This document shows, in pieces, positions 1-64,000 of a DNA stretch of 64,000 nucleotides. How positions within the stretch are numbered: the stretch's first letter is position 1; the number at the start of each line of letters is the position of its first letter. Source of the DNA: Methanogenium organophilum (GTDB lineage: Archaea; Halobacteriota; Methanomicrobia; Methanomicrobiales; Methanomicrobiaceae); NCBI RefSeq assembly GCF_026684035.1, contig NZ_CP113361.1:558001-622000 (forward strand). The letters run 5' to 3'. The notes beneath the pieces were generated by a model. It searched no databases and was not told the origin of the DNA. It was given only the letters and a program-made list of their open reading frames with translations. The translations under genes and the position numbers were made by a program.

Positions 1-996
1 GAGTCCGCCCACACCGCATTTCTTGGCGTAGTCGGACATCTCGCTCCCGAGACGCCTGCCGGGCTGGATCTCGCGACCGACAAGACCGTCATAGCCACGG
101 AGACAGACCGCGTGAATCGCTTTCGCCCGTTTCAGAATGGCAGACCCGGTATCGCTGAAGAGCGCGGTCACATCATGGGACTCCTCGTCCACCGAGGCGC
201 CCCTTGAGAGGAGTTCGTCACGAATTTCAACGAGACTCACCTGTCGCTGCACCTCGCGACGGACCACTTCCTCGATGAGCCGGAGTTCCTGCACACCCTT
301 GATCTCGACACGGGCGCCCGCGGCGATGGAGATGTTCACGTCCTGCCGGATGGTCCCGATACCCCGTTTCACCTTCATCGTGGAACGAAGCAGCATCCCG
401 ATGTAGGCAGCGACATCGTGCACCGCTTTTGGCGTGTGCATGTCGGGGGCGGTCGTGATCTCAGCGAGGGGGATTCCCAGACGGTCGAGGGAGAAGGTAT
501 CCCCTTCTACCCGCTGGGCAGCCTCCTCTTCGAGACAGATGGACTCGATCCGCTCCCCAGTGGGGAGGGAGCCGTTCAGGGAGACGAGGGCAGTCCGCTG
601 GAACCCGCTCGTGTTGGAACCGTCGATGACCAGTTTGCGCATCACATGCACCTGTTCGACCGGTGTCATACCCATCATCTTTGCGATGGTGAGCGCGAGT
701 TCCAGTGCCTCCGGGTTCAGGGGTGCAGGCGGTTCTTCATCGTTTTCGACGAGGCAGGTGGTGTCATACGCATAGTAGGAGAACGGGCGCATGACCATCA
801 TCTCCTCGCGGGCCGCCCGGTCGATCTCACCCATCTCCGAGACTGTCGCCCGGAGATAACGGAAGAACTCGCCGGTATGCTCCTCCACGTCCCGCAGGAC
901 GGTCGGGCAGTGGCAGAAGAGTTTCTCTGCCGTGTCGAGCTGCTGGTGAATCTCGATACCGGCCTTCAGGCCCAGTTTCGCATACTCAAAATCCAT
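1..996 (-). CDS. gatE: Glu-tRNA(Gln) amidotransferase subunit E (C-terminus cut by window edge)
   Basis: GatE is the GatB-related subunit of the archaeal GatDE amidotransferase, which converts misacylated Glu-tRNA(Gln) to Gln-tRNA(Gln). Reading the minus strand from the ATG at 996 gives [20 protein letters not shown], the typical start, with the GIEIHQQL motif. The frame stays open to base 1, so about 332 N-terminal residues are present and the tRNA-binding C-terminus lies outside. The start overlaps the gatD stop by 11 bases, so the two are probably translationally coupled. GatDE is archaea-specific in family knowledge; the start and overlap are seen directly. Confidence 0.93.
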
Positions 997-2218
997 TGTA
1001 TGAACACCTCCCGAACTCGCCCCGCAAGGGCGTCGCCATCAGGCGGGCCGCCTCTTCGGTGTCGGTTGTCTGCCCGAGCACCCACATCAGTTTGACGTAG
1101 GCCACCTCAGGCAGCATCTCCTCACCTTCGACCACGCCTGCGGCGAGGAGGTCACGGCCGGTGTCGTAGACACGGTCACAGACACGGCCGTTGAGGCACT
1201 GGGAGGTCATGACCACGACCGTCCCTGCATCGATGAGCGCCTTTAAGGACGCGATCACGGGTGCCGAGGTGTGGCCCAGACCGGTACCGCAGACCACCAG
1301 CCCGCGGTATCCCGCAAACGCATCAACAACGTCCGGGCTCATGCCGGGATAGAAGGTGGTCATCCCGACCTTCTCCTCAAGGGTTGCGGCGAGCACCGGT
1401 TCGGTGTCCGGCCGCCTGCGCACCGCATCCCCGGACAGTGTCACGTCCAGTGACGGGTAGGCAACCGTTCCGATGGGCTCCATCCCGAAGCTTTGGAAGG
1501 CGTCCCGCCGGGAGGTGTGCATCTTGCGCACCCGTGTGCCCCGGTGGATGGCACAGGCGTCGTCATTCGTGCTCCCGTGCATCACAACCGCCACCTCGCC
1601 AAGGTCTGATATGGCCGCCGCCGCACTCGCAAGGCCATTCATCACATTGTCACTGGACGGACGGTCCGCGGACCGCTGTGAACCGACAAAGATGACCGGC
1701 GCCGGGGTGTCGAGCATAAACGAGACTGCCGCCGCCGAGTATGCGAGCGTGTCGGTGCCGTGCGTCACCATGACGCCCTCGGCACCGTTTTTGATCTCTG
1801 CACAGATGCTTTCGGCAAGGGTCTGCCAGATGGCAGGGGTCATATTCTCCGAGAGAATCGTTGCGAGCACCTCTGCACGGAACTGTGCTATATCGGCAAG
1901 CCCCGGAATGGCACGGAGGATATCGTCAGCGGTAAACTGGCTGGTGACGGCCCCCGTCCGGTAGTCCACGCGGCTTGCGATCGTGCCGCCGGTGGAGATG
2001 ATTGAAAGCTGCGGAAGGGAGGCGTTTTGTTCGACCGCCATCTCTCCCGCCTCCGTCGCCTCCGGCGGGGCAACCACCGAGAGGCATGACGGGTCGACAC
2101 CGATATTGTATCCGCTGTTCAGTTTGATGACCGCTTTCCCGTCGCGGTCGGTAATATATGTCCCTTCAAGGTCTGTTCCCGCATAGCGGCAGGTGACCTG
2201 TGTGCCTGATTCCATCAT
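986..2218 (-). CDS. gatD: Glu-tRNA(Gln) amidotransferase subunit D
   Basis: GatD is the asparaginase-type glutaminase that supplies ammonia to GatE. The 410-residue protein has a small N-terminal SH3-like domain (about 1-70), then an L-asparaginase domain with the catalytic-threonine motif STGGTIAS near residue 75 and the second motif [15 protein letters not shown]. Length is normal for archaeal GatD. The start codon overlaps the argH stop (ATGATGG; the second ATG at 2215 is an alternative start), and the end overlaps gatE, giving an argH-gatD-gatE operon. Confidence 0.95.
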
Positions 2219-3699
2219 GATTCGTCTACCAGTGTCTTTCCTTCCCGGATCATTTTGTCTTCTGCATCCTGCAGGCGTTTCTGTTCGGACAGGACCCAGA
2301 TGCGATCCTCTTCGCGTGCCACATTCCGCATCGCAATTGCCTTTTGCACCGTCTCCGGGGCCGGGCCGCCGGGTGCACGGCGCATCCGCACACTCACATC
2401 GACATCAAGGGCCTCTGTGATCCGCTCCGCCGTGAGGCCCCGCTCCACCAGCGAGATACCGGAGAGGTCCTGTGCCGCCGCCTCGAGGACAGCGAGCGTG
2501 ATCGTCTCGCTCCGGACCGCACGGCCGATGATATTGTGGGCCGCCCGGAAGGGCAGACCATACTCCCGGACCAGCACATCCGCGAGTTCGGTCGCGGTGG
2601 AAAAGCCCCGTCCCGCCTCTTCGCGCATCCGGTCCGGATGGAAGGTGGCGGTCTCAATGATGCCCGTTGCGATGCCAATACAGGCGCCGGACTCCGCAAC
2701 CGCCCGCCAGAGGGAGGGGGTCACGTCCTGCAGGTCACGGTTATAGCTCATCGGAAGGCCCTTGACGGCAGTAAAGGCCGCCGTGAAGGCACCTGCGACC
2801 GCACCCGTTTTGCCCCGCATGATCTCCGCCGTGTCCGGGTTCTTCTTCTGCGGCATAATGGACGAGGTCGAGCAGTATGCGTCGTCCAGTGTCACAAACC
2901 GGACGAAGGCAGAGCTCCAGAGAACGATCTCTTCCGCCAGACGGGAGAGTGTTGACATAAGAATCGTGCAGGCGGAAGCGGTCTCAATCACAAAGTCACG
3001 GGCGGAGACCGCATCCATCGTATTGAGCATGAGGTCCGGGAACCCGAGGAGTTCCGCCGTCATCTCCCGGTCGATCGGATAGCCGGTGGAGGCGAACGCC
3101 GCGGCGCCGAGAGGGGAGCGGTTCACCCGGATATAGGCATCCGTGAGACGCTCAAAGTCACGGGAGAGTGCCTGCTCGTAGGCAAGAAGATAGTGCCCGA
3201 GGGTAGTGGGCTGGGCGTGCTGGAGATGAGTAAATCCCGGCATCACCGTCTCCGTGTGGTTTGCTGCCTGCTCTAAGAGTGCGCCGCGCAGGGTGATGAG
3301 CCCCTCCAGATGGGTGAGCAGCTCTTCACGCAGACGGACACGAATACAGGTCGCCACCTCATCATTGCGTGACCGCCCCATATGCAGGCGGCCGCCCTTG
3401 TCCATGCCTGACGCGGCGATCAGCGTCGCTTCAATGCCGGCGTGCACATCCTCATACTCGTCATCAAATACCGTATCCGGCACACCGTTCTCATACATTT
3501 CCAGCAGTGCGGCCATGACCGCCTGCGACGCATCCCGTTCGATGATCCCCTGACGGTCCAGCATCAGGAGATGGGCAATATCCACCCTGACATCAGCATC
3601 AGCAATCCACCGGTCTGCATCCATTGACGAGAGGAAGGCAGCCACTTCAGCGGGCCGTCCGCCTGTAAGCCGCCCCCTCCTCACCGGATCGCTCGACAT
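2215..3699 (-). CDS. argH: argininosuccinate lyase
   Basis: Catalyses the last step of arginine synthesis, argininosuccinate to arginine plus fumarate, in the cytoplasm. The 494-residue product has the superfamily signature SSIMPQKKNP (about residues 280-290), the LQHAQPTTLGHYLL helix containing the catalytic-histidine region, and the GRSRNDEVAT motif. It is the first gene of the minus-strand argH-gatD-gatE operon; its stop overlaps the gatD start. The fumarate product could feed the fumarase encoded downstream in the window, but that is only an inference. Confidence 0.96.
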   Translation of the reverse strand: MSSDPVRRGRLTGGRPAEVAAFLSSMDADRWIADADVRVDIAHLLMLDRQGIIERDASQAVMAALLEMYENGVPDTVFDDEYEDVHAGIEATLIAASGMDKGGRLHMGRSRNDEVATCIRVRLREELLTHLEGLITLRGALLEQAANHTETVMPGFTHLQHAQPTTLGHYLLAYEQALSRDFERLTDAYIRVNRSPLGAAAFASTGYPIDREMTAELLGFPDLMLNTMDAVSARDFVIETASACTILMSTLSRLAEEIVLWSSAFVRFVTLDDAYCSTSSIMPQKKNPDTAEIMRGKTGAVAGAFTAAFTAVKGLPMSYNRDLQDVTPSLWRAVAESGACIGIATGIIETATFHPDRMREEAGRGFSTATELADVLVREYGLPFRAAHNIIGRAVRSETITLAVLEAAAQDLSGISLVERGLTAERITEALDVDVSVRMRRAPGGPAPETVQKAIAMRNVAREEDRIWVLSEQKRLQDAEDKMIREGKTLVDES

Positions 3700-3796
3700 T
3701 TTTCAATAAACTCCTGCCTAATCTATACGAAACGAAAACTGTTAAAGCAATGCATTCTTCAGGTAAACACCCCCCGAATACCACCCCCCACGACCA

Positions 3797-3850
3797 ATAA
3801 TTTGTCCAAATTTGTTTACAATTGGACATATTCGGACAATTATTTGTCAG
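3797..3850. promoter_or_regulatory. AT-rich inverted repeats between argH and the ABC importer (candidate operator)
   Basis: The divergent region between argH and the importer contains TGTCCAA, 12 bases, then TTGGACA (about 3801-3826), followed by a further GGACAAT and an ATTTGTC. The arms are exact inverted repeats. The placement in a divergent promoter region suggests a repressor site for one or both operons. A related TTGTCCAAATT string occurs at about 21849. No regulator can be assigned from this window. Confidence 0.4.
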
Positions 3851-3919
3851 AAATGGAATGTATTTTATAATACACAGGAAACACCTATATGATTCACCAC
3901 ATCATCTGGAGAACATATC

Positions 3920-4918
3920 ATGAAATCAAAAGGACTCTTTATCCTTGCAGTCTGTGCCATTGCAGCAGTACTGCTCGTCGCCGGCTGCACGGACACCGGC
4001 AGTACAGAAACCGAGAAAGACACCCTCTCCTTCGGTTACCAGCCGTCAACCCATCAGGTTGCATACATGGTCGCAAAGGAGAAGGGATGGTGGACAGAGG
4101 ACCTCGCACCCTACGGCATCACCGACATTGAAGACCACAAGTTCCCCACCGGCGCACCGGAGATGCAGTCCATGATTGCAGGGGACATCGATGTCGCCTA
4201 TGTCGGTGCAGCTCCTGTCATCTCCGCTCTTGCAACCGGCCTTGATGCAAAGATCGTCGCTGCCGTGCAGGTGCAGGGATCTGATCTTGTTGTCCGCCCT
4301 GAAGTCACCTACACCAGCCCTGACGACCTGAAAGGTCTCATCATCGCCACCTTCCCGCCGGGCACCATCCAGGACACCCTCCTGCGTGACTGGCTCCAGT
4401 CAAACGGCATTGACCCCGACACCGATGTAGACATCCGCCCGATGGGCCCCGGTGACGCTACGGTCGCCATCTCCGAAGGCGCTGTTGACGCGGTATTCCT
4501 GCCGCACCCTGCACCCGCCACCATCGCCGCTGAAGGAAACGGCTATACCGCGGTGCAGTCCGGTGAGATGGAGAAAGACCACGCCTGCTGTGTCCTCGTC
4601 GTCTCCGGCGACCTCATCCGCAACCACCCCGACATGGTGGAGCAGATTGTAAAGACCCACATCAAAGCGACCGAGTATGCCATTGCCAACCAGAACGAGA
4701 CTGCACAGATCTACCACGACATGAACAAGGTCGACATGGCAGTCATTGAGGATTCGTTTACAACCTGGGACGGACGCTGGATCAACAACCCGTCAGTCAT
4801 CACCGGATCCGTTGTTGACTACACCACAGTTCAGGCAGACCTCGGCTACATCAGTCAGCCACTTACCGAAGATGATATCTTCGATATGTCCTTCTATGAG
4901 AAGGCAACAGAAGCCTAA
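3920..4918 (+). CDS. ABC importer substrate-binding lipoprotein (sulfonate/nitrate/taurine family)
   Basis: Extracytoplasmic solute receptor of an SsuA/TauA/NrtA-type importer. The N-terminus is a lipoprotein signal peptide: positively charged start, hydrophobic core and lipobox LVAGC with the Cys at about residue 23. The mature part carries family features such as GYQPSTHQVAYMVAKEKGWW, SMIAGDIDVAYVGAAP and DDLKG. At 332 residues the length is normal. Permease and ATPase genes follow on the same strand. The ligand cannot be read from the sequence; aliphatic sulfonate, taurine or nitrate are the known family ligands. Confidence 0.88.
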   Translation: MKSKGLFILAVCAIAAVLLVAGCTDTGSTETEKDTLSFGYQPSTHQVAYMVAKEKGWWTEDLAPYGITDIEDHKFPTGAPEMQSMIAGDIDVAYVGAAPVISALATGLDAKIVAAVQVQGSDLVVRPEVTYTSPDDLKGLIIATFPPGTIQDTLLRDWLQSNGIDPDTDVDIRPMGPGDATVAISEGAVDAVFLPHPAPATIAAEGNGYTAVQSGEMEKDHACCVLVVSGDLIRNHPDMVEQIVKTHIKATEYAIANQNETAQIYHDMNKVDMAVIEDSFTTWDGRWINNPSVITGSVVDYTTVQADLGYISQPLTEDDIFDMSFYEKATEA

Positions 4919-4927
4919 CCTTTTTTT
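4918..4927 (+). terminator. T-run after the binding-protein gene (candidate partial terminator)
   Basis: A run of seven T directly follows the stop codon. T-rich runs terminate archaeal transcription. Here it may attenuate the permease and ATPase relative to the binding protein, since the transporter genes continue on the same strand. Confidence 0.4.
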
Positions 4928-4995
4928 CCCCTGCCTGCGCAGATCTGAAGAACCGACCGGGAATACCCGGTACGCTACCTGTGGAGAACGCACGA

Positions 4996-5793
4996 ATGCG
5001 TACAAAAAATAAGAATACCTATCGAAATATCCTGATACCGCTCGCCTCGGTTGGGGTGGTCATCCTCGTCTGGCAGATCGTTGCCGTCTACGTCGTCGGA
5101 AACACATTCAAACTGCCCAGTTTCACCGAGGTAGTCACCGCATTCATCGCGGACATGTTCGGTACGCGGGGCACCCTCCCGACAGACATCGTCGTGAGTC
5201 TGTACCACTTTGCAATTGGCATGGCAGCAGCACTCATCGTCGGCATCCCGACCGGCATCTGCATGGGCTGGTTCCGTGATATCGACATCGCACTGAACCC
5301 GATTGTGGAGATCATCCGCCCCATCCCGCCTCTCGCGTGGATCCCCTTTGCCATCATCTGGTTCGGGCTCACGCACGCGGCGGCAGGGTTTATCATCTTC
5401 ATCGGCGCCGTCTTCCCTGTCATCATCAACACCTACACCGGCTTTCGCAATGTGCCGAAGGTGTTCATTGAAGCGGCACGGGTGCTCGGGTGTACAAAGG
5501 ACTCCGCTCTGATCAGAAAGATCGGATTCCCGTCGGCAATCCCCGAGATCACCGCAGGGATACGGGTCTCGATGGGCATCGGGTGGATGTGCCTTGTAGG
5601 AGCGGAGATCTTCGGTGCAGGCACCGGGAAATACGGTCTGGGGAAGAATCTCTGGACCTATTACAATCTGCACCAGATGGACAGCGTGGTCGTCTATATG
5701 CTGGTTCTCGGTGTCATCGGCATTATCATTGACATGCTCTTCCGGCATTATGTGAACAAACAGACCATGCGGTGGCAGAACACCATGGAGTGA
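4996..5793 (+). CDS. ABC importer permease (SsuC/TauC type)
   Basis: Inner-membrane permease of the importer. The 265 residues include about six hydrophobic segments (for example IPLASVGVVILVWQIVAVYVV, starting near residue 12) and the cytoplasmic EAA loop, here EAARVLGCTKDSALIRKIGFP, that docks the ATPase. The frame also opens at a GTG at 4981, but GGAG at 4983-4986 sits nine bases before the ATG at 4996 and nothing resembling a ribosome site precedes 4981, so 4996 is preferred. It lies between the binding protein and the ATPase. Confidence 0.9.
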   Translation: MRTKNKNTYRNILIPLASVGVVILVWQIVAVYVVGNTFKLPSFTEVVTAFIADMFGTRGTLPTDIVVSLYHFAIGMAAALIVGIPTGICMGWFRDIDIALNPIVEIIRPIPPLAWIPFAIIWFGLTHAAAGFIIFIGAVFPVIINTYTGFRNVPKVFIEAARVLGCTKDSALIRKIGFPSAIPEITAGIRVSMGIGWMCLVGAEIFGAGTGKYGLGKNLWTYYNLHQMDSVVVYMLVLGVIGIIIDMLFRHYVNKQTMRWQNTME

Positions 5794-5800
5794 TTTTGGG

Positions 5801-6562
5801 ATGGCAATAGTTTCTGTAGAACAGGTAACCAAGGTCTTTGCACGCGACGAAGGGGAACCGACGGTCGCCCTTAAAGATATCAATCTGGATATCGAGGAGA
5901 AGGAGTTCATCTGTATCGTCGGCGCCTCAGGGTGCGGGAAGACCACCCTCCTGCGGATCATCGCAGGGCTGGAGACCGCAACGGAGGGCACCATCCGCCT
6001 CAACGGGACACCTATCGAAGGGACGGATACTGACCGGGGCATGGTCTTTCAGGAATACTCCCTCTTCCCGTGGAAGAGTGTCATCGACAACATCGCATTC
6101 GGTCTTGAGATGCGGGGCATCCCAAAGACAGAGCGCAGGGAGAAAGCAGAAAAATACCTGAAGATCATCCGGATGGAGCAGTTCCGGGACGCATACCCAC
6201 ATGAACTCTCCGGCGGCATGCGCCAGCGTGTCGCCATCGCACGGGCCCTTGCAAACGAACCGAAAGTCCTTCTCATGGACGAACCCTTCGGCGCACTGGA
6301 TGCCCAGACGCGCAATGTGATGCAGCGCGAGCTTCTGGAGATCTGGGAAGAGACCCAGAAGACCGTCATCTTTGTCACGCACAGCGTTGATGAAGCAGTC
6401 TTCCTCGCCGATCGCATCGTTATCCTGAGCCCCCGACCGGGGAAAATTGAAGAGGTCATCACAGTGGATCTGCCACGTATGCGTGACCGTACCGCACAAC
6501 AATTTGCCGAAATGCGCAAACACATCCTGAAATCAATGGAGGATAGCGCATCCATTCGGTAA
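5801..6562 (+). CDS. ABC importer ATPase (SsuB/TauB type)
   Basis: Cytoplasmic ATPase that powers the importer. The 253-residue protein has Walker [10 protein letters not shown] (about residue 40), a Q-loop in [11 protein letters not shown], the signature LSGGMRQR, Walker [13 protein letters not shown] and the switch histidine in FVTHSVDEA, all in canonical order. It starts seven bases after the permease stop and ends just before the rpl10e promoter, closing the three-gene operon. Confidence 0.94.
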
Positions 6563-6564
6563 GC

Positions 6565-6572
6565 TTTATATG
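6565..6572 (+). promoter_or_regulatory. TATA box for rpl10e
   Basis: TTTATATG lies about 55 bases before the rpl10e ATG, at the very end of the preceding ATPase gene region. With archaeal spacing the transcript would begin near 6595, leaving a short leader that contains GAGGAG at about 6610-6615. Confidence 0.5.
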
Positions 6573-6623
6573 GATATATTTCCATTTTTTAAAGCACATT
6601 TATACATAGAGGAGTCACAGTCA

Positions 6624-7130
6624 ATGGTCCGAAAACCCGCCAAAATGTACAGATCTGTCACAAAAAGGGCATACACACGCCGGAAATATATGGGCGGTGT
6701 CCCAGGAAGCAAAATTGTGCAGTTCGATATGGGCAACCTGAAAACCGATTTCCCGGTTGCCGTCTCAATACAGGTCGATGAAAGATGCCAGATTCGCCAC
6801 ACTGCGATGGAAGCGGCCCGTGTTAACATGAACAGGAAGCTGATCAAGGATATCGGCAGAATGAACTTCCACCTAAAGCTGCGCACCTACCCGCACCACG
6901 TTCTCCGTGAGAACAAGCAGGCAACCGGCGCCGGTGCTGACCGTGTCTCAGAAGGAATGAGATCAGCATTCGGTAAGGCAGTAAGCACAGCGGCACGTGT
7001 CGAGGCAAACCAGAAGGTCTTTACCTGTTATACCACAGAGGCAAACGCTGAGAAGGTAAAGAACATTATGAAGCACGGCATCTACAAACTGCCGTCTCCT
7101 GGCAGAATTGTCATCGAAAAGAAGAACTAA
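6624..7130 (+). CDS. rpl10e: large ribosomal subunit protein L10e (uL16)
   Basis: Archaeal/eukaryotic counterpart of bacterial L16, located near the peptidyl-transferase centre. The product begins [20 protein letters not shown], the conserved family start, and is 168 residues long. The frame is open upstream to 6570, but the extra 18 residues match no L10e; GAGGAG precedes the ATG at 6624 by a good distance. It is a single-gene unit with its own TATA box and terminator, away from the main ribosomal cluster, as often seen in archaea. Confidence 0.96.
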
Positions 7131-7142
7131 TTCTTCCGTATT

Positions 7143-7168
7143 CCCCCAACGGGGGCATATACTTTTTT
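7143..7168 (+). terminator. hairpin plus T-run after rpl10e
   Basis: CCCCC AAC GGGGG (7143-7155) is followed eight bases later by six T (7163-7168). The arrangement resembles an intrinsic terminator and separates rpl10e from the fumarase operon. Confidence 0.65.
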
Positions 7169-7212
7169 ACCATTCGATTACCCATCTCCATTGAAGAGAT
7201 GGGAAGGGAAAC

Positions 7213-8055
7213 ATGCCTGAATTACAAGAACAGGAGAGAATACGCGCCGCCGTTGCACAGGCAACTGCTGACGCACTGAGAGAGGCGGAAATCCACCTCC
7301 CACCCGATGTCAAAGCGGCACTGAAGAGCGCATACGCAGCAGAAGAGAGTCCTGTTGCCCGCAGCGAACTCGAAGCCATATTTGAAAACATCGAAACTGC
7401 AGAGAGACGAAATGTCCCTATCTGCCAGGACACCGGCGTCCCGGTGGTCTATATCACGATACCACCCGCGGTCCCGTACACGGATGCCATCACCGAAGGC
7501 GTGCGTGACGGCGTGCGGCAGGCGACCAAAGAGGTGCCGCTGCGCCCCAATGTCGTCTCCCCGTGCACACGGGAAAATTCAGGCGACAACTGCGGTGCAG
7601 GGATGCCCGCCGTGCATATCTCGCCGGGCGATACGTTCACCCTCACGGTGCTCCCCAAAGGGGCCGGGTCGGAGAATGTCTCCGCACTGCGGATGTTCCT
7701 GCCGTCCGAGACCGGAAAGATTGCGCAGTTCATCACGGAGTGCATGCTCCGTGCCGGGGGAAAACCCTGCCCGCCGGTGATCTTAGGCATCGGCATCGGC
7801 TCCACTGCTGACGGGGCGGCAGCGCTCGCAAAGGAAGCGCTCCTCGAACCACTTGGAGAGATGACGGCCTTCGAACAGGAGATCTATAACGCGGTAAACG
7901 CCCTCGGGATCGGCCCGATGGGCCTCGGCGGGAAGACGACCTGTCTCGGCGTGCGGATACGAAAAGGAGGGTGCCACACAGCATCACTCCCTGTTGCCCT
8001 AAATGTCCAGTGCTGGGCGGCCCGGCGGGCGACGGTGGAGGTGCAGTATCCATGA
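7213..8055 (+). CDS. fumA: fumarate hydratase class I, alpha subunit
   Basis: Large (N-terminal type) subunit of the two-subunit [4Fe-4S] fumarase that interconverts fumarate and malate. The 280 residues contain the three conserved cysteines expected for cluster binding: in PICQDTG, in CTRENSGDNCGAGMPA and in GGKTTCLGVRI. GGGAAGGGAAAC precedes the ATG. The stop overlaps the start of the beta subunit (ATGA). The same architecture occurs in L(+)-tartrate dehydratase, but the TCA-type neighbours favour fumarase. Confidence 0.92.
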   Translation: MPELQEQERIRAAVAQATADALREAEIHLPPDVKAALKSAYAAEESPVARSELEAIFENIETAERRNVPICQDTGVPVVYITIPPAVPYTDAITEGVRDGVRQATKEVPLRPNVVSPCTRENSGDNCGAGMPAVHISPGDTFTLTVLPKGAGSENVSALRMFLPSETGKIAQFITECMLRAGGKPCPPVILGIGIGSTADGAAALAKEALLEPLGEMTAFEQEIYNAVNALGIGPMGLGGKTTCLGVRIRKGGCHTASLPVALNVQCWAARRATVEVQYP

Positions 8056-8588
8056 CCACCCTCACAACCCCGCTGGGCGACGAGGTGCTCGCCCTCAAAG
8101 CAGGGGACAGAGTCACCCTCTCCGGAATGATCTATACCGCCCGCGACGAGGCGCACCTCCGTATGCAGGAGGCAGGCATCCCCTTTGACCCGAAGGGGGC
8201 GGCCGTCTACCACTGCGGACCGGTGGTGAAGGAGGGCAAAATCATCGCCGCGGGCCCCACCACCAGTGCACGGATGAACGAACTCTCTGGATTCCTCCTC
8301 GATGCCGGTGTGCGGGCACTCATCGGCAAGGGCGGTATGGGCGACACCGTGCGGGAAGAACTCCGGGGCAGGGGTGTCTATCTCGCCTTCACCGGCGGGT
8401 GTGCGGCCCTTGCAGCCTCACGGATGACCCTGAAAGGCGTGTTCTTCGAAGATTTGGGGATGCCTGAGGCCGTCTGGGCCATCGAGTGCAGAGAGCTCCC
8501 CCTGACCGTTGCAATCGACGCGGAGGGAAATGATCTCTTCCGTGACGTCCGCCTCCGTGCCCAGAGAGCATTTGACGAAATGTTCTGA
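8052..8588 (+). CDS. fumB: fumarate hydratase class I, beta subunit
   Basis: Small (C-terminal type) fumarase subunit, 178 residues. It has the family features GDRVTLSGMIYTARDEAH, YHCGPVV and GKGGMG. An upstream in-frame ATG exists at 7971, but it would overlap the alpha subunit by 85 bases; the ATG at 8052 starts with the usual MTTLTTPLGDEVLALKAGD region and forms an ATGA overlap with the alpha-subunit stop. The two subunits form one cytoplasmic enzyme in the incomplete TCA branch. Confidence 0.92.
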   Translation: MTTLTTPLGDEVLALKAGDRVTLSGMIYTARDEAHLRMQEAGIPFDPKGAAVYHCGPVVKEGKIIAAGPTTSARMNELSGFLLDAGVRALIGKGGMGDTVREELRGRGVYLAFTGGCAALAASRMTLKGVFFEDLGMPEAVWAIECRELPLTVAIDAEGNDLFRDVRLRAQRAFDEMF

Positions 8589-8673
8589 TTTCCCTCTCTA
8601 TTTTGGGAAGGCAACCGGAACTGTCGATACCTTTAGTAAATACCCGAAACAACATATACGCAGGACGTGCCTG

Positions 8674-8946
8674 ATGAAACTGATAATCGATGAACGGAGG
8701 TGCAAAGGGTGCAACCTCTGCACCACCGTCTGCCCATACAATATATTTCAGGAAGGCAGAAAACTCAACGAACGGGGAATTATTGTTCCCATCCTTGACC
8801 GCCCGGAACGGTGCACCAACTGCCGCCTCAGAAAACTCTATGGGAGGCAGTTATGCGGCGCATGCCAGATGATCTGCCCGGATCAGGCAATTTACTGGGT
8901 TGAAGAAGACCCTTATTCTGAAGAAAGCGTGGTGATTGAGTTTTGA
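8674..8946 (+). CDS. korD: 2-oxoglutarate:ferredoxin oxidoreductase delta subunit (ferredoxin-type)
   Basis: Small iron-sulfur subunit that carries electrons for the 2-oxoacid oxidoreductase. Two clusters of cysteines are visible: CKGCNLCTTVCP near residue 11 and C-x2-C...C-x2-C-x3-CP towards the end (CTNC and CGACQMICP), fitting [4Fe-4S] centres. The ATG at 8674 gives 90 residues starting MKLIIDERRC; the frame is open further upstream into fumB without family similarity. The stop overlaps the korA start. Confidence 0.9.
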   Translation: MKLIIDERRCKGCNLCTTVCPYNIFQEGRKLNERGIIVPILDRPERCTNCRLRKLYGRQLCGACQMICPDQAIYWVEEDPYSEESVVIEF

Positions 8947-10046
8947 GCAAAATTGAGTTCATGCAGGGAAACCGAGCCTGCTGTGAGGGTGCTCTTGCCG
9001 CAGGATGCAATTTCTTCGGGGGATACCCGATTACCCCATCAACCGAAGTTGCAGAGCTGATGGCACTGAAGCTCCCGAAGGCGGGAGGGACCTTCATCCA
9101 GATGGAAGACGAGATCGCAAGCATGGGGGCCATCATCGGCGCCTCGTGGACCGGTGCACGCTCCATGACCGCCACGTCCGGGCCGGGATTCTCCCTTATG
9201 ATGGAGAACATCGGCTATGCGGTGATGACGGAGACACCGTGTGTCATCGTCAACATCCAGCGGGGCGGCCCCTCCACCGGACAGCCGACGATGTCCGCAC
9301 AGGGAGACATGATGCAGTGCCGGTTCGGTTCACACGGTGATATGGCAACGATTGCCGTTGTCCCCTCGACGGTGCAGGAGATGTATGAACTGACAGCAAA
9401 GGCGTTCAATCTCGCCGACCGGTTCCGTGTCCCCACCTTTGTGATGTCGGATGAGACCATCGGCCACATGCGTGAGCGGATCATCATCCCCGACAAGGTC
9501 GACATCGTGCCCCGAAAACCGCTTCAGGAGGGGAAACTCCCCTTTGAAGCAGATGAGAACGGGGTCCCCGGATTTGCGAAGTTCGGCAGCGGCCACCGGG
9601 TGCATGTCACCGGCCTGACACACGATGAACGCGGGTACCCGGATACAACCGACCCCGACGTCCACGCGAAACTGGTGAAGCGCCTCTACAACAAGGTGGA
9701 GTCCAAACGCCACGAGATTGCCGACTATGACGCGGTCAACACCGATGCGGAGACCGTCTTTGTCACCTACGGACCCGGTGCCAGGACGGTCCGGCAGGTC
9801 CTGCACGACCACCCCAACGAGGAGATCGGCCATCTCAACCTGAGAATTGTCTGGCCGTTCCCCGAGGACACCCTGAAGCTCTTCCCCAATGCAAAGACCT
9901 TCATCGTGCCGGAACTGAACCTCGGCCAGATGGTACGCGAGGTCGCCCGCCACACAACGGGTGAAAAGGTCGTCTCCATGCCGAAGATCGGCGGCTACAT
10001 TCACACGCCGGATGAACTCTACGCAGCCGTGGAGGCAGAGAAATGA
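8943..10046 (+). CDS. korA: 2-oxoglutarate:ferredoxin oxidoreductase alpha subunit
   Basis: Alpha subunit of the enzyme that reductively carboxylates succinyl-CoA to 2-oxoglutarate (or the reverse). At 367 residues it shows the family motif GGYPITPSTE near residue 27, a pyrimidine-binding fold with GPGFSLMMENIGYA, and NIQRGGPSTGQPT. The start is a TTG within TTGA, overlapping the korD stop by four bases; the next ATG (8961) would remove conserved residues. 2-oxoglutarate rather than another 2-oxoacid is inferred from the adjoining sucCD and fumAB genes. Confidence 0.92.
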   Translation: MSKIEFMQGNRACCEGALAAGCNFFGGYPITPSTEVAELMALKLPKAGGTFIQMEDEIASMGAIIGASWTGARSMTATSGPGFSLMMENIGYAVMTETPCVIVNIQRGGPSTGQPTMSAQGDMMQCRFGSHGDMATIAVVPSTVQEMYELTAKAFNLADRFRVPTFVMSDETIGHMRERIIIPDKVDIVPRKPLQEGKLPFEADENGVPGFAKFGSGHRVHVTGLTHDERGYPDTTDPDVHAKLVKRLYNKVESKRHEIADYDAVNTDAETVFVTYGPGARTVRQVLHDHPNEEIGHLNLRIVWPFPEDTLKLFPNAKTFIVPELNLGQMVREVARHTTGEKVVSMPKIGGYIHTPDELYAAVEAEK

Positions 10047-10840
10047 CCACCAGAGTCTTTGAGAAGTGGTACCGCGAAGACCGCCTCCCCCATATCTTCT
10101 GCACCGGGTGCGGCAACGGCACCGTGATGAACTGTGCCATCAAGGCGGTGGACATGATGCAGTGGGAGATCGACGACACGGTATTTATCTCCGGTATCGG
10201 CTGTTCATCCCGTGCACCGGGATACATATCGACAGACTCCCTGCACACCACCCACGGGAGAGCACTTGCCTTTGCGACCGGTGTGAAGATGGCGAATCCC
10301 GATCTCAATGTCGTGGTCTTCACCGGAGACGGTGACCTCTCTGCAATCGGCGGCAATCACTTCATTCATGCATGCAGACGGAATATCGACATGACCGTCA
10401 TCTGCATGAACAATATGATCTACGGCATGACCGGCGGACAGGGAAGCCCCTGCACTCCCGTCGGGAAGATCTCCACGACCACCCCCTACGGAGCAACAGA
10501 ACCCGTCTTTGACCTCGCAGACCTTGCGGTTGCGGCCGGGGCAAGCCATGTGGCACGGTGGACGTCCTACCACACAAAGGAACTGACCAAAGCGATCGAG
10601 ACCGGCCTTGCGACCGAAGGACTCTCGTTTATCGAGGCAATGGTCCAGTGCCCGACGGCATACGGCAGGAGAAACAAACTCCGGCAGGTGACAGACCAGG
10701 TGGAGTGGATGCGTACGCATGCCATCCTCCTCCAGAAGGCACGCCGGATGGAGCAGGAAGGAAAACCAATCCCCGAGGAACACTTCACGGTCGGTGAATT
10801 TATCCACCGGCAGCGCCCGGCAATGGGGGTGCGCAGATGA
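10043..10840 (+). CDS. korB: 2-oxoglutarate:ferredoxin oxidoreductase beta subunit
   Basis: Thiamine-diphosphate-binding beta subunit, 265 residues. It has FCTGCGNG near the N-terminus and the metal/TPP-binding stretch VVFTGDGDLSAIGGNHFIHA followed by NNMIYGMTGGQ. The start forms an ATGA overlap with the korA stop and the end forms an ATGA overlap with korG, so the subunits are produced in step. Confidence 0.94.
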   Translation: MTTRVFEKWYREDRLPHIFCTGCGNGTVMNCAIKAVDMMQWEIDDTVFISGIGCSSRAPGYISTDSLHTTHGRALAFATGVKMANPDLNVVVFTGDGDLSAIGGNHFIHACRRNIDMTVICMNNMIYGMTGGQGSPCTPVGKISTTTPYGATEPVFDLADLAVAAGASHVARWTSYHTKELTKAIETGLATEGLSFIEAMVQCPTAYGRRNKLRQVTDQVEWMRTHAILLQKARRMEQEGKPIPEEHFTVGEFIHRQRPAMGVRR

Positions 10841-11364
10841 GGCACGAAGTCCTCTTCTCCGGATTCGGAGGGCAGGGAGTGATCCTCTCGGCGGTCATTC
10901 TCGGGCGGGCGGCGGCCCTCTACAGCAATAAATACGCGGTGCAGACTCAGGTCTACGGGCCGGAGGCACGGGGCGGTGCGTCGATGAGTGCAGACGTCAT
11001 TGACGACGAACCCATCCTCTACCCGAAGGTCACCACACCGGACATCTATGTGATCATGTCCCAGCAGGGCTTTGAGAAGTACGGGGCAACCGCCCCGGAG
11101 GACGCCCTCATGCTGGTGGACTCAGAACTGGTGCTCTCCCGCCCGGCGTGCACCTGTATCGAAATCCCCGCCACCACCGAGGCCAAAGAGAACCTGGGCC
11201 GGGTCATCGTCGCAAATATTGTAATGCTCGGCGCCCTCGTGACCGCCACCGGTGTGGTATCAGAGGACGCCATTGAACAGGCGGTCCTTGACAGTGTCCC
11301 GAAAGGAACCGAGGACCTGAACCTCGCAGCCCTTCACCGCGGATTTGAACTGGGAAGACAATAA
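10837..11364 (+). CDS. korG: 2-oxoglutarate:ferredoxin oxidoreductase gamma subunit
   Basis: Gamma subunit, 175 residues, with the family start FSGFGGQGVILSAVILGRAAA, the VYGPEARGGASMSADV motif and an IPATxxA-like region. It completes the korDABG order typical of four-subunit archaeal enzymes. Its stop is 16 bases before sucC. Confidence 0.93.
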   Translation: MRHEVLFSGFGGQGVILSAVILGRAAALYSNKYAVQTQVYGPEARGGASMSADVIDDEPILYPKVTTPDIYVIMSQQGFEKYGATAPEDALMLVDSELVLSRPACTCIEIPATTEAKENLGRVIVANIVMLGALVTATGVVSEDAIEQAVLDSVPKGTEDLNLAALHRGFELGRQ

Positions 11365-11380
11365 ACAGAGGAAATAACGG

Positions 11381-12469
11381 ATGAAACTCCTTGAATTTGA
11401 AGCAAAAGAGATATTCAGCAAGAACGGGATCCCGATCCCGGACGGTGTGGTAATCAGAAGCCCGGATGAACTCCGGCGTCTCCTGGACGGATTCACGGAC
11501 GAAGTCGTGGTCAAATCGCAGGTAGACGTCGGGGGACGGGGAAAAGCAGGCGGCATCATCATCACCCGGAAGGCAGATGCGGTCGAAGCGGCCACCCATC
11601 TCTTTTCCTTCCCGATCAAGGGCCTTATCCCGAAGGCCATCCTTGTGGAAGAGAAACTCCCGATTGAACACGAATACTATGTAAGCATCACGATTGACCG
11701 GACGACCCGCCAGCCCATGATTCTCTTTGCGGAGACCGGCGGCGTGGACATCGAAGAGACGGCACGGACCAGACCGGACGCTCTCCGGCGTGCCGGGTTC
11801 TCACCCCTGCTCTCTGACGTGCCGGGATTTCTGATGCGGCAGATACTGGGAGACGCCCCGAAAGAACTCGGGCCGGTCATCAACAATCTCTACAAGGCGT
11901 TCTGCGCCTCAGACGCGCTCCTCGCAGAGATCAACCCCCTCGTGACAACCTCACGGGGAGTCTTTGCCGCAGACGCAAAACTCATCGTCGACGACAATGC
12001 CCTCGCACGACAGGGTATCACTGCAAACCGCGACCTGACGCCACGGGAGCGGGAGGCCGAGGAGAACGGATTCTCCTACGTCGAGCTGGACGGCTCGATT
12101 GGCGTCATCGGAAACGGTGCGGGCCTCACGATGTCCACGCTTGACCTTATCGCACACTACAACGGCAAGGCGGCAAACTTCCTCGATGTCGGTGGCGGTG
12201 CCGGACGGGAGCGGGTCATGAAGGCCGTCCGTCTGGTGGCGGGCATGCCGGATGTGAAAGTCATCGTGGTCAACCTCCTCGGCGGCATCACCCGGTGCGA
12301 TGAAGTGGCACGCGGCATCATCGACGCAGGCATCGACCAGCTCGTCATCACCCGCCTTGCGGGAACGAACGAAGAGGAGGGACGCGCCCTCCTTGCGAAG
12401 AACGGATACCAGATGCTCGACACCATGGAAGATGTGGTCAAAGAGGCAGTAAAGGAGGCAGCAGCATGA
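11381..12469 (+). CDS. sucC: succinyl-CoA synthetase beta subunit (ADP-forming type)
   Basis: ATP-grasp beta subunit that, with SucD, activates succinate to succinyl-CoA. The 362-residue protein begins MKLLEFEAKEIFSKNGIPIP, has VVKSQVDVGGRGKAGG in the nucleotide-binding lobe, and ends with the C-terminal flavodoxin-like domain including FLDVGGGA and NLLGGITRCDEVA. GAGG lies before the ATG. ATGA overlap with sucD. Confidence 0.95.
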   Translation: MKLLEFEAKEIFSKNGIPIPDGVVIRSPDELRRLLDGFTDEVVVKSQVDVGGRGKAGGIIITRKADAVEAATHLFSFPIKGLIPKAILVEEKLPIEHEYYVSITIDRTTRQPMILFAETGGVDIEETARTRPDALRRAGFSPLLSDVPGFLMRQILGDAPKELGPVINNLYKAFCASDALLAEINPLVTTSRGVFAADAKLIVDDNALARQGITANRDLTPREREAEENGFSYVELDGSIGVIGNGAGLTMSTLDLIAHYNGKAANFLDVGGGAGRERVMKAVRLVAGMPDVKVIVVNLLGGITRCDEVARGIIDAGIDQLVITRLAGTNEEEGRALLAKNGYQMLDTMEDVVKEAVKEAAA

Positions 12470-13332
12470 TATACGGAGACCATACGACCGGCGTCATCGT
12501 CCAGGGTGCCACCGGCAACCAGGGTGCATTCCACATCAATCTGATGAACCAGTACGCACGGGAGACCGGCGGACGCGGGGTAGTCGCAGGCGTCACCCCC
12601 GGAAAGGGCGGCCAGACGGTTCACGGTGTCCCGGTGTATAACAGCGTGCGCGAGGCAATGGCAGAGCACGATGCGACCACCTCGGTTCTCTTTGTGCCCG
12701 GTTTTGCGGCAGGCGACTCCATCATGGAGGGAGCCAGCGCCGGTCTTGAACTCGTGGTCGCCATCACCGAGGGTATCCCGGTGCATGACACCATGCGGTC
12801 CCTTGCGTTTGCCCGGATGGAGGGGTGCACGGTCATCGGGCCCAACTGCCCCGGCACGCTCTCCCCGGGTGAGCTGAAACTCGGCATCATGCCACCCCAC
12901 CTTGCCATGCCCGGCAACGTGGGTATCATCTCCCGGAGCGGAACACTCACCTACGAGGTCATCAACGAACTGACACGGGCAGGCATCGGCCAGTCCACTG
13001 TCGTCGGTATCGGCGGCGACCCGGTCATCGGCCAGACCTTCACCGAGGTTTTGGAACGGTTTGAATCCGATCCGCAGACAAAGGCCGTTGTGCTGATCGG
13101 TGAAGTCGGCGGAAACCTCGAAGAGGAGGGAGCGAGATCAACGAACCTCCCGCTGGTATCCTATATCGCAGGCATATCCGCCCCGCCGGAGAAACGGATG
13201 GGCCACGCAGGCGCCATCATCGAAGGCGGCGAAGGCGATGCCGTCTCAAAGATTGCACGGCTCAGTCGGTTGGGCATCCCGGTCGCGGGAAAACCCTCTG
13301 ATATTCCGGAGCTGGTGCGGGAGCTGTTATGA
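12466..13332 (+). CDS. sucD: succinyl-CoA synthetase alpha subunit
   Basis: CoA-binding alpha subunit, 288 residues. The N-terminal nucleotide fold has [12 protein letters not shown], the middle has [12 protein letters not shown] and SRSGTLTYE, and the phosphohistidine loop is [15 protein letters not shown] near residue 245. It overlaps sucC upstream and dacZ downstream, each by ATGA. In this operon the pair would provide succinyl-CoA for KorDABG. Confidence 0.95.
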
Positions 13333-14123
13333 CCACGACGATGCTGAACGCAGCGGCGGCACTTGCAGAAGAGGTCGGCGCAAAGGCAATTGTCTCCTTT
13401 ATCGAACCGGTGGAGTTCACCTGTGACATCCCCGTCATATGGGTGCAGGATATGCAGCTTGATGTCCTGCGTGACCTCACGATGCACGACATCCTTGAGA
13501 TCTCCGAGCGGCACCTGCATGATGCCGCCGTCCAGATCTATATCACCCAGAAGTATGAATCGGGCAAAGTGGTCGGCGTCTTCCCGTATGCGATCCTTGT
13601 CTATGACATCAACCAGGAGAAGGAGTTCATCAGCGTCAAGGAGTTCGATGATATTGTCCCGCGGGACGTGATGACCGCGGTCCTGCAGCTGGCCCTTGAG
13701 ATAGCGGTCGAAGGCCGGGAAGGCAGATCAATTGGTACCGCGTTTATCATCGGCAACACGGAGGAGATCTACACTCACTCCCACTCCGCCATCATCAACC
13801 CCTACCAGGGACACCGGAAGGAAGTCCGGGATATCACCAACCGCAACAACTGGGAAAGCGTCAAGGAGTTCGCCCAGTTGGACGGGGTCTTTGTCGTGGA
13901 CACGACAGGCTCCATCCAGTCCGCCGGCCGGTATATCGATGTCAAAGGAGACGACCTGAGCCTCCCCCCTGGCATGGGCGGGAGGCACCGGGCAACCGCA
14001 TCCCTCACCCGCATCATCCCCGCCGTGGGAGTCACCATATCAGAGAGCGGCGGCATGGTCCGGGTATTCCGGAACGGCGAATGCTGGCTGACCGTCCGCT
14101 CAGACGTCAGAATTAAAAACTAA
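13329..14123 (+). CDS. dacZ: diadenylate cyclase (DacZ-type DAC domain protein)
   Basis: Predicted to make cyclic di-AMP from two ATP. The C-terminal half (about 125-250) is a DisA_N/DAC domain: GRSIGTAFIIGN, the DGA-type motif LDGVFVVDTTG, and the RHR motif GMGGRHRATASLTR. At 264 residues and with an N-terminal extra domain it matches the archaeal DacZ group characterised in haloarchaea and Methanocaldococcus. Its ATG overlaps the sucD stop (ATGA), so it is the ninth and last gene of the fumAB-korDABG-sucCD run. No c-di-AMP receptor or phosphodiesterase was recognised nearby. Confidence 0.88.
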   Translation: MTTTMLNAAAALAEEVGAKAIVSFIEPVEFTCDIPVIWVQDMQLDVLRDLTMHDILEISERHLHDAAVQIYITQKYESGKVVGVFPYAILVYDINQEKEFISVKEFDDIVPRDVMTAVLQLALEIAVEGREGRSIGTAFIIGNTEEIYTHSHSAIINPYQGHRKEVRDITNRNNWESVKEFAQLDGVFVVDTTGSIQSAGRYIDVKGDDLSLPPGMGGRHRATASLTRIIPAVGVTISESGGMVRVFRNGECWLTVRSDVRIKN

Positions 14124-14188
14124 GGTTCTTATCCATATTATTGAACCCACGTGATCATCATATTTCATAGCGTTCAATACTGCAACCG

Positions 14189-14280
14189 GGCAATGGAGGA
14201 CCAGTCCACCCCCTATTGCAACCGGTCACCTGAGGGGGAGAGGCAGGGAGGCGGGCACCCCCTCCCCTGCATGTTGATTT
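14189..14280. repeat. dispersed GC-rich multi-hairpin intergenic element, copy A
   Basis: Contains, in order, GGGCAATGG...CCCCCTATTGC, GGTCACCTGAGGGGGAG and GGCAGGGAGG...CACCCCCTCCCCTGC. The order and strings match copies B (21886-21970) and C (53306-53390). Stem 1 is less perfect here. It lies between dacZ and the methionine adenosyltransferase gene. The rest of this 311-base gap holds an AT-rich promoter-like stretch before 14435. Confidence 0.65.
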
Positions 14281-14434
14281 CGTATGATTCGTTACCCGGA
14301 CAAAACTGCGAAGGAGACCATAATTTTCCTGGTATTCCCAAAGTATTCTCCAGAGTAATATTTTACCATAATGGAAATTCTTATGTTACACTGAACCCAC
14401 TTTTTAATTATCTATTAGGAGTTCGTGAAGATCA

Positions 14435-15643
14435 ATGGTACGTAATATTGCAGTTGAGACACTCAGCGAAACACCGCTTAACAGACAGAAGCTGGAACTT
14501 GCAGAACGCAAATGTATCGGCCACCCGGACAGCCTTGCAGACGGGATCGCAGAAGCGGTCTCACAGGCACTCTCACGGGCATATCTGGATGAATGCGGTG
14601 CTGTCCTCCACCACAACACCGACCAGGGCGAGATTGTGGCAGGGGAGTCGCTCCCACGGTTCGGTGGCGGTGTTGTCACCCGACCGATGTATGTACTGCT
14701 CACCGGGCGTGCCACAAAGACCTTTGACGGCGTGACCGTACCCACCGACGCCATTGCACTTGAGGCCGCACGAAATTACCTCTCAGAAACTTTGGAATAC
14801 CTCAACATGAACAAGGATGTCATCGTTGACTGCCGTATGGGAGCAGGATCCTCTGATCTCCGGGATGTATTCCGTGCCTGCGAGGAGAAACATCTCCCGC
14901 ACGCAAACGACACCTCCTTTGGTGTGGGACATGCACCGTTCTCCGATCTGGAAACGGTCATTCTTGCCGTGAGCGAACACCTCGACGGCGTATACCGCCC
15001 CAAAAACCCGATCATCGGAACCGACATCAAGATCATGGGCCTGCGGCAGGAAGAGGAGATGAACCTCACCCTCTGTGTACCCATGATCGACCGGTTCTGT
15101 GCCGACATGAACGACTACATTGAGGCAGTCACCAAAGTCGGTGAAGAAGTGCATCGTGTCGCATCCGGTATTACCGACCGAAAGGTCACCGTGGACATCA
15201 ACACCGGCGACAACTACGAAAAGGAGGATGCCATCTTCCTGACCGTGACCGGCACCTCTGCTGAAATGGGTGACGACGGATCGGTGGGCCGTGGCAACCG
15301 TGCAAACGGTCTTATCACCCCGCACCGCCCCATGAGCATGGAAGCGACCAGCGGAAAGAACCCGATAAACCATATCGGAAAGATCTACAACCTCCTTTCG
15401 ACCGAAATGGCACAGCAGTGTGCGCAGGAGATTGACGGCATCGAGGACCTCTACATCAGACTCCTCTCCCAGATCGGCCGGCCGATTGACCAGCCGCTCA
15501 TCGCAGGCGCACAGTTTGTGGCGGCAAAGGGGGCCGACGAGGCAGCCATCAGCCGCGGTATCGAAGAGATCATCGATGCAGGTCTTGAGAATATCACTTC
15601 AATCACCGAACGTGTCATCCGCGGTGAGATGAAGACCTTCTAA
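14435..15643 (+). CDS. mat: archaeal S-adenosylmethionine synthetase
   Basis: Archaeal-type methionine adenosyltransferase (COG1812), making SAM from methionine and ATP. The 402-residue protein begins [19 protein letters not shown] and contains [40 protein letters not shown], the [15 protein letters not shown] stretch and [19 protein letters not shown] lies about 15 bases before the ATG. hisG starts 25 bases after its stop, so they may be cotranscribed. Confidence 0.96.
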
Positions 15644-15668
15644 TCCCAACACAGACGGAATTACCCAT

Positions 15669-16547
15669 ATGACAGACGAGACACGAGAGCACCTACGGCT
15701 GGCCATCCCGAACAAAGGACGCATATCTGACCCCATTATCGAACTCCTGGAAAAGGGCGGACTCCATCTCCATAGTTCATCCAGCCGCAAGCTCATCGCA
15801 CCGACATGTGACCCGGCTGTCGAAGTGCTCTTTGCCCGGCCGATAGACATTCCCGAATACGTGGCGAATGGTGCGGCAGATCTGGGGATCACCGGGCGTG
15901 ACATGGTCGGGGAACGCGGATCACCGGTGACAGAGATTCTGGACCTGAAGATGGGCGGTGCAACCCTTGTTCTCGCGGTCCCGGAGGAGTCCGGTATCCG
16001 GACAGCTGCTGACCTTGAAGGCAAGCGGATTGCAACGGAGTTCCCCCACATCACAGAGGGATTCTTCCGGGAACGGGGAGTAAATGTGGATTTCTTCCCG
16101 GTCGGCGGTGCCTGTGAGGCAACACCCTATCTCGGGGTGGCGGACGCCATTGTCGATCTGACGAGTTCCGGGACGACCCTGAAGACCAACCACCTGATCA
16201 TCATTGAAGAGATCCTCCGGTCAACGACCATTCTCATCGGGAACAATACCGCCATGGAACAACGGCGGGACAAGATTGATGAGATCACCCTTGCCCTCGA
16301 CAGTGTCATCTCCGCCCGCGGCAAGTGTTACCTGATGATGAACGTACACCGCGACTCCCTGGATGAAGTGAGTGAAGTGCTGCCGGGTCTCGGCGGACCG
16401 ACGGTCATGGACGTCGCATCAGACGGCAGTCTCGTTGCGGTTCATGCCGTGGTGGATGAGGAACGGGTATACCAGCTCATCACCCGTCTCAGGAACGCCG
16501 GTGCAAAAGATATCCTTGTCATGCCGATCGACCGGCTGATCCGGTGA
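15669..16547 (+). CDS. hisG: ATP phosphoribosyltransferase (long form)
   Basis: First committed step of histidine synthesis, condensing ATP and PRPP. The 292-residue product has LRLAIPNKGRISDP near the start, the DLGITGRDMV motif, the PRPP loop DLTSSGTTLKTN (about residue 165), and a C-terminal regulatory ACT-like domain (about 210-292), which makes it the histidine-inhibited long form. ATG follows GGAATTACCCAT; hisA follows immediately. Confidence 0.95.
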   Translation: MTDETREHLRLAIPNKGRISDPIIELLEKGGLHLHSSSSRKLIAPTCDPAVEVLFARPIDIPEYVANGAADLGITGRDMVGERGSPVTEILDLKMGGATLVLAVPEESGIRTAADLEGKRIATEFPHITEGFFRERGVNVDFFPVGGACEATPYLGVADAIVDLTSSGTTLKTNHLIIIEEILRSTTILIGNNTAMEQRRDKIDEITLALDSVISARGKCYLMMNVHRDSLDEVSEVLPGLGGPTVMDVASDGSLVAVHAVVDEERVYQLITRLRNAGAKDILVMPIDRLIR

Positions 16548-16552
16548 GAGCC

Positions 16553-17266
16553 ATGAAGGTATTTCCCGCTGTGGACATCCTGAACGGCACCTGTGTCCAG
16601 CTGGTGCAGGGCAACCGGGAAAACGCCGTCACATATGGCGACCCGGTTTCCCGTGCAAAGGACTGGCTGCAGGAAGGAGCAGACGCCCTCCATGTCATCA
16701 ACCTGGACGGCGCATTCGGGGCGGCGGAGAAGAATGTCGGTCTGATCAAAGAGATCATCCGCTCCACCGGTGCCGAGATCCAGCTGGGCGGTGGCATCCG
16801 GAGCACCCGCGATGCAGCAGGCTGGCTGGATGCCGGTGTGACCCGCGTCATCATCGGCACGCTTGCGGCAGACAATCCGGACGCGATCACGGAGATTGCA
16901 GACATTTACGGCAAAGAAGCGGTGATGGCCGGTGTCGATGCACGGGGCGGCAACGTGGTCGTACATGGCTGGGAGAAGACAGCAGGTGACCTCATCACGA
17001 TGGCCCGGCTCTTTGAAGAGAAGGGGGCAGGCTCTCTCCTCTTCACCAACGTGGATGTGGAAGGACTCTGTAACGGTATCGCAGAAGAACCGGTCAGGCG
17101 TCTGAGAGAGGCCGTGCGTATCCCGGTAATCGCGTCAGGAGGCATCACAACGCCGCAGGACGTCCGGATCATGCGTGAGATAGGTGTGGAGGGCATTGTA
17201 CTCGGTTCAGCCCTGTACAGGGGCACTATCACCCTGAAAGAAGCAATAGAAGAGGCAGAGAGATGA
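16553..17266 (+). CDS. hisA: ProFAR isomerase
   Basis: Phosphoribosylformimino-5-aminoimidazole carboxamide ribotide isomerase, a TIM barrel of 237 residues. It starts MKVFPAVDILNGTCVQL with the first catalytic Asp at residue 8, and has QLGGGIRS and the second Asp in VMAGVDARGG. A GTG at 16544 overlaps the hisG stop and is in frame, but GGTGAG at 16543-16548 is well placed for the ATG at 16553 and the family begins there. Confidence 0.94.
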   Translation: MKVFPAVDILNGTCVQLVQGNRENAVTYGDPVSRAKDWLQEGADALHVINLDGAFGAAEKNVGLIKEIIRSTGAEIQLGGGIRSTRDAAGWLDAGVTRVIIGTLAADNPDAITEIADIYGKEAVMAGVDARGGNVVVHGWEKTAGDLITMARLFEEKGAGSLLFTNVDVEGLCNGIAEEPVRRLREAVRIPVIASGGITTPQDVRIMREIGVEGIVLGSALYRGTITLKEAIEEAER

Positions 17267-17844
17267 GACAGGCGGAAATAACACGAAAAACGAATGAGAC
17301 GGATATCACCATCACCGTGGACCTGGATACCGAAGGTACGATAGCAATCGATACCGGGATCCCGTTCTTCGACCACATGCTGGAATCCTGTGCACGCCAC
17401 GGGAGGTTTGGCCTGACGGTGAAAGCGATGGGGGACCTTGAAATCGACTGCCACCACACCATCGAGGACACGGCAATTGTCCTTGGCGAGGCGCTCCGTG
17501 AGGCACTGGGGGAGAAACGGGGCATTCAGCGGTTCGCACACATGGCAGTGCCCATGGACGAAGCAATCGCGGTGGTCACGCTGGACCTTGGGGGACGGGG
17601 ATATCTCGTGTATGACGCGGCGTTCTCACCGAACGGGTTCGGAAAAATCCCTGCGGACATCTTTGAACATTTCTTCTACTCACTCTGTATCAAAGCAGGT
17701 ATCACCGCCCATATGAAGGCCACCGGCAGAAACGATCACCATATCTGTGAGGCACTCTTCAAAACCTTCGGTGTCGCTTTCAGAATGGCATCAGAGGAAC
17801 TGCCCGGACGGACTGATATCCCGAGCACAAAAGGAATAATCTGA
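17263..17844 (+). CDS. hisB: imidazoleglycerol-phosphate dehydratase
   Basis: Sixth step of histidine synthesis. The 193-residue protein has the two duplicated metal-binding histidine motifs: FFDHMLE...DCHHTIEDTAI (about 30-70) and FEHFFYSL...GRNDHHICEALFK (about 125-165). It is the stand-alone dehydratase, without the phosphatase domain. ATGA overlap with hisA. Confidence 0.96.
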   Translation: MRQAEITRKTNETDITITVDLDTEGTIAIDTGIPFFDHMLESCARHGRFGLTVKAMGDLEIDCHHTIEDTAIVLGEALREALGEKRGIQRFAHMAVPMDEAIAVVTLDLGGRGYLVYDAAFSPNGFGKIPADIFEHFFYSLCIKAGITAHMKATGRNDHHICEALFKTFGVAFRMASEELPGRTDIPSTKGII

Positions 17845-17846
17845 AC

Positions 17847-17854
17847 TTTTTTTT
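17847..17854 (+). terminator. T8 run ending the his operon
   Basis: Eight consecutive T begin two bases after the hisB stop, in a convergent gap of 84 bases with the histone gene. T-runs are the usual archaeal termination signal. Confidence 0.6.
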
Positions 17855-17928
17855 ATTCTCCAAAAACGTGCATGAAACAGATGTTTCAGGCCCCGTTTTT
17901 ATGAGACATAATTTTTGAAAAAAGATGT

Positions 17929-18144
17929 TTAAAGGTTCAGTTCATTGACTGCAAGGTCAACATCTTCTTTCTTGATCGTCTTTCGGCCAGCGTGCTTTGC
18001 GTACTTGCTTGCTTCTTTGGTCAGCTCTGCAATGTACTCCTGAGCAGCATCTGCGATTGCCTGTGCGGCATCGCTGCCAACTCTCTCAGCACCGTTGTTT
18101 TTTGCAATCCTCACGACTGCAGCGATAGGTAGATCATTCGCCAT
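17929..18144 (-). CDS. archaeal histone (HMf/HMt family)
   Basis: DNA-wrapping histone-fold protein, 71 residues with no tails. The fold shows PIAAVVRIAKNNGAERVG (helix 1 and loop 1), a central helix rich in Ala and Glu (DAAQAIADAAQEYIAELTKE), and the loop 2 RKTIKKEDVDLAV. GAGGTGG at 18152-18158 (minus sense) is the ribosome site. It has its own promoter and is probably monocistronic. Confidence 0.97.
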   Translation of the reverse strand: MANDLPIAAVVRIAKNNGAERVGSDAAQAIADAAQEYIAELTKEASKYAKHAGRKTIKKEDVDLAVNELNL

Positions 18145-18176
18145 TTCAATTCCACCTCAAGAAGAAAATTGGCAAG

Positions 18177-18188
18177 TTAATATAAAAA
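18177..18188 (-). promoter_or_regulatory. TATA box for the histone gene
   Basis: On the minus strand this reads TTTTTATATTAA, about 33 bases before the ATG at 18144, predicting a start near 18155-18160 and a short leader just containing the GAGGTGG site. Confidence 0.55.
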
Positions 18189-18339
18189 CTTTCTGGAAAT
18201 CCGGGATAAAATACCCTGTAAAATCAACAATAGAGAGAATATGAACAGTATTTCAATCACCCTTTGCAAATCGGACATGTATTAAATAAAACGATTTTAA
18301 ACGGATTATTCGTAGATTTGATTGTGTAAAAATCCGTAT

Positions 18340-19092
18340 TTATTTTTTTAACAACGAATTGGCAATGAATACCGAATTGGAATAATCTGAAGAGGCGCGC
18401 GAAGTATCGACAAAAATTCTATCGATATTTGCCACCGGTGCTCCATGCGCAAAGCCCTCTCCGAGGAGGCATAATGTACGGAAAATGAGGTTCCCGGATA
18501 TCCCGTCCGGGGCGATGATAATCCCGTGGGAACAGACCGCCGACTCGATCAGAATCTCTGCATGGAAAGCACCGGTGCGGGCGGCCACCGCCTCTGCATC
18601 GGCAATCGTTTTGTCCACCGCCGGATGACGTCCCACGTCTCCGAGGCGGCCCCCGGAAAGGACGGCGACACGGTCGCTCACCCCGAAGGCAGGCGCCATC
18701 TTCCGTGCCCGTACAATGAAGGAGACCTTCTCGTCAACGGTCCATCCTTCATCCACCCCGACCGGTGCCAGGAGAAACCGTACCCCGCCTGCCGTTTCAA
18801 GAAAGGCGATCCGCTCCAGTCGGGGGACGCCTGCCACCCGTTTCAGTGCAGAGAGTGTACTGTTGGACGGCAGACTCCCCCGTATGGCCGCAGCAATATC
18901 GCCTGAGTAGAGGGCCTGCACCAACGCCTCTTCCGGCGTATCGGAAAAGACGGCATCAAAACCGGCAAAGGCATCCCGATTGCGGGAATGCGTAAAACAG
19001 CGAAGTGGAATTGTTTCCGAAAGCCTCTCCATGGTCGCCCGGACAGATTCCGGGTCTGTCCCGGCACCAATCCCGATGACCACCGAATGCAC
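18340..19092 (-). CDS. mtxX: methanogenesis marker protein 4 (MtxX family)
   Basis: A protein of about 250 residues found almost only in methanogens and their relatives, once annotated as methyltransferase MtxX and distantly related to phosphate acyltransferases. Features seen: VVIGIGAGTDPESV at the start, IAAAIRGSLPSNSTL, and a tail FVDTSRASSDYSNS. Function is not established. It starts four bases after the marker-2 stop, so the two form an operon. Confidence 0.88.
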   Translation of the reverse strand: MHSVVIGIGAGTDPESVRATMERLSETIPLRCFTHSRNRDAFAGFDAVFSDTPEEALVQALYSGDIAAAIRGSLPSNSTLSALKRVAGVPRLERIAFLETAGGVRFLLAPVGVDEGWTVDEKVSFIVRARKMAPAFGVSDRVAVLSGGRLGDVGRHPAVDKTIADAEAVAARTGAFHAEILIESAVCSHGIIIAPDGISGNLIFRTLCLLGEGFAHGAPVANIDRIFVDTSRASSDYSNSVFIANSLLKK

Positions 19093-19096
19093 CCCC

Positions 19097-20110
19097 TCAG
19101 TTATCAGTGGGAATCCCCATGATTCCCTGCTTTTTCAGGTCAAAGACGGTTGTTTCCGCATCGCCATGACGGATAATGAGTTTCTGCGAATCCGTTACGA
19201 CCCCGATATCCGCTGCGGCCATGCCGACACCGGAAAAGAGCTCCAGAACACGGTCAACCGATTCGGCAGGGACGGTTACGACAAATCCCATTCCCGGATA
19301 CATACGCACCCAGTGGTCAAAGGTGATCCCGATGGCATCCAGGTCGGGCCGCGGAATATCATCGAGACAGACAGAGGCACCCTTCCTGCTGGTCTCAAGC
19401 AGCATTCCCAGCGTACCGATAACACCGGGATTGCTGATATCCTTCCCGGCACTCACCAGCTTATCGGTACCGAGAGTGTGCATCACACGAATCTGTGCCC
19501 GCACCTCCTCTGCCGTTCTGAGCGTGGCGGAATCCCAGTTCAGCGCACATGACGGATGTATCCGCCCTTCAAGGTCAATCGCTGCGACAATCCGGTCACC
19601 CTCCCCTGCGGTGTGAGAAAATATTGCATATTCAGGGTTGACTGAGCCGAGGATCGCCACGTCGATGACATTCATCTCCGCATCCGGATGGAGGTGTCCT
19701 CCCACCACCGGTACACAGAACTTGGCAGAGGCCTCATACATGCCTCTCAGCACTTCATGACAGACATCGGAATCTTTTACTGACAAAATATCCACAATAG
19801 CAAGAGGAGTGCCCCCCATCGCAGCAATATCATGTACGTTTACCAGCACTGCACAGAACCCTGCCCAGTATGGATCCGCATCCAGAAGACGGCTCCAGAT
19901 GCCGTCAGCTGCAAGGAGCAGGCCGGAATCTCCGTTCTGTATAAGCGCCGCGTCATCCCCGAATGAGACCGGGACGTTTGGTGTCACCAGACGGAGTGAT
20001 TCAATTATTTCTCCGATTGCACGTTTGCGGGTAACGCCATCATAGGCGCGTATGGCATCAGCAATCTCGTCTGTGGAACATTCTACCACATTAACACCAT
20101 CTTTGATCAA
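19097..20110 (-). CDS. methanogenesis marker protein 2 (AIR synthase/selenophosphate synthetase-like)
   Basis: ATP-dependent PurM/SelD/ThiL superfamily member typical of methanogens, biochemical role unproven. It has the metal/ATP segment VSFGDDAALIQNG, the VLVNVHDIAAMGG motif, and VVGGHLHPDA. The listed start is a TTG at 20110; a GTG at 20089 (residue 8) is equally possible, since relatives begin just before the AIRAYDGVTRKRAI stretch. Divergent from rfcL. Confidence 0.85.
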   Translation of the reverse strand: MIKDGVNVVECSTDEIADAIRAYDGVTRKRAIGEIIESLRLVTPNVPVSFGDDAALIQNGDSGLLLAADGIWSRLLDADPYWAGFCAVLVNVHDIAAMGGTPLAIVDILSVKDSDVCHEVLRGMYEASAKFCVPVVGGHLHPDAEMNVIDVAILGSVNPEYAIFSHTAGEGDRIVAAIDLEGRIHPSCALNWDSATLRTAEEVRAQIRVMHTLGTDKLVSAGKDISNPGVIGTLGMLLETSRKGASVCLDDIPRPDLDAIGITFDHWVRMYPGMGFVVTVPAESVDRVLELFSGVGMAAADIGVVTDSQKLIIRHGDAETTVFDLKKQGIMGIPTDN

Positions 20111-20308
20111 ATCATCAGCGTCAGTTCAGTTAATAATATGCATATTATCCCCGGTTACCGTCGCAATGGCGAACACTGCCACCCCCTCCGGGCAGATACA
20201 TTTCACTCCGGAAAACGGGTAGACAGGGAGTCTCAGGACGGTGGAAAATCTCCGGGACATTCAACCGGTATCACTGCATTTTTCACCCTTTGCGACAGAG
20301 AATATACC

Positions 20309-21769
20309 ATGGACTGGGCTGCACAGTACAGACCTCAGCACCTGCAGGATATTGTTGGCAACGGCTCGGCAATCCGGCAGATCGCGGAGTGGGGACGTTC
20401 CTGGCATACCGGCGTGAGGCCACTCATCCTCTACGGAAAACCCGGAATCGGAAAGACAACCGCAGCCCATGCTCTCGCCCGTGACATGGGATGGGACGTC
20501 ATTGAACTCAACGCAAGCGATCAGCGCACAAAAGGTGTCATTGAGAAGATTGCCGGCGCGGGCAGCACCACCGCAAGTCTCACCGGCACCGGACGGCGGC
20601 TCATCATCTTTGACGAGGCGGACAATATTCACGGCAATGCCGACCGGGGCGGCGCCCGTGCAATAGCAGAGGTCATCCGGTCGTCCCTTCAGCCCATCAT
20701 TCTGATCGCAAACGATCTCTACGGCCTTGACCAGTCAATCCGCCGTCTCTGTGACACGGTGCAGTTTCGGGCGCTAACAACAAAGACCATCGCTGCCCAC
20801 CTGCACTACATCTGTTCGCGGGAAGGGGTGGACTGTGACGCTGCCGCATTACAGCAAATCGCAGATAATTCCGGCGGGGACATGCGCTCGGCCGTAAACA
20901 GTCTGTCTGCTGCGGCAATCGGTACCGACCATGTGAGCACAGCCGAAGTGCAGACTTCACAGAAAGACGAACGCACATCCATATTCGAACTCATCAAAGC
21001 GATCCATGCCGGTGCGGACGATGACATCCTGCTGCGCTATGCACGTGAGGTGAACGATACACCCGACACCATTGAACAATGGATAGAGGAATCGATTGGC
21101 TCGGTGAAAGACACTGAGGATAAAGCGTATGCCTATGAAACCCTGGCCAGAGCGGACCGGTTTATCGGCCGCACCTACCGCCGTCAGTATTACACACTCT
21201 GGAAATATGCATCTGCCCTGATGGTCATGGGCCCTGCCGAGGCCGCCGGAGGACGGGGCATACACGCCCGCATCATGCCGCCGGAACGCTGGCGCAAAAT
21301 GGGCACCGGACGCAAACAGAAATCGCTGAGAAGCAATATCATGGGAAAGCTCGGGGAGACATACCATATTCCCGGAAATGCACTCCGCGAGGACTTCTTC
21401 ACCCCCATAACCAAACTCATCGAGGCGGATCCCGAAGTGTACGCACGCGCCCTGTACCTTGATCGCGACGAACTGGAATTCTTTATCGGAGATAAGACGC
21501 AGGCAGCCTCTATCGCCAAAACTCTTGCAAAAGAGCGGCGCGAGGAAGAGCGGGGCTACACAAAGAAGAAGGTGAAAAAGGGGCAGAAGGCAGAAAAAGA
21601 GACGCCGAAAAAAGCGCCGGACGTGCAGCCGACCCTCACCGCAGAGGATGACCCGCCGGAAGCACCCCCGGCACAGGAGACCGTGAATGAGGTCGCAGAC
21701 CCGAAACCGGCAGCAGCACCCGAACCCGTGCCGGACACATCACAGAAGACACTCTTTGACGGGTTCTAG
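20309..21769 (+). CDS. rfcL: replication factor C large subunit
   Basis: Large subunit of the clamp loader that places PCNA on DNA. From the ATG at 20309 the 486-residue protein starts MDWAAQYRPQHLQDIVGN, with Walker A LYGKPGIGKTT, Walker B LIIFDEADN and a collar domain. A Lys/Glu-rich then Pro/Ala-rich linker (about 400-475) leads to a C-terminal PCNA-interacting peptide, QKTLFDGF. Frame continues upstream to 20138 but those 57 residues lack family similarity. No strong ribosome site is visible. Confidence 0.95.
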   Translation: MDWAAQYRPQHLQDIVGNGSAIRQIAEWGRSWHTGVRPLILYGKPGIGKTTAAHALARDMGWDVIELNASDQRTKGVIEKIAGAGSTTASLTGTGRRLIIFDEADNIHGNADRGGARAIAEVIRSSLQPIILIANDLYGLDQSIRRLCDTVQFRALTTKTIAAHLHYICSREGVDCDAAALQQIADNSGGDMRSAVNSLSAAAIGTDHVSTAEVQTSQKDERTSIFELIKAIHAGADDDILLRYAREVNDTPDTIEQWIEESIGSVKDTEDKAYAYETLARADRFIGRTYRRQYYTLWKYASALMVMGPAEAAGGRGIHARIMPPERWRKMGTGRKQKSLRSNIMGKLGETYHIPGNALREDFFTPITKLIEADPEVYARALYLDRDELEFFIGDKTQAASIAKTLAKERREEERGYTKKKVKKGQKAEKETPKKAPDVQPTLTAEDDPPEAPPAQETVNEVADPKPAAAPEPVPDTSQKTLFDGF

Positions 21770-21848
21770 ATCAGGGAAACACTCCACCCCATGCATCTTT
21801 CCAATTTTGACTATTCTTCCCATTTCTGACCACAGACATCACAGAATT

Positions 21849-21870
21849 TTGTCCAAATTATGTCCATAAT
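21849..21870. promoter_or_regulatory. TTGTCCAAATT motif resembling the one near 3800
   Basis: TTGTCCAAATTATGTCCATAA follows the rfcL end. The first 11 bases repeat those at about 3799-3809. In this position, downstream of rfcL and in a convergent gap, an operator role is doubtful; the shared word may only reflect AT-rich intergenic DNA. Confidence 0.2.
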
Positions 21871-21885
21871 ATAACAAAAAATGGA

Positions 21886-21970
21886 GCAAGGGGGAATGCT
21901 TGCCCATTCCCCCTGCGACCATCCCCTGAAGGGGTGGGTCTGGCAGGGAGGGGAACCCTCCCTTGCCTCA
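21886..21970. repeat. dispersed GC-rich multi-hairpin intergenic element, copy B
   Basis: Three consecutive hairpins: GGGGGAATG/CATTCCCCC (21890-21913), GACCATCCCC-TGAA-GGGGTGGGTC (about 21914-21940), and GCAGGGAGGGG/CCCTCCCTTGC. Same order and spacing as copy C. Lies in the 357-base convergent gap between rfcL and the UPF0146 gene. Confidence 0.7.
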
Positions 21971-22030
21971 GGGAATAGGACACTTCAATGTCACACAAGC
22001 CTGATTTAATAAAAAGGATTCAATAAAAGA

Positions 22031-22072
22031 ATTGAAAGGCAAGGGAGGGGGTGCCCCCCTTGCTCCTGTATT
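22031..22072. repeat. inverted partial copy of the dispersed element (copy B2)
   Basis: ATTGAAAGGCAAGGGAGGGG followed by GTGCCCCCCTTGC is close to the reverse complement of the right end of copy C, including its flanking CTTTCAAT. It sits about 60 bases from copy B in opposite orientation. Confidence 0.6.
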
Positions 22073-22126
22073 CATTCAGAGAATCATTAGGATACATTCA
22101 CCCGCACCAATTCGTAAAGATCCGTT

Positions 22127-22528
22127 TCATCTACGCGAATAATACTGGTGGAGCACGACTCCGCAGTCAATGATGCGTCCGCCGCGTTCGTAGATCTCAT
22201 TGCCCAGATGATAGATGACACAGTCCGCATTCACCGACCGGGCGAGCGCGATGATACAGGGCATCATCTCGATCCCCGGACGAACCGCATAGATGAGTTC
22301 ACTGCCGCGATACCACGCCGTATCGGGTGCACAGACATCATCGCGGAGGAAGGCAATACCCTCCGGCGGCTCCTGTGGGAATATATCCGTTGTCCGAACA
22401 GCGACTCCGGCCTTCGCAAGCGACTCGGCCACCGTGAAATTTCTTCCCACCCCTACTTCGGTCGCTGACCGGTAATGTTCGATGATAAACCGGGAAAAAT
22501 GCTCTTCAATATGCTTATAGTTCCCCAT
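22127..22528 (-). CDS. UPF0146 family protein
   Basis: Small archaeal protein of unknown function (UPF0146, PF03686), 133 residues from the ATG at 22528. It resembles a trimmed Rossmann/methyltransferase-like fold: EVGVGRNFTVAESLAKAG, TTDIFP, DDVCAP, LIYAVRPGIEMMPCIIALAR. A TTG two codons upstream is also in frame. It is divergent from the archaemetzincin gene and the two starts nearly abut. Confidence 0.8.
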   Translation of the reverse strand: MGNYKHIEEHFSRFIIEHYRSATEVGVGRNFTVAESLAKAGVAVRTTDIFPQEPPEGIAFLRDDVCAPDTAWYRGSELIYAVRPGIEMMPCIIALARSVNADCVIYHLGNEIYERGGRIIDCGVVLHQYYSRR

Positions 22529-22545
22529 TGACAATGTTATTTCGG

Positions 22546-23088
22546 ATGAGTTTCCTTATCTTTTGGGATAGAACAGCACCAAATGGCCTTCAGGTCCCGG
22601 TAGCACAGGCCATCGGGGCAGTTCTGGGAGTCCCCGTCTTACTGGAGGAAAATCCGGTTATGCTCCGTGGCTTCGACCGTGGACGGAACCAGTATAACGC
22701 ATCAAAAATCCTTACCGACATGCAGGACATCTATACCCGCCAGCACGGCATCGGGGACTACATCCTCATCGTAACCGGGAAAGACCTCTATATTCCGGGC
22801 CACGATTTTGTCTTTGGCCTCGCCCGTCCTTCAGTGCGTGCAGGTATCATCTCCACAACCCGGCTGGAAAACAGCTACTATCAGCGGAAAGGTGACATAT
22901 ATGATACGATTGACCGGGCTGTGAAGGAAGGCACCCATGAATTCTGCCACATGCTGGGTCTTGACCACTGCGCGAACAGCGAATGCATCATGTTCTGTCC
23001 GACGACACTGGACGAACTGGACCGAAAACGAAAGACCCTCTGTCCGGCATGCCAGAGGAAACTGGAAGCCGCAAAGAAATATTTCTGA
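22546..23088 (+). CDS. amzA: archaemetzincin zinc metalloprotease
   Basis: Predicted zinc-dependent peptidase of the archaemetzincin family. The extended zinc motif HEFCHMLGLDHC (about residues 131-142) is followed by CIMFCP and a CPACQRKL, the four-cysteine site that binds a second zinc in this family. 180 residues is typical. The frame is open to a TTG at 22528 and ATG at 22534, but the family starts close to SFLIFWDRTAP, so ATG 22546 is preferred; the ribosome site is weak. Substrate unknown. Confidence 0.9.
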   Translation: MSFLIFWDRTAPNGLQVPVAQAIGAVLGVPVLLEENPVMLRGFDRGRNQYNASKILTDMQDIYTRQHGIGDYILIVTGKDLYIPGHDFVFGLARPSVRAGIISTTRLENSYYQRKGDIYDTIDRAVKEGTHEFCHMLGLDHCANSECIMFCPTTLDELDRKRKTLCPACQRKLEAAKKYF

Positions 23089-23195
23089 TTTTCCGTGTTG
23101 TTGCTATGGTAACAACACACTTATCTGCTCCGGGGAGAGAATTACCAATATATCCTTTCAGTTAGTCATAGTGTACTAATCTGAGGAGAAAATGC

Positions 23196-23741
23196 ATGGC
23201 ATACTATCAGGGACTCATTAAGCGTAAATTCAAGGATGTGGTCGGCTCAAAATACGAGACGATCCAGAAGGAATACAGCGAATATATTCTCACAGAAGAG
23301 GAGATGCGGCCGCACGAAATTAAAACAGTGCTGCTTCCGCTGGACTATTCTGTCACTGACGTATCGGAATCAATCTGTGAACTGCTTTCAACATACGAAA
23401 ACGCGACGGTTACCCTGATATATGTCACCGATGCACATATCGCAGAGATCATAAGATCCTCTCTGGATGACGCCGCAGCCGACGAATTTGTCAGGAAAAA
23501 GGAGGAATATGGCGCCCGCCTTCTGGATGACTATGAACACTGCCTCACCTCTCGCAGCATTCGCTGCAAAAGGCGCATACTCCACGGAGACAAACAGCAG
23601 GACATCCTGAAACTGGCACCTGAGTTCGACATGGTCACCCTTCCGAAATGCTATGCGAGCAACCATCCCGACTCCTGTTCGGTGAGCGCAAACGCCATCC
23701 TTCTGGCCCAGTCCCTTACCCAGCCGGCAATTGTATTCTGA
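23196..23741 (+). CDS. universal stress protein-like protein
   Basis: 181-residue protein with a USP-type alpha/beta fold starting at TVLLPLDYSVTDVSESICEL (about residue 44) after a charged N-terminal segment. It ends in ILLAQSLTQPAIVF, which matches the last strand of USPs, but it has no GxxGx9G(S/T) nucleotide motif, so ATP binding is unlikely. GAGGAG at 23183-23188 supports the start. It precedes the permease by 11 bases. Confidence 0.7.
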   Translation: MAYYQGLIKRKFKDVVGSKYETIQKEYSEYILTEEEMRPHEIKTVLLPLDYSVTDVSESICELLSTYENATVTLIYVTDAHIAEIIRSSLDDAAADEFVRKKEEYGARLLDDYEHCLTSRSIRCKRRILHGDKQQDILKLAPEFDMVTLPKCYASNHPDSCSVSANAILLAQSLTQPAIVF

Positions 23742-23752
23742 CGTGATCTACA

Positions 23753-25081
23753 ATGTTAACAACTGTACAGCTCCTTGCACTTGTCGTGTTCATTGCGACA
23801 TATATCCTCATCATCGATGAGCGCATCCACCGGGCCGTTGCCGCGATGGCAGGCGCCGCGGTGGTCGTATTTCTGGGTATCGTCCCCTGGGAATCGATGC
23901 TTGAGCACATCGATTTTGGCACGATATTCCTGCTGATGGGCATGATGATCATCATCAATGTGGCCCGGCACAGCGGCCTCTTCGAGTATATTGCCATCCG
24001 CACCGCAAAGATGGCCAAAGGCAGTCCGATCATGGTGCTGATCCTGTTCTCGGTGGTGACAGCCATTGTCAGTGCCTTCCTCGACAATGTTACAACGGTG
24101 CTGCTCCTGACACCGATGCTGCTCTACATCACCAAACTGATGGACTTAAATCCCGTGCCCTTCCTCCTTGCAGAGATCATCTCATCCAACGTGGGTGGGG
24201 CGGCAACGCTCATCGGTGACCCCCCGAATATCATGATCGCCTCCTCAGCAGGCCTGACCTTCAACGAGTTCATCACCACGATGGGCCCGATTGCCGCAGT
24301 CGACATGGTGCTGGTCCTGATCCTCTTCCTCGCCGTCTACGGCAGGTCGATGAAAGTGACACCCGAGGAGAAGGGAATCATCACAAAGACCATCAACAGT
24401 CTTGATGAAGAAGGTGCGATCACCGACAGAAAGCTCTTCAAAAAGTCAGTGACAGTCATTCTCCTCGTGGTCTTCCTCTTCTTCATCCACAGTTCCATCG
24501 GCGTGTATCTGCACGTGATCTTCCCGTTTGTCGACCCCTCGCTTGCCCTTGAACCCGCGGAAGTCGCCCTCATCGGTGCGGCCATCATCCTGATATGGAG
24601 CAGGGTGCAGCCGGACGAGATATTTGAGAAGATTGAGTGGACGGCGCTCTTCTTCTTCGCCGGCCTTTTTGTCATCGTCGGTGCACTCGTGAATACGGGA
24701 ATCATTGAGATGGTCTCTCAGTTCATGATCAGCATGGTCTCAACCCAGTTTGAGGCGATGTTTGTTATCGCCTGGTTCTCGGCCTTTGCCTCTGCGATTG
24801 TTGACAATATCCCGCTCACCGCAGCACTGATACCCCTCATTCACGATATGAGCGGCACGATGGACGTTTACCCCCTCTGGTGGGCGCTCTCCCTGGGTGC
24901 CTGCATGGGCGGAAACGGAACGGCCATTGCCGCCTCGGCAAACGTGGTCGTGCTCGGTGTCGCAGAACGGGAAGGAGTGGCAATTACCTTTATGCAGTTC
25001 CTGAAGATAGGAATGGCAACGCTGGTGATCACGGTCGCCGTTGGTCTTGTGATGCTCTATGCCATGTTCGGAATGCTCTAG
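23753..25081 (+). CDS. SLC13/ArsB-NhaD superfamily permease
   Basis: Inner-membrane ion transporter of 442 residues with about ten to twelve hydrophobic segments in two similar halves. It shows superfamily motifs: FLLMGMMIIINVARHSGLFE, FLDNVTTVLLLTPM (first half), NVGGAATLIGDPPNIM, and AIVDNIPLTAALIPL plus CMGGNGTAIAASANV in the second half. These are typical of the ArsB/NhaD/CitT group; the substrate (sodium/proton, dicarboxylate or arsenite) cannot be settled. It is flanked by two USP genes in one operon. Confidence 0.85.
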   Translation: MLTTVQLLALVVFIATYILIIDERIHRAVAAMAGAAVVVFLGIVPWESMLEHIDFGTIFLLMGMMIIINVARHSGLFEYIAIRTAKMAKGSPIMVLILFSVVTAIVSAFLDNVTTVLLLTPMLLYITKLMDLNPVPFLLAEIISSNVGGAATLIGDPPNIMIASSAGLTFNEFITTMGPIAAVDMVLVLILFLAVYGRSMKVTPEEKGIITKTINSLDEEGAITDRKLFKKSVTVILLVVFLFFIHSSIGVYLHVIFPFVDPSLALEPAEVALIGAAIILIWSRVQPDEIFEKIEWTALFFFAGLFVIVGALVNTGIIEMVSQFMISMVSTQFEAMFVIAWFSAFASAIVDNIPLTAALIPLIHDMSGTMDVYPLWWALSLGACMGGNGTAIAASANVVVLGVAEREGVAITFMQFLKIGMATLVITVAVGLVMLYAMFGML

Positions 25082-25093
25082 GAGATGGAAAGA

Positions 25094-25543
25094 ATGAAGA
25101 TACTGGTATTACTGGACGGCTCCATGTGGAGCCACAAGGGAGCGCTCTATGCACTCCGGATTGCACGGGAGAAGAAGGCGGAGATCGTTCTGTTCTCCGT
25201 ACTTGACAAACGGGACTCAAAGTCCATGGCATTTAATTTCTGCAACCAGTCAAATATGTGCAACAGAATCACAAACTATGAATCCCAGATCTGGCGGGAT
25301 ATGCACAAAAACATCAACGATGAAATGATGCAGCTTCTGCTCTTCTTTAACCGGGAAGGCATCGAGACTGAAACAAAGGTGGTCGAAGGAACAGCAGCGG
25401 ATGAGATCATCAAAGAGGCGGAAGGCGACGGATACGGCCTCATCGTCATGGGTGCATACGGGAGAAATCCACGATATGGCGGAAACAGCCTCTTCACACA
25501 ACTGGTATCCGAACTACAGGTGCCCATCTTCCTGGCGCGCTGA
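25094..25543 (+). CDS. universal stress protein family protein
   Basis: 149-residue USP: MKILVLLDGSMWSHKGALYALRIA start, AEIVLFSVLD, VEGTAADEIIKEA, and YGLIVMGAYGRNPRYGGNSLF ending in VPIFLAR. The glycine loop is shortened against G-x2-G-x9-G(S/T). An ATG at 25085 is also in frame, but AGGAG touches it; AGGAG to the ATG at 25094 is a better distance. Starts just after the permease stop, suggesting it regulates or senses for the transporter. Confidence 0.82.
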   Translation: MKILVLLDGSMWSHKGALYALRIAREKKAEIVLFSVLDKRDSKSMAFNFCNQSNMCNRITNYESQIWRDMHKNINDEMMQLLLFFNREGIETETKVVEGTAADEIIKEAEGDGYGLIVMGAYGRNPRYGGNSLFTQLVSELQVPIFLAR

Positions 25544-25545
25544 CC

Positions 25546-25552
25546 TTTTTTT
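25546..25552 (+). terminator. T-run ending the USP-permease-USP operon
   Basis: Seven T follow the second USP stop within five bases. The remaining 250 bases to 25808 are AT-rich near the end (ACATATTTATG at about 25740) and probably hold the promoter of the ECF genes. Confidence 0.45.
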
Positions 25553-25808
25553 GCGCAGACAGTTTTTCTTCCTCCTAACCAGGCCCCTTTCAGACGGAAG
25601 AGGTATCCCGGCGATGGCATTCTCCCTTCCCGTATTCCCGTCCTTGCCGCTGCACCCTTCTGCACCACAATGGTTCAAGGCATACAAGAGATTGCGCCAT
25701 CACCCGGATGAAGAGAGATGTTCCGGACGCCACCCCCCAACACATATTTATGCACAAATGTACAAACATATACATTAATGATTACTACACATCCGCACAG
25801 ACCAACCA

Positions 25809-27881
25809 ATGATACCCCAGGGGCATCATACGGAGGGGATTATCATCAAATCACGTGATATCGCCATTGTCGGAATTCTTCTGGCAATTGGCGCCATTCT
25901 CCGGTATTTATTGAATATTCTCCCCACCGCGATTGTATCGAATCCCATCATCGCACTCTACTGCCTTGCAATCATCCTGATCCGTCCAAATGTCAGGGAC
26001 ACCATCGGCATCGGCATCGTGGCAGGGATTGTATCCGCATTGATCAGCCATTCGATATTCCCGCCGGCAAACCTCATCTCGGAACCACTGGGTGCACTCG
26101 TCTGTATGGCCCTGTATTCAGCGACACGAAAACACATACCGGTTGCACCCACAGTGGCCACCTTCGGCGCCACTCTCGTGAGCGGATTCACGTTCCTTGC
26201 CGTTAGCATCGTGGTCATCACTGCAGGCTTCATATCCGCACCCGGAGACGGGTTTACCGTGAGTGCCTTCATCGTCGCGGTGTCACCCATCGTCATCCTC
26301 ACCGCCGTTGCAAACGCCATCATTACGCAGGTGCTCTACATCCCGTCCGCAAAGATCCTGATGCGGGGGGCGAAAGGAGAGGACAAACAGGTGCATATGG
26401 CGATGGCAGAGGAAGAATCGGATGACCCGGAGACACCGGCATTCCGGTTCGCGGACTTCTCCTATACCTATCCGCAGGGGAACGCCCCCGCACTCAGTGA
26501 CATAACCCTCACCATACCAAAGGGCGAGTGTGTCCTTGTGAACGGGACCACCGGAGCGGGAAAGACCACTTTCTGTCTTGCAGCAGCGGGTGTGCTCTGC
26601 CACGAATACGAAGGAACGATGGAGGGTACACTTTCCCTCTCCGGGCGGGATGTACGCAGCTACGAGGACATGGGAGACATCGGACGCAGGGTCGGCGTTG
26701 TCTTTGACGATGCCGATGCGCAGCTGATATTCACCACCGTCGAAGAAGAGATCCTCTCCGGCCTTGAGAACCGTGGACTCCGGCCGGAAGATGTCCGGAC
26801 ACGCCTGGAAGAGATGCTCACCTTCACCAACCTCACCGACCTCCGTTACCGTGCCCCCCATTCACTCTCCGGAGGGCAAAAGCAACGGGTAGCCCTTGCC
26901 TCCACTCTTGCATCCGGCACAGAATGCCTGATTCTGGACGAGGCAACCGCAGAACTCGATACCTCCGCAACAGAGAGCATTATCGGTATTCTTGCAAAGC
27001 TCAAAGAGGCGGGCAAGACCATCATCGTTGTCGAACAAAAACCCCGCGAACTCGCTTCCATCGCGGACCGGGTCGTAACAATTGTTGGCGGCCGCATGAC
27101 AAAAGACGAAACAGCAGCGGAATTCTTTGCTACCTATCCCGATGAACAGGAGCGTGAAGAGGAACTGGTGGACACCGCATCGGTTGCCCGCACGGGCGAA
27201 CCACAGGTTACGGTGCGGGATCTGGTTCACCGCTACGGGAAGGCGGCACCCGCCCTCTCCGGGGTCAGCCTGGACATATACGCCGGTGAACTCACCGCCA
27301 TCATCGGTGAGAACGGGTCGGGGAAGACAACCCTTGTCAAACACTTCAACGGCCTGTTGCGCCCGACATCCGGAACCGTAACCGTCTGCGGACTCAATGC
27401 AGCGGATGAGACAGTCACCCGTCTCGCACAGCAGGCGGGCCTCGTCTTCCAGAACCCCGACACCATGCTCTTTGAAGATACAGTCGTCCGGGAGATGCAG
27501 TTCGGGATGAAGAATATCGGGATTGACCCGGCAGCATCCGAGAAACGGATCCGGGAGGTCCTTGCCATGGTCGGTCTCGAAGGACGTGAATCACAGTTCC
27601 CCCGCGCCATGAGCAGGGGGGAACGCCAGCGCCTCGCAATCGCCTGTGTTGTTGCAATGAAACCTGACGTCATCATCCTCGACGAACCGACCACCGGGCT
27701 TGACACCGAAGAGGCCGAACGGATTATGGGCATCCTGCAGTCCCTTGCGGGTGCCGGACATTCGGTGATCATGGTCAGCCACGACATGTCGATTGTAAAA
27801 CAGCACGCACAGCGCATCATCCGGATGGATGGCGGGCAGATCATGTCAGACAGCACACGCATGCACGGAGGTGCAGCATAA
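25809..27881 (+). CDS. ECF transporter: S-component fused to two EcfA ATPase domains
   Basis: 690 residues combining what are usually three proteins. Residues about 15-190 form a six-segment membrane domain resembling the tryptophan-type (TrpP-like) S component: VGILLAIGAILRYLLNILPT and IVAGIVSALISHSIFPPANL. ATPase 1 (about 210-430): Walker A NGTTGAGKTT, signature LSGGQKQR, Walker B LILDEATAELD. ATPase 2 (about 455-690): Walker A GENGSGKTT, signature changed to MSRGERQR, Walker B IILDEPTTGLD. ATG at 25809 has no ribosome site; GGAGGGG at 25832-25838 lies inside the frame, just before ATT ATC ATC AAA. EcfT follows with a one-base overlap. Confidence 0.85.
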   Translation: MIPQGHHTEGIIIKSRDIAIVGILLAIGAILRYLLNILPTAIVSNPIIALYCLAIILIRPNVRDTIGIGIVAGIVSALISHSIFPPANLISEPLGALVCMALYSATRKHIPVAPTVATFGATLVSGFTFLAVSIVVITAGFISAPGDGFTVSAFIVAVSPIVILTAVANAIITQVLYIPSAKILMRGAKGEDKQVHMAMAEEESDDPETPAFRFADFSYTYPQGNAPALSDITLTIPKGECVLVNGTTGAGKTTFCLAAAGVLCHEYEGTMEGTLSLSGRDVRSYEDMGDIGRRVGVVFDDADAQLIFTTVEEEILSGLENRGLRPEDVRTRLEEMLTFTNLTDLRYRAPHSLSGGQKQRVALASTLASGTECLILDEATAELDTSATESIIGILAKLKEAGKTIIVVEQKPRELASIADRVVTIVGGRMTKDETAAEFFATYPDEQEREEELVDTASVARTGEPQVTVRDLVHRYGKAAPALSGVSLDIYAGELTAIIGENGSGKTTLVKHFNGLLRPTSGTVTVCGLNAADETVTRLAQQAGLVFQNPDTMLFEDTVVREMQFGMKNIGIDPAASEKRIREVLAMVGLEGRESQFPRAMSRGERQRLAIACVVAMKPDVIILDEPTTGLDTEEAERIMGILQSLAGAGHSVIMVSHDMSIVKQHAQRIIRMDGGQIMSDSTRMHGGAA

Positions 27882-28666
27882 TGGCAGAGATTCTTCAGTA
27901 TAAACGAATTGACGGTGTCTTTCACCGGATGAACGCACTCACCAAGATCTGCTTCCTTCTGGTGGTCATTGCGATTGCCATCATCTCAACAGAACCACTG
28001 GTCGTTGCCGGACTCATCCTGCTCGTCTTCGCCATGGCTGCCATCGGACGCTTCGCACGCGAACTCCTCGCCCAGGTGCCGATGCTCATATTCCTGAGTG
28101 CGGGACTGATGCTTCTCACCATCCTCACGATGCAGAGTGGCGATGTCGTCGGATACCTCATCCCCGCAGGCGTCCCGGTCATCGGAGGCCACATCCCCAT
28201 CACCACCGGAGCACTGCACTTCGCCGCCATACTCTCCCTGCGGTTCTTTGTGATGCTCTTTGCATTCCAGCTGATGATCATCTCCACCCAGCCCCGTGAT
28301 CTTGTGACCGCCCTGCAGAAGATGCACCTCCCGGTGGACTACTCCCTGATGCTCCTGATTGCCATCCGGTTTATCCCCAGCCTTCAGCTGGAAGGGAAAC
28401 GCATATCAGAAGCACAGCGTGCCCGGGCATACAACCCCGGCACCGGCCTGAAAGGTAAAGTCCGTGAACTGACACCCATCATCATCCCGCTTGTCGCAAA
28501 CGCCCTCGGGAAGGCCAATGTGCTTGGACTCACCATTGACCTCCGGGGATTACGGACGATGGCCCGCACCCCCGGACTGGACCGGCCGTTCGGGACACCG
28601 GACTACCTGATGGGTGTCGCCATCATCCTGCTGGCCATTGCAGGTGCTGTGGTGACACTGGCCTGA
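27881..28666 (+). CDS. ecfT: ECF transporter transmembrane subunit EcfT
   Basis: Membrane coupling subunit of the ECF transporter, 261 residues, with five or six hydrophobic segments and the two coupling-helix Ala-Arg-Gly-type motifs, here seen as AQRARAYNPG and LRGLRT. Begins at TAATG, overlapping the fused component's stop by one base, so the two gene products make up a whole importer. The imported vitamin or amino acid is not known. Confidence 0.9.
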   Translation: MAEILQYKRIDGVFHRMNALTKICFLLVVIAIAIISTEPLVVAGLILLVFAMAAIGRFARELLAQVPMLIFLSAGLMLLTILTMQSGDVVGYLIPAGVPVIGGHIPITTGALHFAAILSLRFFVMLFAFQLMIISTQPRDLVTALQKMHLPVDYSLMLLIAIRFIPSLQLEGKRISEAQRARAYNPGTGLKGKVRELTPIIIPLVANALGKANVLGLTIDLRGLRTMARTPGLDRPFGTPDYLMGVAIILLAIAGAVVTLA

Positions 28667-29560
28667 ATCTCTTTTTATACATTTTTAATCCTCCGGACTT
28701 CCACAGAACACCCACAGCGGGCGTATTACTCATCCGGTTCATGAGAACATCACAACCTCGTGCGAAGATCCCTGCCCAATCTTATATAAAGAGCAGAGGG
28801 AGTGTACAAAAAACTCTCCATAGTATTAGCAAAATCGAGATGGGATGAATTCTGCTTCCTTTTATAATTACATACCAAAAAACCCGTGCCCCCCATCAGA
28901 CGCGCATTTTGGTTCCGGAGGACCACACAGGGACGCAGACAGTGCGAAAAACACGGAAACAAAACCATCAATTTGAGCCCTGCCCGCCTGAGGAATATTC
29001 TGAGATGAACAAGGAAGCAATTACGAAAAGAACATCCAGAAGCGAATGAATAAAAATAGTATTATTATTCTCCGACGCCGGAATTGAGACGGAAAAATCG
29101 TCCATCACGACAGAAAATATCTTCACCTGGCAGAATGCAAACGGCGAAAATACCTGATGGATCTTTATAAATAGGGAGACCAAAATTTCGTACAGCCCCT
29201 CTGCACCATTGTAAATATATATATACTACACCCATATCGTCCATGAATCTGCAATAAAGAGGATATTCCCACCCTAATTTGAAAATGAATAAATAATATA
29301 GCTTACAACCTGTATTATCGCATGAATTAGCCCCCATTCATACCACCCAATTATAGTAATATTTATTAATACAATGTTTAAATATCGTATTAAATAGTAT
29401 ACATCATAATTTTAAAAAAAATTCATTCGTATGGAAATATTGATTTTTTAAATAATCCCAATATTTCCATTATTTCACTATAGATCCAATTATTGAGATT
29501 ATATACACTCCAACACCGATCCGGCAAATAATATTATTCTAGATAAATATTCACACAAAT
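28667..29560. other. AT-rich intergenic region upstream of mcr, no supportable gene
   Basis: About 900 bases between ecfT and the mcr promoter, markedly richer in A+T than its neighbours. Short minus-strand frames of 70-90 codons exist at 28750-28971, 28968-29183 and 29065-29337, but they have low-complexity, uncodon-like composition and no ribosome sites. It could be long upstream regulatory DNA or a decayed gene. Confidence 0.5.
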
Positions 29561-29561
29561 T

Positions 29562-29577
29562 AAGAAAACTTATATTC
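29562..29577 (+). promoter_or_regulatory. mcr operon promoter (BRE plus TATA-like)
   Basis: AAGAAAA followed by CTTATATT sits about 130 bases before mcrB and fits a purine-rich BRE with a TATA box. Transcription would begin near 29600, giving a leader of about 100 bases. Confidence 0.5.
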
Positions 29578-29636
29578 TCAATTATGGAAATCATATAGTC
29601 TCGCTGCGGGGACCTGCAGTAGAGATCTTCTAAGAT

Positions 29637-29656
29637 ACCGGCAGGAGAGTGCCGGT
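29637..29656 (+). promoter_or_regulatory. hairpin in the mcr leader
   Basis: ACCGGCA-GGAGAG-TGCCGGT, a perfect 7-bp stem with a six-base loop that itself contains GGAG, lies within the predicted leader, about 45 bases ahead of mcrB. It might affect RNA stability or translation of the operon. Confidence 0.5.
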
Positions 29657-29702
29657 TGATTTCTATTAACCCAATTGCACTAACTGAAAAGGACGGAATA
29701 AT

Positions 29703-31007
29703 ATGGCAAAATATTCAGAAACAATCGACCTCTACTCAGACGACGGGAAGTTGCTGAAGAGTGATGTATCACTCGACAAGGTTAGCCCACTGGTCAACCC
29801 GGCAACCAGCAAGATCGTCGATCTGACAAAGAGAACGATTAACGTCAACCTTGCGGGCATTGAAGCTGCCCTCAAGACAGGAAAGCTTGGCAAAGGAAAG
29901 ATCAAGGGTCGTGAACTTGACCTTCCAATCATGGAGAACAAGGACGCACTCGTTGCACAGATCAAGGAAATGGTCCAGGTCGAAGAAGGCGACGACACCG
30001 AGATCCTCGAGTTCAACAATGGAAAGCTGCTCCTCGTGCAGGTACCAAAGAAGCGTCTCGACAATGCAGCAACCTACGATGCGGCAATCACCGCTGTTGC
30101 ATCCGCAGCAACCTACGCAATTGTTGACCAGTTTGACATCAATGCATTCAACGCATCAACTGTCAAGGCAGCATGCTGGGGTGGATACCCACACACTCAG
30201 GACATGAACGGCGCACTGGTATCCTCGATTCTGAACATCCCACAGAACAACGAAGGTATCGGCTACGCACTCCGTAACATCTCCGTTAACCACTACGTCA
30301 TGATGACGAACCGCAATGCACTCCAGGGTGCAGCACTTGCAGCTACCCTCGAGACAGCAGGCGAGTTCGAGATGGGAATGGGTATCGGACCATTCGAGCG
30401 CAACCAGCTCCTCTGCTACGCATACCAGGGCCTCAACGCAAACAACATGGTCTACGACCTTGTGAAAGCAAACGGTGAGAACGGTACCGTCGGTACTGTT
30501 GTTCAGTCACTCGTCGAGCGGGCACTTGAAGACAAGGTCATCATGCCCGGAAAGAAGGGCGACTACTTCCAGTTCTACGACACCAAGGACCCAATGATGT
30601 GGAATGCATATGCAGCAGCAGGTTCAATGGCAGCATCCATTGTCAACTGTGGTGCAGGACGTTTCGCACAGGCAGTCTCCTCGACCCTTCTGTACTTCAA
30701 CGACCTTCTCGAACACGAGACCGGTCTTCCAAGCGCAGACTTCGGTCGTATGATGGGAACCGCAGTCGGATTCTCCTTCTTCAGCCACTCCATCTACGGT
30801 GGCGGTGGTCCAGGTATCTTCAACGGAAACCACGTTGTTACCCGTCACGCAAACGGTATCGCAATCCCATGTGTGGTTGCAGCCGCAGCACTTGACGCAG
30901 GTACACAGATGTTCTCACCGGAGAGCACTTCCAAGATCATGGGAGAGACCTACGGTCAGATTGACGTGTTCAACAAACCAATGCACCAGATTGCAAAGGG
31001 AGTCTGA
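29703..31007 (+). CDS. mcrB: methyl-coenzyme M reductase I beta subunit
   Basis: Beta subunit of the methane-forming enzyme (methyl-CoM plus CoB to methane plus heterodisulfide). The 434-residue protein begins MAKYSETIDLYSDDGKLL and contains AACWGGYPHTQDMNGA and the SIYGGGGPGIFNGNHVVTRH stretch whose Tyr lines the active site in the family. Leads the mcrBDGA operon. Codon use here is biased to a few preferred codons, as expected for a very highly expressed gene. Confidence 0.98.
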   Translation: MAKYSETIDLYSDDGKLLKSDVSLDKVSPLVNPATSKIVDLTKRTINVNLAGIEAALKTGKLGKGKIKGRELDLPIMENKDALVAQIKEMVQVEEGDDTEILEFNNGKLLLVQVPKKRLDNAATYDAAITAVASAATYAIVDQFDINAFNASTVKAACWGGYPHTQDMNGALVSSILNIPQNNEGIGYALRNISVNHYVMMTNRNALQGAALAATLETAGEFEMGMGIGPFERNQLLCYAYQGLNANNMVYDLVKANGENGTVGTVVQSLVERALEDKVIMPGKKGDYFQFYDTKDPMMWNAYAAAGSMAASIVNCGAGRFAQAVSSTLLYFNDLLEHETGLPSADFGRMMGTAVGFSFFSHSIYGGGGPGIFNGNHVVTRHANGIAIPCVVAAAALDAGTQMFSPESTSKIMGETYGQIDVFNKPMHQIAKGV

Positions 31008-31027
31008 AATACTAACCGTTGATTCGA

Positions 31028-31501
31028 ATGACAGAAGCCACATATCCACAGTGCAGAATCGTACCTCTTCGCATGCTAAGTCCTGAAACCGCCGAACGTC
31101 TTCTCAATGCAGTCGTCGGCATTCCCGGGATCCGGCGATTGATGGTGAACGGACCCAGTCTGCCTACAATAGTCCCATACGGCCCCGCAAGAGGGAAACC
31201 GAACCCGAACACCAACCGGAAAACAATCACCGTTGGTGGATCAGACGTGCAACTCCGTGTGCAGGTCGGCATGGTCACCGTAGAGGTCACAGATGAATCC
31301 GTTATTGATACGATCAAAGCGGCTTGCGATGGTATCTTCACACAATTCCCGTGCCAGGTACAGGTCGGGAAGTTCATGAAGACCCAGGCCACACTCGTGG
31401 ACTACGCAAAATACGGACCGGATGCGGATGAGATAATGATCGGGCTCACCGATCCAAAACGAACCGAACCTCCTGTCATCATACAGGGGCTGCACAAATA
31501 A
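31028..31501 (+). CDS. mcrD: methyl-coenzyme M reductase operon protein D
   Basis: Accessory protein associated with McrA but not part of the purified holoenzyme; thought to help assembly or activation. 157 residues from the ATG at 31028 (MTEATYPQCRIVPLRMLSPE); a TTG at 31019 is in frame. Contains IVPYGPARGKPNPN and VGKFMKTQ(A)TLVDYAKYGP. Twenty bases after mcrB. Confidence 0.93.
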   Translation: MTEATYPQCRIVPLRMLSPETAERLLNAVVGIPGIRRLMVNGPSLPTIVPYGPARGKPNPNTNRKTITVGGSDVQLRVQVGMVTVEVTDESVIDTIKAACDGIFTQFPCQVQVGKFMKTQATLVDYAKYGPDADEIMIGLTDPKRTEPPVIIQGLHK

Positions 31502-31566
31502 TCGGAAAACGGCTGAAATCATTCAAACTGAAATCAGGTTTAACAATCAAAACAGGTGAAAAAATA

Positions 31567-32331
31567 ATGGCATACACACCACAGTATGGCCCCGGTACAT
31601 CCGTTGTCGCTGAGAACAGGCGTAACCAGATGAACCCGGACTATAAACTGGAAAAAGTTCGCGATATCACTGATGAAGATATTGTAATGGTACTTGGTCA
31701 CCGTGCACCGGGTTCCGCATACCCAACCGCACACCCACCTCTTGCTGAACAGCAGGAGCCTGACTGCCCAATGCGCAAACTCGTCAAACCAACAGACGGC
31801 GCAAAGGCAGGAGACCGTGTCCGCTACGTACAGTTCGCAGATTCAATGTTCAACGCACCATCACAGCCGTACCAGCGTACCTACGCAGAGATGTACCGCT
31901 TCCGTGCAATCGACCCCGGTACACTTTCCGGTCGTCAGATTGTCGAGTGCCGTGAGCGTGACCTCGAACAGTACGCAAAACTCTTAATCGAGACTGAGAT
32001 GTTCGACCCGGCCCTTGTCAGCATGCGTGGCGCAACCGTCCACGGACACTCACTGCGTCTCTCAGAAAACGGTATGCAGTTCGATGCACTCCAGCGCTGT
32101 ATTCTTTCCGACGACGGTGTCGTCAAATACGTGAAAGACCAGATTGGTGTCCCACTCGACCGTGAGGTTGCAGTCGGTAAGCCAATGGATGACGAATGGC
32201 TCAAGGCACACTCCACAATATTCCACTCACTCGTTGGAACCGCATTCCGCGATGACAAGGAATATGTCGAATACATTCAGCGCATCCACACGCTGAGAAC
32301 AAAATACGGCTTCATGCCAAAAGAGGAGTGA
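31567..32331 (+). CDS. mcrG: methyl-coenzyme M reductase I gamma subunit
   Basis: Gamma subunit, 254 residues, starting MAYTPQYGPGTSVVAENRRN; has GHRAPGSAYPTAHPPLAEQ and the SGRQIVECRERDLEQ region of the family. CAGGTGA lies before the ATG. Only 65 bases separate it from mcrD, so no mcrC is present between them. mcrA begins six bases later. Confidence 0.97.
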   Translation: MAYTPQYGPGTSVVAENRRNQMNPDYKLEKVRDITDEDIVMVLGHRAPGSAYPTAHPPLAEQQEPDCPMRKLVKPTDGAKAGDRVRYVQFADSMFNAPSQPYQRTYAEMYRFRAIDPGTLSGRQIVECRERDLEQYAKLLIETEMFDPALVSMRGATVHGHSLRLSENGMQFDALQRCILSDDGVVKYVKDQIGVPLDREVAVGKPMDDEWLKAHSTIFHSLVGTAFRDDKEYVEYIQRIHTLRTKYGFMPKEE

Positions 32332-32336
32332 TTTAA

Positions 32337-34043
32337 ATGGCAAAAATCGAGAGAGCACAGAAACTTTTCCTTGATTCACTGAACCAGAAGTTCAAAGGTC
32401 AGGATATTGAAGCAGAGAAAACCACATTCTACAACTTCAACGGTGTCCGTCAGTCTCCGCGTAAGCGCGAATTCATGAAGGCAACCGAGGCAATCGAGAA
32501 GGAACGTGGCATTTCAATGTACGACCCGGAACGCTGCCACCTTGGCGGTATCCCAATGGGTCAGAGACAGCTTATGACCTACCAGGTCTCCCAGTCAGGC
32601 GTTTACTGTGAGGGTGACGATCTTCACTTCGTAAACAACGCTGCAATGCAGCAGTTCTGGGATGACATCCGCCGTACCGTTATCGTCGGTATGGACATGG
32701 CACACGCAACACTCCAGAAGCGTCTCGGTAAGGAAGTTACCCCTGAGACCATCAACGAGTACCTCCACATCCTCAACCACGCAATGCCCGGTGCAGCAGT
32801 GGTTCAGGAACACATGGTCGAGACCCACCCGGGCCTTGTCGATGACTGTTACGTGAAGGTCTTCACTGGTGACGACGAGATGGCTGACGACATTGAACCA
32901 CAGTTCTTAATTGACGTCAACAAACTCTTCGGCGAGGAGCAGGCAGAGGCACTTAAGGCTGAAGTCGGCAAGTCGATGTACCAGGCAATCCACATCCCAA
33001 CAATCGTCTCCCGTACCTGTGACGGTGGAACAACCTCCAGATGGTCTGCTATGCAGATCGGTATGTCCTTCATCGCAGCATACAGAATGTGCGCCGGTGA
33101 AGCAGCAGTCGCTGACCTGTCCTACGCAGCAAAGCACGCTGGCGTCGTCCAGATGGGTTCACTCCTTCCTGCACGTCGTGCACGTGGTCCTAACGAGCCC
33201 GGTGGTATCAAGTTCGGTCTCTTTGGAGATATCATTCAGGCAGACCGCAAGCACCCCAATGACCCTGCACGTGCATCCCTCGAGGTTGTCGGTGCTGGTG
33301 TTATGCTCTTCGACCAGATCTGGCTTGGTTCATACATGTCCGGTGGTGTCGGGTTCACCCAGTATGCTACTGCAGCATACACCGATGACATCCTCGATGA
33401 ATTCACCTACTACGGTATGGACTACCTGAAAGACAAGTACGACTTCGACTACACTACTCCATCTGCAACAGCAACCCTCGAGCCTACCCAGGACCTCGTC
33501 AACGACCTTACAACCGAGGTCAACCTCAATGCAATGGAGCAGTACGAGCAGTTCCCAACACTCATGGAAGACCACTTCGGTGGTTCACAGCGTGCTGGTG
33601 TCATGGCTGCAGCCTGTGGTCTTACCTGTTCCATCGGTACCGGAAACTCCAATGCCGGTCTGAACGGATGGTACCTTTCCATGCTTATGCACAAGGAAGG
33701 ATGGTCACGTCTTGGTTTCTTCGGATACGATCTTCAGGACCAGTGTGGTTCAGCAAACTCACTCGCTATGGACGCAGACCGCGGTCTCATGGGCGAACTG
33801 CGTGGACCTAACTATCCGAACTACGCCATGAATGTCGGTCACCAGGGAGAATACGCAGCTATTGTCTCCGGTGCTCACTACGGACGTGGTGACGAGTTCT
33901 GTTACAGTCCTCTTGTGAAGATCTGTTTCGCAGACCCGTCACTCAAGTTCGACTTCTCCGACCCGCGTCGTGAGTTCGCACGTGGTGCAATCCGCGAGTT
34001 CATGCCCGCCGGAGAGCGCTCACTCGTCATACCAGCACGGTAA
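32337..34043 (+). CDS. mcrA: methyl-coenzyme M reductase I alpha subunit
   Basis: Catalytic alpha subunit holding the nickel cofactor F430, 568 residues. By comparison with characterised enzymes, Gln157 (in VVQEHM) is the lower nickel ligand, His267 (AAKHAG) is the methylated histidine, Arg281 the methylated arginine ([11 protein letters not shown]), Tyr343 an active-site tyrosine, Gln418 (GGSQRA) the methylated glutamine position, Gly463 ([11 protein letters not shown]) the thioglycine and Cys470 the possible methylcysteine. GAGGAG precedes the ATG. All key residues are intact. A T8 run at 34062-34069 follows. Confidence 0.98.
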
Positions 34044-34061
34044 GACGCACAATTTCTCCAA

Positions 34062-34069
34062 TTTTTTTT
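34062..34069 (+). terminator. T8 run ending the mcr operon
   Basis: Eight T about 19 bases after the mcrA stop, the strongest candidate for archaeal termination of the mcr transcript. Confidence 0.6.
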
Positions 34070-34124
34070 GCACGTTCCCGCATAAACAATACAAAAAAAA
34101 TTGAGCTTTCTTACATGAATAGAG

Positions 34125-34152
34125 ATCGGGGTAATCCATTTTACACCCCGAT
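34125..34152. promoter_or_regulatory. hairpin downstream of mcr
   Basis: ATCGGGGT, 12 bases, ACCCCGAT form a perfect 8-bp stem. It may protect the 3' end of read-through mcr transcripts. The rest of the gap 34153-34563 shows no gene; it is AT-rich with several TATA-like words. Confidence 0.4.
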
Positions 34153-34563
34153 ATTGTGAAGAACGGCCTATTTTGTGTTATATTATATTAAGCATTGTTA
34201 CGGTGTCTGATCAGTGTGGTAAAGCACATATTCCCGGTTCACCGATGATTCAACACCAGAAAACGAGACCGGTATTCTAACCATATATCCATCCCATATC
34301 TATCTCCATGCGATCAGTGGTCTGGACAACAAACACTCTGGCGCCTTTTTAACAGAAGATATATCCTGCCGGAAAAATCACCGATATCGTTACACGGAAG
34401 AGAACGACAACACGGTTCGGGTATGACATTCTCACGTGACGAGTCCCTTTCGCAGTCTCTTATTCTATTTATTTCCACTCCGGGATACAGTTAGAAGATG
34501 GAGGGAATCGATGCGCAGTTTGGGGGAAAAACAAAAGAGAAAGAAGAGAAGAGAAGAGGGAAC

Positions 34564-36483
34564 TCAGTCTTTTCTGCGCCCACAGACAAGAACCGCTCCA
34601 ACAATGGCAAAGGCTGCTACCACGGGAAGAACAGGTGCAGGACCCTGTGTTGTCGGGGGAACAGCATCAAGACCTACTACCACCGGCGTGCTCTCGCCTC
34701 CGGTTACCGTTACCGTCTTTGAGGCATCGGTATATCCGGTCTGCTTCACGGTCACAGTATGTGAGCCTGCGGGGATGTCCGAGAGAGTCACCGGAGTGAT
34801 ACCGCGGAACACATTGTCAAGGTACACTTCCGCTCCGGCCGGTGTTGAGGAGACGATGAGCTGCCCGGTGGTGTCCGGCGTGGGTGACGGTCCATTCGGC
34901 GTAAGCTGCGCATTTACGGTCATGACACCCCCGCCTTTCACGTACACAGCCTGGCTGTAGTCCTGGTAATCCGGATGGGTAATGCGGATCGTGTGCGAGC
35001 CCTGCAGCACACTTGTCAGATCGAAATAGCTGTTGACCGGGGTCTGCCCCATATACTTCCCGTCAAGGAAGACGGATGAACCGCCCGGCGTTGAACCCAC
35101 TTCAATAGACCCGAGAGATGAGTGCTGTTGGGTAAATGTGACCGTGATAGGTGTCTGCTGCCCTGCATTCACGGTGACCGTCCGGAGGTACTCATCATAC
35201 CCTGCCTTGTGCAGGCGCACGGTGTGCGAACCGGGGGCAAGATTGGTAACGACAAACGGACTTTCCGCGAGGAAGTGCCCGTCCACATAGATGTCCGCTC
35301 CGCTGGGCACAGTATTGATATTGAGTGACCCGGTCTGCTGAGGATTGCGGGTCAGGTCGGCATTCACGGGGGCAGTCTGGCCTGCATTCACATATACCGA
35401 TGTATCATACACCTGGTACCCGCTCATCGTAATACGAACATCATGACTGGTTCCCGCACGGACAGATGAGAAGGTTGCTGGAGTTTTCTGCGGGCTCCCG
35501 CCGTCAATCGTTACGATTGCACCGGTCGGGCGGGAGGTTACGGTGACTGTTCCATATGTTGGGGTGGGATTCCGGTTCAGGGTTGCATACAGGTTCACGG
35601 TCTCGCCATTCCCCGGCCATGATGTTACCGGCCCGGTGACGGTCTGATAACCGGATTTTCGGACGGTAAACGTCTTGTATGGCGTGCTCGTAGTCCCGAC
35701 TTCAGCATAGCAGTATCCGTCCACAACGGTGTATTCGGTGGAGGATGCGTCAAAGGTAACCACGGCCCCATTCACGTTGCAGTTCACTCGTATCCACCCC
35801 TTCTCAGAACCAACTGGTGGCGCAGTAGGTGTCGGAACTGCTGTCGCCTGGGTGGTTGGAACAGGTGTTGGTACCGCTGTCGCCTGGGTCGTCGGAACGG
35901 CGGTTGGTTCTGCCGTGACAGGTATCAATTTCAGTGTTGCATCGAGAGAAGCCTGCTCGCCGACACGGAGATCCTTTTCTGCAGTATACCGCTCATATCC
36001 CGTCATCGTGATCTCGATGGTATGCGAGCCGGATCCCAGTTCCCTGCTGTTGATTGGAGTGACCCCTGCTGCCTTCCCGTCAATAGAGACCTCAGCTCCG
36101 GAAGGCGAGGACAGTATGGTCAGCCATCCCACCTGTGGTCCCGGCTTCTCTGTGGTAGGTACTGTAGTGGCAACCGTAGTCGGTGCTGCTGTGGCCACTG
36201 TGGTTGGTACTGTGGTAGGTACTGTGGTGGCTACCGTGGTTGGTACTGTGGTAGGTACTGTGGTGGCTACCGTGGTTGGTACTGTTGTGGCCACTGTAGT
36301 TGGTACTGTGGTAGGTACTGTGGTGGCTACCGTGGTTGGTACTGTTGTGGGTACTGTAGTGGCTACCGTGGTTGGTACTGAGGTGCCCGTGTCATTGCCC
36401 ACAACCGATTCGGCCCCGACTGCCGGGGGAATTATCAGCATGGCAACAACGAGAATTGTAAGAAACACTGTGCGAATATGCAT
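34564..36483 (-). CDS. PEGA-domain surface protein with Thr/Pro/Val repeat stalk
   Basis: Predicted exported, cell-surface protein of 639 residues. A signal peptide (TVFLTILVVAMLIIPPAVGA) is followed by a stalk of VPTT/VATT repeats (about residues 35-112), then about six PEGA-type repeats, recognisable by strings such as SSPSGAEVSIDGKAAGVTP, NTVPSGADIYVDGHFLAESP and SSTPAGAEVYLDNVFRGITP. The C-terminus is a hydrophobic segment ending CGRRKD, a membrane anchor. The Thr-rich stalk may be glycosylated. No function in the family is fixed beyond envelope association. Confidence 0.85.
   Translation of the reverse strand: MHIRTVFLTILVVAMLIIPPAVGAESVVGNDTGTSVPTTVATTVPTTVPTTVATTVPTTVPTTVATTVPTTVATTVPTTVPTTVATTVPTTVPTTVATAAPTTVATTVPTTEKPGPQVGWLTILSSPSGAEVSIDGKAAGVTPINSRELGSGSHTIEITMTGYERYTAEKDLRVGEQASLDATLKLIPVTAEPTAVPTTQATAVPTPVPTTQATAVPTPTAPPVGSEKGWIRVNCNVNGAVVTFDASSTEYTVVDGYCYAEVGTTSTPYKTFTVRKSGYQTVTGPVTSWPGNGETVNLYATLNRNPTPTYGTVTVTSRPTGAIVTIDGGSPQKTPATFSSVRAGTSHDVRITMSGYQVYDTSVYVNAGQTAPVNADLTRNPQQTGSLNINTVPSGADIYVDGHFLAESPFVVTNLAPGSHTVRLHKAGYDEYLRTVTVNAGQQTPITVTFTQQHSSLGSIEVGSTPGGSSVFLDGKYMGQTPVNSYFDLTSVLQGSHTIRITHPDYQDYSQAVYVKGGGVMTVNAQLTPNGPSPTPDTTGQLIVSSTPAGAEVYLDNVFRGITPVTLSDIPAGSHTVTVKQTGYTDASKTVTVTGGESTPVVVGLDAVPPTTQGPAPVLPVVAAFAIVGAVLVCGRRKD
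36148..36381 (-). repeat. DNA tandem repeat encoding the VPTT/VATT stalk
   Basis: Twelve-base-scale units of the type GTTGGTACTGTG / GTGGCTACCGTG are repeated along this stretch in slightly varied forms. They sit in frame, so changes in unit number would lengthen or shorten the stalk without a frameshift. Confidence 0.8.
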
Positions 36484-36688
36484 ATATCGTCTGATTATTT
36501 TTTCGGGTAATGACGTTTAATCATATCTAAATAATGATCACACAGGATTATTGGCGGGTGGACAACCGATCGGCCGAATATTTCCCGAATGAGAATACAA
36601 ATCGAGGAGAGTAAAGCCCCGGACAGAATAAAAACTCGTGCTCCGACAACCCGGTCCGGGAAACAAGAGAGACAGAAAAGAAATTGAA

Positions 36689-37216
36689 TTATTCCTTCAG
36701 ACCGGCAATTGCCGCATCTACGATGGCACCAATCTCATCAACCCCCCAGACCTCAGAATTGATGACGAGGTCATAGGGCGTGAGATCATTGATATCAATA
36801 TTGTAATATTTATGGTATCTGCCAGCCTCACAGTCCTCACGCTCGATCGTGAGTTCAACTGCTGTCTGTGGGTCGATCTCTTCTCTATCAGAGATGCGCA
36901 CAGAACGGCATTCAACAGACGCCGCCACCCAGATCCGGATATCCGCGTTATCAATCATATGCCCCGCAAGGCGTCCCTCTATGATGATATTATCGCGTGC
37001 CTCGCCAATCTCTTTTTGGCGGGCATCAATCATCCGGTCAACGGATTCATCAACTTCCGCAAGCCGACCAAAGTCAGCAAGCTCCATATTGCGCTCAGCA
37101 GCAAGCCCCCGAAAGACTTCCCCTGCTGATATCAGACTGAAATTATGTTTTTTTACCAGATATTTGGCAAGTGATGTCGTTCCGCTGCCCGGCGGACCGC
37201 TCACGGTAATCCGCAT
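36689..37216 (-). CDS. cmk: cytidylate kinase (archaeal type)
   Basis: Phosphorylates CMP/dCMP. The 175-residue protein starts MRITVSGPPGSGTTSLAKYL with the P-loop GPPGSGTT (Thr instead of the usual Lys before Thr, as seen in archaeal Cmk), then ISAGEVFRGLA and IIIEGRLAG and a DREEIDP segment. One-base overlap with the EMC3-like gene upstream. Its place at the end of the ribosomal-secY-adk cluster is the standard archaeal arrangement. Confidence 0.92.
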   Translation of the reverse strand: MRITVSGPPGSGTTSLAKYLVKKHNFSLISAGEVFRGLAAERNMELADFGRLAEVDESVDRMIDARQKEIGEARDNIIIEGRLAGHMIDNADIRIWVAASVECRSVRISDREEIDPQTAVELTIEREDCEAGRYHKYYNIDINDLTPYDLVINSEVWGVDEIGAIVDAAIAGLKE

Positions 37217-37893
37217 TAGAGCCCTCCGATATTGAGGGCCTTACGGATTACCTGCGAGAGACAGATGGAGCAGATCATATACCAGAGAATCCATGACGGG
37301 AGGAAGAATGCAACCGCATTAATCGCAACCTCTCCAATATATGGAAACGTGATGGTCGGCAATGCTGCAATCGTGCCGGCATCAAATGCTGCCTGGAGAT
37401 CCGACATGGACCAGAGCAGCCAGATAAAGATCGGAACCGTTACAATCAGGATCCATCCCATCGGCTTAAACTGCTCCTGGGACATCTGCATCTGTTCTTC
37501 CATCATTCGTGCACGCTTGTCATTGAGTTTTTTAAGTTTCTTTTCATCGCCTGCAAGCTGTGCTTCACGGTAGATCTTCTGGAATTCTTTCATCTTCGCC
37601 TGAACTGCCTGCATCTTCTCATAGTCGATGGTATACTTCTGGAGAAGGGATGAATAACAGCCGGTAATCGATGCAAGAATCAGAATCATAATTACCCAGA
37701 GCTGGGGATTATTCGTAACACCGATGATACTTGCCATCGGTCCGAAGATATAATTTGCACCTACCCCTATTGCATCACGAACGGGGGGTATGGAATATGC
37801 CCCCATCGCAATCAGCATGACGATGAAAAATGAGGTCATGCCACCCATGGCCTTCTTTCCTGCCGATTTGCCGGTTGTTGCGATACGCCTCAC
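37216..37893 (-). CDS. EMC3/TMCO1 family membrane protein (DUF106)
   Basis: Archaeal relative of the Oxa1/YidC insertase superfamily (DUF106), 225 residues. An N-terminal membrane segment, a long charged coiled-coil-like stretch with KYTIDYEKMQAVQAKMKEFQ and KLNDKRARMMEEQMQMSQEQ, then membrane segments after FKPMGWILIVTVPIFIWLLW. It lies between adkA and cmk behind secY, which supports a role in membrane-protein insertion. Confidence 0.88.
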   Translation of the reverse strand: MRRIATTGKSAGKKAMGGMTSFFIVMLIAMGAYSIPPVRDAIGVGANYIFGPMASIIGVTNNPQLWVIMILILASITGCYSSLLQKYTIDYEKMQAVQAKMKEFQKIYREAQLAGDEKKLKKLNDKRARMMEEQMQMSQEQFKPMGWILIVTVPIFIWLLWSMSDLQAAFDAGTIAALPTITFPYIGEVAINAVAFFLPSWILWYMICSICLSQVIRKALNIGGL

Positions 37894-38459
37894 CTCAGAA
37901 TCTCTTTGAGTTCTTCAACTGATTTATCAAGAAGATTATCAGCATTGACAACGATTTTGACCGTGCATCCGGTCAGCATCGCATACGATGCCGCCATTGC
38001 ACGGTTGAACTGCTGGTGTTCACAGAGGGCACGGTATCCTTCTGCATCACGGACCCGTGTCTCGTCACTCATGCGCCGCATCAGGATCTGGTCCTCATCG
38101 GTCTCAACAAGGATGAAGGTATCAGGCATCAGTTCTTTGAGCACCCACTCGGGAAGACCCGCAAGATATCCCTTTGGGGTCTTCACCGTGCAGTGTGTGT
38201 CAATGATGACATTTCCTTCTGTCTTTGCGATGAACTGGGCAGCATTACGCTGCAGTTCACGCTGCTTTGCCTGTTCAAGTTTGCGCATCTCGTCACGGTC
38301 CTTTACAAGACCCTGACCGGATGCCACCTCGAACATGCATGATCCAAAGTTAATGTCCTGATACTCCACACCCTCTGCTGAAAGTTCCGAGATTGCCTGG
38401 TTGATAACCGTCGTCTTGCCGACGCCAGGCACCCCGGTAATTACTACCTTTTTACCCAT
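37890..38459 (-). CDS. adkA: adenylate kinase (archaeal AdkA)
   Basis: Interconverts AMP plus ATP with two ADP. The 189-residue protein begins MGKKVVITGVPGVGKTT, with the P-loop GVPGVGKTT. A GTG at 38471, overlapping the secY stop, is in frame and would add four residues; the family starts closer to the ATG at 38459. The end overlaps the EMC3-like gene by ATGA. Archaeal-type trimeric AdkA, unlike bacterial Adk. Confidence 0.9.
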   Translation of the reverse strand: MGKKVVITGVPGVGKTTVINQAISELSAEGVEYQDINFGSCMFEVASGQGLVKDRDEMRKLEQAKQRELQRNAAQFIAKTEGNVIIDTHCTVKTPKGYLAGLPEWVLKELMPDTFILVETDEDQILMRRMSDETRVRDAEGYRALCEHQQFNRAMAASYAMLTGCTVKIVVNADNLLDKSVEELKEILR

Positions 38460-38467
38460 TCTCCACT

Positions 38468-39901
38468 TCACTCCTTTCCGAAGAACCCGCGCATGAACGG
38501 GTACATCTCCATGATCTGTTCGCTTGCAATCTCCTCATACAGACGGTAGACAATACTGACTGTCAGCAGAAGACCGGTTCCTCCGACCATCCCGATGACA
38601 CCAAAGTAGTTTGCGATCACACTGAGGAGACCCACAAAGACACCACCAATGACGGTGACACGCGGGATGTAGCGGTCCAGGTACTTGACAAGAACCTGTT
38701 CAGATCTCCGGTATCCGGGGATCGACATCCCGCTCATCTGGATCTGCCGTGCCACATGAGACGAGTCAAGGCCAGCCGTCTTCACCCAGAAGAGTGCGAA
38801 GATTGCACCACCGACCACCATCACAAAGAGGTCAAGACCCATCCTGATAACAATCTCCCATATTGGGTGACCAACATCATAGGCCCACCACATCCAGTCC
38901 GACGGACCGTTGATGGGTGCGAGGTAATACATGATCCCATTCAGCGGGGTATTGCCCTGATACTCACCGAGGATCGTAATCCCAAGATTGTTCAGGAACA
39001 GACCAAGCATCTGGATGTTTGCCTGCAGCACACGGACAAGAATCATCGGCAGCACACTGGCATAGATGAGTTTCACCGGGAAACGCCCGCGGGCACCACG
39101 CACAGACGCATGGGCAAGCGGGATCTCAATCCGTGTCGACTCCACGTAAACGATCACAAGGAAGATTGCGACAGTCGTAATCAAAGCGAGCAAATCTGTG
39201 CCGAAATATTCCAGGAACGGAGCGCCGTCCATAACGACTGAAAACAGTCGTGGGAAGAACCCGACAGGGTATGCGTCCTGCACCGCGTTCCAGTTCAGGA
39301 ACCCGTTAACAAGACCCTGGGAAACACCAGCGATAATAAAGAGACCGACGCCAGAGCCGACCCCCCATTTTGTCACCACTTCATCCATAAAGAAGATCAG
39401 TACCCCTCCGATACAGATCTGCAGGAAGATGAGGAACGTGACAGCACCGAGGCTTCCGCCAAATAATGCATTTGCAACGACCGGGTCTGGTGAAAGGAAT
39501 CCACCGATAACATTCGGTAGTGCTTCAAGCACGATCATGACAAAGATCAGGAGCTTCTGTAAGCCCATGTACATGACCTGTCCGCGTGCATCGCTGGTAT
39601 CCAGATCCAGCAGATCAGCACCCTTGAGGAGCTGAAGCACAATGGATGCGGTGACGATCGGCCCGATACCCAGATGGGCAATGGAACCACTCGCACCCGC
39701 AAGGAGGGCACGGTAGAACGAGAAAATATCCTGAGAATTCGGATCAAGCCCAAATACCGGAATGTTGGTCAGTACAAAATACAATATCAGAATAGCAGCA
39801 GTCCAAATTAATTTGTTTTTAAAATGGACGTGCCCTTCCGGACTTCTCACTGCAGGCATCGCTGCAAGCAGTGGTTCTAATCGATCCAGCATCGCTCCCA
39901 T
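38468..39901 (-). CDS. secY: protein translocase SecY (Sec61 alpha)
   Basis: Channel subunit of the Sec translocon, 477 residues with ten hydrophobic segments. Starts MGAMLDRLEPLLAAMPAVRSP; has GIGPIVTASIVLQLLKGADL at the plug region and a cytoplasmic loop GRFPVKLIYASVLPMILVR. Follows rpl15 after a 27-base gap, as in most prokaryotes. Confidence 0.96.
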   Translation of the reverse strand: MGAMLDRLEPLLAAMPAVRSPEGHVHFKNKLIWTAAILILYFVLTNIPVFGLDPNSQDIFSFYRALLAGASGSIAHLGIGPIVTASIVLQLLKGADLLDLDTSDARGQVMYMGLQKLLIFVMIVLEALPNVIGGFLSPDPVVANALFGGSLGAVTFLIFLQICIGGVLIFFMDEVVTKWGVGSGVGLFIIAGVSQGLVNGFLNWNAVQDAYPVGFFPRLFSVVMDGAPFLEYFGTDLLALITTVAIFLVIVYVESTRIEIPLAHASVRGARGRFPVKLIYASVLPMILVRVLQANIQMLGLFLNNLGITILGEYQGNTPLNGIMYYLAPINGPSDWMWWAYDVGHPIWEIVIRMGLDLFVMVVGGAIFALFWVKTAGLDSSHVARQIQMSGMSIPGYRRSEQVLVKYLDRYIPRVTVIGGVFVGLLSVIANYFGVIGMVGGTGLLLTVSIVYRLYEEIASEQIMEMYPFMRGFFGKE

Positions 39902-39928
39902 AGTACAATTCCCTGAAAAAAAAGAGAA

Positions 39929-40354
39929 TCAGGCGTCCAGTGCCTGGCCGCCATTCTCTTCAATCTTTTGTCGGGCTCTGTCAGTAAATGACACAGCAGA
40001 GATGTTCATCTTCTTGGTAACTTGTCCGCCTCCAAGTATTTTATCAATACCGATTTGGCCTGCGTCAATGACGATGGTATCTCCATCCATCTCTGCGTTC
40101 CCGGATGCCACAAGAGCATCAGCCATCTGGTCGATATCCCCAATGTCCAAGGCATCAACAGCAGACGGATTTTTGTTCACAAACCCGTGCTTTCCGTTGT
40201 GGACCTTGTTGTTGATGAGGAAATGGGAGAACCGGTGGTCACGGTGACCTGCCCGGCCTCTTCCACCACGGTTTCCTGCACCACGACGGTTCTTGTGTGT
40301 ACCGCCGCCGCATGTCCGTGATCCACGATATTTTGAGCGTTTGTTTACTGGCAT
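39929..40354 (-). CDS. rpl15: large ribosomal subunit protein uL15
   Basis: uL15, 141 residues from the ATG at 40354, beginning MPVNKRSKYRGSRTCGGGTH, the archaeal consensus start. A GTG at 40363 overlapping the rpl30 stop is in frame; GGTGA lies at a good distance before the ATG, which is preferred. Glycine/arginine-rich N-terminus with GNRGGRGRAGHRDH binds 23S rRNA. Confidence 0.94.
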   Translation of the reverse strand: MPVNKRSKYRGSRTCGGGTHKNRRGAGNRGGRGRAGHRDHRFSHFLINNKVHNGKHGFVNKNPSAVDALDIGDIDQMADALVASGNAEMDGDTIVIDAGQIGIDKILGGGQVTKKMNISAVSFTDRARQKIEENGGQALDA

Positions 40355-40359
40355 CTGAT

Positions 40360-40821
40360 TCACCGCATCCTATAGAGAAGTGAATTGATCTCACTTCCGT
40401 AGTTTCCGAGTGCACCGCCCTGCTGGTAGGTCCGCTTAATGGACTTGAATCCCTTTCGCGGTGGGTGAAGCCGAAGAACCGGTTTGAGTTCCGGCACATC
40501 TTTCATGGATGCCTCACCTGCACAGAGTGCGGTTGCAAACGCATTGATATCCTCGAATTCTGAGTTCTCCTTCACATACTCATCGGTCAGACGTTCATTT
40601 CCGGTCAGTCTGCCACGGGTAGAGAGGACAGTTCCCAGTATTTCAGGGTCAGCTTCGCCGTATGCCACGTAATCCTTAACCTTCCGGATCATCCCGAGGT
40701 ATTCGGGGGTGTCCGGAATAAGGACACAGTGATTGATATGATGAAGACGGAGCATCTTCAGGGTGTCTTTAATCTCCTTGCGGCAATTAACGACACCACG
40801 AACCTGCACTACCACATACAT
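40360..40821 (-). CDS. rpl30: large ribosomal subunit protein uL30
   Basis: uL30, 153 residues; the archaeal form is about twice as long as the bacterial one. Starts [20 protein letters not shown] and ends with [21 protein letters not shown]. One-base overlap with the rps5 stop side and with rpl15 region downstream. Confidence 0.95.
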
Positions 40822-41438
40822 TACTCCATCACTCCTGTCCGGATGAGGTTCGAGTTCTTCAGTGCATCGAAGGTTGCCTTTGCAAAGTTGATCGTCGTCC
40901 GGGTCTGGCCGGATGATGACGTCCAGATATCGGTGATACCTGCAAGTTCAAGGACCTTCTTTCCAATGTCACCGGTAACAAGACCGATGCCCTGGGGTGC
41001 CGGAATCAGCGTGATGGTCACACTGCCGGACTTCCCTTCGACACGCATTGGAATAGAGTGTCCTTCACCGCAGCCACATTCCCAGCTGCCACATCCGCGC
41101 TTTACACAGATGATGTTGATCTTTGCGTGTGCAATTGCCTTCTTGATAGCATTGCCAACCTGTGCGTCCTTTGCCTGTCCGTATCCGATGAAGCCGTCAC
41201 GGTTTCCCACAACGACAACAGCACGGAACTTGACACGACGACCACTGTCAGTCATTCTCTGAACCATATTGATGTCGAGAACTTCATCTTCGAGGTCGGG
41301 AAGGAAATAATCGACAATACCAGGTTCTTTAATAGGTCTGCCGATGTCAAGCACTTCTTTGAGGCTTGTAAACTCGCCGGCAGCAACCCGTCTTCCAAGG
41401 CCTGTTATAGGAACCCATTCTTCCTGTTCATAGGCCAT
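40821..41438 (-). CDS. rps5: small ribosomal subunit protein uS5
   Basis: uS5, 205 residues, with the RNA-binding domain signature [20 protein letters not shown] and the C-terminal [19 protein letters not shown]. Archaeal N-terminal extension before the domain is present. Starts one base after the rpl18 stop. Confidence 0.96.
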
Positions 41439-41439
41439 T

Positions 41440-41967
41440 TTACTTCAGCTCCTTCATGATTGCTTCTGCTGCCTGTTCCACATTGGCAACAAGGTCTGCT
41501 GCACGCTCAGGTGCATATGCCGCAATGTGTGCGCCCTTTACCCTGTCCTCGTCCGGAAGAATCGACTCACCGTGCGGGACGTCAAGGCCTGCATCCACAG
41601 CGCCCTTCAGTGCACCAAACACCTTCCCTCCGGGGGTTGCACGGGTCAGACCGATGTCGAGGTTTGCCTCTCCATAGCCTGCATTCTGTGCACGCACCGC
41701 AAAGAGCATGCCAGTGAGATATGCTGCGGGAGTGTTCCCGGCAGCGCCGGTGAAACCGAATTTTTCCAGTTCATTTGAGTATGCCGCAACCAGTGTCCGG
41801 TCACCCTCAAGTTCAGCCGCGACCAGCTGAATAATGATCTGCCGGTTGGTCTTGCGTACGACCATACGCGGTTTCTCGGAGAGGAGAAGCCGCATCCGGG
41901 CGTAATAATCTGTTTTGCCCTCGTGTCTCCTTCTGAACGGGACAAAATACCGTGGTCCGGTTGCCAT
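41440..41967 (-). CDS. rpl18: large ribosomal subunit protein uL18
   Basis: uL18, 175 residues, binding 5S rRNA. Starts [20 protein letters not shown]; contains [19 protein letters not shown] and [19 protein letters not shown]. One-base overlap with the rpl19e stop. Confidence 0.95.
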
Positions 41968-42419
41968 TAGTTCATCCTCCCCTGAATCTGCTCAAGCTGT
42001 GCTTTCATATGTGCCACACTGCGGAACTGTCCGCCCGCTGCTTTCCGGTACATTTTCCGATACATGGTGACATCGATATTGCCGGTGTCACGCATATCAC
42101 GGAGTTCGCGACGGATTGCACGGATTTTCTTAATCCATACCCGCTTGGACGGTGTTCTCGCGTTGGAAGCTCCTTTCCTGCGTCCGTGACCCTTACAGTG
42201 ACCGTAAGAGCGTTTTGCAGTGAGAGCCCGTGCACGACCGCGGCTTACGCCTTTTACCGGCTTTGCACGGATTGCGCCATCCTCAATGAGGCCGCGGATA
42301 TCCTCACGTGAGATAGCATTTTCAATATCATCCTCGCGTTCGCTGTCCATCCAGACACGGTGTACACCGCACTTCAGAACAGCTGCTGCGATACGACGCT
42401 GGTTTTTGAGGTCACTCAT
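41967..42419 (-). CDS. rpl19e: large ribosomal subunit protein eL19
   Basis: eL19, 150 residues, archaeal/eukaryotic only. From the ATG at 42419 it starts [20 protein letters not shown]. The frame is open further upstream to 42509 but those residues come from the acidic tail region of rpl32e in another frame. Overlaps the rpl32e stop by eight bases. Contains [20 protein letters not shown]. Confidence 0.95.
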
Positions 42420-42879
42420 CTGAATCCACCTCTTCTTCAACGTCTTCAACGTCTTCTTCAACGTCTTCCACTTCTTCAGGCTCCTCTTCAGCAGCCTTTT
42501 TGGATGCATCCTTCAGGTTGAATACCTTAAGACCAAGCCCAAGAGCTTTCTCCTGAATGACTTCGCGTTTCCGGTTTCCAACGGTACCTGCAACACGGAC
42601 AGCCTGAGTCTCAGGGTTCAGTCCTTCAAGGTCTGCGGGTGCGAATACGAGCACTTCCTCATATCCGCTGGGGTGGAATCCACGTACAGCGGCCGGACCT
42701 CCGTACCCGGGTCTCGGGAGACGACCCTTTGCACGGATGTTTTTGCGCAGTTTGCTCTGAAGACCGCGTGGGCGTCTCCATACGTCATCCAGTTTCTTCT
42801 TCTGGTGAATACACTGGCGCTTAAAGGTTGCCCGCTTTCCATTGCGTGCACGGATAAGTCTCATCTTTTCGTCAGCCAT
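42412..42879 (-). CDS. rpl32e: large ribosomal subunit protein eL32 with acidic tail
   Basis: eL32, 155 residues. The core starts with [15 protein letters not shown] and has [15 protein letters not shown] and [10 protein letters not shown]. The last 30 residues are almost wholly Glu/Asp/Val ([19 protein letters not shown]), an acidic tail that some Methanomicrobiales eL32 seem to have; its DNA is a short GAC/GAA-rich repeat. Six bases before rpl6's stop. Confidence 0.94.
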
Positions 42880-42885
42880 CTTGGA

Positions 42886-43410
42886 TCACGCCTTCTCAAT
42901 GATGTATATTCCATCCTGGAACACACGGGGATCACGGTTGCGCACATGCGTAGCCCGCTCAATACGGGCGGCTGTGGTGCCCACGAGTTCTTTGTCGATG
43001 CCTGATACGGTGACCTCATCACTACCGGTTGTAACGGTGACTCCCTCTGAAATCCGTGCAACCCGTGGCTGCTTCTCGCCAAGGAAATTGACGATCTCAA
43101 GAGCTGTGTCAGTCTTCTTGAGCTGGATCGGGAAGTGACTGTAGACCACTTTCATCTTGTATACGTACCCTTCTGAAACCCCGCCGCACATGTTGCGTGC
43201 AAGAGCTGCATAGGTTCCGACCATTGCAGATATTTTCTTCCGTGTTGACGCAGTTTTCGCGGTGAATACCGTGCCATCACAGGAGATGTCAATACCCGGG
43301 TAGCGCATATCACGAGTGAGCTTTCCCTTTGGCCCCTCAACAACGAAGGTAGTACCCTCCATTCTTGCGGTAACGCCTTCAGGAATCTCAACAGTACGTT
43401 CACTCAGCAT
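42886..43410 (-). CDS. rpl6: large ribosomal subunit protein uL6
   Basis: uL6, 174 residues, two similar domains; starts MLSERTVEIPEGVTARMEGT and holds VVEGPKGKLTRDMRYPGIDI. Normal archaeal length. Eleven bases after the rps8 stop. Confidence 0.95.
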   Translation of the reverse strand: MLSERTVEIPEGVTARMEGTTFVVEGPKGKLTRDMRYPGIDISCDGTVFTAKTASTRKKISAMVGTYAALARNMCGGVSEGYVYKMKVVYSHFPIQLKKTDTALEIVNFLGEKQPRVARISEGVTVTTGSDEVTVSGIDKELVGTTAARIERATHVRNRDPRVFQDGIYIIEKA

Positions 43411-43421
43411 TTGAACACACC

Positions 43422-43814
43422 TCAGTATACATACCCGAGCAGTTCTCCACCGACGCCTGCCTGTCTTGCCTGCTCATGTGACACCACGCCCTTGGACGTG
43501 GAGATGAGCAGAAGACCAAAGTTCTTCGCCGGAAGGTACTGTGTCTCCCATTCTTCAAGCTCTGCAACCTTCACGGAAAATCGTGGTGAAATTACACCGC
43601 ATTTGTTGATGTTCCCGTTCAGTTTCACATTGAACTGGCCACCGCGGCCATCGTCAATGAGTTCAAATTCTGCAATATAGCCCTTCTCTTTCATGATGCC
43701 GAGCATTGCACCGAGAAGCCTGCTTGCCGGTTCAACGATACAGTTCGTCTTACCGACATCGGAGGCGTTCTTGATTGTGCTCATTGCATCTGCAATCGGA
43801 TTTAATCGTGCCAT
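43422..43814 (-). CDS. rps8: small ribosomal subunit protein uS8
   Basis: uS8, 130 residues, binds the central 16S rRNA domain. Begins [19 protein letters not shown] and ends [20 protein letters not shown] with the usual STSKG motif. Confidence 0.96.
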
Positions 43815-43827
43815 AACCCTGTGCCTC

Positions 43828-44001
43828 CTAGTTCATCTTTTTAAAGCCGATTTTTGCGGCATTTTCCCGGAAGCACTGACGGCAGAGCATAATATTGTAC
43901 CGGCGGACAAGCCCCTGCTTTCTTCCGCACATCTGGCACACATTTGCACCACGGCCGAATTTCTTCGGGGATGCACCGGATTTCTTTCCTTCTTCTGCCA
44001 T
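43828..44001 (-). CDS. rps14: small ribosomal subunit protein uS14 (zinc type)
   Basis: A 57-residue uS14 with the two CxxC zinc pairs: CQMC at residues 22-25 and CRQC at 40-43, the zinc-ribbon Type Z form found in archaea. Start ATG at 44001 overlaps the rpl5 stop (TAATG); 13 bases before rps8. Sequence reads [20 protein letters not shown] from the start. Short genes of this size are easy to miss in automated calls. Confidence 0.95.
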
Positions 44002-44507
44002 TAGTATACCTCCACATTGAATGCTTCACTCATGTACGCCACAGCGTCTGCTTTTGTGACACGCTGCTTTGTCGGGAGTTTCCTCTTCTGAATTGATCTG
44101 CGCGCAATGCGGATACCCTTGCGCTCAAGAACAACCGTGACATCCATACCATAGATACCGATCATTGGATCGTAGCTCTGGCCGGGGAAGTCGGTGTGTT
44201 CCTCAATACCGAATGAGAAGTTGCCTGTCGCATCGAACTGGGATGCGGCAAGAGAATTCTCCACAATGCCAAGTGCAGTACGGACGAATTCCTCTGCACG
44301 GGCACCACGGAGAGTGACACGACATCCGATTGGCTGTCCTTTCCGGACACCAAAAGCGGGCTGGGTCCTCTTCGCATAGGCACGGATCGGGGACTGACCG
44401 GTGATTGCCGAGACAATGTTTTCTGCCTTAACAAGTTTTTCACCGGCCTCGCCGACTGCCATGTGAACGACGACCTTATCTACATAGAGTCCCTGCATTG
44501 GGTTCAC
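44001..44507 (-). CDS. rpl5: large ribosomal subunit protein uL5
   Basis: uL5, 168 residues, contacts 5S rRNA and the P-site tRNA. Starts [20 protein letters not shown] and contains [17 protein letters not shown] and [13 protein letters not shown]. One-base overlap with rps14, ATGA-type overlap with rps4e. Confidence 0.96.
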
Positions 44508-45232
44508 TGTTCAATCCCCCAATCGCTGATAACGGGCTCCTCACGTCCGATCATAAAGACATAGCCTTCAATCGTCTCGAAGACCTCACCAGTGCCTTCC
44601 TCTTCCAGGGTGACACGGTTTGGAATACTTCCGGCGATGACATCGATCTTCGTGATCTTGCCGGTCTTTCCGGAGTGGCGTCCGCCGATGACCATCGCGG
44701 TGTTGCCCTCTGCAAATGCAAAGTGGTCAATCACTTCGAACTTGTTCTCCGGCTTCAGGGACAGAACCACAGAGTCCTTGGGTGTATAGTCCTGTGTGTC
44801 GACGATGATGTTTGCGCCGTAGCGGAGGTTCAGCTGAATCTTTCCGCCTTTAACGATGGTCTTGTCTGCAATCTTGCACAGACGGCTCTCTGCAGCCTCT
44901 GCGGAGATCGGAATTGAGACAATATCACCGCGCTTTGCACGGAGAAGACGGAAATACTTGTCCACAGACGGGAGAGCAACGATGTCAAACACACCGAGAC
45001 CCATCTTCGGGTCAGTGCAGACAGCACCGTTCACAATCACTGCACGGCTCTTGAGGACACGCTTGACCTCTTTCATCGTGAGTGCAATTCCCATATGGTC
45101 ACGCAGCCACACTGCCATAGGCATTGCGCTTGCATTGTGGGGACCTGCTGCGGTCTTGGTCACAAATGTATTCGTCTTCTTGGCAATACGCCATGAACCC
45201 GGACTGTTGAGCCTCTTTAAGTGGTTCGACAT
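44504..45232 (-). CDS. rps4e: small ribosomal subunit protein eS4
   Basis: eS4, 242 residues, archaeal/eukaryotic only. Starts [19 protein letters not shown]; has an S4 RNA-binding core ([17 protein letters not shown]), and a C-terminal KOW domain with [13 protein letters not shown]. One-base overlap with rpl24. Confidence 0.96.
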
Positions 45233-45597
45233 TATTTCTTCGCCTCCAGCTTTTCCTCACGGCGTTTGTCTTTCAGATTCAGTTTCACAATGCAGACATT
45301 GGATGCTGCAACCGGGCGCGGAACTTCGGTTCCGTCTGCACGGGTTGATGCAACACCGTGGACAATGATCCGTGAATTCTCAAGATCAACGATGTCAACA
45401 ACGCCCTCGTCACCGGCGAAATCGCCCCGGGTGACACGGACGGTGTCACCGGTGACAACACGCACGTTGCGGCGGCTGTACTGCTCCCGGAGTTCTGTTG
45501 AAAGCGGAGCATTCAGGAAACGACCCCTCGCGTGAAGGGGTGCATTGTAGCGGAATTTGCGCTGTTTGCGCGGCTGTTTGCTTGCAATACGTACCAT
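45232..45597 (-). CDS. rpl24: large ribosomal subunit protein uL24
   Basis: uL24, 121 residues, an early 23S rRNA assembly initiator. It has a KOW domain VVTGDTVRVTRGDFAGDEG and an archaeal basic N-terminus starting MVRIASKQPRKQRKFRYNAP. Confidence 0.95.
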   Translation of the reverse strand: MVRIASKQPRKQRKFRYNAPLHARGRFLNAPLSTELREQYSRRNVRVVTGDTVRVTRGDFAGDEGVVDIVDLENSRIIVHGVASTRADGTEVPRPVAASNVCIVKLNLKDKRREEKLEAKK

Positions 45598-45609
45598 ATT
45601 TCCTTCACC

Positions 45610-46008
45610 TCAGACGATAATCGTCGCCATAGAACCGATCTTGGGGAAACGCTCTGCCACTTCACGTGCGACAGGGCCCTTAATCTCTGTTCCCTTGGGT
45701 TCTCCGCGTTCGTTCACTACTACCATTGCGTTGTCCTCAAATGACAGACGAAGACCGGAAACTCTCCGGATCTCTTTCTTCTGTCTGATGACGACTGCCT
45801 TCACGAGCTTCTTACGCATGTCGGGAGTGCCTTTCTTGACCGTGACCGTTCCCATATCGCCAAGACCCAGTTTGGGCTGGCGGCGGCGTACGCCATGGTA
45901 GCGGTCGACAGAAACAATTTCCACCTGCCGTGCACCGGTGTTGTCGGCGCAGGTAAGGCGGCTGCCGGTTGAGATTGCACGGGGTGTACGCGATTGTTTC
46001 GCTTTCAT
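45610..46008 (-). CDS. rpl14: large ribosomal subunit protein uL14
   Basis: uL14, 132 residues, at the interface with the small subunit. It has [13 protein letters not shown] and the ends [16 protein letters not shown] overlap with rps17. Confidence 0.96.
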
Positions 46009-46331
46009 TCCGTCATCACCTCAACGACAACAAATTTCTTGGTCTTTGAGAGTGGGCGGCATTCGGCAATCTTTACCATGTCGCCTACTCTGATATCGAT
46101 GCAGGGGGGATGATGTGCATGAATATTTGAACTGCGTTTTTCGTAACGCTTGTATTTCTTCACATAATGCAGATAGTCACGGGTGACTACTACTGATCCC
46201 TGCATCCGGTCACTCACGACCTTACCGGTAATCACCTGGCCGCGCACCGGTAAAGTGCCGTGAAATGGACAGTTCACGTCATCACATTCCTTTTCCGGAA
46301 TGGGGACGTTCAATCCTGTGTTTTTAGCCAT
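46005..46331 (-). CDS. rps17: small ribosomal subunit protein uS17
   Basis: uS17, 108 residues with the archaeal N-terminal extension [20 protein letters not shown], which carries two cysteines, then the OB-fold [19 protein letters not shown] and [16 protein letters not shown]. Confidence 0.95.
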
Positions 46332-46339
46332 TATTTACC

Positions 46340-46615
46340 TCAGTTTCTGATTCGCATGCTGATTCTTCTTTCAGGCTTCATAACCAGCACCGACCCATCA
46401 ACCCTTACCTGGGTATCATCGGGAAGGTGCATGTCAAAGGTTGCATATTTCTTTGCAACCCGGAGGGTACGATCACCGGCACGGATCTCTAACATCTGCC
46501 TCGTCTCCCCGCAGACAATACCGGTGATACCGGTCTGTGCGGGGTTCGTGGAGGCATACACCGTCACCGGTAACCCGATGAGTTCATGCCGGCAGATGTT
46601 TTGTGCGGTGATCAT
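46340..46615 (-). CDS. rnp1: RNase P protein component 1 (Rpp29 family)
   Basis: Archaeal counterpart of Rpp29/Pop4, a protein subunit of RNase P that processes tRNA 5' ends. The 91-residue product starts MITAQNICRHELIGLPVTVY; the Sm-like fold has GITGIVCGETRQMLEI and FDMHLPDDTQVRVDGS. The location between rpl29 and rps17 is the standard archaeal position. Confidence 0.92.
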   Translation of the reverse strand: MITAQNICRHELIGLPVTVYASTNPAQTGITGIVCGETRQMLEIRAGDRTLRVAKKYATFDMHLPDDTQVRVDGSVLVMKPERRISMRIRN

Positions 46616-46647
46616 ATCTGTTCCCTTATGTATGCCTGAAGAGAGAA

Positions 46648-46851
46648 TCAGGCGTTGCGGCGCTTGTTCTGCTCAGTGCTGATCCGGGCAATTGTTCTCC
46701 GGATTTCACGGATGCGTCCCGCATTCTCGGGCGCGCCTCCAGCACTCACTTTTCCGTTATTCTCAACCAGTTCAAGCCTGAGCTTTGCAAGCTGCTCCTG
46801 GAGTTCCACATCACTGAAGTCAGCGACTTCTGCTGCACGAAAGATTGCCAT
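46648..46851 (-). CDS. rpl29: large ribosomal subunit protein uL29
   Basis: uL29, 67 residues, two helices near the exit tunnel where SRP and Sec bind. MAIFRAAEVADFSDVELQEQ start; NAGRIREIRRTIARI helix. Thirty-two bases separate it from rnp1, leaving no room for the SUI1 gene that some archaea have here. Confidence 0.94.
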   Translation of the reverse strand: MAIFRAAEVADFSDVELQEQLAKLRLELVENNGKVSAGGAPENAGRIREIRRTIARISTEQNKRRNA

Positions 46852-46853
46852 AA

Positions 46854-47570
46854 TCAGATCTCCTCCTGAACGGGGACATCCTCAGCTTCCTCGAGTTCAG
46901 CGTCAATCTCTGCACCAATGATATCCTCATCGATATCCTCGCCTTCGTATACCGGCTCTGCAGGAACCTCGGGTTGAGGTTCGAGCACTTCAAAGGTATC
47001 GGGGAGACGTGCTCCCGGCGGGATGATCTTGACCTGGACACCAATGGTTCCGAGCTTCTTTACTGCGAGAGCAAATCCATGCTCGACAATTGTCTCGGAC
47101 GGTTCACCACAGTGCTTGACGTAGCCTTCGGTGAACTTCTGGACACGGGACCGTGCACCAGTTAGTTTCCCGGAGAGGACAACCTCACAGCCGAGTGCGC
47201 CGGATTCCATCACACGACGGAGAACACTGTTCCCTGCCTTGCGGAAATACCAGCCGCGCTCAAGTGAGTTGGCAAGTCTCTCTGCCATAATCTGTGCATT
47301 GAAACTTGGCTCGTCCACCTGCTGGACTTCAATCTGCGGAGACTCGATACCATAGTCATTCTGAAGGTCAGCGGTCAGCTGGCGTACAACCTTTCCGCCC
47401 TTACCGATGACAATACCGGGTTTTTCCGCATAGATGGTGATCTGGGTACCGAGTGGGGTCCTGATAATCTCCATGCCGCCGTAGCCTGCACGTTTCAGCT
47501 CTTTTACGAGGAAGTTCTCCACACGTGCTGCGCGGATTCCATCCTCTACAAATCTCTTCTCGATTCCCAT
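46854..47570 (-). CDS. rps3: small ribosomal subunit protein uS3
   Basis: uS3, 238 residues, at the mRNA entry. KH domain with [14 protein letters not shown], then the C-terminal domain with [18 protein letters not shown]. The last 40 residues are acidic ([20 protein letters not shown]), a tail typical of methanogenic archaea. Two bases before rpl29. Confidence 0.95.
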
Positions 47571-47572
47571 AT

Positions 47573-48028
47573 TCAGGCCTCCTTCACTGCAATCTCGATG
47601 TTGACGGATTCTGCGTATTTTGGTGTGGCACGCCCCATTGCACGGGGGAAAATGCCCTTCATTCTGCGGCCACGGGCGGCAGAGATGTGTGTAATTACGA
47701 GATTCTCGGTGTCAAGACCGATGTATTCTGCATTCTTCTCAACTGATTTGATCAGTTTGATGAAGTAGGAAGATGCCTTGACAGGATACCGACCGGCATC
47801 CCAGCCATTCAGACCGCGCTTGTGTGCAACATCTCTGTTGAACCGGCGGAAGGGCACTGCACGCTTCAGTGCGACAACATCCTCAAGGTATGCAATTGCA
47901 TCCCCTGTCTTCATTCCTCTGACCTCACGGGCAATCTCAATGGAGTGCTTGGGGGAAATCGGAAGCTCGTTCGCTTTTGCACGGGCCGAGTCTGCCTCTG
48001 GTTTAATAGAATATGCTGTTCTTGCCAT
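47573..48028 (-). CDS. rpl22: large ribosomal subunit protein uL22
   Basis: uL22, 151 residues from the ATG at 48028 ([20 protein letters not shown]), the archaeal start. A GTG at 48037 and an ATG at 48034 are also in frame and would overlap the rps19 stop. Loop region [19 protein letters not shown] lines the exit tunnel. Confidence 0.94.
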
Positions 48029-48033
48029 TTCCA

Positions 48034-48447
48034 TCACTTCAGGGGTACGAATTTACTCGACCGGGTTGCACCGATACCGGCACTGCCGTGGCTCACGCGA
48101 TGACGGGTGAGTGCAAACTCTCCCAGGTAGTGGAAGACCGCCTCAGGCTGAATCTCTACCGGGACAAAGTCCTTACCATCGTGAATCTCGATTGTCTTTC
48201 CAACCATCTCAGGGAGAATGATCATATCGCGGAGGTGAGTCCGGATACGCTCCTTGTCTTCCCGGATTTCCCGGAGCAGTTTATCATGTCCGGGGGAGAA
48301 GCCGCGGTTGACCCGGCGGCGAATCCGTGCAGGCATAAGAGGCAGGAGTTCGCTCATGCCCATCTGCTGCAGGTCCTCAATTTTGTAGCCGTGGTAGGTG
48401 AATTCCTCTTTCCGCCGCGGCAACCTTCTCTGTGTCTTTTTTGCCAT
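48034..48447 (-). CDS. rps19: small ribosomal subunit protein uS19
   Basis: uS19, 137 residues, in the head of the 30S. Archaeal N-terminal extension ([20 protein letters not shown]) then [20 protein letters not shown] and [18 protein letters not shown]. Confidence 0.95.
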
Positions 48448-48463
48448 ATCTGATCACTCCCGC

Positions 48464-49177
48464 CTATTTCCTTCCGGTCCTCTTCGGGGCGATATGTCCT
48501 ACTTTCCGTCCTGGTGATGTGCCACGGGAAACACTCTTTGGTCTGCCCACGTGCTGGTGTCCACCGCCACCGAACGGGTGGTCGATAACATTCATACAGA
48601 CAGCCTTTGAGCGCGGCCACTTCTGTGCCTGTGACTTCATCTTGTGGTATTTCTTTCCTGCCTTGACAAACGGTTTTTCACCGCGTCCGCCACCGGCAAC
48701 GATACCGACCGTTGCACGGCAGTCCGCATTGAACCACTTGTGCTTGCCGGAGGGCATCTTGATACCGACGCGGCCTTCGTCTTTGCCAATGACCTGTGCC
48801 TGAACACCGGATGCACGGATGAACTTGCCACCGTCATTTGGCCGTGCCTCGACATTACATACGTAGGCACCGACAGGGATTGAACCCAGAGGCAGGGTGT
48901 TTCCGTTCTTCACCGGAGCTTCAGGGCCCCATGCGACGCGGTCACCAATGCCCACACCTTCGGTGACGAGCATGTACATCTTCTTTTTGCCGTCATCAAG
49001 CTCGACCTTAGCAATCGGTGTGTGCCGTGCGGGGTCGTGCTCGATATCGATCACAACACCGCCGACAGTCTCACGGATACTGCCGGGATGCTTGAGTTCA
49101 GCCTTATACTTGTGTGACGGTGCACGGTATGTTGGGCCTCCACGGCCACGGTTCTGGGATATAATGCGTTTACCCAT
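48464..49177 (-). CDS. rpl2: large ribosomal subunit protein uL2
   Basis: uL2, 237 residues, needed for subunit joining and peptidyl transfer. Starts MGKRIISQNRGRGGPTYRAP and ends with the HPFGGGGHQHVGRPKSVSRG region containing the conserved histidine. Confidence 0.96.
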   Translation of the reverse strand: MGKRIISQNRGRGGPTYRAPSHKYKAELKHPGSIRETVGGVVIDIEHDPARHTPIAKVELDDGKKKMYMLVTEGVGIGDRVAWGPEAPVKNGNTLPLGSIPVGAYVCNVEARPNDGGKFIRASGVQAQVIGKDEGRVGIKMPSGKHKWFNADCRATVGIVAGGGRGEKPFVKAGKKYHKMKSQAQKWPRSKAVCMNVIDHPFGGGGHQHVGRPKSVSRGTSPGRKVGHIAPKRTGRK

Positions 49178-49187
49178 TCAAACCACC

Positions 49188-49436
49188 TCAGAGGATTCCC
49201 AGCCGTGAAAGAATCTCTTCACCGGCCTTACTGTCAGCAAATGTAACAGTGGCTTTCTTCTGACCCTTCATTGTCATCATGGTTGTAACAGATGTCACTT
49301 CGTGAGCAAACATCTCCTCAACTGCACGGGCAATCTTGGTCTTGTCTGCGTCGCGGCGGACAAGGAACTGAAGTTTGCCGTCAGTGTCGAGCATCATGGA
49401 TGCCTTTTCTGAGACATACGGAGTTTTAATTGTCAT
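49188..49436 (-). CDS. rpl23: large ribosomal subunit protein uL23
   Basis: uL23, 82 residues, at the tunnel exit. MTIKTPYVSEKASMMLDTD start and FLVRRDADKTKIARAVEEMF. Ten bases before the rpl2 start; one base after rpl4. Confidence 0.95.
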   Translation of the reverse strand: MTIKTPYVSEKASMMLDTDGKLQFLVRRDADKTKIARAVEEMFAHEVTSVTTMMTMKGQKKATVTFADSKAGEEILSRLGIL

Positions 49437-49437
49437 C

Positions 49438-50184
49438 TCACATCATCTCCAGTTTCTTCAGTGCACCGGCAGTCCAGACGGTCAGGCGACCTGCGTGTGT
49501 ACCGGGTGCGAGAAGCTCAGCGTTCAGTGCATCGACAGTGACAGTGTCCACACCGGCGAGGTTGGCTGCTGCACGCAGCGGTGCTTCACTGGTGACAATC
49601 AGCAGGCTCTTGCGCTGCTTGTACCGGCGGCCACGGGTCTTGCCACGGCCTGCACGCACTTTTTTGCTTGCTGCAGAGCGCTCCACATCGGAGTATACGC
49701 CGGCAACGGAGAGTGCGGCGACAACGTCCTTTGCGGTGGTGAGTCCCTCAAATGCGTCATCAAAGACAACGGGAACCGTGCCTTCATAGAGATGACCACG
49801 TGCAGAGATCAGTTCCTCGTTCATGGTTGCTGCAATTGCAGACCGGATGGCGAGGCGCTTTTCCTGTTTGTTCATCTTACGGACCAGCTTCTTCTCCACT
49901 TTAGGAGGATGAGCTGCGCGTCCACCGACTGACTGCGGGATACGTGCTGCACGTGATCCGTTCTTCAGACGCGGGAGCTGTGCAACACCACGGCCACTTC
50001 CCCAGGAGACTGCGGAGGTGTTCAGTCCTGCACGTGGACTGGTACCGTGTGGCTGGTAGCGCTCGCTCTGGAGTGCAAGAACAGCGTTTTTAATAAGATC
50101 CGGGCGGTAGCTTTCTTCAAAGACTGCAGGAAGCTCGATTTCTCCTGCTGAACCACCATCAATTGTTGTAATCTGTGCCTTCAT
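49438..50184 (-). CDS. rpl4: large ribosomal subunit protein uL4
   Basis: uL4, 248 residues. Starts MKAQITTIDGGSAGEIELPA; has the long loop WGSGRGVAQLPRLKNGSRAA that reaches into the tunnel, and AGRGKTRGRRYKQRKSLLIV. Confidence 0.96.
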   Translation of the reverse strand: MKAQITTIDGGSAGEIELPAVFEESYRPDLIKNAVLALQSERYQPHGTSPRAGLNTSAVSWGSGRGVAQLPRLKNGSRAARIPQSVGGRAAHPPKVEKKLVRKMNKQEKRLAIRSAIAATMNEELISARGHLYEGTVPVVFDDAFEGLTTAKDVVAALSVAGVYSDVERSAASKKVRAGRGKTRGRRYKQRKSLLIVTSEAPLRAAANLAGVDTVTVDALNAELLAPGTHAGRLTVWTAGALKKLEMM

Positions 50185-50189
50185 TCAGT

Positions 50190-51146
50190 TCACCCCTGTT
50201 TGCTGGCAACGCTCACATACTGGATTGCCGGTACGCGCTCGACGTGTACGCTCTGCCTGATTGCAGGTCGCATTCTGATAAGACGCTTGCATGGACCAGG
50301 GACTGAGCCCTTGATTGCAACATATCTGCCCCTGACAAGACCATAGTTGGTAAATCCACCTGCGGGGTTAATTTCCTCACCGGATTCGCCGATCTTTAAG
50401 AGGCGCTTGTTGAACTCAGTACGCTGCTGGTATCCCATCTGACCCATCTGCGGGACCTGCCACCTGACGTGGTGCGGGAACCACGGACCAAGGTTACCGA
50501 TATGACGCTTCTTACCGCCGCGGGAGTGTTTTCCACTACGGGTCTGAATGCCCCAGCGTTTCACAGGACCATTTGTCCCCTTACCGGTGGTAATTGCAGT
50601 AACATCGAGGTACTGGCCGGTCTTGAGAACCGAGTCGATCTCGACTTCGGCGCCAAAGAGGGAAATTGCATACTCAACACGTTCTTCAACGCTGCCGCCT
50701 GCGACACGCATCTCCATGATGTCGCCGGACTTCTTGGGCACACCGGTAAGGACAGCAGGCTGCGTCCGTGTGATCGCGAATACTTCCGTCACTTTCCCGG
50801 ATGCTGCTGCATCACGAACTCTTTCGATGCCTTCTTCGGACCAGGCTTCTGCGTATGCACGCTTGCCGTAGGTGTCCTTTGTGTACAGGCGGATGCCGGT
50901 CACAACCATCGCCGGAATTTCAACGATAGTAACAGGAACCATGATGTCCTTGCCCTCTGTAGGGCTCTTGTTGTGGTCATCGACCATGACCATGTGAGTC
51001 ATGCCCACCTTGTAACCGGCAAAACCCTGCAACACCGGTTCCCCGTCATGCTGGGGCCAGGAATGGTATTTTGGTACCTGGCTTTTCGCACGCTTGCGGG
51101 GACTGTATGCAAGTGAACCTCTGCGAGGTCTGTTTATCTCGGACAT
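50190..51146 (-). CDS. rpl3: large ribosomal subunit protein uL3
   Basis: uL3, 318 residues, archaeal form with the long N-terminal extension [20 protein letters not shown]. Core has [21 protein letters not shown] and [20 protein letters not shown]. First gene of the 15 kb cluster; its upstream 575 bases are unusual (see the leader entry). Confidence 0.96.
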
Positions 51147-51720
51147 TGCTTAATCAATCCTTATTCTTGGTTTTCAGTTGATGCTTCATTCTGAGAGCGG
51201 ACAGAAGCCGCCATCGAGAATGTCTCCGAGGAATGAATTGGTTTTCAACTCAGGTATGAGCTGACGCCGAGGTCTGATGGGCCGATGTCGACATGCCTGA
51301 ACCTGCGGTACGGAGTAAGTTTACCTTCATCCGCCGCCATCTTCAGGCACCGGGGCCCTTCACATATCTGAAAGATTCTTCCGGTGTGAACCAGAAAGAC
51401 TCATTCTCTCAAATTGATCCTGACAGTTCCCGTTTCTGCGCGCACATCAGTGCGCCAGATTTGGGCTCGTTCCACAAAACGTCCACCCATACGGATCCAT
51501 CAGATCCTACGTCTTTCACCTGGTGTGTGTAAACACAACCATATCCCGGTACCCCTCCCTGTAGCATGCCACAGGGAAAGTCACCATATAGTGATGTTCC
51601 GACGGAAACGGTGATGACAGCACCACCTTCCGTTTATCGGACCACCATATATGTTTCCTAAATATTTCTGTAAAAAGGTAATAAAGGTATTGAAAAAAAG
51701 AACTGATTCAGTAGAGAAAA
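51147..51720 (-). other. long leader-like region upstream of the ribosomal cluster
   Basis: A 574-base gap between rpl3 and the Tfx gene, non-AT-rich in its centre. In minus sense it has AT-rich promoter-like DNA at about 51640-51700, followed by hairpins such as CCCTGTGGCATGCTACAGGG (about 51556-51575) and TCAC...GGTGA, and two short frames. If the transcript begins near 51640, rpl3 has a leader of about 500 bases. No known RNA family (SRP RNA, RNase P RNA, tRNA) was recognised. Confidence 0.45.
51409..51567 (-). CDS. possible small protein or decayed frame in the rpl3 leader
   Basis: An ATG at 51567 opens 52 codons ending at 51409 with strings that look protein-like (SDGSVWVDVLWNEPKSGALM). 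After the stop the same frame continues 21 codons (ENESFWFTPEESFRYVKGPG) before another stop, and a further frame reads MAADEGKLTPYRRFRHVDIG onward. The pattern suggests either a broken gene or chance. No ribosome site; not recognised. Confidence 0.2.
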   Translation of the reverse strand: MLQGGVPGYGCVYTHQVKDVGSDGSVWVDVLWNEPKSGALMCAQKRELSGSI

Positions 51721-52125
51721 TCACCCGAAACAAAGCTCTCCATCTTCGTTGATATAAACCTCAACATCTTCGCGCACAAACCGGCCCTTAAACCTGCCAG
51801 GATTTGCCTCTTTCAGGCGATTGATAAGATTGATGGAATCATAGCGGACTTTTATCCTCAGTTTCTCTGCCTCTCCATAAATTTCACCGACCGCGTCAAA
51901 GAGATCCGTTCCGGTTTTAATCGTGCACAGATGAGTGGCATCAAGCGTATACAGAAATTCAAGGGTTTCTTTCGCTTTCTCAATATTCTCATATGCCGCC
52001 TTTTCAATGGTGCACACATTTGCCTTTGATGTGTGAATAATATCTGCAATCTGCTGTTGAGTCAGGCCCTGTTTCCGGTACCTGAGCACTTCTTTCTGCC
52101 GACCAGTAAGAAGACCCTGTTTCAT
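51721..52125 (-). CDS. tfx: Tfx family DNA-binding transcriptional regulator
   Basis: Regulator of the Tfx family, known from Methanothermobacter where Tfx binds the promoter of the molybdenum formylmethanofuran dehydrogenase operon. The N-terminal helix-turn-helix is LTGRQKEVLRYRKQGLTQQQIADIIHTSKANV (residues about 5-36; middle part TQQQIADIIHTSKANV), and a C-terminal domain of about 85 residues follows. From the ATG at 52125 it has 134 residues; ATG 52131 is the alternative. A TATA-like TTTAAATTA (minus, 52147-52155) is about 25 bases upstream, predicting a leaderless transcript beginning at the start codon. Divergent from mtd. Confidence 0.82.
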   Translation of the reverse strand: MKQGLLTGRQKEVLRYRKQGLTQQQIADIIHTSKANVCTIEKAAYENIEKAKETLEFLYTLDATHLCTIKTGTDLFDAVGEIYGEAEKLRIKVRYDSINLINRLKEANPGRFKGRFVREDVEVYINEDGELCFG

Positions 52126-52146
52126 TAACATCAGTATCTATTTCCA

Positions 52147-52155
52147 TAATTTAAA
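52147..52155 (-). promoter_or_regulatory. TATA box for the Tfx gene (leaderless transcript predicted)
   Basis: Minus-strand TTTAAATTA centred about 25 bases before the ATG at 52125. Archaeal spacing puts the start of transcription on or next to the ATG. Confidence 0.5.
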
Positions 52156-52204
52156 CATTTTTCCTTAACTGCCGGAGAAAGATCCCACCCACGAAGGAAT
52201 TCAC

Positions 52205-52252
52205 AATATTTATTACCGAACATTCTGATAGTAGAATGTTCTCAAATTTGAG
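52205..52252 (+). promoter_or_regulatory. mtd promoter with two palindromes
   Basis: AATATTTATTA (52205-52215) serves as TATA box. Directly after it, GAACATTCT-GATAGT-AGAATGTTC (52218-52241) is a perfect 9-bp inverted repeat covering the predicted start of transcription, and CTCAAATTTGAG (52241-52252) is a perfect 12-base palindrome sharing its first base. The two fill almost the whole space to the ribosome site. Likely an operator for mtd and perhaps the divergent tfx. Confidence 0.65.
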
Positions 52253-52262
52253 AGGTTTAGTT

Positions 52263-53102
52263 ATGGTAGTTAAAGTTGGAGTTGCAAAACTGGGCAACAT
52301 CGCAAGCGGTGTTATGGTCGAGCTTCTGCTCGACGAGCGTGCAGACCGTGAAGACATGCAGACCTTCATGGCAACAAGCGGAACAAAACTTGAAGTCGAG
52401 GATGTCGACCGTGTGGTCAGCAACCTTATCGCATACAAGCCGGACTTCGCAATCGTTGTTTCACCAAACGGTGTCCTCCCTGGGCCCACCGGCGCACGTG
52501 AAGCACTGAAAGCAGCAGGCATCCCTGTTGTCGTCATCACTGACGATGTCACCACCAAGAAAGAATGGGCAGACCTCAAGGAGAGCGACTTCGGATACAT
52601 CATCCAGAAGGCTGACTCCATGATTGGTGCACGCCGTGAATTCCTCGACCCGACAGAGATGTCCGACTACAACGGCAATCTGGTAAAGGTCCTCACCGTC
52701 ACCGGTGCATTCCGCAAGATGCAGATCGCGCTCGATGCAGTCATCGACCAGGTCAAGGCAGGTAAAGCAGGCGCAGACCTCGAGCTCCCAAAGATCGTCA
52801 TGACCGCAGACAAGGCAGTCAAGGACGAATTCACCAACCCGTATGCATACGCAAAGGCACGTGCAGCATTTGAGATTGCAGCAGCAGTCGCAATGGTCAA
52901 CGTCAAGGGTTGCTTCATGACCAAGGGATTCGAGAACTACGTTCCAATCGTTGCATCCGCACACGAAATGATGCGCTCTGCAATGATTCTCTGCGAAGAG
53001 GCACGTGAGATCGAGAAGGGCTGTGACGGCGTCGTTCGTATGCCACACAAGAAAGACGGCACCATCGTCTCCAAGACCACCCTCATCTCCAAGCCGGAGT
53101 AA
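52263..53102 (+). CDS. mtd: F420-dependent methylene-H4MPT dehydrogenase
   Basis: Reversibly reduces methenyl-H4MPT with F420H2, a step of CO2 reduction to methane. From the ATG at 52263 it is 279 residues ([20 protein letters not shown]), with [14 protein letters not shown] and [25 protein letters not shown] lies just before the ATG; the in-frame upstream start at 52236 lies within the palindrome and is unlikely. Biased codon use points to high expression. Confidence 0.97.
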
Positions 53103-53114
53103 AACCCTAATACT

Positions 53115-53122
53115 TTTTTTTC
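53115..53122 (+). terminator. T8 run after mtd
   Basis: Eight T, 12 bases after the mtd stop. The rest of the 393-base convergent gap to the GalT-like gene contains dispersed element copy C. Confidence 0.55.
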
Positions 53123-53305
53123 CCGGTTTCTTTCACACCACAGAAAGAAGAGCCGTAGCCATCAGAATTCAGAGAGACCATGCAGGAGCAAATAATTGAG
53201 CCTTTGCCATTCTGGGGGTATTTCGGAAAACGGGGATCCCATACCATACTGAATTCAGCACGAAACCCGAAGTGATTCATAGTGCCGTTTTCAGCACCTA
53301 CCGGA

Positions 53306-53390
53306 GCAATGGGGGTGCCGGTCCACCCCCATTGCGACCCATCCTCTGACGGGGAGGGTCGGGCAGGGAGGGGGCACCCCCCTCCCTTGC
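53306..53390. repeat. dispersed GC-rich multi-hairpin intergenic element, copy C
   Basis: Hairpin 1 GCAATGGGGGTG / CACCCCCATTGC (53306-53335) is a perfect 12-bp stem with a six-base loop. Hairpin 2 has GACCC ... GGGTC (53336-53360). Hairpin 3 is GCAGGGAGGGGG / CCCCCTCCCTTGC (53363-53390). The right flank CTTTCAATTCATTATACG also recurs, inverted, near 22031. Lies between the convergent mtd and GalT-like genes. Confidence 0.75.
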
Positions 53391-53495
53391 CTTTCAATTC
53401 ATTATACGAAATTCCCACAGAAAACAGCAGGGAACCAAAGAGTGGATGCTGAATGTGTCACAGAGGGCGGTTCCCACCCGCACCAACACCCGATT

Positions 53496-54437
53496 TCACT
53501 GCAGAAAATTCCCGACATCTTCCGGGAGGGTCAGCACCACCGGTTCAAGATGCATGCGCTCCATAAACGCGGAGTCGCTCATTGCCGCAGGCCCCGGATT
53601 TATCCGTGCAATAAGGGAACAAAATGCGCGGAAGCCCCCGTCCGGCCGGTTTGCCGCATCACAGAAAAGTGCCATATTAAAGGCATAGTGCCCCGCACGC
53701 CTGTAGAGGGAGAGCACCCGCCCGATCCCTTCCGCAAGAAGGCCGCACCAGGGTTCCAGTTCATCAACGGTCCTCACCGGAAGGTATGCCCGCACCTCCT
53801 TTTCACCCAGCGGAACCGCGTGCGCGAAGAATGGCAGTTCCTCCCCAAAGAGGTGACGAGGGCCGCCCATCTCCTGTTCCACAAGGCAATCCCGGCACAT
53901 TCTCCCGGTTTTGCTGAAGAAGTTCTCTGAGCGTTCAATCGCAATGCCCGCATGAACGGTCGGCAGAGCATCGGCGATCCCCTGCATATGCGGGTGAAGC
54001 ATGCTGGCGCCTGCCGACGGAAGAGAATTCCAGTTGCAGGAAGCATATCCCCCATCACCTGAAAGAGCAGCAATCTGTCCGTACAGGGCATCCTCGATCT
54101 GCCCTGCCAGAACCTCCGGAGGATTATGTGACGCGGTTATGACGGTCACCACATGGCTCCGGCCAAAAGGATAAAGATTCGGGAATGTGACACTCTCCCC
54201 TATTGTGATGCGCGTACCGTCAGAGAAGACCGGCGTCTCAGTAAAAATCCGTTCCGGGCAGAAGACACAGGGAAGATCACCGTCCGATACAGAAGCCCGC
54301 GGAGGATCAATACCCCGGTGGGTTCTGCCGGGTGCGATACGGCACTGCAGACCGGTTAAGAGGTCCCTGCGGTACTGAAATACGCCATTATCGGTCTGAT
54401 ATTCCTCAATCTGAAATAATTCATCCATATCATTCAC
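53496..54437 (-). CDS. galactose-1-phosphate uridylyltransferase-like (HIT superfamily) protein
   Basis: 313 residues of GalT fold. It has CVFCPE near residue 58 and CRDCLVEQE later (zinc-type cysteines), and SMLHPHMQG with the HPH histidine near residue 148 where GalT has its nucleophile motif HPHGQ. The start is a GTG at 54437 after AAAGGA; ATG at 54428 is an alternative. Substrate unknown; may be a nucleotidyl transferase or phosphorylase of another sugar. Same strand as mer upstream but 146 bases away. Confidence 0.7.
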   Translation of the reverse strand: MNDMDELFQIEEYQTDNGVFQYRRDLLTGLQCRIAPGRTHRGIDPPRASVSDGDLPCVFCPERIFTETPVFSDGTRITIGESVTFPNLYPFGRSHVVTVITASHNPPEVLAGQIEDALYGQIAALSGDGGYASCNWNSLPSAGASMLHPHMQGIADALPTVHAGIAIERSENFFSKTGRMCRDCLVEQEMGGPRHLFGEELPFFAHAVPLGEKEVRAYLPVRTVDELEPWCGLLAEGIGRVLSLYRRAGHYAFNMALFCDAANRPDGGFRAFCSLIARINPGPAAMSDSAFMERMHLEPVVLTLPEDVGNFLQ

Positions 54438-54583
54438 GATTGTCCTTTTGCATCCATGGAGAACCTTTCAGACCCATAAACACACGGGAGAGCACCGGAG
54501 AAAGGCACCCCTGCCTGCAAATGTCGCGTAATCGTTAGAACGATAAAAGAAAAGAAAATGGTTTGGATATTGATCCGCAGTTC

Positions 54584-55585
54584 TCAGATAATGTACTTTC
54601 CGAGAAGACGGATAGAGTTTGTCATGTCAGGACCAAGTGGAGAACCGAAGATAATCTGGGTAACACCAGATGCAGTCAGGTCTTCACACTTCTCCTTAAC
54701 CATCTCAGGGGTACCTGCAATGGTGAATGCGTCAATCTCTGCGTCGCCAACAAGGCCGCCGACTGCACCGAAGTCAAAGCGTGAAAGTGCGTCTTTGATC
54801 TTGCCGACATTGTCAAGGTCAAGTCCGTGGCGCTCCAGCAGGGGTGGAGGCGAACCAGCTGCGATGAATGCTGCAACAATCTTTGCTGCATTGCGTGCCT
54901 TCTTTTCGCTCTGGTCGATGGACATTGCGGTGTATGCACCAACATCGAACTTCTTGAACTTCTTCTCATCGACTGCATCACATGCTTCTTTGATCAGTGG
55001 GATTGCAATTGCAAAGTCCTTCGGGTTGGATGCATTGATAAGTGCTCCCTGACCGATTTCACCGGCAAGTGCGAGCATCTTAGGGCCCTGTGCACCGATG
55101 TAGACAGGGATCTGCTTCTTCTTTGCTGGCAGGGTCACACCGGTGAGCTTTGCACCATCGTAGTCGAAGAATTCCATGTCGCCGGTCTTCTTGACTTCCT
55201 CTCCGGCACAGAGAGCCTTAATCTGCTGGACACCTTCTTTCAACCGTGCAACAGGCTTTGATGCCTCAATTGCAAGTTTTGGGAGGGTTGACAGGTCACC
55301 AGGTCCGATACCAAGGACCGCACGGCCGTCAGAGATCTCGTTTAAGGTGCACATGAAGGAAGCAATTGCTGCCGGTGTGTCAGTAAACGTGTTCATGATA
55401 CCCGGGCCCATCTTAATTGAGTCGGTTGCCTCAGCAATAGCGGCAAGGGTCGGGTAGCAGTGACGGTTGTTGTAGTGATTAGTAATCCAGGCAAAGTCAA
55501 TATCTTTCTGCTCTGCAAGTTTGCAGTAGTTAACTACCTGCTTTACAGTGATATTTCCTGGCACAAATTCGATACCATAACTCAT
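54584..55585 (-). CDS. mer: methylene-H4MPT reductase (F420-dependent)
   Basis: Reduces methylene-H4MPT to methyl-H4MPT with F420H2 during methanogenesis. The 333-residue protein is a luciferase-type TIM barrel: MSYGIEFVPGNITVKQVVNY, FAWITNHYNNRHCYPTLAA, the GRAVLGIGPGDLSTL motif, and PVYIGAQGPKM. AGGTGAAAG precedes the ATG. Length is standard. Confidence 0.97.
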   Translation of the reverse strand: MSYGIEFVPGNITVKQVVNYCKLAEQKDIDFAWITNHYNNRHCYPTLAAIAEATDSIKMGPGIMNTFTDTPAAIASFMCTLNEISDGRAVLGIGPGDLSTLPKLAIEASKPVARLKEGVQQIKALCAGEEVKKTGDMEFFDYDGAKLTGVTLPAKKKQIPVYIGAQGPKMLALAGEIGQGALINASNPKDFAIAIPLIKEACDAVDEKKFKKFDVGAYTAMSIDQSEKKARNAAKIVAAFIAAGSPPPLLERHGLDLDNVGKIKDALSRFDFGAVGGLVGDAEIDAFTIAGTPEMVKEKCEDLTASGVTQIIFGSPLGPDMTNSIRLLGKYII

Positions 55586-55621
55586 AGGTCTTTCACCTCA
55601 ACTTCATATTAACACACCGAG

Positions 55622-55630
55622 ATTAATATA
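55622..55630 (-). promoter_or_regulatory. TATA box for mer
   Basis: Minus-strand TATATTAAT about 40 bases ahead of the mer ATG, predicting transcription from near 55600 with the AGGTGAAAG site (55590-55598) at the beginning of the leader. Confidence 0.5.
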
Positions 55631-55859
55631 CGTTACCATTTAATGAGAATATCTGAGACAGATTCATAGCTCTTGCATCAAAACCCGAAATATCTATTTT
55701 AATTTTTCCTGTGTCTCCATATTTTGGGCAATTTGAAACGAGCATCAACAGATTTTATTATTTACATGAACTTATCATAAACAAAGAGAGTACACCGGTA
55801 CCAATGGGTCTGCATAATGACATCCAGCACCGGACCGGTGTAACATATACGGAGTAATA

Positions 55860-58106
55860 ATGAGAATACTTGCAATCGGGCTCGGCGGGGCGGGCACACG
55901 GATTGTTGATCTTCTGTATAACCACGACATTAAAAGCAGAGTAGGATGCGTTTCTGCAATTGCTGTCGATATAGACGGAAACAGCCTGCGGCAGCTTTCA
56001 CATATACCGGATAATGCGCGAATGCATTTCCCGGCAATTGACCCTGAGATCCATTTTGATGTAACATCCACCATCAATGTGGAAGAGGTGATGACCCTCA
56101 TCCAGAAGATGGACACCTTTGAAATAGACTCAATTATGATCTTTGCCGGCCTGGGAGGAAGTGTAATCGATGCCATCCCACAGCTTACCGAAGAGCTGCG
56201 TAAATCCTATATCGAACCGATATTTGGAGTCTGTGTTCTTCCGATGCGTAATGAGGGGAAGCGTCGCTCTTCAAAGGCCGCGGACGATATCAAACGGATA
56301 AACAGTGTGCTTGATGCGGTAATTGTCTTTGATAACGAGACCTGGTTCGAACGCCTGAAAGCCGAGTATGACGAGTATAGCATGGCAAAGGACGGTCCGT
56401 CCATCAGTGCATACAAGCGCAAAGTATTCCCGGAGAATCCACGGGACATCTATGCCATTCTGAATGAGAAGATAGCACGCCAGATCGGCCTTCTTCTCCG
56501 CGCGGGCGAATTCAGTGAGACCGGGGTAGAAGCAGCAGAGATTGTCCTTGACGCCGGAGAAGTCTTAAACACCCTTAAGGGGAACGGGCTTGTGGCAATC
56601 GGATATGCCACCGAACCCCTGCAGAGCTCATTTCGCGACCGGTTTAATCAGTGGCGATCAGATGCATACTTCTCAGAGACCTCCCATAAGCGGGCAACAC
56701 GTATTGTAACGCTTGCCAAACGCGCTGTCTATGAGGAAATCTCTGTCCCCTGTGATATTACCAGCTCAGACAAGGCACTTGTCCTCATCGCAGGGCCTTC
56801 ACAGGAACTGTCCATGAAAGGGTTTCAGACGGTGCGCAAATGGATTGACCGAAGCATCTCCGGCCTTGAGATGCGCTCAGGTGACTATCCGGTGATGAAC
56901 ACACGATTTGTGGGTATTATCATCGTCCTGTCCGGCATTGGAAATATTCCCCGCATTACTGAACTCGGTGAGATCCGTCGCGAATATGAATACGAACAGG
57001 AACATGCGCCAGAACCCGTCGTCGATATTCCGCAGGAGGACGAGGAGGACAGGGAGGACATGTACCCGGAGGAAGATGAGGCGGCATGGGCTCCTTCTCC
57101 TGTTCAGCCAGAGGACGAACAAAAAGAGGTCCACGATTTTGAGATCAGCGATCTCTTTGAAGATGAGTCGGCCGAAACCGAATTCATGCAGGAGCGGGAA
57201 TCTGAAAATTCACCCTGCGAAGAATATATCTGCCCTCAGGAAGGGAATGAATATTCCACATATTCCCCGTATCCATCATCGGGAGAAGAAGACGAACTGC
57301 AGGACGAACCTAAATATGAGGTGACCATGGCAGCAAAAGATGGCAAACAGGTGCTGAATGATGAAGTGCTTACCCTTGAAGGGGTGGCGCGCCGTGATAA
57401 AAAAACCGAAAAGAACCACGATGATAAAATATCCATCGGAGTAAAAGCCCAAAATAACGGTCCTGATGAAAAACTCTCACTTCCGGGACGCGAGGAGAGA
57501 ACGATCGCTGATATGACACGAATGACAGATGGAGGAGGACAAAAACCACCAAAGAACTCTGTCTTCGGTCTCAAGGACATACCGGGATCGGACAACAGGG
57601 GACCACGTGATACCGCGCTTGTCGGTGAGAAATTACGCTTCGGGGAAAAGGAAAAACGACCGAATGATTCATCCTTTAGCGGGAAAGATGTCAAGGTTTC
57701 ATTTGTCAAAACACCGGACGAGTCCGCATACATGGGACGTTCCTTCTCCGTTACGTCTGCACCAAAGGCAAACGACAGTGCACTCATGGGAAAAAAAATC
57801 TCCGTGAAATCCTCCGGAATACGTCCGAACGATAGTGCACTGATGGGAAGTTCTGTACGGCTTTCCCGTGGTCCGCCAAAAACAAAGGAGATCCTCAACG
57901 GAGATGTGAAGATGTCTGCACGGGTACCTGCGCCGAAAGACGACCTCCTCACCCGTGCAGAACGGCGGATGCAAAAAACCAAGGACGCAGCAAAAGAACC
58001 GGAAACAGAATCACCGTACAGAAAGGGTACCATTTCAAGTGGATATGAAAAGAAGACGGAACCGGAAGAGAACGACCAGGATGACGACCTCTTCTGGATA
58101 AAATAG
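55860..58106 (+). CDS. divergent FtsZ/tubulin-superfamily GTPase with long repetitive tail
   Basis: 748 residues. Residues 1 to about 370 align with the FtsZ/tubulin fold: MRILAIGLGGAGTRIVDLLY (glycine-rich loop 1), IMIFAGLGGSVIDAIPQLTE where FtsZ has GGGTGTG, FGVCVLPMRNEGKRRSSKAA, and a T7-like IVLDAGEVLNTL with Asp and Glu. An acidic linker (about 380-470) and a basic/polar tail follow. Residues 565-691 hold about seven repeats of 18-19 residues, consensus N/D-D/E-S-A-x-x-G-x-x-I/V-x-V/L, e.g. NDSALMGKKISVKS. The tail ends DDDLFWIK. ACGGAG lies nine bases before the ATG. The family is not recognised by name; cytoskeletal role is inference. Confidence 0.7.
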   Translation: MRILAIGLGGAGTRIVDLLYNHDIKSRVGCVSAIAVDIDGNSLRQLSHIPDNARMHFPAIDPEIHFDVTSTINVEEVMTLIQKMDTFEIDSIMIFAGLGGSVIDAIPQLTEELRKSYIEPIFGVCVLPMRNEGKRRSSKAADDIKRINSVLDAVIVFDNETWFERLKAEYDEYSMAKDGPSISAYKRKVFPENPRDIYAILNEKIARQIGLLLRAGEFSETGVEAAEIVLDAGEVLNTLKGNGLVAIGYATEPLQSSFRDRFNQWRSDAYFSETSHKRATRIVTLAKRAVYEEISVPCDITSSDKALVLIAGPSQELSMKGFQTVRKWIDRSISGLEMRSGDYPVMNTRFVGIIIVLSGIGNIPRITELGEIRREYEYEQEHAPEPVVDIPQEDEEDREDMYPEEDEAAWAPSPVQPEDEQKEVHDFEISDLFEDESAETEFMQERESENSPCEEYICPQEGNEYSTYSPYPSSGEEDELQDEPKYEVTMAAKDGKQVLNDEVLTLEGVARRDKKTEKNHDDKISIGVKAQNNGPDEKLSLPGREERTIADMTRMTDGGGQKPPKNSVFGLKDIPGSDNRGPRDTALVGEKLRFGEKEKRPNDSSFSGKDVKVSFVKTPDESAYMGRSFSVTSAPKANDSALMGKKISVKSSGIRPNDSALMGSSVRLSRGPPKTKEILNGDVKMSARVPAPKDDLLTRAERRMQKTKDAAKEPETESPYRKGTISSGYEKKTEPEENDQDDDLFWIK

Positions 58107-58108
58107 GA

Positions 58109-58534
58109 TTAGCGGCAGGAGACAGCACCATTGCTGTCTTGGTACCGCCCCCCATATTCCCGTCCCCCTGCTTTTACTTCATGCATGATGATCTGCACCA
58201 CACGTTCACCTACAGAAAGAGAAACATCTTCCGGCCCCTGATTCACCAGACAGAGAGTCAGTTGTCCCCGAAAACCGGGATCAACAAACCCACCGCCGAT
58301 GAGCACGCCCCGCCGACCGAAGGACGAGCGGCACATGAGGGTTGCGGCCACATCCGCCGGAAGTTCTACCCGTTCAAGCGATGCAACAAGGGTGCATTCA
58401 CCTTTCCGTAGGAGATAGTCTTCTGCTGAGCGCAGGTCATAGGACGCAGGTTGCTGCGATTCTTCGCTATATGGCGTGATCACAAGATTGTCTGATGCTA
58501 TTCGTTCACAGATGTCTGACTCCGAGAGAATCAT
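58109..58534 (-). CDS. dUTPase/dCTP deaminase family protein, probably dUTPase
   Basis: 141 residues of dUTPase/dCTP deaminase (Dcd) fold, short against about 190 for Dcd. Motifs: CRSSFGRRGVLIGGGFVDPGF with the conserved Asp, GQLTLCLVNQGP, and YGGRYQDSNGAVS at the C-terminus. In deaminases the position within IxLE(F/I)xN is a catalytic Glu; here it is Cys. Loss of the deaminating residue with the Asp retained suggests dUTP hydrolysis. ATG at 58537 is also possible. Convergent with the FtsZ-like gene. Confidence 0.75.
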   Translation of the reverse strand: MILSESDICERIASDNLVITPYSEESQQPASYDLRSAEDYLLRKGECTLVASLERVELPADVAATLMCRSSFGRRGVLIGGGFVDPGFRGQLTLCLVNQGPEDVSLSVGERVVQIIMHEVKAGGREYGGRYQDSNGAVSCR

Positions 58535-58662
58535 CATATGAAAGTTATCCCTGTGAGGGGAAAACTGCTCTTACCCGGAAGAGAGCATACGGGCAGGAAC
58601 ATACGGGAGAAGGGAGTGTTCATCCAGAATGGTTATCTTCCTGTACCACGAATAAGATGGGT

Positions 58663-58734
58663 GGATCCATAGGGTAGAGGATATCCTCTTGGGCTTCGAA
58701 CCCAAGGACGCGGGTTCGATTCCCGCTGGATCCG
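58663..58734 (+). tRNA. tRNA-Arg (TCG anticodon)
   Basis: GGATCCA pairs with TGGATCC at the end, then discriminator G; anticodon stem TTGGG/CCCAA encloses loop CTTCGAA with anticodon TCG (Arg, CGA codons); T arm GCGGG-TTCGATT-CCCGC. The D arm is small (GGGT/ATCC around AGAGGAT). No CCA is encoded. Confidence 0.9.
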
Positions 58735-59046
58735 TTCATTTTTAAACCGTATCTGATCCCGATGAAGTATTGTCCATCATCCCGATCGTACGTTCATATG
58801 ATGTCCTGATAACCAGGTCAGGTGCTTCCGGTGCACCGCTCCCGCCCCGGATGTAACGTTCCCACAGGGAAATCCAAAACGATACCGTTGACAGGTTTCA
58901 GGGCAGGCAGGATCAACGTCCCATATACTGCCACGGCACATCTACACACAGAAATTGTTGTTCCCCGGAAAAAAGGACCAGATCAAATGGTTAGGTTCCG
59001 GTAACCATCACACCATGGTATTTTTCAGAAATAAGAAAGGAGAGAG
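58735..59046. other. gap after tRNA-Arg, no supportable gene
   Basis: About 310 bases. A minus-strand open stretch of some 45 codons ending at 58742 (containing ISLWERYIRGGSGAPEAPDL) looks protein-like but has no start codon, and adjacent frames do not join cleanly. It may be a gene remnant beside the tRNA. AGGAGAGAGT near 59037 belongs to the surface protein's 3' side. Confidence 0.3.
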
Positions 59047-60435
59047 TCAGAGATGCCGGGTTTTCGGTGGACGTTTGCCCCGCCGTTTCAGGGAAATGTT
59101 GCCCCGTTTCAGGTAAAGGACCGCCACAACAAGAATCACTGCGATTATTATTCCGAAATATAGTGGGTTAAAAGCTGAATTGATCCCTATATCAACCGTT
59201 ATCTCTGTGGCACCCAGAGGGATCTCCCGCGAGACAGAAACGGGCGTATACCCATCTTTTTCAACAGATATGCTGTACACCACATTACTCTGCAATGATG
59301 TCGTAAATGTGCCGTCCGCCTGGGTTATCCCATAGTATTTGTCATTGACAGAGATGCTGGCGCCGGGAACCGGTTGAAAATCGCTGTCATGGACAGTAAG
59401 CGTAACAGCGGTATCTGCATATTCCAGTTCAATGATGACGTCCTGCTGTGTATCATCCGCATCCACCGTTTTTGTGACCGTGGTGAACCCTTCTTTTGCA
59501 ACCTGTACTTCATGCTGCCCCGCATCAAGATAGACAATGCCTGTCCTCCCATACTCATTCGTTGTACCGGAGTTCGTACCATCAATAAGAATGGACGCAC
59601 CTCCGACAGGCATCTTGTCCACACCATACACCGAGACTGTTACCGGATAGAGGGTCTTTGAAAGCTCTGTTGTATAGACCAGCATGTCACTCCCGATATA
59701 GACCTCATCCGTGTATGCCAGATATTCATCACTGGTTATACGGATGGTATGGGACCGTTCCCGTTCGACAAAGGAGGTCACTTTCCCTTCAGCATTCGTT
59801 TCACCATAGAGGAACCCGTCAATATAGACATCCGCACCGGATATGGATGTGCCCGTATCTATGTCCACCACCTCTACGATGAACACATCATTGCGGATCA
59901 GGCGGTAGTCAACCGCTTTGGCAGTATTCTCCACCTCAACGGTCTTGTACAGGGGATCATAGTTGGTCGCACGAACTTCTACGTTGTAGATGGAGCCCGC
60001 TATAAGATTAAAGACTGCTTCCCCCCCAACCCCTGTGGTAATCGTGTTGAGATACTCTTCACCAGTTACTTTGACCAGTGCATCCGGGACCGGTTCAAGC
60101 GTGTCTGCATCATAGACCGTAACCGTGAGTCCGGTTGCCTGCCGGGACATCTCTGCACGCACACTGGTCTGTGTTTCAGATATGAGCGACTGCCAGGGAA
60201 CGTATCCGGTCTTCTCCAGACCCAGCCGGAATGACTGATCCAGACCATGTTCAAAGACATACTGCCCAGCCGAATTTGTCTCTCCCTCATAGATCCCATC
60301 AATATATATGCGGGCACCGGATAGCGGACTCGCAGAAGTGTCGTCGACTGCAGTAACTGTCAGAACAACAGCCTGCCCACACCCACAGAGAACGCCCAGC
60401 AGAAGCAATACAGAAACGGTGCGGAACCAGTTCAT
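59047..60435 (-). CDS. surface protein with carboxypeptidase-regulatory-like repeats
   Basis: 462 residues, exported: signal sequence SVLLLLGVLCGCGQA with possible lipobox Cys. About five beta-sandwich domains with recurring ARIYIDGIYEGETNSAGQYV, ALVKVTGEEYLNTITTGVGG, ADVYIDGFLYGETNAEGKV and ASILIDGTNSGTTNEYGRTG. C-terminal membrane segment (LYFGIIIAVILVVAVLYL) and a basic tail KRRGKRPPKTRHL, giving an outside orientation. Likely an envelope or adhesion protein. Confidence 0.8.
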   Translation of the reverse strand: MNWFRTVSVLLLLGVLCGCGQAVVLTVTAVDDTSASPLSGARIYIDGIYEGETNSAGQYVFEHGLDQSFRLGLEKTGYVPWQSLISETQTSVRAEMSRQATGLTVTVYDADTLEPVPDALVKVTGEEYLNTITTGVGGEAVFNLIAGSIYNVEVRATNYDPLYKTVEVENTAKAVDYRLIRNDVFIVEVVDIDTGTSISGADVYIDGFLYGETNAEGKVTSFVERERSHTIRITSDEYLAYTDEVYIGSDMLVYTTELSKTLYPVTVSVYGVDKMPVGGASILIDGTNSGTTNEYGRTGIVYLDAGQHEVQVAKEGFTTVTKTVDADDTQQDVIIELEYADTAVTLTVHDSDFQPVPGASISVNDKYYGITQADGTFTTSLQSNVVYSISVEKDGYTPVSVSREIPLGATEITVDIGINSAFNPLYFGIIIAVILVVAVLYLKRGNISLKRRGKRPPKTRHL

Positions 60436-60461
60436 AACAAAAAATATAATGATACTATAAT

Positions 60462-62000
60462 TTAGTCCATTCGGTCGAGTTCAATAGAATCCTGTGGAAT
60501 TCTGTCGAGGAGCATCCCTTCCACCACAACCGGATAGAGACGGCGTGCCTCCTCGAGGGCACGGTTCAGAAGTTCCTGACTTTCCGCATAAATAGTATAG
60601 ATGGTCTCACCTTTCCGTACCTGGGTCCCGATCTTTGCGTTGCAATAGATACCGGCCCCTTTGTCATGCGGTGCACCTGCGATACGGGCGACAGTAACAA
60701 GTCCGGAATTGTTGAGACTGACGACATACCCGGATACGGGAGCAGGAATTTCTGCTTGATATGCCCCAGGAATAATGTCTGATGAACGGACATCAGGTTT
60801 ACCACCCTGTATGGCAATAATCTCACGGAACTTTTCGAGCGCCGCACCGGAGGCAAGAAGGGAGCGTGCCACCTCTTCCCCCTCTCCGCGTTGTGCCTTT
60901 CCTGCCATTTCAAGCAGAATGCCTGCAACTGCGACACTCTTTTCAATAAGTGAGTTTGGTGTCTCTGCCCCTTCCAGAACTGAGAGAGCTTCTGCCACCT
61001 CAAGGTTCGGCCCGATGGCACGGCCCACCGGCGAGTCCCCATAGGTAACAGCACACTCAACCTGCATGCCAAGACGGCTGCCGATCTCGATGAAATCCTG
61101 TGCCAGCCGGCGGGCATCCTGCATGGTATGCACTTTGGTTGTGGGGCCTACCGGAATGTCAATCACCACGATCTCCGCACCCACGGCAAATTTCTTCGCC
61201 ATGACGCTTGCAATCATCTGGCCCCGTTCATCTATCTTGAAGGGATATTCTACCCGGATGATTAGATCGTCTGCCGGTGCAATGTTTGTTGAACCGCCCC
61301 AGACAATAACTCCACCCACACGATCGGTCATCATCTGCACTTCTTCAGCGGTGAAGTTAACAGGTGCAAGGACCTCCATCAGGTCTGCAGTGCCACCTGC
61401 ACCGGTGATCGCACGTGAACTGGTCTTCGGTATGGTAAGCCCCGCAGCAGCAATGATGGGTACGACGAGGAGCGTGATCTTGTTGCCCGGTACACCACCG
61501 ATTGAATGCTTGTCCACTACCGGGTGGCCGGCAAACTCTATTTTTTCCCCTGTCTCCACCATTGCCCGGGTTAGTGACTCCACCTCATCAATATCCAGGC
61601 CATTGATATAACTTGCAGTGACAAAAGCCGTAATTTCATTGAGGGAAAGGGCCTCATTCACCATATCACGGACAATAGTCAGGACCTCTTCAGCGGTGAG
61701 CCGGCCGTTATCCATCTTCTTGCGGATAAAGCGTATTGATGACGGAGGAATCGCCGTGTGTACCTCAACCATATCCCCGTCACCGAGACCCAGATCAGTG
61801 CATGTGACATTATAGAGGGAAATTGTCCCGGGAGTAAGGAGGGATGTTGTAATGTCGACTACAATGGGAGTGGATTTCCCGGTTTCCGGGTAAAGAACAC
61901 GGAGACGATCTCCATCAAAGACACCCAGGCGGCGTGCATCCTCTTCATGGATAAACGCTCCCCGCCCCGCAATATCGACTCGTTGTACTAAAAGCTGCAT
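60462..62000 (-). CDS. deoA: AMP phosphorylase (ribose-1,5-bisphosphate pathway)
   Basis: Phosphorolyses AMP (and CMP/UMP) to ribose-1,5-bisphosphate and base; in archaea this feeds R15P isomerase and form III RuBisCO. 512 residues with the archaeal N-terminal domain ([20 protein letters not shown]), and the family motifs [37 protein letters not shown] and a C-terminal PYNP domain ([20 protein letters not shown]). Neither RuBisCO nor R15P isomerase is in this window. Confidence 0.93.
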
Positions 62001-62174
62001 ACCTTCACCTGGCAGGAGTAAATCTCTGCCATCCAGTGAGAGAATTGCAGACGAATGATTATAAGATTACCTGATTGCAGCAGATATGAACGTTCCAAAT
62101 CTTAAGAAAATCATTGAAAGACGTGAAAGGAAAGACTGCTACCAGAAATGCGGCCAAAAAAAATTTGGGTTAAT

Positions 62175-64000
62175 TTAGTCCTTGCGGACAATGAGAGCTG
62201 CTACAGCGCCAAGACCGATGAGTGCAACAAGAACACCAAATCCAGGTGTTGCGGTTGATTCAGGGGTAGGCTCTGCAGTTGGGACCGGGGTAGCGGTAGG
62301 CTGTGCGGTCTCAACAGGGGTAGCGGTAGGCTCTGCGGTAGGCTCTGCCTTCAGGACATTGAAGGTCTGGGTTGCAGTCTGCTGTGCCTCAACACCCTCG
62401 ACGGTAACGATGTACTCGTCAGGAGTGAATGTGGATGCGTCAACTGCGAATTCCCAAACGTTCACGCCATCTTTGTCACCTGCGGTAACAAGGACAGTGC
62501 CGGATGCACCGGAGAATCCACCAGCCTGAGTCTTCTCAGTTGGCTTGAATGAGGATGAGGTAGCTTCAACAATAAGCTGGTCGCCAACAGCGAGGTTGGT
62601 GGTACCGGTGATTGAGAAGGTCTCTCCAACATACTTGTCGCCGATTGCATCGATCATGATCCAGGGTTCCTCAACCATGAAGGTGAGTTTGTAGTAGGTA
62701 TCATCGATGTCAGGGCTGTCCATTGCGTTGACAAGAGCGGTTGCTGCGTCAGATCCCTGGAGACTGCCGGTGCCTTCGAGGATGAAGACAGGTGGGAAGT
62801 TACCAGTAATCGGGTCAATAAGCTGTGCGTCAAGGATTGGGCGGACAACTGCGGTCTGGCCTCCTGCAGGGTTACCTGCCTGAGGAGCAAGGTCGAACTG
62901 GTCGTTGTACATCGGGTGCTGAACGACTACGAAGTACTGTCCTGCTGCAAGGTTTGCAGTGTTGGAGAACTTGTACTCGAATGCACCGTTGTCCTCAACG
63001 GTCTCGGTTGTCTGTAAAGCATAGTTCTTACCGAGGATCCAGACTGCAATTCCCTGTGTGGGGTCGCCTTCTGCGTTACCGGTAATGTACATGTCATCTC
63101 CCTTTGCAACAGTTGCTGAGGAGGTGGTTGCTGTAACGAATGGTTTCTTGATGACGATGGATGCAGTGCCGTAGGTTGCGTCTGCTGTGCCAAGGTCATC
63201 CTTGTTGGTTGCGGTGGTGACTGCGTAGATGGTGTAGGTACCTGCATCGAGGTTCACACCTGCGGTGTCCCACTTGTATTCCCAGGTGTCGTCTGTCTCA
63301 ACGTTCTCGCCAGTCCATGCGGTTACAGGGACGGTGTCGAGAGTTCCGTCAGGATAGAAGATACTGGTAACGACTGCAGTGTTTACTCCAACACGGGGGT
63401 CCTCGATTGAACCGCCTTTGTTAGGCAGGTTTGGACCGGTGATGAACACCCAGGTGAAGTCACTGTCGGTGTTTGTACCGGAGATAACGATCTCCTCACC
63501 AATGTAGTATGAGCTGTCGCCGGATGCGGTGATTGTAACGTCACCAGCTTCGACCTTTACCTTGACAGTGTCATAGGTTGGGTTGTTTGCAACAACTGCT
63601 GGCTGAGGTACAGATGCATCGAGTGGATAGTAGTCAGTCCGGATGGTGTAGGTCTGATCCTTTGTGGTTTCGTCAGTGCCGAAACCGACTGTGCGGGTAC
63701 CGGAGCTGGCGAGTTTCACCATTGCATAGTAGTCGTTTGCACCAATAGCGCAGACATCAGCTGCAACAGCCTGTCCTGCACGGAACTGGTAGATACCTGC
63801 GTTTGTACCTTCAACGGATGTCGGGTCATAGACGCTGTTCTGGTTCGGTTTGATGTACGGTGCAGTGTCAGGTGCAGTGATACTGCTGGTTCCCTTCACC
63901 CAAAGAACGTAGTATTCGTTAGGACGTCCGGTGATGGTGACAGAGAAATCGTTGTTGCGGACAACAGTGTCCTTGTTTGCCTCGATCTTCACGTCATCTT
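62175..64000 (-). CDS. S-layer-type surface glycoprotein (N-terminus cut by window edge)
   Basis: At least 608 residues, open to the right edge; the codon annotated as a possible start (GTG at 63992) sits inside the frame, so the true start is outside. The sequence is Thr/Asp/Asn-rich and beta-strand-like with repeated blocks such as ITASGDSSYYIGEEIVISGT and VAKGDDMYITGNAEGDPTQG. The end is a Thr/Pro/Glu-rich stalk followed by PGFGVLVALIGLGAVAALIV and RKD, a PGF-CTERM-type sorting signal (processed by archaeosortase in the known system). Resembles the Methanoculleus S-layer proteins. Confidence 0.85.
   Translation of the reverse strand, partial: DDVKIEANKDTVVRNNDFSVTITGRPNEYYVLWVKGTSSITAPDTAPYIKPNQNSVYDPTSVEGTNAGIYQFRAGQAVAADVCAIGANDYYAMVKLASSGTRTVGFGTDETTKDQTYTIRTDYYPLDASVPQPAVVANNPTYDTVKVKVEAGDVTITASGDSSYYIGEEIVISGTNTDSDFTWVFITGPNLPNKGGSIEDPRVGVNTAVVTSIFYPDGTLDTVPVTAWTGENVETDDTWEYKWDTAGVNLDAGTYTIYAVTTATNKDDLGTADATYGTASIVIKKPFVTATTSSATVAKGDDMYITGNAEGDPTQGIAVWILGKNYALQTTETVEDNGAFEYKFSNTANLAAGQYFVVVQHPMYNDQFDLAPQAGNPAGGQTAVVRPILDAQLIDPITGNFPPVFILEGTGSLQGSDAATALVNAMDSPDIDDTYYKLTFMVEEPWIMIDAIGDKYVGETFSITGTTNLAVGDQLIVEATSSSFKPTEKTQAGGFSGASGTVLVTAGDKDGVNVWEFAVDASTFTPDEYIVTVEGVEAQQTATQTFNVLKAEPTAEPTATPVETAQPTATPVPTAEPTPESTATPGFGVLVALIGLGAVAALIVRKD

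What the first reader, a model, noticed from the sequence alone, without database searches (positions are those of the whole stretch)
55860..58106. Divergent FtsZ/tubulin-like GTPase with altered T4 loop and repetitive tail
The N-terminal 370 residues keep the FtsZ/tubulin order of motifs, but the FtsZ loop GGGTGTG is replaced by AGLGGSV, while the T7-like region keeps acidic residues (LDAGE). The protein is twice the length of FtsZ because of an acidic linker and a tail with repeats. It stands beside mer and dUTPase-type genes, not beside known division genes. It may be a new cytoskeletal protein or a membrane-remodelling GTPase, such as the non-canonical FtsZ-like families proposed in archaea.
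Basis: partly seen in the sequence, partly recalled or inferred. Interest (0 to 1): 0.8.

Follow-up and report, generated by a model that had tools for sequence, protein, structure and literature searches.

The report
CetZ relative with lost GTPase loops
This gene encodes a relative of the archaeal cytoskeletal protein CetZ, kept in essentially every genome of one order of methane-making archaea, that has lost the loops holding the energy molecule GTP but usually carries a long floppy tail ending in a tip like that of the cell-division protein FtsZ, so it may be a non-engine part linking two cell skeletons.

Summary
ORF 55860-58106(+) encodes 748 aa: a tubulin/FtsZ-fold core (1-376), an acidic disordered linker, short basic repeats and a conserved tip. 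It is a CetZ-family paralogue, not an FtsZ: Pfam CetZ_C E=7e-45; best solved relatives are Haloferax CetZs; the FtsZ cut-off is missed. It is not the FtsZ-like family proposed for archaea, whose likely member lies elsewhere in this genome with an intact GGGTGSG loop. All 119 genomes of the order sampled have a copy, usually in a conserved mer/nrpR/dut neighbourhood. None of 124 distinct members keeps the T4 signature; in 36 aligned members T3 is lost too, while base/ribose residues (T5, T6, H7), the T7 Asp/Glu and the CetZ C-terminal domain persist. The core is under strong purifying selection (dN/dS about 0.07), so this is not decay. The tail usually ends in Phi-x-W-Phi, resembling FtsZ1/FtsZ2 of the same order and unlike canonical CetZ; archaeal SepF binds that FtsZ peptide. 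Best explanation: a non-hydrolysing CetZ subunit acting through its T7 face and tethered by an FtsZ-like tip. Fold, loop loss and conservation are shown by sequence and model; nucleotide state and partners are inferred. New variant of a known kind.

The parts
55860..58106 (+). CetZ-family gene without T3/T4 phosphate loops ('pseudo-CetZ'), 748 aa
   Evidence: ORF; Pfam; fold; family-wide loop table
55872..55904 (+). T1 loop, AIGLGGAGTRI; the three glycines of GxGxxG are kept in 36/36, but canonical Gln10 is replaced (Gly in 91%, Thr in 8%)
56022..56075 (+). T3 region: canonical KGHG-V-G-[TA]-D-N is deleted or replaced in all aligned members
56148..56180 (+). T4 region GLGGSV-IDAIP in place of GLGGGTGSGGxP (one residue deleted; no member keeps the signature)
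56238..56267 (+). T5 region; Glu132 (97%) and Gly133 (91%) kept as in canonical CetZ
56316..56345 (+). T6, FDNETW; Asn159 (guanine contact by position) invariant
56439..56513 (+). H7 helix; Asn202 kept in 97% (guanine contact by position), LLLRAGEF
56538..56588 (+). T7 loop EIVLDAGEVLNTLKGNG; Asp231 100%, Glu234 94%; dN/dS of residues 220-245 about 0.015
56448..56975 (+). CetZ_C domain (residues 197-372)
56988..57419 (+). acidic, fast-evolving disordered linker (residues 377-520; dN/dS 0.35-0.51)
57480..57929 (+). conserved tail block LPGRxxRxxADMTRMT...PKxSxFG, then ~18-19 aa repeats of the type PNDSALMGKKISVKSSG (repeats start at residues 564, 582, 601, 619, 637, 656, 674)
58080..58103 (+). 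C-terminal tip DDDLFWIK; Phi-x-[WF]-Phi tip in 55/66 tailed members, as in FtsZ1/FtsZ2 tips
54584..55585 (-). mer (luciferase-like fold; F420-dependent methylene-H4MPT reductase by family knowledge and context), divergent neighbour conserved through the order; context, not part of the protein
58109..58537 (-). dUTPase/dCTP deaminase-type gene, convergent neighbour; in many relatives an nrpR-like gene lies between it and the pseudo-CetZ; context

Best explanation
It is an ancient, vertically inherited CetZ paralogue of the Methanomicrobiales that has lost the phosphate-holding half of the nucleotide pocket (T3 and T4) while keeping the base/ribose side (T5 Glu, T6 Asn, H7 Asn), the T1 glycines, the catalytic T7 face and the CetZ C-terminal domain. 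Proposed mechanism: it cannot hydrolyse GTP itself, but its T7 face can still dock on the GTP of a canonical CetZ subunit, so it acts as a non-hydrolysing subunit or end-cap (possibly a GTPase activator in trans) of CetZ filaments. The long disordered tail tethers it elsewhere: its tip imitates the C-terminal peptide of FtsZ1/FtsZ2, which archaeal SepF reads, so it would couple the CetZ system to the SepF/FtsZ membrane-anchored division machinery. Shown by sequence and model: homology, fold, loop loss, conservation, purifying selection, tip resemblance. Inferred: lack of hydrolysis (about 0.85), action on CetZ filaments through T7 (about 0.4), SepF binding by the tip (about 0.45). The single confidence given is for the mechanism in outline, not for every step together.
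For: CetZ_C and Tubulin Pfam matches over cut-off, CetZ_C also over cut-off in the most divergent members; best solved relatives 4b46 and 4b45. All 119 order genomes carry it (every best E <= 1.5e-64, whereas the best canonical CetZ scores 5e-49). T3/T4 lost in 36/36 against intact in 38/38 canonical CetZs in the same alignment, while N159, N202, E132, D231, E234 are 94-100% conserved; 0 of 124 distinct members keep GGGTG[STA]G. dN/dS core 0.06-0.08, T3-T4 stretch 0.03-0.04, T7 about 0.015. The own genome also has FtsZ1, FtsZ2, an intact canonical CetZ and SepF, so the proposed partners exist. Tip Phi-x-[WF]-Phi-x0-1 at the C-terminus: 55/66 tailed members, FtsZ1 30/30, FtsZ2 28/29, canonical CetZ 0/43, neighbouring genes 1/614. 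Archaeal SepF binds the FtsZ C-terminal peptide with a near-invariant GID motif (PMC8178401), and H. volcanii SepF pulls down FtsZ2 (PMC8187382); several members (f3, Methanofollis-type) end in GIDWI.
Against: No direct evidence of partner binding or of filament association. The tip is short; 46/66 exceed the 95% background score against an FtsZ PSSM, and their scores are well below those of FtsZ itself. Related sequences are not independent, so the counts are not a probability. Some lineages lack the tail altogether (14 sampled members), so the tether cannot be the universal function. No division gene and no other cetZ gene is nearby. Conserved T5/T6/H7 residues leave open that a nucleotide is still bound.
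Confidence: 0.4

Rival explanations
1. It is a scaffold that self-assembles without nucleotide: the conserved T7 face meets a remodelled top face of another copy, making static filaments or patches tethered by the tail.
For: T7, H7 and the C-terminal domain are the most conserved parts; the remodelled T3-T4 stretch is itself under strong constraint within the genus (dN/dS 0.03-0.04), as a protein-protein surface would be.
Against: After GLGG the T4 replacement is variable between genera (S, T, N, R, G, A), not a fixed new interface motif; base-contact residues would have no obvious reason to stay.
Confidence: 0.25
2. It still binds GDP, GMP or another purine ligand through the retained base/ribose side, and is a nucleotide sensor or slow GTPase with a rebuilt phosphate site.
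For: T1 glycines 100%, T6 Asn 100%, H7 Asn 97%, T5 Glu 97% kept.
Against: No glycine/threonine/serine-rich replacement loop appears at T4 and the T3 segment is deleted in all 36; T2 Asn becomes Asp in 97%, which would disfavour nearby phosphates.
Confidence: 0.2
3. It is a regulator tied to methanogenesis or nitrogen control (mer, mtd, tfx, nrpR, dut neighbours), unrelated to cytoskeleton or division.
For: The neighbourhood mtd-mer-(pseudo-cetZ)-nrpR-dut is conserved through the order.
Against: The adjacent genes are divergent or convergent to it rather than in one operon, and synteny may only reflect vertical descent; the CetZ filament face is kept.
Confidence: 0.08
4. A decaying duplicate.
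For: Loss of catalytic loops; frame broken in the M. cariaci draft.
Against: Kept in 119/119 genomes, core dN/dS about 0.07.
Confidence: 0.02

Closest known systems
CetZ family (H. volcanii CetZ1/CetZ2, PDB 4b46/4b45; Pfam PF21011 + PF00091)
   Same: Fold, CetZ_C domain, T7 Asp/Glu, T6/H7 contacts
   Different: T3 and T4 lost, no acidic PLF-type tip, usually an extra disordered tail; lies outside all canonical CetZs in the tree
The two CetZs per Methanomicrobiales genome catalogued by Brown and Duggin 2023 (PMC9856176)
   Same: Their deeper, more diverse 'non-Halobacteria-like' set in Methanomicrobiales probably includes this gene: the genomes here typically have one canonical and one divergent copy
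   Different: I found no mention of lost GTP loops, the tail or the FtsZ-like tip in the main-text sections I read; their supplement could not be read, so the identity is not proven
FtsZ1/FtsZ2 of the same genomes
   Same: Superfamily fold; C-terminal tip of the type Phi-x-[WF]-Phi
   Different: FtsZ keeps GGGTGTG; this protein scores 37 bits against the 295-bit FtsZ cut-off
FtsZl1 / Tubulin_2-type proteins (Makarova and Koonin 2010, PMC2875224)
   Same: Non-canonical superfamily members in archaea
   Different: FtsZl1 keeps the GGGTG(S/T)G loop and has coiled coil; the likely member in this genome is L307:1887-5141
Plastid ARC3 (from memory, not tested here)
   Same: A non-standard FtsZ-like domain fused to an extra region that regulates a canonical filament system
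   Different: Plant plastid protein with a different extra domain; the resemblance is functional only and recalled

Membership tests
CetZ family | CetZ_C domain (PF21011) over gathering score | tested here: met
   153 bits against cut-off 21.6; 117-139 bits in divergent members
CetZ family | CetZ fold | tested here: met
   Foldseek on an AlphaFold model: 4b46 E=5e-28, TM 0.84 on target
CetZ family | Intact GTP-binding T4 signature GGGTGSG and T3 loop | tested here: not met
   0/124 (T4), 0/36 (T3). So it is filed as a CetZ-family paralogue by descent, not as a CetZ GTPase
CetZ family | T7 catalytic Asp/Glu | tested here: met
   Asp231 100%, Glu234 94%
CetZ family | Acidic C-terminal tip ending in PLF or like | tested here: not met
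   canonical tips nearly all PLF-type; none in this family
CetZ family | GTP-dependent polymerisation | not testable with these tools
   needs purified protein
FtsZ (TIGR00065) | Score over equivalog cut-off | tested here: not met
   37.1 against 295.2 bits
FtsZ (TIGR00065) | C-terminal conserved peptide | tested here: inconclusive
   tip resembles it in 55/66 tailed members but binding is untested
FtsZl1 (Makarova-Koonin) | Intact GGGTG(S/T)G plus coiled-coil and helical C-terminal region | tested here: not met
   T4 lost; no Tubulin_2 match at E <= 1; tail predicted disordered
SepF-binding partner | Binds SepF through C-terminal peptide | not testable with these tools
   no complex prediction available; SepF is present in the genome

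The most novel reading that the evidence does not exclude
A whole archaeal order keeps a dead-GTPase tubulin-superfamily subunit that joins CetZ filaments by its catalytic face and hooks them to the SepF/FtsZ division machinery through an FtsZ-mimicking tail tip, a built-in link between two tubulin-type cytoskeletons.
Probability: 0.25. Interest if true: 0.8.

Novelty: new variant of a known kind. Interest (0 to 1): 0.6.

Why it matters
Tubulin-superfamily function is normally explained by GTP binding and hydrolysis. Here a paralogue without the phosphate loops is kept under strong selection in every genome sampled of a large methanogen order. It offers a natural separation of the T7 (activating) face from the nucleotide face, and a testable link, through the FtsZ-like tip, between the poorly understood CetZ system and SepF/FtsZ division in methanogens.

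Tried and rejected
FtsZl1/Tubulin_2 membership: rejected (T4 lost, no Tubulin_2 hit; a separate gene in this genome fits). Tail shared with other proteins: the tail half finds nothing else in the genome even at E <= 10. Division-gene context: none found; context is mtd, tfx, a galT-like gene, mer, nrpR, dut and ribosomal L3/L4. Pseudogene: rejected by dN/dS and universality. Single-origin test: the lost-loop clade is monophyletic at 96% in one tree, but the long-branch member L106 falls outside it with weak support when more outgroups are added, so a single loss is likely but not proven by the tree; the nrpR-type neighbour of L106 supports orthology. Full-length AlphaFold: tail pLDDT mostly 30-40 and no confident structure for the tip. 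Literature searches for a pseudo-GTPase FtsZ and for a CetZ1 T7 mutant (E218A) found nothing in the open library.

Full report
What is there. The ORF at 55860-58106(+) is 748 aa with an ATG start. Pfam finds CetZ_C (residues 197-372, E=7e-45) and Tubulin (2-164, E=1e-13); the FtsZ equivalog model is far below cut-off (37 against 295 bits). Among solved structures the best sequence relatives are Haloferax volcanii CetZ1 (4b46, 6e-50) and CetZ2 (4b45, 1e-30). An AlphaFold model of the core from 62 homologues (pLDDT 83, pTM 0.86) matches 4b46, 4b45 and 3zid first and FtsZs next. The tail is predicted disordered apart from one short low-confidence helix.

How widespread. All 119 genomes sampled in the class, all of one order, have a copy with E <= 1.5e-64, far better than the canonical CetZs (best 5e-49). 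Of 60 close relatives 57 have it; the three without are incomplete genomes. Outside the order the best hits are much weaker, and those examined are ordinary CetZs with intact loops. Named relatives are Methanogenium, Methanoculleus, Methanomicrobium, Methanofollis, Methanocalculus and Methanoregula; the window is closest to Methanogenium. The neighbourhood is conserved: mer divergent in 57 of 74 loci, the convergent nrpR-like gene in 43 and the dut-type gene in 47 (some loci end too early to show them). In the window the nrpR-like gene is missing and dut follows directly. The name nrpR rests on my reading of the sequence, not on a profile search.

What is lost and what is kept. In a joint alignment of 36 members and 38 canonical CetZs the canonical proteins keep T3 (KGHG...G-[TA]-D-N) and T4 (G-L/M-GGGTGSGG) without exception; in the 36 members the KGHG of T3 is deleted in all and T4 is GLGG followed by a variable residue, a one-residue deletion and no Thr-Gly-Ser-Gly. 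In 124 distinct members none has GGGTG[STA]G. Kept are the T1 glycines (100%), T5 Glu132 (97%), T6 Asn159 (100%), H7 Asn202 (97%), T7 Asp231 (100%) and Glu234 (94%). T2 Asn37 is Asp in 97%. By position Glu234 matches CetZ1 Glu218 in the alignment to 4b46. That T3/T4 hold phosphates, T5/T6/H7 the ribose and base, and T7 the neighbour's active site is established knowledge of the superfamily, not tested here.

It is not decay. Against four congeneric copies dN/dS is 0.063-0.083 for the core, 0.030-0.044 for the T3-T4 stretch and about 0.015 for T7; the acidic linker is looser (0.35-0.51) and the repeat block intermediate (0.09-0.16). Synonymous divergence is high, so the values are approximate.

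The tail. Most members have roughly 90-760 residues after the core; 14 of the sampled members have little or none. Tailed members share an acidic linker, often a block LPGRxxRxxADMTRMT...APKDSxFG, repeats like PNDSALMGKKISVKSSG, and a tip. In the full-length alignment of 31 proteins the only invariant tail residue is Trp746. The pattern Phi-x-[WF]-Phi-x0-1 at the very end occurs in 55/66 tailed members, 30/30 FtsZ1, 28/29 FtsZ2, 0/43 canonical CetZ and 1/614 C-termini of neighbouring genes. Archaeal SepF binds the FtsZ C-terminal peptide centred on GID (PMC8178401), and H. volcanii SepF binds FtsZ2 (PMC8187382). The own genome has SepF, FtsZ1, FtsZ2 and an intact CetZ. FtsZ1 is in 31/31 and FtsZ2 in 30/31 order genomes sampled.

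Mechanism. The simplest reading is a CetZ subunit that cannot run the GTP cycle but can still present T7, so it may cap CetZ filaments or activate the terminal GTP, with its place in the cell set by the tail tip through SepF or another reader of the FtsZ peptide. The last two steps are inference. Tailless members show that the core must have a function without the tether.

Phylogeny. With FtsZ as outgroup the family is a sister clade to all canonical CetZs sampled (96% support). When more outgroups are added the most divergent member, L106, moves to the base with weak support, so the single origin of the loss is likely but not settled. L106 lacks T3 and T4 but still has the T2 Asn, which suggests that the phosphate loops went first.

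What is known. Brown and Duggin (PMC9856176) report two CetZs per Methanomicrobiales genome, one like Halobacteria CetZs and one deeper; the latter is probably this gene, but I found neither the lost loops nor the tail in the main-text sections read. Makarova and Koonin (PMC2875224) note that some archaeal FtsZ paralogues lack motifs and remain obscure, and one of their searches used the GGGTG motif, which this family cannot match. So the gene family is probably catalogued in part, while its loop loss as an order-wide, selected trait and its FtsZ-like tip appear undescribed in the library searched.

Noticed in passing
   Followed up: partly
L308:486-2799: The canonical CetZ gene of this genome overlaps the listed start of a downstream ORF for a protein with a signal-peptide-like start, helical region and C-terminal TM-like segment; upstream, divergent, are an FAD-dependent oxidoreductase-like gene and a glycosyltransferase-like gene (by eye).
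   Followed up: no
FtsZ2 C-termini, loci L277-L305: FtsZ2 tips differ sharply between genera (LIDFIR, LLEWVG, LLDWVM, FDWIM), a possible record of co-evolution with SepF.
   Followed up: no
window 53496-54437 (-): Conserved gene beside mer in 54 loci, with no Pfam match at E<=0.001; looks like a galactose-1-phosphate uridylyltransferase-type (HIT-like) protein by eye.
   Followed up: no
L056 / L138 (M. cariaci): The reading frame of the pseudo-CetZ is broken near residue 100 in this draft genome; sequencing error or real loss was not settled.
   Followed up: no
L227-L230 (G032, G057, G037; f6): Some genomes of family f6 (Methanocalculus-type) carry two canonical CetZs besides this protein.
   Followed up: no
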